A program made the position numbers and the translations under genes. A stretch of 39,727 nt of DNA from Treponema sp. (GTDB lineage: Bacteria; Spirochaetota; Spirochaetia; Treponematales; Treponemataceae): contig JAAYQG010000091.1 in the NCBI GenBank assembly GCA_012519415.1, forward strand, positions 1 to 39,727. The letters run 5' to 3'. Shown piece by piece: positions 1-39,727 of this stretch; position 1 is the stretch's first letter, and each line of letters opens with the position of its first letter. The notes under the pieces were generated by a model. The model saw nothing but the letters and a program-made list of their open reading frames with translations, had not been told where the DNA came from and did no database searches.

Positions 1-2
1 AA

Positions 3-310
3 AACTTAAAAATAAAAACATTCAAAAAAGATGAGCAAATATTTGTTGATAACGAAAAATCTAAAAAAATATCATTTCTAATAAATGGCTGCATAAACTG
101 TCTTTTAAGTGATAAAACTAAAATAAGTATCTACCGAAAGATATTTTTGTTCCTCTTTATAAAATATCTTCAGGGAAAATATGTTTTACAGCAGAATCGG
201 AATCTAAAATGTTAATTGTTAACAATGCACTTATAAAAAAGTTTTTTAAAACAAATAATGCTTTTAACCTGTTGTTTGAACGCATACAGAAGAACAATCA
301 AAACAATTAA
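3..310 (+). pseudogene. 3' remnant of a cyclic-nucleotide-binding (Crp/CAP fold) domain gene, frameshifted
   Basis: No single frame spans this stretch, but two frames read together look like the beta-roll of a cNMP-binding domain. The frame from base 3 gives KTFKKDEQIFVDNEKSKKIS followed by FLINGCINCLLSDKTKI, matching the usual 'F-x-K-G-E-x-I-F ... I-x-F-I-x-x-G' pattern. After about base 125 the match continues in the frame of base 137 (PKDIFVPLYKISSGKICF, then ESKMLIVNNALIKKFF) up to the stop at 308-310. The switch needs a one-base shift between about 122 and 140. The gene enters from outside the window, so its start is unseen. It converges on pncB with a 4-base gap. Either the gene is decayed or the sequence has an indel error. 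Confidence 0.55.
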
Positions 311-314
311 ACAT

Positions 315-1751
315 TTATTGATTTTGTATAAGCGACATTTTTAAGCTTTTAAGCTCATCTGTAATCGAAACTTTATAAATATGTGGATTTAAAATGCGCT
401 TATAAGATGCATCAAAATATTCAAGTTGAGAAGAAGCAACAGCACGAGCTTTTTTTAATTCTTCTTTTGGGGAACTGCGTTGCAAACGTTTTCCACCTTT
501 CATTTGAAGTGTAAGCATTTGTTTTACAGCAGCAGGTTTAAAAGAAAAGTGCCGAAAATCTCCAGACGGATGATGAAAGCATGATTCTTTGTTCGGTGAA
601 ATAACTTCATGCTCCAACGCAAGAATATCTCCAGAAGCCATACCTTTATCATCAAAAAGCCGCCAAACATTTTTTATACCCGGATTCGTTGTTTTTTTGA
701 TATTATCAGATATTTTCATTGTAGCAGACATTACATTATTTTGATTTTTGCGCGCGGCAAGTTTATACACTCCACTAAAAGACGATTCGCTTCCACCAGT
801 TACCATGTGCGTACCAACGCCCCAACTATCAATCGGTGCATTTTGATTAACTAAAGCTTCAACAATTTCTTCTGTAAGTTCATTTGATACGGTTATAAAT
901 GCTTTATTAAGATTTTCTTCATCAAGTCTTTTTCTAACTTCTGTAGAAAGATAATGTATATCGCCGGAATCAAGACGCACACCAAAATTATAGCCTTTTT
1001 CTGTAAGTTTTTTTCCGACAATAATAGCGTTTTCAATTCCTGAATTTAGCGTATTATAGGTATCTATAAGAAAAACTGAATTTTCAGGGTAAACATCTGC
1101 ATATTTTTGAAATGCTTCTAATTCTGAATCAAACGACATCACCCATGAATGAGCCATTGTTCCTGAAACAGGAATGCCGTAAATTTTTCCTGCAAGAACA
1201 TTGCTTGTTGATGAAGTTCCGCCAATATATGAAGCTCTTGAAGCACTTAATGCACCGTCTGTTCCTTGCGCTCGCCTAAGTCCAAATTCCATAATAGTGC
1301 CTTTTTTTGATGCAAGCCACACACGAGCAGCTTTTGTAGCAACAAGACTTTGAAAATTAATCTGGTTGAGCACAAGACCTTCAATAATCTGAGATTCAAC
1401 AATATTTCCATGAACACGCAAAACAGGCTCTTCCGGAAAAATAACCGACCCTTCCTCCATTGCATATATTTCCCCTGAAAATTTAAAGTCTGATAAATAT
1501 TTTATAAAAGCTTCTTCAAAAATATTTAAACTTTGTAAATAATCCAAATCGTCTGTTGAAAATCTAAATTTTTCAAGTAGTTCAAACAAACTGTCTAAAC
1601 CTGCAAAAATAGAAAAACCGCTGCCAAAAGGCTGCCTTCTAAAAAACATATCAAAAACGGCAGCAGAATCTTTATTCTGTTTCCAAAAACCTTGTGCCAT
1701 TGTAAGTTCGTAAAAATCTGTAAAAAGCGCACTGCTTTGTAATTTTTTCAT
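315..1751 (-). CDS. pncB: Nicotinate phosphoribosyltransferase
   Basis: Converts nicotinate and PRPP to nicotinate mononucleotide in the cytoplasm, the entry step of NAD salvage (Preiss-Handler route). The 478-residue protein has the family N-terminus with TDFYELTMAQGF at residues 11-22. The GTMAHSW motif follows, with its histidine near residue 201, the position phosphorylated during ATP-coupled catalysis in the family. Further on come the RLDSGD and GVGT phosphoribosyl-binding segments. The length is normal for the long bacterial form. No Shine-Dalgarno precedes the ATG; instead a good promoter ends 7 nt upstream (see promoter entry), so the mRNA may be leaderless. It stands alone between a convergent remnant and the end of sbcC. 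Confidence 0.95.
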   Translation of the reverse strand: MKKLQSSALFTDFYELTMAQGFWKQNKDSAAVFDMFFRRQPFGSGFSIFAGLDSLFELLEKFRFSTDDLDYLQSLNIFEEAFIKYLSDFKFSGEIYAMEEGSVIFPEEPVLRVHGNIVESQIIEGLVLNQINFQSLVATKAARVWLASKKGTIMEFGLRRAQGTDGALSASRASYIGGTSSTSNVLAGKIYGIPVSGTMAHSWVMSFDSELEAFQKYADVYPENSVFLIDTYNTLNSGIENAIIVGKKLTEKGYNFGVRLDSGDIHYLSTEVRKRLDEENLNKAFITVSNELTEEIVEALVNQNAPIDSWGVGTHMVTGGSESSFSGVYKLAARKNQNNVMSATMKISDNIKKTTNPGIKNVWRLFDDKGMASGDILALEHEVISPNKESCFHHPSGDFRHFSFKPAAVKQMLTLQMKGGKRLQRSSPKEELKKARAVASSQLEYFDASYKRILNPHIYKVSITDELKSLKMSLIQNQ

Positions 1752-1786
1752 GTGATTGAATATAACATAAAATTATAAATTGTCAA
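1752..1786 (-). promoter_or_regulatory. Sigma70-type promoter of pncB, abutting the start codon
   Basis: On the minus strand, TTGACA (1786-1781), a 16-nt spacer, and TATATT (1764-1759) are followed by 7 nt and then the pncB ATG. The predicted transcription start falls at or next to the A of the ATG, which leaves no room for a ribosome-binding site. Confidence 0.6.
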
Positions 1787-1814
1787 ACTGAGGATAAAAT
1801 ATTCATTAAAAAAT

Positions 1815-4800
1815 TTATTCACCTACAACAGTAAGAGTTGAACCATTTTGTTTTTTCGTAACTTCAATACGATGATGAATTCTGTTTTTTAACTCTCCAA
1901 CATGCGAAATAATACCTATCATGCGATTTTCGCGTATCTCGTCAAGAACAGACAAAGCTTTTTCAAGCGTAACATCATCGAGGGAGCCAAAACCTTCATC
2001 AATAAAAAGCGAATCAAGCTGCACACCGCCACTTCGGCTTTGAACAACATCTGTTAATGCAAGCGCAAGACTTATAGAAACAAAAAAAGTTTCACCGCCG
2101 GATAATGTGTCGCATGGGCGTTTTTTCCCCGTGTTTGCATCAAATATTTCAAGATCAAGTCCTGCATATTTTTGATGTCCGCTTGATTTGTCTATTTTTA
2201 AATGAAGTGAATATCGTCCGTCCGAAATTCGAGCAAGACGACGGCTTGCATGTACAGCAATTTCTTCAAGATAAACACCCAAAATCCATGATTCAAAGCT
2301 TAGTTTTTTTATATTATCTCCGGAAAGGTCTTTTGACAAAGCAACAAAAACCTGACTGTTTTTTTCGAGATTTTTTATTTCTTCATTTAACGATTGCCAA
2401 TGTTTTAAATTGTCAACAATATTCTGCTTTTTAAGAACAATTTCATTAAATTTTTGTGTTTTTTCCTGATAAAGTATATCTATTTTTTCAGATTCTTTTT
2501 CAAGATGAATAATGTTAGGTCTTGTTGAATCTTTTACATCAGCTTTAAGACTTTCAATTTGTCCTGCAAGCTGTTCTTTTTTGGATTTCCATTCTGGAAT
2601 TTGATTTTCAAATGAAATACGTTCAGATTCAGATAAAAACGAAGCTTCTAATTTTTCAACTGACGAAAAACCTTGATTATAAAGTTCTTTATCTAATGTT
2701 GTTGAAGAAATATTAAATTTTTGCTCAAGCTCTTCTGTTTGTTTTTTTATAAATTCTTTTGTTGCAGAATATTCTGCCATAAGTTTTAAAGCTGATTCTT
2801 TTTCAGCATTAAAAACCGTTATTTCATTTTGTAGAGAATCAAGTTTTATTTTTAGATTTTCAAGTGTAGCTGCAACATTATGACCTTGTTCAATCTTATC
2901 TTTTGTTAGAGAATCAAATTGATTTTTGAGATTTTCATATTTAGTATTTTTCGAAATATATATTTGCGTGCAATTATATAAATCATTCTGTATAAAAGAA
3001 TAATCGTTTTGAGCTTTTTCTTGTTTACGGCGAATATCTGCAAGTCTGTTATTGTTTTGGCGATTTTTATCACGCTTGGCGACAGCCTCATTCATCTGAG
3101 AAATTGCAAAATCAAGAAGTTCAGCTGCATTTAAAACAGGTGCTTCGCAAGATTCAAGCTTTTGCGTAGCGGCTTCAAAACGGCTTTTTACGCCGGAAAA
3201 AACTGCAAATGCTTCTCTTTCTGTAGATTCTGCTTCCGGAAGGTTTGATTTTTTTAGTGCTATTCTTTCTTCAATGGAAAAATCTTCGTTTAACAAAACC
3301 GCAAGCTTTGGATGATGAACAGAACCGCAAACCGGACACGGTTCGCCGTCTTTAAGATTTTTAGCAAAAGCAAACGCATTTTTGCTTTGTTCATAAATAT
3401 TTTGTTTGGATTCGAGTTCTATTATTTCTTCCTTTAAGAGTTCAAAATTCTTTTTTGCTTTTTCGTAACGGGTTTTACTTGATTCAAAACCTTCTTTTGT
3501 AAGTTCAGCTTCTTTTTGAAGTTTTTTATATTCTTCAAGATATGTTTTTTTGTTTTTAGCTTCTTCAAGTTCCTTGCTCGATTTATCAAAAACATTTTCA
3601 AGTTCCTCTTGCGGCAAAATTGCTTCTTCAAGAGAGTCTGCTTCTTTTTTGAGATTATCAATATATATTTTGCAAGATTCAAGTTTAGCTGATAAATCTT
3701 TTTTTTGATTTTCTGCATTTAGACTTTCTTCTTGAAGTATCAGCATATCTTTTTCTATCGAAACTGCACGTTGAAACTCATTTATTAATATATGCAAATC
3801 TCCAATTTCTGTTTTTTTTGATTCTATTGAATCTTTGCTGTTTTCAAGATTTTGCACAACTTCTGTTGATTCTTTCAAGTCTTGTTCTGTTTTTGCAAGA
3901 CTTTTTTTTGAAACTTCAAGACGTTTTGCAATATCTATAAAAGCTTCAAAAACCGGCTTTACAAAAAGTGCTTTTCTATTCTGTTCAAGAGTATTTTCAA
4001 GATTTTCAATAGAAGTTTTTTGCTCAATTATTTTTTCATTTTCGGAAATTAAAGTTTCAAGATTGTCAAATTTTTTATCTAATGCACGTGCATTTTCAAG
4101 CTGCGCAGCAAATTGCATTTGCTGTTTGTTAAGATTTAATAATTCTGAATTGCATGATTTTTCTTCTGCTTTTAACTGATTAATCTGCTCTTCTGCATAA
4201 ACTGAATCGAAATTTTTTTGCAATGATTCAATTTGTGCTGTTATCAATTTCTGGCGACTTCTAAATTCATCTTCTTTATTTTTTGCAAATTCCGTAATAA
4301 GACGATAATCATCAATCGGAAAAAGTTTTGCTAAAGCAATTTTTCTATCATTTGATGAGAGTCTTAAAAATTCAGCAAAATCACCTTGTGGCAAAAGAAC
4401 AATTTTTGAAAATTCTTTTATAGTAAGACCAATCAAATTGCTAATTGCAGCATCTGCTTCTTGAGTCTTGTTAGAAATAACAGTCCAGTTTTCTTGAGTT
4501 TTATTTCCGGTGAATTTATAAAAAACGACTTCCGCAGGTTTTTCAGATTCTTTGCCATTTCTGTCTGTATATGGTTTTGGCGGCATTCGTTCAACTTTGT
4601 AGCGGCAATTATTTATTGAAAAATCAAATATAACTTCTGCAATTTCATCTTTAAGCGCGAAATCCGACCGTAAGCTTCTTGGCATTTTTGGATAAGAACC
4701 GGGCAAAGAACCATAAAGTGCGTAACAAATTGAATCAAAAATTGTAGTTTTGCCCGATCCTGTATCTCCACAAATAAGAAACATATTTCCAAGCGTTTCA

Positions 4801-4865
4801 AAATCTATAACTGTTTGTTCAGTAAACGGACCGATATTTTTTAGAATAAGTTTATTTGGTTTCAT
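1815..4865 (-). CDS. sbcC: Exonuclease SbcC, SMC/Rad50-like ATPase subunit
   Basis: Large subunit of the SbcCD nuclease, which opens hairpins and processes DNA ends and stalled forks. The 1016 residues show the expected order. An N-terminal ATPase half carries Walker A GDTGSGKTT (about residues 34-42). Two long glutamate/lysine-rich coiled-coil arms flank a zinc hook CPVCG (C510 and C513), almost exactly mid-protein. The C-terminal half carries the ABC signature LSGGE and Walker B LFIDEGFGSLD. Its ATG lies inside the end of sbcD (14-base overlap), so the pair is translationally coupled and transcribed from the sbcD promoter. Confidence 0.95.
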   Translation of the reverse strand: MKPNKLILKNIGPFTEQTVIDFETLGNMFLICGDTGSGKTTIFDSICYALYGSLPGSYPKMPRSLRSDFALKDEIAEVIFDFSINNCRYKVERMPPKPYTDRNGKESEKPAEVVFYKFTGNKTQENWTVISNKTQEADAAISNLIGLTIKEFSKIVLLPQGDFAEFLRLSSNDRKIALAKLFPIDDYRLITEFAKNKEDEFRSRQKLITAQIESLQKNFDSVYAEEQINQLKAEEKSCNSELLNLNKQQMQFAAQLENARALDKKFDNLETLISENEKIIEQKTSIENLENTLEQNRKALFVKPVFEAFIDIAKRLEVSKKSLAKTEQDLKESTEVVQNLENSKDSIESKKTEIGDLHILINEFQRAVSIEKDMLILQEESLNAENQKKDLSAKLESCKIYIDNLKKEADSLEEAILPQEELENVFDKSSKELEEAKNKKTYLEEYKKLQKEAELTKEGFESSKTRYEKAKKNFELLKEEIIELESKQNIYEQSKNAFAFAKNLKDGEPCPVCGSVHHPKLAVLLNEDFSIEERIALKKSNLPEAESTEREAFAVFSGVKSRFEAATQKLESCEAPVLNAAELLDFAISQMNEAVAKRDKNRQNNNRLADIRRKQEKAQNDYSFIQNDLYNCTQIYISKNTKYENLKNQFDSLTKDKIEQGHNVAATLENLKIKLDSLQNEITVFNAEKESALKLMAEYSATKEFIKKQTEELEQKFNISSTTLDKELYNQGFSSVEKLEASFLSESERISFENQIPEWKSKKEQLAGQIESLKADVKDSTRPNIIHLEKESEKIDILYQEKTQKFNEIVLKKQNIVDNLKHWQSLNEEIKNLEKNSQVFVALSKDLSGDNIKKLSFESWILGVYLEEIAVHASRRLARISDGRYSLHLKIDKSSGHQKYAGLDLEIFDANTGKKRPCDTLSGGETFFVSISLALALTDVVQSRSGGVQLDSLFIDEGFGSLDDVTLEKALSVLDEIRENRMIGIISHVGELKNRIHHRIEVTKKQNGSTLTVVGE

Positions 4866-6192
4866 GGTTTTTCTCTTTCATTTCTGCAAAAAGTTTGTCA
4901 AAAAGTGCTTTTTTTTCTGTAAAATCCGTGTCTGAAGAATAGATTTCTTCAAGAAAAAGCACAAATTGCTCGTTTATATTATTTTCATTATTTGAAAGAC
5001 TTAATCTTCTATTGACAATTTCCTTTGAAGCAATTCTTTCAAAAGCTTTGTCTTGTCTAAAAGAAAGCAGATATGGGAATTTTTTACGAAGAAGTGCAAC
5101 GGGATTTTCTATAATAGTTTCAGTCATGCTTACAATCTCAAGAAAATGATTTTTATATTTATCATATTTTTCAGAATCAAAAAATTCTTCAAAAGAACCT
5201 GTAAGTGAAATGACAGGATGAAGCGGTTCGATAGGAATTTTTGTAACAATCGGCTCTTTATTCTTCTCTAATTCTATTCTAAGGAAAACTTTATCGGTAT
5301 TACTCTCGCCAAATGAATATGCTAAAGGAGAACCTGAATAAAAAGCTCGACTTCCCGCCTGCTGGCAACGATGAAGATGACCTAATGCGGTGTAAGAAAA
5401 ATCTTTAAAAAGGGAATTATCTACTTGCTCGGCTGTTCCCCAAATTATTCGCTCAGAATCACTTTCGACAGAACCTGCCGTAAATAAATGAGCAACAAGA
5501 ACGCTTGGAATATCTTCATTTTTAGAAATATTTATCCTGCGAATTGCTTCTTTTGCTAAATCTGTCTGACTCATTAAAAATGTTTCTTTTTTTTCTGAAT
5601 TATCTTTTAAAAGCAAATCTGTTTTATTTTCAGCTTGATTTTCGTCAACATTAGAAAATAAATCTAAATTTTTTTCTAATGAAGTTTTTGAAGGTTGTAT
5701 TTTTTTTTGCTTTTCCAGTTTTTTATCATTTTTTTTAGTCTCGGTTTTTTCATCAGACTGTTCAATTAAAGAAAAACTTGCAGGCTGAAGAAAAGGCATC
5801 AAATAAAAAGCTGTATCTTTTATAATTACAGGTTCATCAATTCTTGTTAAATCTGTCCTTATGTGAATACGCTGCTGCTCAAGAATTTGTTGAGCATAAG
5901 AGAGGCGCAGCGCCGAATCGTGATTTCCAGGGATAATCAACACATGAAGTTCCTGAAAAGCTTTTTGGATTTTTGCTAAAAATTCAGAAAAAACTTGAAC
6001 GGCTTCTGCCGGCGGCATAGAGCGGTCATAAATATCACCTGCAATAATTAGCGCATCATACGGAGAATCGGTTTCAACTTGCAATTTTAATTCATTGATA
6101 AGCTGATTTAAAACATATTTTTGGTCTTCGAGAAGCTGATATTCATAAAAAAATTTTCCTAAATGCAAATCGCCTGTCTGTAAAAATTTCAT
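4852..6192 (-). CDS. sbcD: Exonuclease SbcD, Mre11-like nuclease subunit
   Basis: Metal-dependent nuclease partner of SbcC. The phosphoesterase motifs appear in order: GDLHLGK (residues 7-13), GDIYDRS, IPGNHDSA, VAHLFTAGS and LGHLHR. The 446 residues are somewhat longer than usual because of a lysine/glutamate/asparagine-rich low-complexity insert of about 60 residues (around 155-215) between the GNHD motif and the VAH motif, probably a disordered loop. The ATG has no Shine-Dalgarno; a promoter sits 6 nt upstream, so translation may begin on a leaderless message. It heads the sbcD-sbcC operon. Confidence 0.93.
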   Translation of the reverse strand: MKFLQTGDLHLGKFFYEYQLLEDQKYVLNQLINELKLQVETDSPYDALIIAGDIYDRSMPPAEAVQVFSEFLAKIQKAFQELHVLIIPGNHDSALRLSYAQQILEQQRIHIRTDLTRIDEPVIIKDTAFYLMPFLQPASFSLIEQSDEKTETKKNDKKLEKQKKIQPSKTSLEKNLDLFSNVDENQAENKTDLLLKDNSEKKETFLMSQTDLAKEAIRRINISKNEDIPSVLVAHLFTAGSVESDSERIIWGTAEQVDNSLFKDFSYTALGHLHRCQQAGSRAFYSGSPLAYSFGESNTDKVFLRIELEKNKEPIVTKIPIEPLHPVISLTGSFEEFFDSEKYDKYKNHFLEIVSMTETIIENPVALLRKKFPYLLSFRQDKAFERIASKEIVNRRLSLSNNENNINEQFVLFLEEIYSSDTDFTEKKALFDKLFAEMKEKNHETK

Positions 6193-6227
6193 ACGTTTAA
6201 TTTACATTACCTTGATAATTCTGTAAA
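6193..6227 (-). promoter_or_regulatory. Sigma70-type promoter of sbcDC, abutting the start codon
   Basis: On the minus strand, TTTACA (6227-6222), a 17-nt spacer, and TAAATT (6204-6199) are followed by 6 nt and then the sbcD ATG. The -35 matches the consensus at 5 of 6 positions with ideal spacing. The start of transcription would coincide with the ATG. Confidence 0.5.
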
Positions 6228-6257
6228 GACAGATTGCATAAATCAAACAAGATATTA

Positions 6258-6320
6258 GCAAATCTTGCAAGTTTTGCCAGATTAATCCCTGATTTATAAC
6301 TCCAATCCCAAACGCAAAAC
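6258..6320 (-). repeat. Copy of the dispersed intergenic repeat, reverse orientation
   Basis: Read on the minus strand, it begins with GTTTTGCGTTTGGGATTGGA, identical over 20 bases to 32241-32260. It continues with a similar GGGATTAATCTGGCAAAAC segment, compared with GGGTTTAATCTAGCAAAAC there. The hairpin core seen in the other copies is degenerate here. It lies between the divergent sbcD and ndk genes. Confidence 0.6.
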
Positions 6321-6400
6321 CGAGGCTATTGAGTTTTTCATAAAATATGGTTAATCTAAAAACGCTTTATACTTTTAAAGCATTATTGGAGTTTTTATTT

Positions 6401-6844
6401 ATGGAAAGAAGTTTTGTTATGCTTAAACCCGGCGTATTAAATCGCCGTATTTGTGGAGAAGTAATTTCTCGACTTGAAAAACGTGGGCTTAATCTTGTTG
6501 CAGTTAAATTGTTGAAAATCTCAAAGGAAACAGCACAAACACATTATAAAGAACACATTGGGAAGCCTTTTTATGAAGGTTTAATTGAATACACAATATC
6601 AGCACCTGTTGTAGCTATGGTCTGGGAAGGCGATAATGCTATAATGCAAATCAGAAAAACAGCTGGAGCAACAAATATTGAAGATTCACTTCCGGGAACT
6701 ATACGCGGCGACTATTGTCTTCGCACACAACATAATATAATTCATGCTTCAGACACTGTTAAATCTGCTGAACGTGAAATATCATTGTTCTTTTCACCAG
6801 ATGAAATAATTTCATGGACTGATGAATCAGCCCATTGGTTTTAA
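6401..6844 (+). CDS. ndk: Nucleoside diphosphate kinase
   Basis: Transfers the gamma phosphate of ATP to nucleoside diphosphates through a phosphohistidine. The start at 6401 was chosen over an in-frame ATG at 6347 because GGAG lies 9 nt upstream and because homology begins at MERSFVMLKPG. The protein then has 147 residues, close to the family norm. The catalytic histidine is H115 in NIIHASD, where most homologues have NIIHGSD. The substrate-site segments KPFYEGLIEY and GTIRGD are present. It is followed by gpsA after 11 bases with a fresh Shine-Dalgarno, so ndk-gpsA-ffh are probably co-transcribed. Confidence 0.95.
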   Translation: MERSFVMLKPGVLNRRICGEVISRLEKRGLNLVAVKLLKISKETAQTHYKEHIGKPFYEGLIEYTISAPVVAMVWEGDNAIMQIRKTAGATNIEDSLPGTIRGDYCLRTQHNIIHASDTVKSAEREISLFFSPDEIISWTDESAHWF

Positions 6845-6855
6845 GGAGCAAATTT

Positions 6856-7920
6856 ATGGAAATAAAGCAGCAAAAAAAAGTGGGCGTAATTGGAGCAGGT
6901 GCATGGGGAACTGCAATAGCTCACTCGCTTGCAATAAAAAATAACGAAGTTGAAATTTGGGCACTTGAAGAAGATGTTGTATCTTCTATCAATAAAAATC
7001 ACACAAACGACCGCTACCTTAAAGATTTTACTCTTTCAAATAATTTAACAGCAAGTTCGGATATTAATAAAGTTGCCGCAAACAAAGAATTTCTTATTTT
7101 TGCAAGTCCATCGTTATACCTTGCATCGACTATTCGAAAAATATCAGATGTAGCGTCAATTAAAGACGGCTCGACTTGTATCGGTGTTTTAACAAAAGGT
7201 TTTGTACCTTCAAACAACGGTCCGCGTCTTATTCTTGAAGAAATGGAATCAGTTTTGCCGGAATGTTACGCAAAAAATCTTGTATACATTGCAGGACCAA
7301 GCCATGCAGAAGAAGTTGCAATGGGCAAAATCACTGGTCTTATTGCTGCAAGTGAAAATCCTAAAAATACAATCGCTTTTCGAGAACTTCTTCGAGGGAA
7401 AAATCTTCTTGTTTATTCAAGTTTTGATGTTATTGGCGTTCAGATTTGCGCAGCTACCAAAAATGTTATTGCAGTTGCTTTCGGTTGTCTTGATGCAACT
7501 GCCCAAACATCAGATTTATTCGGCGATAATACAGAATCATTGCTTTTAGCTGCCGGATTAAACGAGATTCAAGCTTTAGGTGTTGCAATGGGTGCAACCC
7601 ATGCAGAAACATTCACTTCTATTTCCGGTGTAGGCGATCTTGATGTTACATGTCGTTCAAAATACGGAAGGAATCGTCGATTTGGGCAAGAAATTATAAC
7701 TAAAAATATATTGAAAAACTTTTCTTCAATCGACGACTTAATTGAGCGAATCGACGAAATCGGCTATTTGCCCGAAGGTGCTGTTGCATGTAAACACGTT
7801 CATGAAATTGTTGAAAAACACAATTTAAAGTTGCCCATTTCAACAGGACTTTATCGTCTACTTAACAGAGAAATTGAACCGGAAGACTTGTTAGATGAAT
7901 TTTTAGGAGATGATAAATAA
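6856..7920 (+). CDS. gpsA: Glycerol-3-phosphate dehydrogenase [NAD(P)+]
   Basis: Reduces dihydroxyacetone phosphate to sn-glycerol-3-phosphate for phospholipid synthesis. The start at 6856 has AAGGAG at an ideal distance; the earlier in-frame start overlaps ndk and lacks a ribosome-binding site. The 354-residue protein has the NAD-binding GAGAWGTA at the N-terminus, AGPSHAEEVA in the middle, and the family segment AATKNVIAVAFG with its catalytic lysine. The helical C-terminal domain contains the substrate-site motif KYGRNRRFG. It lies between ndk and ffh, and its 3' end supplies the Shine-Dalgarno of ffh. Confidence 0.95.
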   Translation: MEIKQQKKVGVIGAGAWGTAIAHSLAIKNNEVEIWALEEDVVSSINKNHTNDRYLKDFTLSNNLTASSDINKVAANKEFLIFASPSLYLASTIRKISDVASIKDGSTCIGVLTKGFVPSNNGPRLILEEMESVLPECYAKNLVYIAGPSHAEEVAMGKITGLIAASENPKNTIAFRELLRGKNLLVYSSFDVIGVQICAATKNVIAVAFGCLDATAQTSDLFGDNTESLLLAAGLNEIQALGVAMGATHAETFTSISGVGDLDVTCRSKYGRNRRFGQEIITKNILKNFSSIDDLIERIDEIGYLPEGAVACKHVHEIVEKHNLKLPISTGLYRLLNREIEPEDLLDEFLGDDK

Positions 7921-7922
7921 AA

Positions 7923-9275
7923 ATGCTTGAGAAAATTACAAATACAATTACAGATGTCGTCCGCACAGTTTCGGGCAAATCTACAATTTCAGAAAAAAAC
8001 ATTTATGAATATGTTGAAAAAATCAAAATCGCGCTGCTTGATGCGGACGTAAATCTTCGCGTTGTGCGCCGCTTTGTAAACAGCACAATCGAAGAAGCAA
8101 AAGGCGAAAAAGTTATACGTTCTGTAAATCCCGGTCAGCAGTTTGTAAAAATCATAAATGATAAACTCGTTGCACTTCTCGGCGACGAAAAACAGGATTT
8201 AAAGCTAAAAGGCACCGACACACTTTCTGTTATTCTTTTTTTAGGTCTTCAAGGCTCGGGAAAAACAACAACAGCAGCAAAACTAGCTGCGCGACTAAAA
8301 AAAGAAGGAAGAAAACCGCTTCTTGCAGCATGCGACCTTGTGCGTCCTGCAGCAGTTGAACAACTTTCTGTTTTAGGTGAAAAAATAAGCATTGAAGTCT
8401 ACAAAGAAGACACAAAAGATGCCGTAAAAGTCGCAAAAAATGCCTTATCGTATGCCAAAAAGAATTCATTCGACACTTTGATTATTGATACTGCCGGTCG
8501 GCTTCAGATTGACGATTCAATGATGAGTGAAATAGAATCAATCAAAAAAACAGTTTCGCCAGATGAAATTCTTCTTGTAGCAGATTCAATGACCGGACAA
8601 AGTGCAGTTGATGTTGCAAAAACTTTCGACGAACGCTTGAATCTTTCTGGTGTTATTCTTACAAAGTTTGATTCAGATGCACGAGGTGGTGCAGCACTTT
8701 CTTTAAAATCCGTAACAGGCAAGCCAATTCTTTTTGCCGGAATTGGTGAAAAAATTGAAGATTTAGAGCCATTTTATCCTGATAGAATTGCAAGCAGAAT
8801 TCTCGGAATGGGCGATATTGTTTCTCTTGTTGAAAAAGCTCAAGAAACAATAGATATGGAACAAGCAGCCAAGCTCGAAAAGAAAATGGCTACAGAAACA
8901 TTTTCACTTGAAGATATGCTTGAACAAATGCAACAAATGAAAAAAATTGGCTCAATGCAACAAATTATCGATATGCTTCCCGGTCTTGCGGGACAAGTTG
9001 ATGAAAGTATGATTAATAAAGAGAATCTAAAACATCAAGAAGCAATAATTCAGTCTATGACAAAAAAAGAAAGAGCAAATCATCTTATTATTGGACCAAG
9101 CCGCCGAAAACGAATTGCAAAAGGTTCGGGAACTTCAGTTGCAGAAGTAAATCGCCTTATAAAGCAGTTTGAAAAAACACGGCTTGCAATGAAGAAAATG
9201 ACCAAAAACAAAGGGATGCAGCAAAAACTAATGAATCAATTCGGTGCTAATATGAATAATTTTTCAGGATTATAA
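7923..9275 (+). CDS. ffh: Signal recognition particle protein Ffh (SRP54)
   Basis: GTPase of the signal recognition particle. It binds 4.5S RNA and signal sequences and docks with FtsY for co-translational membrane targeting. The 450 residues contain the N-terminal helical bundle and then a G domain with GLQGSGKTTTAAKLA, DTAGR and TKFDSDARGG. A methionine-rich M domain follows (MLEQMQQMKK, GSMQQIIDMLPG) with the RNA-binding SRRKRIAKGSG motif. It starts 2 bases after gpsA stops and draws its Shine-Dalgarno from the gpsA 3' end, so the two are coupled. Confidence 0.96.
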   Translation: MLEKITNTITDVVRTVSGKSTISEKNIYEYVEKIKIALLDADVNLRVVRRFVNSTIEEAKGEKVIRSVNPGQQFVKIINDKLVALLGDEKQDLKLKGTDTLSVILFLGLQGSGKTTTAAKLAARLKKEGRKPLLAACDLVRPAAVEQLSVLGEKISIEVYKEDTKDAVKVAKNALSYAKKNSFDTLIIDTAGRLQIDDSMMSEIESIKKTVSPDEILLVADSMTGQSAVDVAKTFDERLNLSGVILTKFDSDARGGAALSLKSVTGKPILFAGIGEKIEDLEPFYPDRIASRILGMGDIVSLVEKAQETIDMEQAAKLEKKMATETFSLEDMLEQMQQMKKIGSMQQIIDMLPGLAGQVDESMINKENLKHQEAIIQSMTKKERANHLIIGPSRRKRIAKGSGTSVAEVNRLIKQFEKTRLAMKKMTKNKGMQQKLMNQFGANMNNFSGL

Positions 9276-9356
9276 AAAATGAATCACAAAACCGCCTTGA
9301 GTTTACATATGCCGAATCAATAATATTCTGCACAAATATTTAAGGATTAAAGTAAA

Positions 9357-10028
9357 ATGATTACGATATTAGAAGAAACTACCAAAAATCCAATTACATT
9401 AATGGGAAAAAGAGCCGGTGTATGCTGGGGCGCAGATACAACAGATTCAGAAAAAAATTACAAACGAGGGATGGACTGCCTAAAATCGGAACATGGGCGT
9501 GTAATGGAATATGTAAATGTTGAAATGGTCATCGACGGTTATTCAGCGCGTGTAATAAGAGAATGGTACACGCATATAGGCGGAGCACCTACAAGATTGC
9601 AAGCTTCAACACGATACATAAATTACAAAACATTCGATATTATCACCCCCCCCTCTATAACAAAAGCCGGTAAAGAAGCTGAAAATGCAGTGGCAGAAAC
9701 AATAAACAAAATCAAAGAAACTCTACAAATTCTTGAAAAATTAAATGTTCCACGAGAAGACAGCGCAATGATTCTGCCGCTTGGAATGACAACCAAAATT
9801 GTTGACAAACGCAATTTACGAAACCTTGTTGATATGTCCCACCAGAGAATGTGTACACGCGCTTATTGGGAATATCGAAATCTTTTTGCGGAACTTTCAA
9901 ATGCACTTGCAAATTATTCTGCTGAATGGAAAACACTTGTAGAAATGCTTTTTATGCCCAAATGCGAACTTACAGGATTTTGTACAGAAAAAAATTCTTG
10001 TGGAAAAAAGCCGCAAAAACAAAATTGA
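9357..10028 (+). CDS. thyX: Flavin-dependent thymidylate synthase, divergent signature
   Basis: Makes dTMP from dUMP using methylene-tetrahydrofolate and FAD/NADPH. Assigned to ThyX by overall architecture and the segment YTHIGGAPTRLQASTRYINY, which sits where classical members carry the RHR-x7-S signature. Here the RHR triplet is not recognisable but the trailing S-T-R-Y is kept. I recall similar sequences in clostridial ThyX-like proteins, from memory and unchecked. The length of 223 residues is typical. AAGGA precedes the ATG by about 10 nt. An 8-cytosine run at 9646-9653 encodes part of ITPPS and stands out in this low-G+C gene. It is separated from ffh by 81 bases. Confidence 0.85.
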   Translation: MITILEETTKNPITLMGKRAGVCWGADTTDSEKNYKRGMDCLKSEHGRVMEYVNVEMVIDGYSARVIREWYTHIGGAPTRLQASTRYINYKTFDIITPPSITKAGKEAENAVAETINKIKETLQILEKLNVPREDSAMILPLGMTTKIVDKRNLRNLVDMSHQRMCTRAYWEYRNLFAELSNALANYSAEWKTLVEMLFMPKCELTGFCTEKNSCGKKPQKQN

Positions 10029-10149
10029 TTATTTTGATTATTTTACAAAAATTCTTGCATTGTTTGTAAAACAGGGTGATAATGAATCTTTGAAATCTTT
10101 GTTGCAAAAATTACAACTCGCATAAATAAACTCCTAGGACGGCACAAAA

Positions 10150-10740
10150 ATGACAAAAGAAAAAGCTCTTTCACTTTTAGACGATGCATATGAAAAAAAT
10201 CCCGGTTTATGGAAAGAACACAGCATAACAGCCGGAAATATAGCATATACAATTGCATCTCGCATAAAAGGTCTTGATGCCGAAAAATGTGAAATTTACG
10301 CATTGTTGCATGATATTGGACGAATTCGCAGCAAGCATAAAATACGCCATGCTTTAGACGGTTATCGTTACTTATGCGAAATGGGCGAGGAAGAATGTGC
10401 AAGATATTGCATTACACACGTTTTTCCAGGCAACCGCATAATTGAACATACAAATTTTGACATATCAAGCGCAGATTTAGACTTTCTACAATCGTTTGTA
10501 TTACAACATCCAAACACACTGGAAGATAAAATAGTTCAGCTTTCAGACGTAATGGCTTCTCCTTACGGTCCGATGGTCGTAGAAGTTCGCCTTATTGAAT
10601 CAGGCATAAGAAATGAATCAAATATTCATATACTTGAATCATGGCAGGAATTCCTTAAAGTAAAAGATGAAATAAACCGCATTTTAGGCAAGAGTGTCTA
10701 TAAGCTTTTCAAAACCATTCTATATGAATGGACTAGATAA
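10150..10740 (+). CDS. HD-domain phosphohydrolase
   Basis: A 196-residue HD superfamily protein. The metal-binding pattern is H at about residue 20 (KEHSITAGN), then the paired ALLHDIGR motif near residues 54-61, and further histidines in the C-terminal half (THVF, IEHTN). Members hydrolyse phosphomonoesters or nucleotides; the substrate cannot be read from the sequence. The ribosome-binding site is AGGACGG, 7 nt before the ATG. The gene lies between thyX and ssrA. Confidence 0.8.
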   Translation: MTKEKALSLLDDAYEKNPGLWKEHSITAGNIAYTIASRIKGLDAEKCEIYALLHDIGRIRSKHKIRHALDGYRYLCEMGEEECARYCITHVFPGNRIIEHTNFDISSADLDFLQSFVLQHPNTLEDKIVQLSDVMASPYGPMVVEVRLIESGIRNESNIHILESWQEFLKVKDEINRILGKSVYKLFKTILYEWTR

Positions 10741-10813
10741 CTAACTCTTAAAACATATACTATAGGATTTCCACAATATACAAGACTGAATAAAAACTAA
10801 TAATTCCGGATAC

Positions 10814-10842
10814 TTGACAAAAATTTAGTTTAAACTTATTCT
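10814..10842 (+). promoter_or_regulatory. Promoter of ssrA
   Basis: TTGACA (10814-10819), a 17-nt spacer, then TATTCT (10837-10842). Transcription would begin about 25 nt before the mature tmRNA 5' end, leaving a short leader for RNase P to remove. Confidence 0.7.
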
Positions 10843-10873
10843 AACATAAGTTAAGAGTACGAGAATCTCTTAT

Positions 10874-11223
10874 GGGGGTGCACCGGTTTCGACGGGTGTG
10901 ATTCGTAATCTTGAGTTGCAAGTGAGGCTGCCTGTCCTCTGAACAGACAAAAACTATAATTGCCAATTCTGACAATTCTTACGACTACGCACTTGCTGCA
11001 TAATCGCGGACTTCAGATTGCGCCGCTCTGAGCGGTCTGAAAGTCCGACGCTAACCGGAGCTTGCTTGAAGTGGTGTCTGATACGCTTCAAGGACATTTA
11101 TCAGAATACGGAAACGACGCTTGCAATGCTGCTACCGATTCCCGACAAATACCTCGCATTGCTAAACTTGTAGACGCTCTTGGTTCGCACATTCGGACGG
11201 GAGTTCAATTCTCCCCATCTCCA
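10874..11223 (+). ncRNA. ssrA: Transfer-messenger RNA (tmRNA)
   Basis: Rescues stalled ribosomes with SmpB. The 5' GGGGGTG (10874-10880) pairs with CATCTCC (11216-11222) to form the alanine-type acceptor stem with two G-U pairs. CCGGTTTCGACGGG follows at the 5' end, and the T arm is GGGAG-TTCAATT-CTCCC. The tag reading frame at 10962-11003 is ANSDNSYDYALAA followed by TAA, with GCC (Ala) as the resume codon. The discriminator is A11223 and the 3' CCA is not encoded. It has its own promoter and terminator. Confidence 0.96.
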
Positions 11224-11258
11224 AAAGCAGAAAAGTTAAAGCTTTTCTGCTTTTTTTA
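11224..11258 (+). terminator. Rho-independent terminator of ssrA
   Basis: AAAGCAGAAAAG (11224-11235) and CTTTTCTGCTTT (11242-11253) form a stem around a 6-nt loop, followed by a T-rich run. It begins right after the tmRNA discriminator base. Confidence 0.85.
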
Positions 11259-11417
11259 TTTTATTCGCTGATTTTTTGAACGATTTTAACGATTTGAACG
11301 AATAGATAATCATCAAAAGCTTTTGCATATCATTAATTTTGTCTTTACATAGGAACCTGACTATCTCAAACTTGTAAAAAACAAAGATTATATAAAAATG
11401 TACGAAATCGTAAAGCT

Positions 11418-12647
11418 TTATTGCGATTCAAATTCCTTAAAAAAGGCAGAAACGTCAAAACCGTTTATTGTTTCACCGGACTGATAAAGCTTCACAAGAT
11501 TTTTACGCCCATCACGCAAATGTTTTGATGTTATACCGTAATTTATTGAGCTGTCTGCTTCAAGAAAAGCTGCAATATGATCTGAAACACGGACAAATTT
11601 TCCGTCAACAGGTGAATATTGTGCAGAATTAAATTTATCATTCAAATCTTCAAATGAAACATGCTTTATAATACCATTATTGAGACGAATGCGGTTTTCA
11701 AATTCATCATTTGTAAAATACAAAAGTTCATCTGCATAAAAATCTTCCATCAAAGGCAAAAGTTCATTTTTTACAACAGTATCTTCAATATCTTTAACAA
11801 TAGACGGCAGTTCTGAAGTCGCTTGTTTTACAGGTGAAATAATATCTCTTGTTACTGCTTCCGGCAAATCATGAAACAAAGCGGAAAAATAATTATTAAA
11901 AAGACGTTCCGAACACATTTCAACGCCGGAATTTCTGCTTAAAAGAAGTGTGAATACGGCAGTAAAAAAAGAATGTCCCAAAACACTCGTTTTCGGTACA
12001 CGTGGCGTCTGATTCCATCTTGTTTGGAAGCGGAGCTTTTCGATTACAAGCAGGAATTCATACGGTCGCTGTTTTGTTACAAGAAGTTGAAGTGCTCGCA
12101 AGTCAAGATAATCTCCAATCTCTTCATTTAATTCTTTTTCAATTTCTTGAAGTCTGGAATTTTCATTTACAGGCGCAATCATCTCAAATTCTCTCATTGT
12201 AGAAAATTTGTGGGCAGCTCTGAATATTTTCATTTCCAAAGATTGTTCCGTTTTTGAAGATTTTTCAATAGCAGATGTTTCACATATATAAGACTGAAAT
12301 TTTTCAATAAGCCAATTATCAGTTATAAACTCTCTATATTGCTCAAGTACCCATTTGTTTAATTTGCTATATTCATCGGGGTATTGCTTTCTAATCATTC
12401 GCTGAACAGGTGATTTTATATCGCACAAAGCAATTTTACGCAAAAGTTCAAAAAACGAAGCATAAATAAGCCATTCCCAGTTAATTTTTTTTCCGCACTG
12501 TTCTTCAAATTTTCCAATAATGTATACAAGAACCATTTTTTCTGCGGCTTTATCCATTTCTATCAATGCAAATGGCCGCACTAAATCATTCCATCTTTCA
12601 ATGGAAAATCCTTCAAAAATTTTTAGAGCGAGAGCTTTATTAATCAT
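11418..12647 (-). CDS. HD-domain protein, YfbR-like hydrolase family
   Basis: The second HD-superfamily protein near ssrA, 409 residues from the chosen start. The HD core lies in the C-terminal half: a histidine in LGHSFFTAVFT, then FHDLPEAVTRDIISPVK with the HD pair, as in COG1896-type 5'-nucleotidases. The N-terminal half is unrecognised, helical and rich in aromatic residues. The start at 12647 was chosen because AGGA lies 7 nt upstream; a longer frame to 12707 would translate the flanking repeat-like sequence. It converges on ssrA. The substrate is unknown. Confidence 0.75.
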   Translation of the reverse strand: MINKALALKIFEGFSIERWNDLVRPFALIEMDKAAEKMVLVYIIGKFEEQCGKKINWEWLIYASFFELLRKIALCDIKSPVQRMIRKQYPDEYSKLNKWVLEQYREFITDNWLIEKFQSYICETSAIEKSSKTEQSLEMKIFRAAHKFSTMREFEMIAPVNENSRLQEIEKELNEEIGDYLDLRALQLLVTKQRPYEFLLVIEKLRFQTRWNQTPRVPKTSVLGHSFFTAVFTLLLSRNSGVEMCSERLFNNYFSALFHDLPEAVTRDIISPVKQATSELPSIVKDIEDTVVKNELLPLMEDFYADELLYFTNDEFENRIRLNNGIIKHVSFEDLNDKFNSAQYSPVDGKFVRVSDHIAAFLEADSSINYGITSKHLRDGRKNLVKLYQSGETINGFDVSAFFKEFESQ

Positions 12648-12715
12648 TAACATATCCTTTTGGGCTGCGAACCGCTTGTGGCGAAACGCCTGATTTGCAC
12701 TTTGCACAAATTACA

Positions 12716-12853
12716 ATGACTTTAGATAACAATAAACTTTGTACAATGTTTTTAAGCTTTACACAAGACCGTATTGAGTTATACTCGGAATGGATGGATG
12801 GCGAACCTTTAAGTTTTTGCAATACAAAAACAAAAAAACAGCAAGAAAATTAG
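12716..12853 (+). CDS. Possible small ORF or gene remnant
   Basis: A 45-residue frame starting MTLDNNKLCTMFLSF and ending NTKTKKQQEN, with protein-like composition (the middle reads RIELYSEWMDGEPLSF). There is no Shine-Dalgarno, and the frame stays open upstream into the repeat-like bases GTGGCGAAACGCC, so it may be the 3' remnant of a gene cut by a repeat. Its stop codon overlaps the -35 of the next gene. I recognise no family. Confidence 0.25.
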   Translation: MTLDNNKLCTMFLSFTQDRIELYSEWMDGEPLSFCNTKTKKQQEN

Positions 12854-12879
12854 ACAATCAAAGTAATTTACGATATACT
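12851..12879 (+). promoter_or_regulatory. Promoter of the nucleoside kinase gene, abutting the start codon
   Basis: TAGACA (12851-12856), a 17-nt spacer, then TATACT (12874-12879), followed by 7 nt and the ATG at 12887. There is no ribosome-binding site between, so the transcript is probably leaderless. Confidence 0.5.
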
Positions 12880-12886
12880 GCTTACC

Positions 12887-14545
12887 ATGATTACTTTAAC
12901 ATTTTCAAATTCTTCGACTATTGATGTTCGTCCGGGAATGCAGCCAAAAGACTTTCTGGATAAAATTGCAGAAGCGGAAAATATTTCTATTGAAAATATT
13001 GCCGCAGTGCGGGTAAACAATGAAATCTGTTCATTATCATATTCACTTGATTACACAGCCACTATACAAGCAGTGCCTGCCAGTTCAAATGAAGGTGCTG
13101 ATATTTACAGACGCACTCTTTGTTTTGTACTTGCAGCTTCAGCCCATACTCTTTTTCCGGGCAAACGACTTATTGTGGGACACAGTCTTGGACATGGTTA
13201 TTATTACACTTTAGATGATGAGAAACCTATTACTCTTTTTGAAGTATCTCAACTGAAAGCGCAAATGCATTTGCTTATCGAAAAAAATCTTGAAATAACA
13301 CAATTGGTAGTTTCATATGCAGAAGCATTAAAAATCCTTGAAGATTTAAATCTTGAACAAACGAGAAAATCACTTGATTTTAACTGCCCATCGAAAGTTA
13401 TAATGAACAATCTCACAGGTTTTTCCAATATTTATTATTCTCCGCTTTTGCATCGTACAGGTAGACTATCCGCTTTTGACCTTACGCTTTACGAAGACGG
13501 TTTTCTTCTGCGTTTTCCTCCGTCTGAAACACCTGGCAAACTTGATTCCGATACAGAAAATCCCAAATTATTTAGCGTCTATAAACGCTACAAAGACTGG
13601 GGAAAACGCATTGGAGTTACCTCAGCGGCAGAGCTCAATTATTTTATAAAAAACCGCACTTTTAGAGATTTCATCAACATAACGGAAACTTTGCAAAATA
13701 AGTGTTTTGCCGAAGCTGCTGATACTATTCAAAAAAAAGAAAATGTAAAAGTCGTTTTAATAGCAGGACCTTCAAGTTCTGGCAAAACAACTTCATCAAA
13801 AAAACTTGCACAGCAACTTCAAGTCAACGGATTTTCTCCACGCATTATAAGCATAGATGATTATTATGTAGGCAGAGAAAGCACGCCAAAAGATGAAAAC
13901 GGAAATTACGACTACGAATGCCTTGAGGCACTTGATATTGCACTTTTAAATGAAAATCTCGTGTTGCTTTTCAATGGCGGTGAAATAAATCTTCCGACTT
14001 ACGATTTTGTAGCAGGAGAACGCCGCTATTCAGGCAAAAAAATGCGCCTTGAAAAAAGTGATATTCTAATTCTAGAAGGAATACATGCTCTAAATGATAA
14101 ACTTACACCACTTATAGATACATCATTAAAATTTAAGATATACGTTTCTGCTTTAACACAGCTCAATCTTGATGATTTAACACGAATTTCAACAAGCGAT
14201 AACCGCCTGATTCGACGTATTGTAAGAGATTCTCAATTTAGGGGAAAATCAGCTGCTGATACAATCGATATGTGGCCAAGCGTAAAAAGAGGTGAGCGTC
14301 TGCATATTTTTCCATTTCAAAACAATGCCGACATAATGATTAATACCGCCCTTGATTATGAATTAGCTGTTCTAAGAGTTTATGCGGAACCTCTTTTAAG
14401 ATGTGTTACTCCGCTTCAAGAAGAATATTCAGAAGCAACAAGACTTCTGCGCTTTTTAACACATTTTTCACCTATCCCTTCTAATTTTGTGCCGTCGCAA
14501 TCTTTGCTCAGGGAATTTATTGGCGGAAGTGAATTTAAATATTAG
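12887..14545 (+). CDS. Nucleoside (uridine-type) kinase with TGS and ThrRS-like N-terminal domains
   Basis: A 552-residue fusion. Residues 1-60 form a TGS/ubiquitin-like domain (TIDVRPGMQPKDFLDKIAE). About residues 60-220 resemble the second additional domain of threonyl-tRNA synthetase, including VGHSLGHGYYY. The C-terminal part is a P-loop uridine-kinase-type domain with LIAGPSSSGKTTSSKKL near residue 293, IDDYY, and LILEGIHALND. Proteins with this architecture occur in Thermotoga, clostridia and spirochetes and phosphorylate nucleosides. No tRNA synthetase catalytic core is present. It stands alone and no Shine-Dalgarno precedes the start. Confidence 0.88.
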   Translation: MITLTFSNSSTIDVRPGMQPKDFLDKIAEAENISIENIAAVRVNNEICSLSYSLDYTATIQAVPASSNEGADIYRRTLCFVLAASAHTLFPGKRLIVGHSLGHGYYYTLDDEKPITLFEVSQLKAQMHLLIEKNLEITQLVVSYAEALKILEDLNLEQTRKSLDFNCPSKVIMNNLTGFSNIYYSPLLHRTGRLSAFDLTLYEDGFLLRFPPSETPGKLDSDTENPKLFSVYKRYKDWGKRIGVTSAAELNYFIKNRTFRDFINITETLQNKCFAEAADTIQKKENVKVVLIAGPSSSGKTTSSKKLAQQLQVNGFSPRIISIDDYYVGRESTPKDENGNYDYECLEALDIALLNENLVLLFNGGEINLPTYDFVAGERRYSGKKMRLEKSDILILEGIHALNDKLTPLIDTSLKFKIYVSALTQLNLDDLTRISTSDNRLIRRIVRDSQFRGKSAADTIDMWPSVKRGERLHIFPFQNNADIMINTALDYELAVLRVYAEPLLRCVTPLQEEYSEATRLLRFLTHFSPIPSNFVPSQSLLREFIGGSEFKY

Positions 14546-14550
14546 TATTG

Positions 14551-14585
14551 GCACTTTAATCAGACTTCCTGTCTGATTAAAGTGC
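14551..14585. repeat. Perfect 15-bp inverted repeat between convergent genes
   Basis: GCACTTTAATCAGAC, a TTCCT loop, then GTCTGATTAAAGTGC. No T-run follows on either strand, so it is not a classical terminator, although it lies just after the nucleoside kinase stop. A second smaller stem (CGTACTGC...GCAGTGCG) adjoins it at 14585-14606. Confidence 0.7.
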
Positions 14586-14620
14586 GTACTGCCTCCTTGC
14601 AGTGCGGATTTATACAAGTG

Positions 14621-14686
14621 CCAAGTTTTTGCGGGGCAAAAGCTTGATGAATTGGTATTTCTTGTGGGTTTAATCTGGAAATTTGG
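14621..14686 (+). repeat. Copy of the dispersed hairpin repeat
   Basis: CAAGTTTTTGC (14622-14632), a GGG loop, then GCAAAAGCTTG (14636-14646). One base differs from the other copies but keeps pairing as G-U. The following GTGGGTTTAATCTGGAAATTTGG is shared with the 32.3-kb copy. It fills the gap between the convergent nucleoside kinase and fliJ genes. Confidence 0.75.
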
Positions 14687-14704
14687 ACTTTTCTTTTTTT
14701 GGGG

Positions 14705-15154
14705 TTAGGAATTGTTTTGTTCAATTTCAAATTTTGCGTATTTTGATTGATTTATATCATCAAGCTCTATTTCTAGTGAGCGGTTATAATCTTTTTTGTA
14801 TTCGGCATATTTTTTTTCACGTAAATTAGATAGAACCTTGCGCTCTTTCATAGCTTCTCTAAAAGCTTTGCGTTTTTCTTCAACTATTAGTTCTGCTTGA
14901 ACAAGTTCTTCTAAAAGTTCTTCTTTTCTAAGCTCGAGACGTGTAATATATTTTTCAATTACAATATGCTCTGTAAAATCGCTGCAACTTGAACGTTCTT
15001 TATTTGCTTTTACTTTTTTTCGCGCAATTTCTTTGAGTTCATTTTTGATTTTATCAGCTTCTGAAATAGCAGCTGCAAGAGCAAGTTTTGCTTGCTCTTC
15101 TGCAAATGTACGTAAGTCTAGAACTTTCTGCAAAGAAAATCTAAAACGCTTCAT
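14705..15154 (-). CDS. fliJ: Flagellar export chaperone FliJ
   Basis: A 149-residue, almost wholly coiled-coil protein starting MKRFRFSLQKVLDLR, the FliJ N-terminal signature. It links the FliI ATPase ring to the export gate of the flagellar type III apparatus. The ATG overlaps the fliI stop (TGATG), so it is translationally coupled; an in-frame TTG one codon earlier is less likely. It is the last gene of the flgB-fliJ operon and ends in a repeat-filled gap. Confidence 0.88.
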   Translation of the reverse strand: MKRFRFSLQKVLDLRTFAEEQAKLALAAAISEADKIKNELKEIARKKVKANKERSSCSDFTEHIVIEKYITRLELRKEELLEELVQAELIVEEKRKAFREAMKERKVLSNLREKKYAEYKKDYNRSLEIELDDINQSKYAKFEIEQNNS

Positions 15155-16491
15155 CAATTAAACTCTTCAGGCGGAATTTCAATATTTGCAAGTTCCGCAA
15201 ATTTTTCCATTGTGTCTTCGATTGTTACTTTTTCAGCTTCTTCTTGTAAAAGGAATTCTTCGATCGCATCGTGTGCATCTATAGCTTCGTCAATAGCCGA
15301 ATTTGTACCTTTTTGATATGCACCAACATTAATAATATCTTCTTGTTCAGCATAAACAGACATTAATCTTCTTATGTAATCACAAGCTTTTCTTGTCTCC
15401 GGCCCTGACACACGTCTTGCAAGTCGACTTATTGAAGCGAGTACATCTATTGCAGGATAATGTCTTGCTTGAGCTAGTTTTCTGCTTAAAATAATATGCC
15501 CGTCAAGAATTCCTCGAACAGTATCTGATATTGGTTCGTCCATATCATCACCATCTACCAAAACTGTGTAAAATGCTGTAATCGAACCGTCTTTAGATGT
15601 TCCAGAACGCTCTAAAAGTTTTGGCAATGCTTCGTAAACACTAGCTGTATAACCGCGTTGGGCAATCGGTTCATCAATTGCAAGTCCTACTTCTCGTTGC
15701 GCTTTTGCAAATCGAGTAACAGAGTCAAACATCAGCATTACGTTTTTCCCCTGATCTCTAAAATATTCTGCAATTGCTGTCGCTGTATAGGCACCTCGAA
15801 TGCGAGAAAGCGGTGATGTATCAGAAGTTGCAGAAACTACTACAGAGCGTTTAAGTCCTTCTTCGCCTAAATCTCTTTTAATAAAATCCATAACTTCGCG
15901 TCCGCGTTCACCAATAAGAGCAATAACGTTTATGTCTGCTTTTGTATTGCGGGCAATCATGCCCAAAAGTGTAGATTTTCCAACACCGGAACCTGCGAAA
16001 ATGCCTAAACGCTGCCCTAAACCGACTGCTAACAAAGAATCTATAGCTCTAACGCCTGTAACAACTCTTTTTTCAATCGAACGTCGACTCATCGGATCTG
16101 GAGGATTTGCAACAGCAGGATAATATGCTTCTGGAACTATATCTCGTTTTCCGTCTATTGCTTTTCCCATGCAGTCTAAAACTCTACCCAACAGTGCTTT
16201 CCCAACACCAACTTTTAAAACAGAACCGGAAGCAACAACTTTGCTTCCAATTTCAATTCCCTTTGTATCAGCAAAAGTCATAAGCTGAACCGTCGTTCCG
16301 TTTAAGCCAATTACTTCTGCAGTAACAGATTTTCCTGTTGTGGGAATTATTATTTGGCATATTTCGCCAATAACAGATTGAGGACCTGTGCTTTCTATAA
16401 GCATTCCACGAACTTTTGAAACTACTCCATTATATAGAATAGTCTCGGTGTTTTTTATGCTTTCTATATATTTGTCGAAAATTGTTGACAT
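15154..16491 (-). CDS. fliI: Flagellum-specific ATP synthase FliI
   Basis: ATPase of the flagellar type III export apparatus, related to the F1 beta subunit. The 445 residues include Walker A FAGSGVGKSTLLGMI near residue 170, the family segment GERGREVMDFI, Walker B VMLMFDSVTRFA, and the conserved SGTSKDGSITAFYTVLVDGD. It starts 4 bases after the fliH stop, with a GGAAAG-type ribosome-binding site in the fliH 3' end, and overlaps fliJ by one base. Confidence 0.96.
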   Translation of the reverse strand: MSTIFDKYIESIKNTETILYNGVVSKVRGMLIESTGPQSVIGEICQIIIPTTGKSVTAEVIGLNGTTVQLMTFADTKGIEIGSKVVASGSVLKVGVGKALLGRVLDCMGKAIDGKRDIVPEAYYPAVANPPDPMSRRSIEKRVVTGVRAIDSLLAVGLGQRLGIFAGSGVGKSTLLGMIARNTKADINVIALIGERGREVMDFIKRDLGEEGLKRSVVVSATSDTSPLSRIRGAYTATAIAEYFRDQGKNVMLMFDSVTRFAKAQREVGLAIDEPIAQRGYTASVYEALPKLLERSGTSKDGSITAFYTVLVDGDDMDEPISDTVRGILDGHIILSRKLAQARHYPAIDVLASISRLARRVSGPETRKACDYIRRLMSVYAEQEDIINVGAYQKGTNSAIDEAIDAHDAIEEFLLQEEAEKVTIEDTMEKFAELANIEIPPEEFN

Positions 16492-16495
16492 GCTC

Positions 16496-17425
16496 TTAGC
16501 TTTCCGTTGGAATTACCGGCTTAACGCTCGCTTTAACAGGAGAAATCTCAAGAATTTTCTGCTCAAGCTCACCAAGCTGGCTTGAAATGCGTGCATCTAT
16601 TGAACCGAAGTCTGTTTCAATAATACAACCGCCTTTATCAACAGCAGAATCTTCCACAATAGTAATATTCTTCACATTTTCAACAGCAGCAAGGAATTCT
16701 TTTGTATGTTCAGTTGTAAGTGCAAGTTCTGCCATATTAACACGAACCAAAACGTCTCCGCGCCCTTTTACTTTGCGTAAAGCGTGGACGATATTTGACA
16801 TAACAACATTGCGCTGATTTTCAGAAATTACTTTAACAACTTTTCTTGTCATCAAAAGAACAAGGTCTACAATCTGCTGTTCTGTTTCAGAAAGAATTTG
16901 AACACGCTTGTCCATAATTTTTTCAATCATCAAATGAAGTCTGTCAATAAGGCGTTGCACTTCGGCTGAGCCTTCTTTATATCCTTCTTTATGACCAGCA
17001 CTAAAGCCTTCTTGGCGCGCAGAAGCCACAATTTCTTCTCTACTTGCATTTGCTTCTTCCAGCATTTTTTCTGATTTTAACTTTGCATCTGCAAGAATTG
17101 ATGCTGCTTCGTTTTCTGCATTTGTCTTTTCTATTTGACCTTGCGTTGTTTGTCTTTTAACTTCTTCAAAAGCTGCTTGTTCTGCTTCTCTTATAATGCG
17201 ATCAGCTTCTGCCTTTGCTTTTTCTAAAAGTTCCTTTTTTTCAAGTTCCCATTTTGCCTTAAATTCTTCAGCTTCTGCTTGTAAATCTGCAACAGTAGGG
17301 CCTGTATATTCCTGTTCAATTTCTTCTTCTTCCGGCACTTCTTCTTCAAAGCTATGAGAAAGTTTTAGCATAATTTTATCTGTTACAGATGTAATTTCAT
17401 GTGGTCGAAATACTGCTTTTGCCAT
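16496..17425 (-). CDS. fliH: Flagellar assembly protein FliH
   Basis: Regulator and stator-like partner of FliI in the export apparatus. The 309-residue protein starts MAKAVFRPHEI, has a long acidic/lysine-rich coiled coil (about residues 40-150), and ends in the globular FliH/YscL domain (MDKRVQILSETEQQIVDLVL, EDSAVDKGGCIIETDFGSID). The ribosome-binding site AGAGG lies about 9 nt before the ATG. A 243-base gap with hairpins separates it from fliG, unlike the tight spacing elsewhere in the operon. Confidence 0.92.
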   Translation of the reverse strand: MAKAVFRPHEITSVTDKIMLKLSHSFEEEVPEEEEIEQEYTGPTVADLQAEAEEFKAKWELEKKELLEKAKAEADRIIREAEQAAFEEVKRQTTQGQIEKTNAENEAASILADAKLKSEKMLEEANASREEIVASARQEGFSAGHKEGYKEGSAEVQRLIDRLHLMIEKIMDKRVQILSETEQQIVDLVLLMTRKVVKVISENQRNVVMSNIVHALRKVKGRGDVLVRVNMAELALTTEHTKEFLAAVENVKNITIVEDSAVDKGGCIIETDFGSIDARISSQLGELEQKILEISPVKASVKPVIPTES

Positions 17426-17668
17426 GATACATGACCTCTCTAGGAACTAATGACAGCGACACGCTAAGTCGCTTTATAAATGCGCCAAAACGGCACAAAC
17501 CACCGGTTTGTCCAAAAGAATAACCTGTGTTTGGATTATCGCAATCGTGCATATAATCGCAACATATTTCAATAATCTCAATACGGTCATTGCAATAATT
17601 GTAATGACCGTATTTTTTGAACTTGTTAGACAGTTCACTTCTTTTCTTATTCGCTTTAAGAAAACATA
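17426..17668 (-). other. Hairpin-rich gap inside the flagellar operon, between fliG and fliH
   Basis: No gene is seen in these 243 bases. Three inverted repeats lie here: AGCGAC...GTCGCT (17456-17474), ACAAACC-ACC-GGTTTGT (17495-17511), and a 17-bp stem with one G-T pair at 17580-17614. The long stem is followed by six T on the plus strand, so it looks like a terminator for the strand opposite to the operon. On the operon strand it could stabilise or process the message. Confidence 0.6.
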
Positions 17669-18730
17669 TTATACAACAAGCTCGTCTTCGCCTGAACGTG
17701 CAATAACAATTTCACCTGAATCTTCAAGGCGTCTGATTGTAGAAACAATCTTCTGCTGTGATTCTTCAACATCTTTCAAGCGCACAGGTCCCATGAATTC
17801 CATATCTTCTTTAAGCATTGCAGCCGCACGTTTAGACATATTGCGGAAGATCTTATCCTGAACTTCTGTATCAACAGCTTTAAGCGCTTTTGCAAGTTCT
17901 TGTGTATCGACTTCGCGCATAACTTTCTGGATAGCACGGTCGTCGAGCATAACGATGTCTTCGAAAACAAACATTCGTTTTTTGATTTCTTCAGCCAAAT
18001 CCGGATCTTCTTCTTCCAATGACTCGATAATCGATTTTTCAGAAGAACGGTCAACAAGGTTAAGAATTTCAACAATAGATTCAACACCGCCCGCTGCTGT
18101 ATAATCTTCACTTGATAAGCTTGACAGTTTCTTTTCAAGAACTCTTTCAACTTCACGAAGAACATCAGGTGATGTTCTATCCATTGTAGCAATACGTCTT
18201 GCAACATCACTTTGCAATTCTTCCGGAATATTCTGCAAAATATATGAAGCTTTATTCGGTTCAAGATAAGCAAGAATAAGAGCAACTGTTTGCGGATGTT
18301 CCTGCTGAATAAAGTTCAACAAATGTGCAGGGTCTGTTCGACGTATAAAATCAAACGGACGAACTTGAAGACTGCTTGTCAAGCGATTAATAATATCAAT
18401 CGCTTTTTGACTGCCCAAAGATTTTTCCAACAACTCACGGGCATAATCAATACCACCTGAGGTAATAAAGTTTTGTGCCTGCATGAGCTCTTGAAATTCT
18501 TCAAGAACAGCATCTTTGAAATCTGCTTCAACACTTTCAAGTCTTGCAATTTCAAAAGTAAGCGTTTCTATTTCATCTTCGCGCAAATGCTTGAAGATTT
18601 CAGCAGATATTTCTGAACCAAGAGAAACAAGAAATATTGCAGCTTTTTGTTTTCCTGTAAGGCTTTTATAATCCTTAATTTTCTTAGAACTAGATTTCTC
18701 TTTAGAAGTTATAGTTGTTGCAGTAGCCAT
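17669..18730 (-). CDS. fliG: Flagellar motor switch protein FliG
   Basis: Rotor protein that couples the MS ring to the C ring and interacts with MotA. The 353 residues carry the LTGKQKAAIFLVSLG start of the N-terminal domain. The middle domain contains the EHPQTVALILAYL motif, typical of FliG. The charged C-terminal torque domain contains EDIVMLDDRAIQKVMREVD. The ATG lies one base after the fliF stop; GGAGG within the fliF end serves as ribosome-binding site. Confidence 0.97.
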   Translation of the reverse strand: MATATTITSKEKSSSKKIKDYKSLTGKQKAAIFLVSLGSEISAEIFKHLREDEIETLTFEIARLESVEADFKDAVLEEFQELMQAQNFITSGGIDYARELLEKSLGSQKAIDIINRLTSSLQVRPFDFIRRTDPAHLLNFIQQEHPQTVALILAYLEPNKASYILQNIPEELQSDVARRIATMDRTSPDVLREVERVLEKKLSSLSSEDYTAAGGVESIVEILNLVDRSSEKSIIESLEEEDPDLAEEIKKRMFVFEDIVMLDDRAIQKVMREVDTQELAKALKAVDTEVQDKIFRNMSKRAAAMLKEDMEFMGPVRLKDVEESQQKIVSTIRRLEDSGEIVIARSGEDELVV

Positions 18731-18731
18731 T

Positions 18732-20438
18732 CTATTCCTCCATCAGCCATGTGCGAATAAGTAACGCCACATCTTCAGGGTGTTCTTTAGCCATTGAAAT
18801 TGCATTTTCTTGCAATGCAAGACGCTTGCGTTCTTCAACAGACATAGAAACTTCCAACCCCTGCTGTTCTGCTTCCCATAAAGCGCGTTCGCGCTCTGCT
18901 TGATGTCGACGCAAAATCTCTTCTTCTCTGAGCCGTCGGCGTCGTTCCATTTCACGGCTAATAACACGGAAGAGAACGAAAGCTACAAGCAATGCAGCAA
19001 TACCGACACCAGTAATAATCAAAGTCTGTCGTGTCTGTTGCTGACGGAAATAAGCTTCATCTTCTTCTTCAAACTGCTTTGTGCGGTCAAACTGAATACA
19101 CACAACAGAAACAGCATCTCCGCGAGAACGGTCGTAACCTATTGCATTTTGAACAAGCAATGTTGCTTTTGCAATATCTTCATCCGAAACAGGAATATAT
19201 TCACGTTCAAGTCTTCCATTATTAAGGGCGACTAATTTTCCGTTTTCGTCATATTTTTTATGCCATGTACCGTCAATGTTAACAGAAACAGTTACACGGT
19301 CAATCGAAGGACGTTTTTCAGAAGAAACTTGACGCTCATTTATAACTTCATTCTTTTTGACACCGCTTTCTGTCGAAACACCGTACAAGTTAGACATATC
19401 TGAATAAACAGGCGGATTTTGCCCTTCAACTCCGGCTGGTCCTTCAGGATTATAGCCTGTTCCTTTCCATTCTTTATGAACTTCTTCAGAAGAAATCGTA
19501 ACAGACTCAACAATTATTGAATCATCATATGGAGTATCTGGATTGTCTGGCTTAATAATAATCGGCGAATATTCTTTCGCTTCTATCTTCTGCTTAGACA
19601 TATCCATATCTATTTTAATATTTAAATCACGCACGCGGTCGTTGCCAAAAGTTTGCTGCAAAGCATTTAAAACTTTAGCTCGATAGACAGCTTCCTGCTT
19701 TTGAATTAATTTCTGCTCTTTATCTGTAACAGCAACATTATCCATTTCAGCCATGCCTTCAAAATCATTAAGAATATTTCCGGCAGAATCAGAAATAGTA
19801 ACATTATCAGCAGATAGACCTTCTATAGCTTTAAGAACAATCTTTTGAACGCCTTCAATCTTTTTTCTGTTTTTTATTAAGTCGCTACCCGGTTTTGTAT
19901 AAAGAACAATACTAGCTGTTACTGGATTTTGATCTTCTACAAAAAGCGCATTTTCAGGCATTGTAATAACAACATTTGCACTATCAACATCATCAATAGA
20001 TTCAATATGCTGTTTTACAACTTCTGTAATTGAACGGCGCAAATTTATATTACGCTCGAAATCTGTAATTGTCCAGCGTTCAATATCAAACAAAGCCCAT
20101 GGATCAACAGAAGATGGTACTAAATCTTCTCTGACCAAAATTGAACGCATACGACGTGCAGTTGCTTCGTCTTTTACAGATATAACTCCGGCTGCACTTA
20201 CTTGAGTTTCTACATTTTCTTCTGCAAGACGAAGAGTAATTCTATCGCGAGCAGTTTCATCTGTGATAGCCGTATTAAACAGCGGAACAGAAGACGGTTT
20301 TGCAGATATACGTGTAACTGCAAAAAGCGTAGCAATTATAACAACGACAATACCAATTAATATTGCTCGTTGCGCTACCGTCCATTTAGACCATAATTCT
20401 TTAATTTGTGCCAACAGCTTCTTAAGCCATTCGTTCAT
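18732..20438 (-). CDS. fliF: Flagellar MS-ring protein FliF
   Basis: Forms the MS ring in the inner membrane, the base of the flagellar rotor and export gate. The 568-residue protein starts MNEWLKKLLAQIKELW. Transmembrane segment 1 follows (about 20-40, AILIGIVVVIIATLFAV), then the periplasmic ring-building domains, a second transmembrane segment near residue 445 (LIITGVGIAALLVAFVLF), and a charged cytoplasmic tail that binds FliG. The start at 20438 was chosen for GGGAGGGG just upstream; an earlier in-frame codon is less likely. The initiation region forms a hairpin (separate entry). Confidence 0.96.
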   Translation of the reverse strand: MNEWLKKLLAQIKELWSKWTVAQRAILIGIVVVIIATLFAVTRISAKPSSVPLFNTAITDETARDRITLRLAEENVETQVSAAGVISVKDEATARRMRSILVREDLVPSSVDPWALFDIERWTITDFERNINLRRSITEVVKQHIESIDDVDSANVVITMPENALFVEDQNPVTASIVLYTKPGSDLIKNRKKIEGVQKIVLKAIEGLSADNVTISDSAGNILNDFEGMAEMDNVAVTDKEQKLIQKQEAVYRAKVLNALQQTFGNDRVRDLNIKIDMDMSKQKIEAKEYSPIIIKPDNPDTPYDDSIIVESVTISSEEVHKEWKGTGYNPEGPAGVEGQNPPVYSDMSNLYGVSTESGVKKNEVINERQVSSEKRPSIDRVTVSVNIDGTWHKKYDENGKLVALNNGRLEREYIPVSDEDIAKATLLVQNAIGYDRSRGDAVSVVCIQFDRTKQFEEEDEAYFRQQQTRQTLIITGVGIAALLVAFVLFRVISREMERRRRLREEEILRRHQAERERALWEAEQQGLEVSMSVEERKRLALQENAISMAKEHPEDVALLIRTWLMEE

Positions 20439-20459
20439 GACACCCCTCCCGTGAACGAA
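20430..20459 (-). promoter_or_regulatory. Inverted repeat enclosing the fliF Shine-Dalgarno and start codon
   Basis: On the mRNA strand, TTCGTTCA (20459-20452) pairs with TGAACGAA (20437-20430). The 14-nt loop holds the Shine-Dalgarno GGGAGGGG and ends with the A of the ATG; the T and G of the start codon are in the stem. This could limit fliF translation. Confidence 0.45.
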
Positions 20460-20519
20460 CACATCGAATGAGAAACTTACTGTTCAGTTTGTTTCTACCT
20501 TCTTGCAAAATTTAATTCC

Positions 20520-20867
20520 TTACCGAGTGGTAGTAATTTCATTCCAATCTTTTATAACCCTGTCAATGACAGTCTGCGCCAAACTAAGTGAAAGGCTTGC
20601 TTGTGCCATTGCAATTGTAACATCATGAACATCAACAGAATCCGGATCTGTAATCAGTTGCTGAGCTATTGCATCGCTTGACATCTGTTTATCATTCACG
20701 GATGTAACAGCATTCAAAAGATACTGTTCAAAAGCACCACGGGTTTTTCCCGTTTCAGCTTCCTGCTTTTTTCTGATGTCATGTGTCATCATAGATGTCA
20801 ACGGCTCAGATCCTATATGTGCCGGATCTGTGCGAATCATAGACAACGTGCCTAAACTGCTAATCAT
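20520..20867 (-). CDS. fliE: Flagellar hook-basal body complex protein FliE
   Basis: Adapter between the MS ring and the proximal rod. 115 residues, the usual small size. The C-terminal signature DVHDVTIAMAQASLSLSLAQ, followed by a conserved IKDWNEI end, identifies the family. GGGAGG lies before the ATG. It starts 3 bases after the flgC stop; an 81-base gap with its own structure leads to fliF. Confidence 0.93.
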   Translation of the reverse strand: MISSLGTLSMIRTDPAHIGSEPLTSMMTHDIRKKQEAETGKTRGAFEQYLLNAVTSVNDKQMSSDAIAQQLITDPDSVDVHDVTIAMAQASLSLSLAQTVIDRVIKDWNEITTTR

Positions 20868-20870
20868 CTA

Positions 20871-21326
20871 TTACCTCCCAATTTCAAGGGCTTTTGCAAA
20901 CATTTCTTTAGACCCTTGAACAACAGATGAATTCGCTTCATATGCACGATTGGCAGCAATTAAGTCTACCATTTCGTTGACAATATTAACATTAGGATAT
21001 TCTACGTATCCAGCATTCGGTCCGCTAAGAATAGCATCCGGATGCTGAGGATCATAAACAAGACGCCCCGGAGAATCATCTTTTACGATTTTTGAAACAC
21101 GCACACCCTGTCCAAGCCCCTTATCCATTTCTTTCGAAACGAAAGGTCCACGCCATGTCAACTCTTCATTTATTGGCTGAAGCACAACACGAGCACGCTT
21201 AAAACGTCCGCCGTCTTGTGTTCTTGTTGTAGACGCATTAGCTATATTATCCGATATAACGTCGGTTCGCAAGCGTTCAACGCTCATTCCTGTAGCTGCA
21301 ATGTTAATACTTGTAAAAAGACCCAT
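20871..21326 (-). CDS. flgC: Flagellar basal-body rod protein FlgC
   Basis: Proximal rod protein, exported by the flagellar type III system to the periplasm. The 151 residues begin MGLFTSINIAATGMSVERLR, the classic rod-protein N-terminus with ISDNIANASTT. The protein ends with the amphipathic VNEMVDLIAANRAYEANSSV helix typical of axial proteins. It lies 10 bases downstream of flgB and 3 bases upstream of fliE. Confidence 0.95.
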   Translation of the reverse strand: MGLFTSINIAATGMSVERLRTDVISDNIANASTTRTQDGGRFKRARVVLQPINEELTWRGPFVSKEMDKGLGQGVRVSKIVKDDSPGRLVYDPQHPDAILSGPNAGYVEYPNVNIVNEMVDLIAANRAYEANSSVVQGSKEMFAKALEIGR

Positions 21327-21336
21327 TATCTAGCTC

Positions 21337-21750
21337 CTATTTTAACACAGATTTCACCTGAGAGAACTCAAAAGTTTGCAATTGTGTCAATAATTGATAG
21401 TTGAGCTGAATCTTGAGTACATTCATTGCCTCTGTTTCTGCATCAACATTATTTCCATTAGCTTTTGTGGTAGTCAAATAATCGCGCACTCTGCGAGGTT
21501 CAACAGTACGATAGTCGCGAAAACCCTCCGACTGAATATGTTTTTCGTTTGTAGTGCGCATCTTGAAAGCTTCGCCTTGATTTTTTTCAGAATCAAGTGC
21601 TCGTTTAAGTTCACTTTCAAAATTAACTTCAACACGTTTGTAATTCGGCACTTCTGAATTAGCAAGGTTGTTTGCAGTAACTTGATACCTCAATGTACTT
21701 ACGTCCATTGCCCGATGAAGCATATCAGTTGTTCTTGTAAAACTATTCAT
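21337..21750 (-). CDS. flgB: Flagellar basal-body rod protein FlgB
   Basis: Proximal rod protein and first gene of the flagellar operon. 137 residues, with the rod N-terminal motif YQVTANNLANSEVPNYKR and the C-terminal MNVLKIQLNYQLLTQLQT helix. AGG lies 7 nt before the ATG. A hairpin and a flagellar-type promoter lie just upstream. Confidence 0.95.
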   Translation of the reverse strand: MNSFTRTTDMLHRAMDVSTLRYQVTANNLANSEVPNYKRVEVNFESELKRALDSEKNQGEAFKMRTTNEKHIQSEGFRDYRTVEPRRVRDYLTTTKANGNNVDAETEAMNVLKIQLNYQLLTQLQTFEFSQVKSVLK

Positions 21751-21762
21751 ATTGACCTACCC

Positions 21763-21790
21763 TGTATGGAATTACAAAATTCTCCATACA
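21763..21790 (-). promoter_or_regulatory. Hairpin at the 5' end of the flgB operon message
   Basis: TGTATGGA (21790-21783 on the mRNA strand) pairs with TCCATACA (21770-21763) around an AT-rich loop, directly upstream of the flgB ribosome-binding site and close to the predicted transcript start. It may protect the 5' end or modulate translation. Confidence 0.5.
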
Positions 21791-21796
21791 GCTTCA

Positions 21797-21823
21797 TTTT
21801 CGGCAAACAAAATAAAGACTTAA
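21797..21823 (-). promoter_or_regulatory. Candidate sigma28 (FliA) promoter of the flgB-fliJ operon
   Basis: On the minus strand, TTAAGTCT (21823-21816), an 11-nt spacer, then GCCGAAAA (21804-21797). Against the consensus TAAAGTTT-N11-GCCGATAA this matches 6 of 8 and 7 of 8 positions with exact spacing. Transcription would begin near the hairpin at 21790. No better sigma70 pair was seen in the 230-base gap. Confidence 0.45.
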
Positions 21824-21944
21824 GTATTTTGTATTTTTTAAGAAAAATATGGGGAAATCCGATTTTTTTTCTAATCTTATATATTTTTATTTTGCGTTTT
21901 TATAAAATTTTGTTTTGATTTATTGAATTAATTAGATTAAGCAA

Positions 21945-21974
21945 TAAAAAAAAGCCGGTTCTTTGACCGGCTTT
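21945..21974 (-). terminator. Rho-independent terminator of hslVU
   Basis: On the minus strand AAAGCCGGT (21974-21966), a 6-nt loop, then ACCGGCTTT (21959-21951) runs into a T-run. It lies just after the hslU stop, so flgB must have its own promoter. Confidence 0.85.
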
Positions 21975-21984
21975 GTATACAATC

Positions 21985-23436
21985 TTACAAAATATATTTT
22001 GATAAATCCTGATCTTGAACAATATCTTTTAAATGTTCATAAACATAATCAGCTGTAATTTCAATAGTTTCTCCGGCATGACTATCCGCCTCAAAAGATA
22101 AATCTTCGAGAAGATTTTCCATAATCGTATGAAGACGGCGAGCTCCGATATTTTCCATGCGTTTATTTACATCTTCTGCAAGAACGCTCATTTTATTTAT
22201 AGCCTCATCGTCGAAATTTATATTTACACCTTCTGTTGCAAGAAGTGCCGTATACTGACGAATCAATGCATTTTTGGGTTCCAGCAATATACGCTTGAAA
22301 TCTTCAGCATGAAGAGATTCAAGCTCAACTCGTAGCGGAAAACGTCCCTGAAGTTCTGGAATAAGATCGCTTGGTTTTGAAACAGAAAATGCGCCTGCGG
22401 CTATAAACAAAATATGAGATGTATCTACAACACCGAATTTTGTATTTACGTTAGAACCTTCAACAATAGGAAGTATATCACGTTGAACACCTTCACGAGA
22501 AACATCGTGCCCACCTCCTCTTTCACCACCTCTTACGGCAATTTTATCAATTTCATCAATAAAAATAATGCCCATCTGTTCTACACGTCTTCTAGCTTCA
22601 TCGCAAACTTTGTCGGCATCAATCATTTTATCAAGCTGTTCGGCTGTAATAATTTCACGAGCTTCTTTTATTGAAACAAGCTTTTTCTTTGAGCGTGAAC
22701 CGGAAATCATATTTGTAAGATTCATCATCGTTGCTTCAAGGTCTTCAATGTTTCCACCTGCAAAAATTTCCATTGTGGGACCTTGTAGACGGCGACTCAC
22801 ATCAACTTCAACTTGTCTTTCATCAAGTTTTCCGTCGCGCAGCATTTGTCTAAACTTTTCACGAGTTTCAGACATATTATGATGAGAATCTGCCGTTTGA
22901 TTTTGTTCATTTAATGGAGCATTTATTGCATCTGTAAAAGTCGGCAATTTTTCCTCAGATGGTCGCATATAGTTTTTATGCTTTGTATTACTGCCCGGCA
23001 ATAACAAATCAAGCAATACTTCTTCTACTCTTTCTTGAACGGAGGTGCGATTTTGCTCTTGCATTTCGGATTTTACCATGTTGTAACCAACCACCATCAA
23101 ATCTCTAATCATAGATTCGACATCTCTACCGACGTAACCAACTTCCGTGTATTTTGTTGCTTCAACTTTCAAAAAAGGTGCACCGCATAATTTTGCGAGT
23201 CGACGTGCTATTTCTGTTTTTCCAACACCTGTCGGACCTATCATCAATATATTTTTAGGCGCAATTTCTTCTCGTATTTCTTCGGGAAGTTTCAATCTAC
23301 GCGTGCGGTTACGAAGCGCAATAGCAACTGCTTTTTTAGCTTTATGCTGACCAATAATATATGTATCGAGGCGATTTACAATCTCGCGTGGTGTCAATTC
23401 TTCAAGATTAACATTTGAAACATTCGGTGCATTCAT
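21985..23436 (-). CDS. hslU: ATP-dependent protease ATPase subunit HslU
   Basis: AAA+ unfoldase that feeds substrates into the HslV peptidase. The 483 residues include LTPREIVNRLDTYIIGQ, Walker A GPTGVGKTEIARRLA, the pore-loop region VGRDVESMIRDL, an intermediate domain of average size, Walker B IIFIDEIDKIA, sensor FIAAGAF, and a C-terminus ending KYIL, as needed to dock with HslV. The ATG follows the hslV stop directly (TAA-ATG), with GAGGAG upstream. Confidence 0.97.
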   Translation of the reverse strand: MNAPNVSNVNLEELTPREIVNRLDTYIIGQHKAKKAVAIALRNRTRRLKLPEEIREEIAPKNILMIGPTGVGKTEIARRLAKLCGAPFLKVEATKYTEVGYVGRDVESMIRDLMVVGYNMVKSEMQEQNRTSVQERVEEVLLDLLLPGSNTKHKNYMRPSEEKLPTFTDAINAPLNEQNQTADSHHNMSETREKFRQMLRDGKLDERQVEVDVSRRLQGPTMEIFAGGNIEDLEATMMNLTNMISGSRSKKKLVSIKEAREIITAEQLDKMIDADKVCDEARRRVEQMGIIFIDEIDKIAVRGGERGGGHDVSREGVQRDILPIVEGSNVNTKFGVVDTSHILFIAAGAFSVSKPSDLIPELQGRFPLRVELESLHAEDFKRILLEPKNALIRQYTALLATEGVNINFDDEAINKMSVLAEDVNKRMENIGARRLHTIMENLLEDLSFEADSHAGETIEITADYVYEHLKDIVQDQDLSKYIL

Positions 23437-23976
23437 TTATAGCTCCTCAACTGTAATATGTTTGTTGGTGTAAATACAAATTGAACCAGCAATATCAAGG
23501 CTTTTTTCGGCAATTTCTTTCGCTGAAATATCGGAAGATTCCATATAAGCCAAAGCGGCAGCATAAGCATAATTTCCACCAGAACCTATTGCAAGAACAT
23601 CATGCTCCGGTTCAATTACATCGCCGTTACCAGAAATTAAGAGAATCTTCTCTTTATTAGCAACAAGCAGCAATGCTTCAAGATTGCGCAAAGCTTTATC
23701 CGTGCGCCAAAGTTTTGCAAGTTCAACCGCAGAACGCGTAATATCGCCGCTATATTCCTGAAGTTTAGCTTCAAATTTATCAAAAAGATTAAATGCATCG
23801 GCAGTTGCACCGGCAAAACCTGTAAGAACTTTCCCTTCATACATACGGCGCACTTTACGTGCATTTGCTTTCATAACAGTTTCGCCCATTGTTACTTGAC
23901 CGTCTCCTGCCATAGCAACTTTTCCGTTTTTTTTAACTGCAATAACTGTTGTACTGCGAACTTTTGGTATTTCCAT
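23437..23976 (-). CDS. hslV: ATP-dependent protease peptidase subunit HslV
   Basis: Threonine peptidase of the proteasome-like HslVU complex. From the ATG at 23976 the protein has 179 residues starting [18 protein letters not shown]. The catalytic threonine should be in the STT segment, so a propeptide of about 8-9 residues must be removed, longer than the single Met of E. coli. GDGQVTMG and the C-terminal IGSGGNYA are conserved. The start is unusual: AGGAGG lies 30 nt upstream with a small stem-loop between. A longer frame to a TTG at 24030 would translate that region. Confidence 0.93.
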
Positions 23977-24255
23977 TTTTATAAAGAAAAGCTGTTGCTT
24001 TCCAAACCTCCTATAAACTGAACAAAACAAAAAGTTTTGATAATTATCTATTGTTTAATGTATCAATTTTTTGAGATTTTGTACAACAGTTTCGCTTTAG
24101 GATTGCAGGTTGATTGCAGGTTTTGAATAAGAACTATAAAACTAATAATGACAATCTTGGAGAGTTTGCAAAACAGAAAATATTGAAACGGATTACGAAG
24201 CCGAAATAAATAACAACCTCATTTTAATTCGATTGCCAAACAATTATTGTCTATA
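23977..24255. other. Intergenic region without a recognisable gene
   Basis: AT-rich gap between hslV and the thioesterase 3' end. It holds the hslV leader, with AGGAGG at 24007-24012 on the minus strand, and a direct repeat GATTGCAGGTTGATTGCAGG at 24101-24120. A frame ending at the thioesterase stop reads protein-like for about 38 residues but has no start codon. No clear promoter was found. Confidence 0.5.
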
Positions 24256-24630
24256 CTATAAGCAATTATTTTTACCAAAATCCTTATAAACTAACGGCGT
24301 TTTTTTTCCTTCTTCGTCCACTGCGACAAGCGTAACATTATTTGAAAAAATATGTTTGTCTTCGTTTTCTTCATGATACACGTCTACGGAATAAACAACG
24401 GAGGTAGTTCCTCGTTTTACTTCTTCCATATGAAAACGCAATATGGCTCCGGGAGGTACCATATGATGAAATTCAATATTATCCATGGCACGTGTTACAA
24501 ATGTGTTTTGCTTATAATTTCTTTTTGCCGCAAGCCATGCGAATTCATCAACCCATTTAAGTAGTTGCCCACCGAACAATTTCCCATAATGATTTAAATG
24601 TTCAGAACGAACCATAACAAAAGTTTCCAT
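24256..24630 (-). CDS. Acyl-CoA thioesterase, hotdog fold
   Basis: A 124-residue single hotdog domain of the YciA/BFIT type, hydrolysing acyl-CoA esters. Recognised from METFVMVRSEHLNHYGKLFG with the G-G-x-L-L-x-W-x-D-E helix, and FVTRAMDNIEFHHMVPPGAI with the following beta strands. The start at 24630 was chosen because GGGG lies about 5 nt upstream and homology begins there; a longer frame would translate a 20-bp hairpin. The physiological substrate cannot be inferred. Confidence 0.88.
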   Translation of the reverse strand: METFVMVRSEHLNHYGKLFGGQLLKWVDEFAWLAAKRNYKQNTFVTRAMDNIEFHHMVPPGAILRFHMEEVKRGTTSVVYSVDVYHEENEDKHIFSNNVTLVAVDEEGKKTPLVYKDFGKNNCL

Positions 24631-24641
24631 ACTACCCCTAT

Positions 24642-24821
24642 AAAAAGTTACTTTCGAAAACTTCAGTTTTCGAAAGTAACTTTTTACGTGCTTCCGTAGC
24701 ATAGCGAGGAAGCACAATTAATAATAAAGTTTGCAACGCAAACTTTGCAATCAAAACTTTGACGCCATCTTCGGCAAAGTTTTGATTGCAACCTCTATAA
24801 AAAGTTTGCGACGCAAAGAAT
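24642..24821. repeat. Cluster of five inverted repeats
   Basis: Perfect stems lie in series: 24642-24661 with 24666-24685 (20 bp, TTCA loop); 24688-24695 with 24708-24715 (8 bp); 24726-24734 with 24738-24746 (9 bp, AAC loop); 24745-24761 with 24775-24791 (17 bp, 13-nt loop); and a smaller TTTGCG-A-CGCAAA near 24806-24818. CTATAAAAAGTT occurs at both ends (24638 and 24795). No gene is seen between the thioesterase start and 25022; apart from this cluster only the promoter of the next gene was found. Confidence 0.75.
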
Positions 24822-24985
24822 TATCTTTTTTTCTGCCTCGATCATATCATTGTTTAGAAAAATCTTCTAGGAATATTTAACTTTTCCTTATGTATATGTT
24901 TTTCGGTCAATTTATTTGTTTCGATTCAGATTAAAACGATTCATTAAAAACAATTATTCTTATAAATGTTAAAAACATATTTACA

Positions 24986-24994
24986 TGCTATAAT
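24986..24994 (+). promoter_or_regulatory. Extended -10 promoter of the secreted protein gene
   Basis: TGCTATAAT: a perfect -10 hexamer (24989-24994) with the extended TG motif, 27 nt before the ATG and followed by a good ribosome-binding site (GGGAGG). The -35 is weak, as is usual for extended -10 promoters. Confidence 0.6.
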
Positions 24995-25021
24995 AATTAA
25001 AGAATATGGGAGGCGTGATAT

Positions 25022-25957
25022 ATGAAAAAAAATCTTTTTTTTAGCTTGTTATTTATTTTGTATACTTTTTTTATTTTTGCGCAAGAAACACCTTGTGGAT
25101 ACAAATATAGTTTGAATGAAAACTCAAATATGTTTTTTATGTCCGCCACTAAAGTTAAAGTTTCGGATTTTTCTAAAGAAAAGAATTCTCCTAATCGCGA
25201 AAAAACATATGATTACATAATCTCAAAACGTGGTGCCCTTTCTTTTATCCGTATGCATTTTGATACGAAATTGCATGGTGAATATGATACTCCGCGTTTT
25301 TTTCGGGACTCATCAAACGAGCACTTGTTTTTGTACTGCGAGTATTTTTGTAAGTTCATTGGAAAAAATAATATGGTCGTATATGAGTTTGCACTGACGA
25401 GTCAACTTAGGGAATTCCCATTCGGATTTTTCAAGTGGTGTAAGACAGCCCGTGCGACAGACGAAGTTGTCGAAGGGAAAATAACATACTCGGTAGAGAA
25501 TCTGTTTGACGCCAATAATTTTACGAGTTGTTTTGCAATGTCTAATAACGGCAAGGGTGAGAAGGTTGTATTCGATAGTTCCAACGATGATATGGCACAC
25601 GAAAGCTCCGTTCTTGAAAACGGCGATGTGCAAGTACTCGTTCTTATTTCGGGCTTTGTCGATTATAATCGTCCACATCTGTACAAAAATAATTCCCGCC
25701 CTAAAAAAATTAAATTCACGTTGTATAATCCGCATACTAAAAAAACGACAACAAAAGTGTTTGATGTCAAAGACACTCCACAACCGCAACTGTTACGATT
25801 TGATCAGGTCTTAAGAGGAAATGTTATAACGATGGAAATTATTGACGTATACCCGGGTGAAAAATACGATGATGTGTGTATTAGTAAGTTGTGGGAACGT
25901 CTTATGAGAAGCTGGGAGCTTGAAGAAGACGGAAACATATTGTTTGGGTTGGAGTGA
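25022..25957 (+). CDS. Secreted protein with a discoidin-like (NADase-type glycan-binding) domain
   Basis: A 311-residue exported protein. The signal peptide is MKKNLFFSLLFILYTFFIFA with probable type I cleavage after A20; there is no lipobox cysteine at the site. The C-terminal half (about residues 155-305) matches the pattern of the NADase-type glycan-binding domain, a discoidin-like fold: SVENLFDANNFTSCF, a central VLVLISGFVDYNRPHLYKNN with RPKKIKFTLYN, and IDVYPGEKYDDVCISKLW. The N-terminal half is unrecognised. GGGAGG lies before the start and there are no operon partners. Carbohydrate or surface binding is inferred from the domain only. Confidence 0.7.
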   Translation: MKKNLFFSLLFILYTFFIFAQETPCGYKYSLNENSNMFFMSATKVKVSDFSKEKNSPNREKTYDYIISKRGALSFIRMHFDTKLHGEYDTPRFFRDSSNEHLFLYCEYFCKFIGKNNMVVYEFALTSQLREFPFGFFKWCKTARATDEVVEGKITYSVENLFDANNFTSCFAMSNNGKGEKVVFDSSNDDMAHESSVLENGDVQVLVLISGFVDYNRPHLYKNNSRPKKIKFTLYNPHTKKTTTKVFDVKDTPQPQLLRFDQVLRGNVITMEIIDVYPGEKYDDVCISKLWERLMRSWELEEDGNILFGLE

Positions 25958-26105
25958 AATCTTATATAAGCGGATATGTTAAGTGTTCCGGCTCCGGTAG
26001 TAAATCGCAAAAAGCAACTTCTACAATTTCAAATTTGGGGAACCGACGTTCGTATCATTTGGTAGGAAGTCAAATGCTTGGCGAATCAAAATACGCACCT
26101 CTCTT
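25958..26105. other. Gap between convergent genes
   Basis: Holds no convincing gene. A frame from a GTG overlapping the preceding stop runs into the antisense of the next gene and looks fortuitous. No T-tailed hairpin was found. Confidence 0.4.
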
Positions 26106-26972
26106 CTACATCAAAGTTTCCAATGATTCCCGTACAAGATTTATAAATTGTGCGCGCAAAATCGGATCGTAAGTATCTTTTTTTATATCTTCATCAAAGT
26201 AGATTGCTGCTTTTTCCGTAAAAGACTGAACGGTTTTTGCAGAAAACGGCAATTTGTTTCCAATAAGACTGCTTTCAAATTCTTTATTCCTAAAAGAAAA
26301 TACGCCACTGAATGCAAGGCGTAAATCGGATATAAAATTTTTTTGAGTATTTGAGAGAAAAACAAAAGAAGCTGAAAAATTATTAATTTCATTTTTAGGA
26401 CCGGTTCTTTTAAAAATAGAAATATTCCATTCTTCAAGCGGAACTCTTATACGTGTTAAAAAATATCCTGCTGGAACAGCATCAAATTTAGAAAGTGGCA
26501 GTATTATTTGTGTTTCTGTAGGAGAATAATGCTTATCTATATGAATTCGCTCTGTACCGGATCTAAGTACAAGCTTTGCATCAAGCGCAAGAAGCGGTGC
26601 AAAAGTTGTCATTTTCATAGGCTGTGTACATACGTTGCCGCCAATAGTTGCAATATTACGAACTTGTCTGTTTCCTATTGTGCATACTGCATCATATAAA
26701 ACTTTTGGAAATTTTTGCGGCAGATTTTCAATTTGAGAAAGCGTTACACCAGCTCCAAATTCAATAGTTCTTTCTGTTTTGTCAACTTGTCTGAATTCAA
26801 CTATTCTTCGAACATTCAAAATTGAATCAGGATAACTTAAAAAAGCCGGACTGGAACTATAATTTACGCCGGTGCAACCTGCTGTAATTGATAGATTTTC
26901 AATAGTACGAAGATGATAAAGTGCTTCTGCAATATCTTCAGCATATTTAATTTTTATTTGTTCATTACTCAT
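26106..26972 (-). CDS. Xanthine dehydrogenase-family FAD-binding subunit
   Basis: A 288-residue medium (FAD) subunit of the molybdenum hydroxylase family (XdhB/CoxM type). FAD-binding motifs are present: ITAGCTGVNYS replaces the usual AGGT-D/N loop, and ATIGGNVCTQPMKMTTFAPL corresponds to the TIGGN motif. The C-terminal domain RLAFSGVFSFRNKEFESSLIG follows the CO-dehydrogenase flavoprotein pattern. It overlaps the 2Fe-2S subunit gene by 8 bases and ends the five-gene operon. AGGG lies 9 nt before the ATG. The substrate is unknown, and its molybdenum partner looks degenerate. Confidence 0.85.
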   Translation of the reverse strand: MSNEQIKIKYAEDIAEALYHLRTIENLSITAGCTGVNYSSSPAFLSYPDSILNVRRIVEFRQVDKTERTIEFGAGVTLSQIENLPQKFPKVLYDAVCTIGNRQVRNIATIGGNVCTQPMKMTTFAPLLALDAKLVLRSGTERIHIDKHYSPTETQIILPLSKFDAVPAGYFLTRIRVPLEEWNISIFKRTGPKNEINNFSASFVFLSNTQKNFISDLRLAFSGVFSFRNKEFESSLIGNKLPFSAKTVQSFTEKAAIYFDEDIKKDTYDPILRAQFINLVRESLETLM

Positions 26973-27441
26973 TTTTTCGTGCCCTGCGATATTTTGCCGC
27001 TAATATAATAGCGGTTGTTAAAATGTCCATTTCAACGCATTTACATGGCATTGTGGAAACAAACTGCTCAATTTCTGATTTTGTCGGTGTTTTTGTTTTT
27101 TCAATAAATTCGTTGATTGTAAAATATTTGGAAGCTTCACAATAGGCGCAATGATGCACACCTGCTTTTTCAAAAGCTTTATGAATATCTTCATATTCCG
27201 GCATTTGTCTAAAATATTCAATAGTGATTATTGAACTGTCTTGTATTACATAAACAGGTAAAATACAAGAAAGAACAGGAGCATTATCAAAAAGCACTGT
27301 GCATGAACCGCACCTGCCCTCTCCACATCTTAATTTGCTACCAGAAAGTCCAAAATTGTTGCGCAAAATATTTATAAGTTTTTCTGTTCCTGCCATATCA
27401 AGAGTTTCAAGCTTATCGTTTATAACACAATTAATTTTCAC
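26965..27441 (-). CDS. Xanthine dehydrogenase-family 2Fe-2S subunit
   Basis: A 158-residue small subunit with both expected iron-sulphur sites. The plant-ferredoxin-type site is CGEGRCGSC plus a later cysteine in VLSC. The C-terminal helical site is C-x2-C-x31-C-x-C (HCAYC...CKC), with the normal cysteine spacing. The residues around the second site differ from the usual GFCTPG and CRCTGY. The start is GTG at 27441 with AGGA 7 nt upstream. It overlaps the large subunit by 11 bases and the FAD subunit by 8. It would pass electrons between the large subunit and FAD. Confidence 0.87.
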   Translation of the reverse strand: MKINCVINDKLETLDMAGTEKLINILRNNFGLSGSKLRCGEGRCGSCTVLFDNAPVLSCILPVYVIQDSSIITIEYFRQMPEYEDIHKAFEKAGVHHCAYCEASKYFTINEFIEKTKTPTKSEIEQFVSTMPCKCVEMDILTTAIILAAKYRRARKNE

Positions 27442-29506
27442 AAGTTATTCCTTTTTGAGATAAAAGATTAAAGATTGAGTCTGTCTTTAATGGCAACGTC
27501 GTAACTTCAACACCTAAAGCTTGAGAAACTGCAGAGCTAAATGCTGCCGGAACAACGTTTTCTATAACCGAACCTATTTCTTTTGGATTCTCGTTAGATT
27601 GAATAAAAGCAACTTTCGGATAAACAACATTAAGCGAATTCGGTTCAACAAAATTACTCATGATTCTTGAAACTTCCGTTTTAACGCTCGAAGTTGCTGA
27701 TTTTTCATCGAGAAGCTCCCCGCATTCAATTGCAATATTCACATCCCGTAAAGAAACTTCGTAAGTTATTGTGTCTACTTCAACTTCAACGACAGCAGCT
27801 GCCCAAGTTGTAGATTGAAAAGGCTGCCCTGAAAACTCTGATGTATTCCACTGATTTTTTCTTAACGGCGAAAAAGTTTTTTTAACATGAATAGGTAAAG
27901 GTTGCCTAAATCTTGATTTTTGCAAAGTTGTGCAACATTTTTTTAAAAGCTGCGTCATTATAGTAATATTCAACGAAAGCACATCCGGCTCAGCAGGCTC
28001 TTCTGTACTTGAATAATCTGTATCAAAGTGAATATTTTCAGGCGGAATATCAAGAATTTTTTCAATGAAATTTTTCCAAATTATTTTTAAATGTTCCGTT
28101 GGAGAATAAACTTTTACGGAAAGAAAACCGTCTGTATCAAGAGTCGTTTCTAGAGAATATTTTGTTCTAATAAGATCTTCCGCAAGAAAACAGCCCCCTT
28201 CAAATGCAACAGCAAGACCAATACCTCTAAGTTTTTTTTGCGGAGTAATTGGCGGAAAAGATGAAAGCAACTGATAAGCTGTATTTCTTCGCATATAATC
28301 GCTCATTGAAGCAACTTTCTCTATAGTTTCTTCAATGAAAATGGGTCGATATTTACAATAAAAATCAAAACCGTTTTCAGATAAAAAATTTTTCTTTTTT
28401 AATTCGTTTATGTCAATATTCAATTTTTCTGCAATATAATGCATATGATTTTCTATTGCAAAAAACGCTTGGGAATCTCCCCATGTAAAAGTGCAATTTA
28501 GTGGAACATAGTTAGTTTTTATTGCATATGCATCTACACGCAAGTTTGGAATTTTATAAACTCCAGTAGCTGCAATAACAAAACGGTCAAGAATATACTG
28601 AATAAAAGGATTTATAATTCCAGCATTTATCAAAATACAAATATCCATTGAAGTGATTTTTCCTTCAGAATTGCAGGAAGTTCTGTATCGTATTAAAGCA
28701 GGGTCTGAGCGTTCAATGTAAGTTTCTTGTTCAGAAATTGAATAAACAATTTTTACAGGTCTATTAAGATAATAAGATGCAACAGCTGCTTGCGCTGCAG
28801 TTACGCTTGAAATCCATATATCATTTATTCGAGTCTTTGCTTGATGTGTTTTATGAATCAAAATATTATCATCATCTATCGCGAGAGTTTCTGCAACTGT
28901 TTTTCTTAAATGACTTGCCCATTGCGAATTTGTATAAATGTGAAGCTGTTTGCCGTTAAAATAAACAACGCAACTGTTGCGTTCCTCTTTTGGAAGCGTA
29001 ATTTTAGATTTAAAAGTTTGTTCGATTTGATAATGAGATTGTGCAAATATTCTATCAGGTTCACCGTGAAGAATTGAGCGGTTTGCAAGAAGCTGATCTG
29101 CCGAAAATGATTCCGAAAATTCAAGCCCAACTGGCATATTCAGCGAATCTATAGAAAAACTAATTGAAGACAAAAGTTCGTTAAGCTTATGTTCATCTGA
29201 ACCTACCAGAATACCGATTGGTTGGCCATAATAGAGAATATCATCATCTGCAAAAACGCTTGTACTAATTTTTTTTATAAAAACTTTGTTGCTTCCGGGA
29301 ATATCTTTTGCACTAAAAAAAGAAACTCCTTCTGGCAATTCAGGTATTTCAATTTCAAAAACCGCTCCACACTGAACAGGGCTTCTTATAAGAACGGCGA
29401 AAAGCATATTATCTAAAACTATATCGCTTGTATATATATCAGTGTAATCAAAGTGCTTTTTAAGACGAGAACGCTTTTTTTTAGGTTTAGTATCAGTTTC
29501 AGGCAT
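27431..29506 (-). CDS. Degenerate xanthine dehydrogenase/aldehyde oxidase-like large subunit
   Basis: 691 residues, shorter than typical molybdopterin subunits (about 750-800). The N-terminal hammerhead domain is recognisable: FDYTDIYTSDIVLDNMLFA with VLIRSP at residues 19-43. So are GEPDRIFAQS and NRPVKIVYSISEQETY. The motifs that bind molybdopterin are not conserved. GGGFGGK is replaced around residues 219-229 by HQAKTRINDIW, FRGFG by FTWGD near 340, GQG by SPTEH near 470, and the C-terminal GxGE by EIGS near 644. It overlaps both neighbours (8 and 11 bases). It may be a non-molybdenum enzyme or a scaffold; activity cannot be assumed. Confidence 0.75.
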   Translation of the reverse strand: MPETDTKPKKKRSRLKKHFDYTDIYTSDIVLDNMLFAVLIRSPVQCGAVFEIEIPELPEGVSFFSAKDIPGSNKVFIKKISTSVFADDDILYYGQPIGILVGSDEHKLNELLSSISFSIDSLNMPVGLEFSESFSADQLLANRSILHGEPDRIFAQSHYQIEQTFKSKITLPKEERNSCVVYFNGKQLHIYTNSQWASHLRKTVAETLAIDDDNILIHKTHQAKTRINDIWISSVTAAQAAVASYYLNRPVKIVYSISEQETYIERSDPALIRYRTSCNSEGKITSMDICILINAGIINPFIQYILDRFVIAATGVYKIPNLRVDAYAIKTNYVPLNCTFTWGDSQAFFAIENHMHYIAEKLNIDINELKKKNFLSENGFDFYCKYRPIFIEETIEKVASMSDYMRRNTAYQLLSSFPPITPQKKLRGIGLAVAFEGGCFLAEDLIRTKYSLETTLDTDGFLSVKVYSPTEHLKIIWKNFIEKILDIPPENIHFDTDYSSTEEPAEPDVLSLNITIMTQLLKKCCTTLQKSRFRQPLPIHVKKTFSPLRKNQWNTSEFSGQPFQSTTWAAAVVEVEVDTITYEVSLRDVNIAIECGELLDEKSATSSVKTEVSRIMSNFVEPNSLNVVYPKVAFIQSNENPKEIGSVIENVVPAAFSSAVSQALGVEVTTLPLKTDSIFNLLSQKGITCEN

Positions 29507-30677
29507 GGTGAGATTTTCCTATAGAAAGCACCGAATCAATAACTTGATACGCCATTTCGTCTGTCATATCAGGCCATAAAGGTAGCGAAATAGTTGTTTC
29601 AAAATGTTCCTCTGCATTTGGAAAATCTTCAGCTTTAAGCAGATATTCATTCTTAAAATAAGTCATTCTAAAATGCGGAATAAAATGCATCGAAATGCAT
29701 ACACCCGAATCTTGCAACAAAGAAGCAAACTCATTGCGGCTGATTGTTAAAAATTCAGGTTTTATGCGTATTAAATAAAGATGCCATGCATTGCCTTCTT
29801 CGTTAGGAGGAACAGTTAAAAAATCAGCAGATTCAAATGATTTATTATAAAGTTCAACAATGCGACTGCGTTTTTCAAAAAATGTATCAGCTTTTTTCAA
29901 CTGTTCTCTACCGATTGCACCAAGTATATCCGGCAAATTGCACTTAAAACCTGCATCAACAACATCATATTCCCAAGAAGCTTTATCTTTTGTGTAACGA
30001 TCCCATACGGGACGGTCAATTCCGTGCAAACGCATAATCTGCATTCGTTTTGCGAAATCCTCATTGTCTGTTGCAATCATGCCGCCTTCTGCAGTTGTTA
30101 TTGTTTTTGTTGCATAAAATGAAAATACGCCAATATCGCCTAATGTACCTGCAAAACCATTTTTTGTTTTTGATGGAAAAGCATGGGCTGCATCTTCAAT
30201 GATTTTTACATCATAATATGCTGCTATTTGTTTTAATTTTTCCATGTTGCAAACATTACCGGCAATATGAACAGGTACGATAGCTTTTATTTTTTTTCCG
30301 TTTTTTGAATCTTGCTCAAGTTTTTTTTCAACTTCTTCTGGTGAAATATTATATGAATCTTTTTCTATGTCTGCATATTCAACGCGAGCTCCTAAATGAT
30401 GTGCGGCTAATGCTGTGGAAGCAAAAGTATAGGGAGTTGTTAAAATTTTATAACCGTTTTTTGCACCAACTGCATCATATGCAAGCATAAGACCGGAAGT
30501 AGCACTATTTACTGCAAGAGCATATTTCGCGCCTATTTTTTGTGCAAACTCGTTTTCAAATGACATAGTTTCTTTGCCGGTTGTAAGCCACCCTGAACGA
30601 AGAACTCGTAAAACAGCTTCTTCTTCTTCTTTGCCAATAGAAGCTACAGAAAAGTTAATTTTTTGTCTGAGCATCAT
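29499..30677 (-). CDS. DegT/DnrJ/EryC1/StrS-family PLP aminotransferase
   Basis: Transfers an amino group to a keto nucleotide sugar, typically after a 4,6-dehydratase. From the ATG at 30677 (AAGGAG upstream; the next codon is also ATG) the protein has 392 residues. Motifs are GWLTTGKE, SATSGL, TPYTFAST, IIEDAAHAF (PLP-pyridine contact), and the Schiff-base lysine K191 in SFYATKTITTAEGGM. The C-terminal substrate part ends YQVIDSVL. It starts inside the end of the dehydratase gene (23-base overlap) and overlaps the xdh-like large subunit by 8 bases. Confidence 0.92.
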   Translation of the reverse strand: MMLRQKINFSVASIGKEEEEAVLRVLRSGWLTTGKETMSFENEFAQKIGAKYALAVNSATSGLMLAYDAVGAKNGYKILTTPYTFASTALAAHHLGARVEYADIEKDSYNISPEEVEKKLEQDSKNGKKIKAIVPVHIAGNVCNMEKLKQIAAYYDVKIIEDAAHAFPSKTKNGFAGTLGDIGVFSFYATKTITTAEGGMIATDNEDFAKRMQIMRLHGIDRPVWDRYTKDKASWEYDVVDAGFKCNLPDILGAIGREQLKKADTFFEKRSRIVELYNKSFESADFLTVPPNEEGNAWHLYLIRIKPEFLTISRNEFASLLQDSGVCISMHFIPHFRMTYFKNEYLLKAEDFPNAEEHFETTISLPLWPDMTDEMAYQVIDSVLSIGKSHHA

Positions 30678-32142
30678 AAAACTCCTTGAGTGAAGGCACA
30701 TTGTCGCAAAGTGTTTTTAAAAGATATGTTTTATTACGATAAAGGTCTTTCGTTTTTTTATTAAATATGCAAACAGGTTTTAGCAAACCGAGTAATTCTT
30801 TAAGTTCTTTATCTTTAAATGGCAAAGATTTAAGTTTAAGAATTTTGGGGAATTCAGTTTTAGTCGGATTTTCTTCTTCTATCCACAAAGGTTCGTCAAA
30901 GCGTTCACCTTTCCTTGAACCGATAAATTCAATTTTAATGTCTTTATTTGGCTCAAACCCCGAAAAACGAATTATATGTTCTGCAATATCAACAATTTTT
31001 ATAGGTTCACCCATATCAAGAAGATAAGAAAGACCGTTTTTGCCAACTCCGCCTGTTTGAAGAACGAGCGAACAAGCTTCAGGAATTGTCATAAAAAATC
31101 GTTTCATCTCTGGATGTGTAACTGTAACAGGTCCGCCTGTTTTAATTTGTTCCATAAAAAGCGGCAGAATAGAACCTCGACTTCCTAAAACATTCCCAAA
31201 GCGAACAAACATAAATGACTGGTCTTTTGAAGCTTTTTTTGCAGCTGCAAGAACAAGTTTCTCCGAAATCATTTTTGAAACACCATATGCGGAAACAGGC
31301 TCAACTGCTTTATCTGTAGAAATAAGAACAAACCGCTTTACATTTGCTGCAAGAGAAGCTTCAAGCAGATTTTGCGTACCAAATACATTATTTTCGATTA
31401 CTGCAACTGGATTTTCTTCCATTAAAGGCACATGTTTATAAGCCGCACAATGGAAAATCACATCAATGTGCATTTTAGGAAGAAGCCAATCAAGATAAGC
31501 TTTATCTTTAAGTTCGCCAATAACCGGAACAACTGTCGCTTTCTCTCCTACTCCTTCTGCTTGAAGAATACGCAGTTCCTTTTCTATGTGATAAATTGAA
31601 TTTTCACCGTGCCCAAAAAGGTAAAGACGTTCTGCGCCACCGGAAAGCAGCTGACGCGCTAATTCCGAACCGATTGAACCACCTGCACCTGTTATTAAAA
31701 CACGTTTGCCTCTAAGGTAAGATAATGTTTCTTTTAGTGAAATTGTGATAGGAGTTCTTCCTAAAAGATCAAGCGGATTTATTTCGCGAGTTTGAACAAG
31801 ATGAGCTTTTCCATCAATAATTTGCGAAACACTTGGCAAAATTTTAATTTTAGAAAAACCAGCATTGCTTAGGATAACATAAACTTCTCGCAAACGCTCA
31901 TTTGGAGTGCTTGGCATAGCAATAATTGCTTCATCATAAGCACCGGGCTTTAACAAACCTGCCATGCTTATAGGACCATAAATCGGAATACCGTTTATTT
32001 GCTTGCCAATAAGACTTGTATCATCGTCTAAAAAAGCGGTAACACGTCCAAAAATCTTCTTTGCTTCAAGTTCATCCGCTATCATTTGCCCTGCAAAACC
32101 GGCACCAATGATATATACGTGAACATCATTTTTTAATGACAT
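30655..32142 (-). CDS. Nucleotide-sugar 4,6-dehydratase, CapD/FlaA1-like without membrane segments
   Basis: A 495-residue protein with an N-terminal Rossmann sensor-like domain (VYIIGAGFAGQMIADEL) and a catalytic SDR domain (KRVLITGAGGSIGSELARQL near residue 150, IFHCAAYKHVPLMEENP, STDKAVEP followed by AYGVSK). It resembles UDP-GlcNAc 4,6-dehydratases (PglF/WbpM class) but lacks their four transmembrane helices. It has Tyr-x3-Lys where many relatives have Met-x3-Lys. The start at 32142 has AGGA 9 nt upstream. An ATG at 32163 follows a TGCTATTTT element by 6 nt and could be a leaderless start. It heads the five-gene operon. Confidence 0.88.
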   Translation of the reverse strand: MSLKNDVHVYIIGAGFAGQMIADELEAKKIFGRVTAFLDDDTSLIGKQINGIPIYGPISMAGLLKPGAYDEAIIAMPSTPNERLREVYVILSNAGFSKIKILPSVSQIIDGKAHLVQTREINPLDLLGRTPITISLKETLSYLRGKRVLITGAGGSIGSELARQLLSGGAERLYLFGHGENSIYHIEKELRILQAEGVGEKATVVPVIGELKDKAYLDWLLPKMHIDVIFHCAAYKHVPLMEENPVAVIENNVFGTQNLLEASLAANVKRFVLISTDKAVEPVSAYGVSKMISEKLVLAAAKKASKDQSFMFVRFGNVLGSRGSILPLFMEQIKTGGPVTVTHPEMKRFFMTIPEACSLVLQTGGVGKNGLSYLLDMGEPIKIVDIAEHIIRFSGFEPNKDIKIEFIGSRKGERFDEPLWIEEENPTKTEFPKILKLKSLPFKDKELKELLGLLKPVCIFNKKTKDLYRNKTYLLKTLCDNVPSLKEFYDAQTKN

Positions 32143-32240
32143 CAAAGTTTGTCCTAATTTCATTTTGCGAAAATAGCATGAAAAATATAATTCCGCATAA
32201 AATCATTTTAGCACAATTATTTTCATATTTCAATGTTTGC

Positions 32241-32382
32241 GTTTTGCGTTTGGGATTGGAGCTACAAAATTGGGTTTAATCTAGCAAAACGCCAAGTTTT
32301 TGCGGAGCAAAAACTTGAAGGATTGGGCGTTCACTTGGGTTTAATCTGAAAATTTGGGGTTTGTGTTGGCGAAACGCAAATA
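32241..32382 (+). repeat. Copy of the dispersed hairpin repeat (longest in the window)
   Basis: Starts with GTTTTGCGTTTGGGATTGGA (shared with the 6.3-kb copy) and GGGTTTAATCTAGC. The hairpin CAAGTTTTTGC-GGA-GCAAAAACTTG lies at 32293-32317. GGATTGGGC and a second GGGTTTAATCTG (32337-32348) follow, then TTGGCGAAACGC. It occupies most of the 309-base gap between the dehydratase start and tRNA-His. Frames crossing it are not genes. Confidence 0.75.
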
Positions 32383-32403
32383 TAGAAAGATTTATGGCTT
32401 TGC

Positions 32404-32432
32404 TTGACACAAGTGCTTTTTTACTGTAGTTT
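32404..32432 (+). promoter_or_regulatory. Promoter of tRNA-His
   Basis: TTGACA (32404-32409), a 17-nt spacer, then TAGTTT (32427-32432), about 20 nt before the tRNA 5' end. The -35 is a perfect match, directly after the repeat. Confidence 0.6.
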
Positions 32433-32451
32433 ATTTCCATTGATAAAGCGT

Positions 32452-32524
32452 GGTGCCTGTAGTTCAGGGGTAGAGCGCCAGATTGTGGTTCTGGTTGTCG
32501 TGGGTTCAAATCCCATCAGGCACC
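32452..32524 (+). tRNA. tRNA-His (anticodon GTG)
   Basis: Complete cloverleaf. G32452 is the extra G-1 that pairs with C73 (32524), the hallmark of histidine tRNA. The acceptor is GTGCCTG with CAGGCAC, the anticodon loop TTGTGGT, and the T loop TTCAAAT. The CCA end is not encoded. Confidence 0.95.
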
Positions 32525-32535
32525 CTTTAGTAAAG

Positions 32536-32566
32536 AGGCACTGAACTTTATTTCAGTGCCTTTATA
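32536..32566 (+). terminator. Terminator-like hairpin between the two tRNA genes
   Basis: AGGCACTGAA (32536-32545), a CTTTAT loop, and TTCAGTGCCT (32552-32561) followed by TTAT. The tail is short, and its TATAAT may double as a -10 for the next tRNA. Confidence 0.55.
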
Positions 32567-32574
32567 ATATTTCT

Positions 32575-32648
32575 GCGTTTGTAGCTCAGCTGGATAGAGC
32601 ATCGGACTTCGAATCCGCAGGTCGCACGTTCGAGTCGTGTCAGACGCA
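32575..32648 (+). tRNA. tRNA-Arg (anticodon TCG)
   Basis: Acceptor GCGTTTG pairs with CAGACGC (one G-U), the discriminator is A, the anticodon loop CTTCGAA, and the T loop TTCGAGT. The outermost anticodon-stem pair (T-C) is mismatched. CCA is not encoded. It ends 10 bases before the convergent ruvC stop. TATAAT at 32563-32568 ends 6 nt before the tRNA 5' end. Confidence 0.93.
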
Positions 32649-32658
32649 AAACAAGCTT

Positions 32659-33309
32659 TTAACGACAAAATTCTAAAACAGTTGACGCATTCATTGTATG
32701 AGTTATAGCTACCGCAAGAGCATCTGCTGCATGATTTGGATTTGGAATTTGCGTAAGACCTAAAAGTATTTTTACATATTGCTGAACATGTTTTTTTTCT
32801 GCTCTTGCGGAACCAACTACACATTGCTTAATTGAAAGTGGCGAATATTCAGACAAAGGAACAGCATTTTGTGCAAGACATAATGTTATTACCCCACGTG
32901 ATTCTGCAACAGCAAGCCCTGATGTAACATTTTTAGCAAAATAAAGAGCTTCCATACTTGCTTCGTCCGGTTTATACTCTCGCAAAATATTAAGAATATG
33001 ATTATATATTTCTAAAAGCCTAACTTGATGTTCCACCTGATTTGTAGTTTCAATTACACCATGAGCAATATGCACAATCCTAGAGCCAACTTCATCTATT
33101 ACACCCCAGCCGGTTGAGGCAAGTCCCGGGTCGATGCCAAGAATACGCCTTTTTTGAGAACTTTTTCTTTGAGGAGTTAAATCCGCATTATTTTTTGCTT
33201 CTCTTTTAAAAGTCAAACTGCCCAAACTACATGCACTAATACATTCAGTTTTGGGCAGTTCTGAAGAAGTTCCTTGCAGCAATGAATCATCGCCGTAATT
33301 TTTTTTCAA
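32659..33309 (-). CDS. ruvC: Holliday junction endonuclease RuvC with an N-terminal extension
   Basis: Resolves Holliday junctions with RuvAB. The core starts near residue 54 (RRILGIDPGLASTGWG), with the catalytic acidic residues in GIDPG, MEALYFAKN and HAADALAVA, and is full length. The frame opens with a TTG at 33309, three bases after the yebC stop, adding about 53 residues before the core. No ATG occurs in frame before the core, so initiation must use TTG here or a later TTG (in SLGSLT). The extension DNA contains an inverted repeat (CTGCCCAAA...TTTGGGCAG). Coupling with yebC is likely. Confidence 0.9.
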   Translation of the reverse strand: MKKNYGDDSLLQGTSSELPKTECISACSLGSLTFKREAKNNADLTPQRKSSQKRRILGIDPGLASTGWGVIDEVGSRIVHIAHGVIETTNQVEHQVRLLEIYNHILNILREYKPDEASMEALYFAKNVTSGLAVAESRGVITLCLAQNAVPLSEYSPLSIKQCVVGSARAEKKHVQQYVKILLGLTQIPNPNHAADALAVAITHTMNASTVLEFCR

Positions 33310-33312
33310 TAG

Positions 33313-34053
33313 TTACTCAGCTTCATATCCATCGGGATATTCAATATTTGTATAAACGTTCTGAACGTCATCATCTTCTTCGAGTTTATCTGTAAGTTTA
33401 TCGCACTTGCGAGCTGTTTCTGCATCAATAACTTGATAAGATGAAGGAACCATCGAGATTTGAGCCGTAACTGATTCAAACCCTTTTTCTTGAAGAGCTT
33501 CAAGACATGTATCAAAATCCGACGGATCTGTTGTTACAGTTATTACTCCACCTTCATTTACAACATCTTGTGCTCCGTTTTCAAGAGCAACTTCCATAAT
33601 TCCATCTTCGTCTGCATTTTCTGCATCGTATTCAATAACACCTTGACGTGTAAACATACGAGCAACAGAACCTGAAACACCCATATTTCCGCCTGCTTTA
33701 TTGAAAATGTTGCGTACATTTGCTGCAGCACGGTTCTTGTTATCAGTCAAAACTTCAACTAGAATAGCAACTCCACCAGGACCAAATCCTTCATAAACTA
33801 ATTCTTCATATGTTGCAGCACCAAGTTCACCTGTGCCTTTTTTAATTGCACGCTCAATATTATCTTTTGGCATATTTGCTGCACGTGCTTTAAGAATAGC
33901 AGTTCGCAAACGAGGGTTAGAGTTTTGATCACCGCCGCCCATTTTTGCAGCAATTGAAATTTCTTTGATAAATTTTGTGAACAACTGACCGCGTTTTGCA
34001 TCGGCAGCACCTTTGGCGTGTTTAATTGTCGCCCATTTACTATGTCCTGACAT
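33313..34053 (-). CDS. YebC/PmpR-family protein
   Basis: A 246-residue protein with the family start MSGHSKWATIKHAKGAADAK and KFIKEISIAA, then GPGGVAILVEVLTDNKNRAA and the C-terminal YTNIEYP. Members have been described as DNA-binding regulators and, more recently, as factors helping ribosomes at proline-rich stalls. Often found beside ruvC, as here. AAGGAG lies before the ATG. Confidence 0.95.
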   Translation of the reverse strand: MSGHSKWATIKHAKGAADAKRGQLFTKFIKEISIAAKMGGGDQNSNPRLRTAILKARAANMPKDNIERAIKKGTGELGAATYEELVYEGFGPGGVAILVEVLTDNKNRAAANVRNIFNKAGGNMGVSGSVARMFTRQGVIEYDAENADEDGIMEVALENGAQDVVNEGGVITVTTDPSDFDTCLEALQEKGFESVTAQISMVPSSYQVIDAETARKCDKLTDKLEEDDDVQNVYTNIEYPDGYEAE

Positions 34054-34208
34054 GATGTCTCCTTATAATAAAATTACAAAATAAAATTTTCTTGTAAGAT
34101 AAAATGTATATTGTTTGTAAAAGTTTACCATATAGAAAAAATAGCGTCAACATGCGGAAAAACGCATAAAATGGCAAACTTTGCGTATAATAAATCCGAT
34201 AAAAAAAT

Positions 34209-35387
34209 ATGAACATTTTTCAAAAAGGACATCCTTTCATTATTGCAGAAATTGGAACCGCACACGGCGGTTCTTTTGAAGAAGCACAAAAACTCATTGA
34301 AGCAGCTGCCGCAGCAGGAGCAGACTGTGTAAAATTTCAAATAGTTTATGCAGATGAAATTCTGCACCCAGACACAGGTTTTGTATCGCTTCCCGGCGGA
34401 AATATACGATTATATGATAGATTTAAGGAGCTTGAAGTTACTAAAAACTTTTTTTTCCGCTGTAAAGATTATTGCAAAATATGCGGTATCGGCTTTTGCG
34501 CTTCTCCCTTCGGATTGCAAAGTTTAGATGAACTTATTGCACTTGAACCATTTGCAATTAAAATTGCTTCTCCCGAATTAAACCACTTGCCACTTCTTGC
34601 ACGAACTGCTGCAAAAGCAAAAGATATTCCGATTATTCTATCAAGCGGCGTTTCGAAACTAAAAGATATTGAAAAAGCTCTTGATACAATTAAAAAAAAT
34701 CGCTCCAATAAAAACATGGATAACATTGCACTTTTACACTGTGTTACGAGTTACCCAGCTCCAGAAACAGACTATAACTTAAATGTTCTTGAACCGCTAA
34801 GTAAAATATTCGGCATTGATATTGGAGTAAGCGATCATAGTCTTGATCCGATTTTAGTGCCTGTTCTTGCTACTGCGTGCGGAGCTTCAGTAATTGAAAA
34901 ACATATATGTTTAAGCAAAGATGGAAATGGACTTGATGACCCTGTTGCTCTCATACCGGAAGATTTTAAGAAAATGGTAGAAACTGTGCGTCAAGCTGAA
35001 AGTTCTACAAAAGAAGAAAATATAACAGCACTCAATAGATTTTATGGAGTTGAAAAAGTAAAAGCCGTTTTAGGCACAGGCGTAAAAAAATTAGCTCGTT
35101 CAGAAGAAAAAAATTACGAAAGGACAAACCGCTCCATTCATTTTATGCACAATATGAAAAGCGGTGATAAAATCGGTTTCAATGATATTGCAATTCTTCG
35201 CACCGAAAAAGTGCTAACAACAGGACTTCATCCGTCTTTTATGCCGGAAATAATGAATGCGGTACTTGTAAAAGATGCAGCGAGCGGCGAAGGAGTTACA
35301 CTTTCGCATTTTATTATGAAACAACCTGTTTTGAAGCATGGTCTTTTAAATAAATGCCTTGATAAAAATGTAAATGTAAAAGAATAA
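34209..35387 (+). CDS. NeuB-family sialic/nonulosonic acid synthase
   Basis: Condenses phosphoenolpyruvate with an N-acetyl-hexosamine-type sugar to make a nine-carbon sialic, legionaminic or pseudaminic acid. 392 residues. The TIM barrel has FIIAEIGTAHGGSFEEA, ADCVKFQ, IKIASPELNHLPLL, LLHCVTSYPAPETDYNL, GVSDHSLDP and VIEKHICL. The C-terminal SAF-like (antifreeze-type) domain carries RSIHFMHNMKSGDKIGFND. The exact sugar cannot be read from the sequence. TATAAT at 34186-34191 lies 17 nt upstream, and no Shine-Dalgarno is seen. It converges with lepB. Confidence 0.88.
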   Translation: MNIFQKGHPFIIAEIGTAHGGSFEEAQKLIEAAAAAGADCVKFQIVYADEILHPDTGFVSLPGGNIRLYDRFKELEVTKNFFFRCKDYCKICGIGFCASPFGLQSLDELIALEPFAIKIASPELNHLPLLARTAAKAKDIPIILSSGVSKLKDIEKALDTIKKNRSNKNMDNIALLHCVTSYPAPETDYNLNVLEPLSKIFGIDIGVSDHSLDPILVPVLATACGASVIEKHICLSKDGNGLDDPVALIPEDFKKMVETVRQAESSTKEENITALNRFYGVEKVKAVLGTGVKKLARSEEKNYERTNRSIHFMHNMKSGDKIGFNDIAILRTEKVLTTGLHPSFMPEIMNAVLVKDAASGEGVTLSHFIMKQPVLKHGLLNKCLDKNVNVKE

Positions 35388-35435
35388 AAAATGCATTCAA
35401 AAATTAAACATTTGCCTAACTTTTAAATGCATTTT
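35388..35435. terminator. Bidirectional terminator-like hairpin between the NeuB-like gene and lepB
   Basis: AAAATGCATT (35388-35397) pairs with AATGCATTTT (35426-35435) over a long AT-rich loop, with T or A tracts on the outer sides. It sits between two convergent genes. The loop is longer than in classic terminators. Confidence 0.45.
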
Positions 35436-35469
35436 GTCTACTCAATCTGAACTTTCAAAACAGGAACTT

Positions 35470-37209
35470 TTATTTCGACTGAATTAAACCGAATCTATTA
35501 AACGGATAAAAGCGCAATATTGTTACACCTAAAATGCGAGAAGCATTTATAGTCTGTGGTTCAAGTCTTGAATAATACGACAGAGAATATATATCTTCTT
35601 CACTTACAGGAACAAGTATCTGCTCATAAGAATGACGCAAATCAAGTGAATTAAATCTGTTATCTCCCATCAAAAAATATTCATTTTTTTCAATATACGA
35701 TGGAGAACCATTTTTATTTTCAGGGAACACAGGCATATTTCTGCTATCATTGAATAGCGAATATTTGAAAAGTTTTTGTGCATCTTCCGTGAGCTGAAGA
35801 CGTGTTTCATCATTTGAGCTAAAACTGCCGGTATTTAAGTAAGTTTCAATATTATGAACAACAAGTTTTCCCAAAGTAAGCTTCATCAAAATATTTAATC
35901 TGTACATTGAATCTTTGTAAGGGTCATCAGCAACAGGAGTCGTTCCAGCTGGACATTTTGAAGCCCAATCTGTCATAAATGCAGAAAACCATACAGCACC
36001 ACCTTCTTGAGTCATAAGCCGCTGCGTAAGATTATCTATATTGGAAATATTAAAAAAAAGTTTATGAACTGCTAAATCTTTAATAAGCACAAAATTTTGC
36101 CATTCTCCGTTTTGAAACGGCTTGAAACTACCAAGTTGAGTGCATAGCATATTAAACTTAGAAGAAATACGAAGCGATTCAAGTTTTGCATTTTCAATAT
36201 CAAGATTTTTTCTAAGTGATTCAATTTCACAAAGAGAAATAAAATCTTTTTCAGAAATCGGAAAATCATGAATTTTTCTTTTTATCGAAGAATCAAGTGA
36301 ATTTAGATTATATTCTGCAAACTTTGCATCAAGTGCAACAGGTGAAAAATCTTTTTCAGTATTCGTTCTCGAATAAAGCACTCCGTCTACCATAACAAGC
36401 TGCTCGCCTGGAACACCTGCAATTCTTTTTACAAGCGGATCTGCAAGCATTTGCCCTGATTCATCATATGCAAGATTGACAGTTGAAAATGTAAGCATAT
36501 AAACAAGCTGATTTACAAAAGTTCTTACTTCGTATTTTCGCCCCACAGTGTAGTGCGGATTTCTAAATACAACAATGTCTCCTTTTTTATAGGAAGCGAT
36601 ACGAGGCAAAGCAACTTTAGAAAGCGGAAAAGACGGCCCCGCAGCAGTTTTTAAAACAGCAACACGATCGCCAATTAAAAACTGCGGAATCATTGATTCA
36701 GATGGAATTGCATAAAGCTGAAAAATAAAAATATTAACAAACGAAACTATGAATGCTGCTTGGACAAACGCATCAATCCAATCTGCAATTTCAAAAAAAA
36801 TACGCCTGCCTAAAGGTTTCTTTTTTTTGTCTTCTTTAAAAGCGAACGGCGTGCGTTTGTCTTTTAAAAAATAACCGGAAAGACTCGAAAACACAAGAAG
36901 TAGAACCCAAAAAACTACACTTATAAAATCTAAAGCATAGCTTGTTTCACTTACACCGGCACGACGTAAAACAAAAGCAACAATACCAACAAAAGGCGCA
37001 TATTCACATAATTTTTTTATCGCTTTTACAAAACCTAACGTCGGTTCTTTTTTAAGTTTGAACAAAACAACAAAAGCAAAGATGGCTGTAAAAACAATCA
37101 TCAATGGAAACGCACAAATTTCTACACCAAACGAAAGTGTAAACAATGAAATCGAAAATAACAAAGCTGATACAGCTGTCGCATAAAACAATATAAAAAT
37201 TCGCTTCAT
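35470..37209 (-). CDS. lepB: Signal peptidase I, unusually large
   Basis: Membrane serine protease that removes signal peptides on the outer face of the cytoplasmic membrane. From the ATG at 37209 it has 579 residues, about twice the usual size. The N-terminal region holds several hydrophobic segments. Catalytic S172 lies in IPSESMIPQ, the general-base lysine K261 in VKRIAGVPGE, and box E MGDNRFNSLDLRHS starts at 514. About 250 residues separate the lysine from box E, a large insertion with no family I recognise. A -10 (TGCTATAAT) ends 6 nt before the ATG. An earlier in-frame start would translate the promoter. Confidence 0.9.
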   Translation of the reverse strand: MKRIFILFYATAVSALLFSISLFTLSFGVEICAFPLMIVFTAIFAFVVLFKLKKEPTLGFVKAIKKLCEYAPFVGIVAFVLRRAGVSETSYALDFISVVFWVLLLVFSSLSGYFLKDKRTPFAFKEDKKKKPLGRRIFFEIADWIDAFVQAAFIVSFVNIFIFQLYAIPSESMIPQFLIGDRVAVLKTAAGPSFPLSKVALPRIASYKKGDIVVFRNPHYTVGRKYEVRTFVNQLVYMLTFSTVNLAYDESGQMLADPLVKRIAGVPGEQLVMVDGVLYSRTNTEKDFSPVALDAKFAEYNLNSLDSSIKRKIHDFPISEKDFISLCEIESLRKNLDIENAKLESLRISSKFNMLCTQLGSFKPFQNGEWQNFVLIKDLAVHKLFFNISNIDNLTQRLMTQEGGAVWFSAFMTDWASKCPAGTTPVADDPYKDSMYRLNILMKLTLGKLVVHNIETYLNTGSFSSNDETRLQLTEDAQKLFKYSLFNDSRNMPVFPENKNGSPSYIEKNEYFLMGDNRFNSLDLRHSYEQILVPVSEEDIYSLSYYSRLEPQTINASRILGVTILRFYPFNRFGLIQSK

Positions 37210-37215
37210 ATAAAA

Positions 37216-37244
37216 ATTATAGCAAATATAAAAAAAATAGGCTA
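37216..37244 (-). promoter_or_regulatory. Extended -10 promoter of lepB, abutting the start codon
   Basis: On the minus strand TATAAT (37221-37216), preceded by TGC, ends 6 nt before the ATG. The -35 (TAGCCT) is weak at 17-nt spacing. It overlaps a plus-strand TAGAAT (37243-37248), a possible -10 of the divergent HPt gene. Confidence 0.5.
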
Positions 37245-37282
37245 GAATAAAGCACACTTATTTTTGCATACATGGAGTTCAT

Positions 37283-37633
37283 ATGGAAAAACATACATTA
37301 AACATTGAAAATGGTCTTGAAATGATGGGCGGCGACAGCGAGCTTTACTGCGAATTAATTGAAGAATTCCTCAACACCGGAGACATTAATATAGAAGAAT
37401 TAACAAATCTTGCAAAAACAAACAATTACGAAAAGGCAGCATCTAAAGTACATCGAATAAAAGGTTCCAGCGCAGCAATAGGCGGCGAGCGTCTTCAAGA
37501 AATTTGCGCACAAGCAGAAGCTATCTTCAGAAGAAAAACAGACGGAGATCCGATTATACTTTTACCTGAAATAGATAAACGTTATAAAGAATTTGTAGCT
37601 GAATTAAAAAAAGCATTAGAAAAATTAAAGTAA
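37283..37633 (+). CDS. Stand-alone histidine phosphotransfer (HPt) protein
   Basis: A 116-residue four-helix HPt domain. The phosphorylatable histidine is H57 in KVHRIKGSSAAIGG, matching the H-x-x-K-G-S/A-S pattern, preceded by a helix with ELIEEFLNTGDIN. It would relay phosphate between a sensor kinase and a response regulator in a multistep phosphorelay. No kinase or regulator gene is adjacent, so its partners lie elsewhere. GGAG lies 5 nt before the ATG. Its last 52 bases overlap the convergent TatD gene. Confidence 0.9.
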   Translation: MEKHTLNIENGLEMMGGDSELYCELIEEFLNTGDINIEELTNLAKTNNYEKAASKVHRIKGSSAAIGGERLQEICAQAEAIFRRKTDGDPIILLPEIDKRYKEFVAELKKALEKLK

Positions 37634-38376
37634 ATCTGTTTTGTAAGTTGCTCTAAACTTAAACTGCGTACTTTTGCAGCAGCACAATAAATATAATACA
37701 ATGTTTCAAGACGACTTAACTTAGAACCTCTAATATTGCAAAACGGAAAATCCGTTTCAAATAAAATTCTTTCAATAGGAAGCGATGAAACGGAAGATGT
37801 TGCACTTTTTTTTCCATTAACCAGAGAAGCACCAAATGAAAAAAAACAATTTACACCATGTTTTAAAAAATATTCTGCTTCATGCACAGTGCCGCTAAAT
37901 CCGTGAAAAACAACAGCCGGAATATCTTTTAACAATGAAGAAAATTCAAACAGTTGCATCATACAACGAACACAATGAATTATTAAGTTTTTTTGATATT
38001 TCTTTGCGAGATTAACTTCTTCGCTAAATATTTCAATTTGTGCTTTTAGCGTGCGTCTGTTTCCCTGTGTTGAAGCATCAAGGATAGCCTCGCCTACTGC
38101 ATCAATTTCATCTGTTTTAAGAAATTTTTCAATAAGCTCAAGATCTTTTTTGCCATAATCAAGCACATATTCAGCATTTTCTAAAAAATCATAAGCATTA
38201 TACGCACCGAAAGAAACAGATATTTTTTCAAGCGGAAAAGCTTGCTTAATTTCATGCACTTTTTTAAGTTCATTTTTTGAACAAACAGATATAACCCCTG
38301 CATGATTTTCGCAATCGTTTTTGCATAATGAAAAAGTTTCCGAATCTAAGTGAAAATGGGAATCAACAAAAATCAT
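37582..38376 (-). CDS. TatD-family metal-dependent hydrolase
   Basis: A 264-residue TIM-barrel hydrolase. The metal ligands follow the TatD pattern: DSHFHLD at residues 5-11, VGEAILD, LIIHCVRC, VFHGFSG and FETDFPF. Family members act as 3'-5' DNA exonucleases or related hydrolases. The sequence is on the divergent side, with cysteine-rich stretches (CKNDCENH). Its 3' end overlaps the convergent HPt gene by 52 bases. No clear ribosome-binding site was seen. Confidence 0.85.
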   Translation of the reverse strand: MIFVDSHFHLDSETFSLCKNDCENHAGVISVCSKNELKKVHEIKQAFPLEKISVSFGAYNAYDFLENAEYVLDYGKKDLELIEKFLKTDEIDAVGEAILDASTQGNRRTLKAQIEIFSEEVNLAKKYQKNLIIHCVRCMMQLFEFSSLLKDIPAVVFHGFSGTVHEAEYFLKHGVNCFFSFGASLVNGKKSATSSVSSLPIERILFETDFPFCNIRGSKLSRLETLYYIYCAAAKVRSLSLEQLTKQIYFNFSNAFFNSATNSL

Positions 38377-38439
38377 TCAAATCTTCATACAAAGTTCAAT
38401 ATTATATCGCTTGGCAGCAGATAACAATACAAGAATATC

Positions 38440-39597
38440 TTATTCAAAAAATATTCTTGGCACACGCTTGTTAATATCGCATGTAATTTCATACGGAATA
38501 GTTTCTGCATTATAAGCTAAATCTGCTGCCGAAGCACCTTCTTTGTTTGGTCCAAATACAGTAACTTGATCCCACAATTTTACATTATGCTTAGTGCCTA
38601 AATTGACCATACATTGATCCATGCAAATTCTTCCTACAATGGGAAAAAGTTCCCCATTAATAAGCACATTAAGACCGGGCGCAAGACGGCGTAATAGACC
38701 GTCTGCATAACCAATGGGCAGAGTCGCTATATCTACTTCTTCTTCAGCCGTCCATGTTCTGCCGTAAGAAATTGAATCTCCTTTTTTAATACGCTTGATT
38801 GTAACAACTTGAGTTTTAAGTTCCATTACAGGAAAAAAATCAATTGATTTTTTAAGTTTTTCTTTAAGATAAGCATGGATTTTTTTATCTTTTGAACTTT
38901 CATCGGGAAAATAACCGTAAACAATAATGCCGGGACGAACCATATCCATATGCATTTCAGGATAAAGAAGCAGTGCACCGGAATTTGCACAATGCACAAT
39001 TCCCGGGTTTATTCCCTCTTTTTTGATTGATTCAATAGCCTGCATAAAGCGTTTGAACTGAAGCTTCGTATATTCGATATCATCTTCATCAAGTGAATCG
39101 CTCGCAGCAAAATGAGTGCATGTGCCTTCAAGAAATAATGAAGCTTTTGAAGCAATTAATTCCGCAATTTTACAAGCTTCATCACAAGAACAACCTATGC
39201 GTCCCATGCCGGTATCTATTTTTAAATGAACCGGAATTGTGCGATGCATTTTAGATGAAGCATCTGCCAGTTGTGTAATAAATTCGGTATCAAAAACAAG
39301 CGGAGTAATAGAATGAACAATAATCGACGGAATTTCATCAGGTGTAGGTAAACTCAAAGACAAAATAGGTGCTACAATTCCGGCTTCTCGCAATTCTATT
39401 CCCTCTTGAGTAGAAGCAACAGCTAAAAAATCTGCACCGCTTTTTATTGCTGCTATTGCTACTCGTGTTGCACCGTGTCCATAAGCATTTGCCTTTACAG
39501 GAATACAAATGCGTGTATCATTTTTTACAAAACTTCTAACAGTTTCAATATTTTTTCTAAGATTATTAAGATGAATATGTGCTTGTGTAGCTCTCAT
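38440..39597 (-). CDS. alr: Alanine racemase
   Basis: PLP enzyme that interconverts L- and D-alanine for peptidoglycan. From the ATG at 39597 it has 385 residues. The PLP lysine is K35 in PVKANAYGHG, the catalytic tyrosine lies near residue 277 in GDSISYGRTW, and other family segments are HLKIDTGMGRIG and GRICMDQCMV. The start was placed at MRATQAHI because homology begins there. No Shine-Dalgarno is present, but a promoter ends 7 nt upstream, partly in repeat-like DNA. A longer frame to 39639 would read through that promoter. Confidence 0.94.
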   Translation of the reverse strand: MRATQAHIHLNNLRKNIETVRSFVKNDTRICIPVKANAYGHGATRVAIAAIKSGADFLAVASTQEGIELREAGIVAPILSLSLPTPDEIPSIIVHSITPLVFDTEFITQLADASSKMHRTIPVHLKIDTGMGRIGCSCDEACKIAELIASKASLFLEGTCTHFAASDSLDEDDIEYTKLQFKRFMQAIESIKKEGINPGIVHCANSGALLLYPEMHMDMVRPGIIVYGYFPDESSKDKKIHAYLKEKLKKSIDFFPVMELKTQVVTIKRIKKGDSISYGRTWTAEEEVDIATLPIGYADGLLRRLAPGLNVLINGELFPIVGRICMDQCMVNLGTKHNVKLWDQVTVFGPNKEGASAADLAYNAETIPYEITCDINKRVPRIFFE

Positions 39598-39604
39598 AAT
39601 CGTA

Positions 39605-39633
39605 ATCGTAGCGAAGCGAGCAAGGATAGTCAA
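39605..39633 (-). promoter_or_regulatory. Promoter of alr, abutting the start codon
   Basis: On the minus strand TTGACT (39633-39628), a 17-nt spacer, and TACGAT (39610-39605) are followed by 7 nt and the ATG. The -35 matches 5 of 6 and the -10 4 of 6. Confidence 0.45.
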
Positions 39634-39639
39634 GGACAC

Positions 39640-39727
39640 GGCGTTTCGCTTTGGCTTTAATCTACAATTTAGGGTTATGCTGGCGAAACGCCAAGTTTTT
39701 GCGGGGCAAAAACTTGAGGATTGGGCA
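39640..39727 (+). repeat. Copy of the dispersed hairpin repeat, running off the window
   Basis: GGCGTTTCGC, then a TTTAATCTA segment, GGCGAAACGCC, and the hairpin CAAGTTTTTGC-GGG-GCAAAAACTTG (39692-39716) followed by AGGATTGGGC. From base 39691 it matches the 32.3-kb copy (32292 onward) nearly base for base. It continues past the window edge. Confidence 0.75.

Follow-up and report, generated by a model that had tools for sequence, protein, structure and literature searches.

A xanthine dehydrogenase-like gene trio of spirochaetes without the molybdopterin-binding motifs of its family

Organization of the five-gene operon

The window, the whole stretch of 39,727 nucleotides of Treponema sp. 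DNA analysed here, contains five ORFs of one operon on its minus strand. The first (30655-32163, minus strand, with a possible start at 32142) encodes a soluble two-domain UDP-sugar 4,6-dehydratase of the PseB/CapD/PglF type, which shows the STDK...Y residues and a Polysacc_synt_2 domain (2e-110). The second (29499-30701, minus strand) encodes a DegT/PseC-like PLP aminotransferase (DegT, 1.5e-109) with its PLP-binding lysine (FSFYATKTITTAEGG), although a start at 30677 or 30674 is likelier. These are followed by three genes that encode a xanthine dehydrogenase (XDH)-type large subunit without molybdopterin motifs, here named L (27431-29506, minus strand; Pfam MoCoBD_1, 1e-37, MoCoBD_2 and Ald_Xan_dh_C), a 2Fe-2S subunit, FeS, with eight cluster cysteines (26965-27441, minus strand; Pfam Fer2_2, 6e-8, and a weak Fer2), and a FAD subunit which keeps the TIGGN motif (26106-26972, minus strand; Pfam FAD_binding_5, 8e-27). 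The dehydratase and aminotransferase genes overlap by 23 or 20 bases if the latter starts at its second or third methionine, and by 47 bases from its longest ORF; the overlaps of aminotransferase and L, L and FeS, and FeS and FAD are 8, 11, and 8 bases, respectively. The ORFs, overlaps and Pfam domains bear out the five overlapping minus-strand genes described in an earlier note made from the sequence alone. The NCBIfam xanthine dehydrogenase models match L, FeS and FAD, each of them far below its cut-off. Adjoining the operon, a gene on the plus strand (25022-25957) encodes a secreted-looking protein with a NADase_transloc F5/8-type domain (PF25302, 1.8e-12).

Distribution, gene order and selection

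A scan of named genomes confirmed 117 relatives, and all 80 listed belong to spirochaetes, including T. denticola, T. putidum, T. lecithinolyticum, Gracilinema caldarium and Breznakiella homolactica. L is present in every near-complete genome surveyed of the order. When 24 further genomes were searched with a profile, other families of the class proved to have full-length orthologues. The four members tested of a small-genome family (f7) gave none, and outside the class, among the 24 genomes searched, only G135 gave a match, which was partial. The phylum scan with the L signature RFRxPLPI, described below, only served to choose genomes for the profile search, and the reversed control pattern matched often outside the class.

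The order NusG paralogue, dehydratase, aminotransferase, L, FeS and FAD recurs in several further families of the class. The survey of gene order suggested in the earlier note found its recurrence through the class Spirochaetia at more than 100 loci, contrary to the lack of conservation that would have refuted that note, and the presence of the L cluster in other genomes rules out a strain-specific oddity. L and FeS are adjacent at 129/129 readable loci, and FeS and FAD at 127/127. A NusG-like gene (PF02357) is found at 34 of the 55 loci of the first set and is absent from several loci in the genus to which the window belongs. The NusG paralogue heads the operon in many spirochaetes, such as at loci L028 (3872-4396), L050 (3532-4077) and L052 (6327-6941), which we take to be reminiscent of the RfaH/LoaP/UpxY-type control of surface-polysaccharide operons.

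The dN/dS of L between congeners is about 0.05-0.07, like that of its neighbours, and is an approximate value given that dS (1.3-3) is near saturation. These ratios and the intact frames rule out a pseudogene. Furthermore, the order kept across the class and the strong purifying selection indicate that the adjacency of the genes is not due to chance, as the overlaps had suggested.

Fold of L and its place in the xanthine oxidase family

An alignment of 37 L orthologues (A1) was the input for an AlphaFold2 model of L. Modelling of L alone, out of the three-subunit complex proposed for structure prediction in the earlier note, gave a complete XDH large-subunit fold, with a mean pLDDT of 86.8 and a pTM of 0.87. 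According to Foldseek and VIA-align, the model matches large subunits of XDH and xanthine oxidase (XO) from end to end (Z of 37-39 and rmsd of 3.3-3.7), with about 655 of 691 residues aligned and 20% identity by VIA-align, and a search with the A1 profile recovers R. capsulatus XDH with an E of about 1e-61. Given the model, the structural match and the profile match, L is a genuine xanthine-oxidase-family protein by its predicted fold. The L orthologues form one clade, with a support of 100/100, against 16 canonical proteins that include E. coli XdhA, XdhD and PaoC. By these sequence measures, the L family is a single clade of ancient origin that evolves under strong purifying selection.

The L complex shares with XDH/XO (XdhABC; R. 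capsulatus XDH, 1JRO/2W55, and bovine XO) the large-subunit fold, the separate FAD and two-cluster 2Fe-2S subunits, and homology. However, L lacks GGGFGGK, FRGFG and GQG, does not conserve the catalytic Glu, and has the new signature in its C-terminal half; in addition, the operon order is L-FeS-FAD behind sugar genes, and most of the surveyed hosts make no molybdenum cofactor (Moco). The superfamily and the three-subunit plan are also common to quinoline 2-oxidoreductase, 4-hydroxybenzoyl-CoA reductase and aerobic CO dehydrogenase, which occur in the same PDB match lists as XDH, but the NCBIfam models of these enzymes score far under their cut-offs on the window proteins. The three are all molybdenum enzymes bearing the motifs.

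Molybdopterin-binding motifs sought in L

The window L shows none of the four motifs GGGFGGK, FRGFG, GQG and GxGE. Pattern counts found GGGFGGK and FRGFG in 0 of the 55 orthologues of the first set, and GQG in two of them, as AGQGA (L051) and AGQGG (L074), with positions known from the alignment only. Across the larger set, GGGFGGK was found in 0/134 sequences and a single FRGAG occurs, by chance. Canonical XDH paralogues from the same order do bear such motifs. When the L profile is aligned residue by residue with R. capsulatus XDH, residues with no relation to the motifs occupy the first three of these sites: the consensus of the L profile is ESLDGKLW at GGGFGGK, FAGLG at FRGFG, and PSES at MGQG. 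This alignment, together with the pattern counts, rules out that the motifs are present in shifted form, an outcome that the earlier note had named as refuting its reading. The fourth loop is kept in the window L as KEIGSV (residues 642-647), with Ser646 at the position of the catalytic Glu, which in the 37 orthologues is Glu in 15, Asp in nine and another residue in 13; the C-terminal GxGE loop persists as a loop, not as a motif. The motif loss claimed for L holds for GGGFGGK, FRGFG and GQG, but not for GxGE, a motif that only some members of the family have lost. As judged from the alignments and counts, the cofactor-binding motifs are gone family-wide.

The new signature of L is RFRxPLPI (RFRQPLPI at residues 532-539 in the window). 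Some version of it is found in 130 of 134 L sequences, with R532 invariant. Other invariant or near-invariant alignment columns are R41, W196, W231, R406 and E574, and W231 adjoins the residue aligned with the Glu802/E232 position of XDH.

Among the features that define the xanthine oxidase family, the large-subunit fold and the homologous domains are found in L, and the motifs for two [2Fe-2S] clusters and FAD are found in the partner subunits of the window; the molybdopterin/Mo motifs and an invariant catalytic Glu are not found in L. Since these defining features were looked for and are missing, the L complex should not, on its sequence, be filed as a molybdenum hydroxylase.

The 2Fe-2S and FAD subunits

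All eight cysteines (C39, C44, C47 and C59; C98, C101, C133 and C135) are kept in the 2Fe-2S subunit of the window, and Cys 98, 101, and 133 are invariant in the FeS alignment (A3). The context of the proximal cluster changes from QCGYCTPG...CRCTGY in XDH to HCAYCEAS...CKCVEM in the window. In XDH, the Q of QCGYC and RCTGY lie next to the proximal cluster and are turned toward the pterin. The cysteine patterns of both clusters are intact in 117/129 FeS subunits. Ligand cysteines of the plant-type cluster are lost wholly or partly in L062 (from a 1.14-Mb genome), L128, L041 and L040, where the proximal cluster stays, and the proximal cluster shows CC instead of CxC in L043, L054, L103 and L131; the lineages with altered clusters still have both L and the FAD subunit. 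TIGGN is found in 103/126 FAD subunits, and FAD_binding_5 in 43/43 near-complete relatives, a count that includes canonical paralogues. The statement that both subunits keep their cofactor motifs is correct for the window, but the 2Fe-2S motifs are not universal in the family.

Molybdenum cofactor supply in host genomes

Of 59 genomes of the order, 39 gave no match to any of MoaA, MoaC and MoeA, and 37 of these 39 carry L. In the window's genome (98% complete), MoaA, MoaC, MoeA and MoCF_biosynth were undetected and the controls worked; MoCF_biosynth was absent from 12/12 genomes tested, and 13/14 controls gave a match. Two genomes of the window's family, G022 and G032, show MoaA and MoaC without MoeA. 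In the closed genome G045, without Moco genes, L is an intact frame of 698 amino acids, whereas in-frame stops break up the large subunit of the canonical XDH (L086, G045:C1:669500-673500), which is also truncated.

The T. denticola-like closed genome G021 contains a second XDH-like large subunit (L087, 1019-3313), which is intact and shows the near-canonical motifs MGGSFGGK, CRAYGG, EQGCG and KSVGE. None of MoaA, MoaC, MoeA and MoCF_biosynth was found in this genome; therefore, gene absence by itself is no proof of cofactor absence. Genomes G206 and G208 of family f13 contain several other XDH-family frames and no MoaC match, so that in f13 the absence of MoaC alone is an imperfect sign. The survey of moa/moe genes suggested in the earlier note found most surveyed carriers without MoaA, MoaC and MoeA. 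The loss of motifs and the missing cofactor genes in most carriers give good support to the prediction that the L complex acts without molybdopterin.

The sugar genes and their link to the trio

The dehydratase and the aminotransferase belong to the same families as PseB and PseC of pseudaminic acid synthesis, whose NCBIfam models are the best for both genes, and share with them STDK...Y and the PLP lysine. However, both fall below the equivalog cut-offs, with 356.4 bits (cut-off 423.5) for PseC and 182.5 bits (cut-off 407.75) for PseB, and the window dehydratase is a longer two-domain form. The PLP lysine is found in 91/91 readable aminotransferase orthologues and the tyrosine of STDK...Y in 60/60 readable dehydratases, in agreement with the catalytic residues of PseB and PseC. 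The aminotransferase and L genes are same-strand neighbours, mostly overlapping, at 115 loci. Furthermore, the window contains a gene for a NeuB/PseI-type nonulosonic-acid synthase on the plus strand (34209-35387).

Flagellin was undetected in exactly five genomes, G043, G046, G049, G051 and G057, and NeuB and the aminotransferase were undetected in the same five, which belong to one family and are not independent cases. Among near-complete genomes, NeuB is missing only in these five. This pattern of NeuB loss points to flagellin glycosylation. The flagellin glycan of T. denticola is reportedly a nonulosonic acid. The dehydratase and aminotransferase are probably a neighbouring module for a 4-amino-4,6-dideoxy-sugar that serves flagellin nonulosonic acid, which fits the co-absence of flagellin, NeuB and aminotransferase.

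L-FeS-FAD is kept in all five genomes without flagellin, and in every one of them a NusG-type ORF lies immediately before L; in G043, G046, G049 and G057 neither dehydratase nor aminotransferase is beside the trio. In the two f13 genomes G206 and G208 the trio likewise has no sugar genes next to it, which makes f13 a second lineage of this kind. In addition, the aminotransferase was undetected in G015, G017, G039 and G042, where flagellin and L are present. Since the trio stays where flagellin, NeuB and aminotransferase are undetected, it is a neighbour and not an obligatory partner of the sugar genes, and an exclusive role in flagellin glycosylation is ruled out. E1-type sugar 3-dehydratases lack the PLP lysine. 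Because all readable neighbouring aminotransferases have it, a role of the trio as electron donor to a PMP-dependent enzyme of this type, as in the ascarylose-like E1/E3 system, was also rejected.

Proposed function

We favour, with a probability of about 0.55, that the trio is a molybdenum-free flavin/iron-sulphur electron-transfer complex descended from a xanthine-oxidase-family heterotrimer, where electron transfer is what we infer. In this scheme, a soluble donor or acceptor would exchange electrons with the [2Fe-2S] clusters by way of the FAD. The pterin/substrate cavity of L would now be vacant and reshaped by RFRxPLPI and two tryptophans, so as to take up either the final substrate or a partner that docks there. 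The sugar-gene module would be co-expressed with the complex and not needed by it. What counts against a molybdenum-free trio is that some L keep Glu at the catalytic position. A tentative extension is a class-wide spirochaete enzyme family whose XO fold would carry out catalysis without molybdenum; in the absence of the pterin, the proximal [2Fe-2S] cluster would be the innermost cofactor and form with RFRxPLPI and the two tryptophans a new active site; if so, the substrate of this site would be common to motile, non-motile and host-restricted spirochaetes.

The earlier note had proposed a redox partner in nucleotide-sugar modification, that is, a complex that oxidises or reduces the nucleotide sugar for the dehydratase and aminotransferase, for instance toward flagellar nonulosonic acid. 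The 115 aminotransferase-L pairs are spread across the class Spirochaetia, and the conserved R406, R532 and R534 could bind nucleotide-sugar phosphates; however, the persistence of the trio in the five genomes without flagellin, NeuB and aminotransferase runs against the proposal, as do the f13 trios without the sugar pair and the four flagellin-bearing genomes with L and no detected aminotransferase, and we hold it to be unlikely. It is quite unlikely that L is a non-catalytic scaffold or sensor, a pseudoenzyme in a trio that would persist for its part in assembly, docking or redox sensing and not for turnover, while the clusters drift away. The loss of plant-type cysteines, the change from CxC to CC and the non-conserved catalytic Glu would fit such a role, but most FeS and FAD subunits keep intact clusters and TIGGN, L has near-invariant residues, and its dN/dS is about 0.06.

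That the complex still is a molybdoenzyme, with cofactor held by changed motifs, obtained from outside or made by unrecognised synthesis genes, is very improbable. An acidic residue is found in the catalytic loop of 24/37 orthologues and G021 has its intact near-canonical XDH without recognised Moco genes; against this, three separate pterin/Mo-contacting motifs are replaced in the orthologues, and L occurs in 37 genomes without moa/moe, one of which has a broken canonical XDH and an intact L. An artefact, by a pseudogene, misassembly or chance neighbours, deserves hardly any credence, already refuted by intact frames, the order conserved at the surveyed loci and purifying selection. For most members, electron transfer is the simplest interpretation. 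Some members may have a partly structural role, because plant-type 2Fe-2S ligands are lost in several lineages; in L062, L128, L041 and L040 this loss would break the relay from FAD to the clusters.

We know of no xanthine-oxidase-family complex that works without molybdopterin, from a limited literature search. Loss of the cofactor is known from the other molybdopterin family, in complex I, where NuoG stays in an electron-transfer complex and is a works-like comparison only. The inactive FdhF-like domain of StnC is also a molybdopterin-family protein that lost its cofactor and has a place in an electron-transfer complex (PMC10482914). Unlike L, whose model best matches XDH-type proteins, NuoG and the StnC domain belong to the unrelated DMSO-reductase family, have 4Fe-4S clusters and are parts of known machines.

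L is present in every near-complete genome surveyed of the order, and a spirochaete genome that ranks among the smallest has it too, which suggests that the complex should do something basic in spirochaetes. Genome G026 most probably belongs to Treponema pallidum; it is closed, measures 1,139,633 bp and carries the cluster at about 84-91 kb. TPASS_0079 and TPASS_0081 of T. pallidum were published as molybdoprotein-binding xanthine dehydrogenase (PMC4403809), and this automatic annotation was all that we found in the literature on TP0077-TP0081 and on molybdenum-free XO-family enzymes. These xanthine dehydrogenase names are probably misleading, and metabolic models should not assign purine or aldehyde hydroxylation on the strength of L-trio genes. 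Because canonical XDHs coexist with L in related genomes, the L family is a clean system for the study of how an enzyme family changes after the loss of its metal cofactor.
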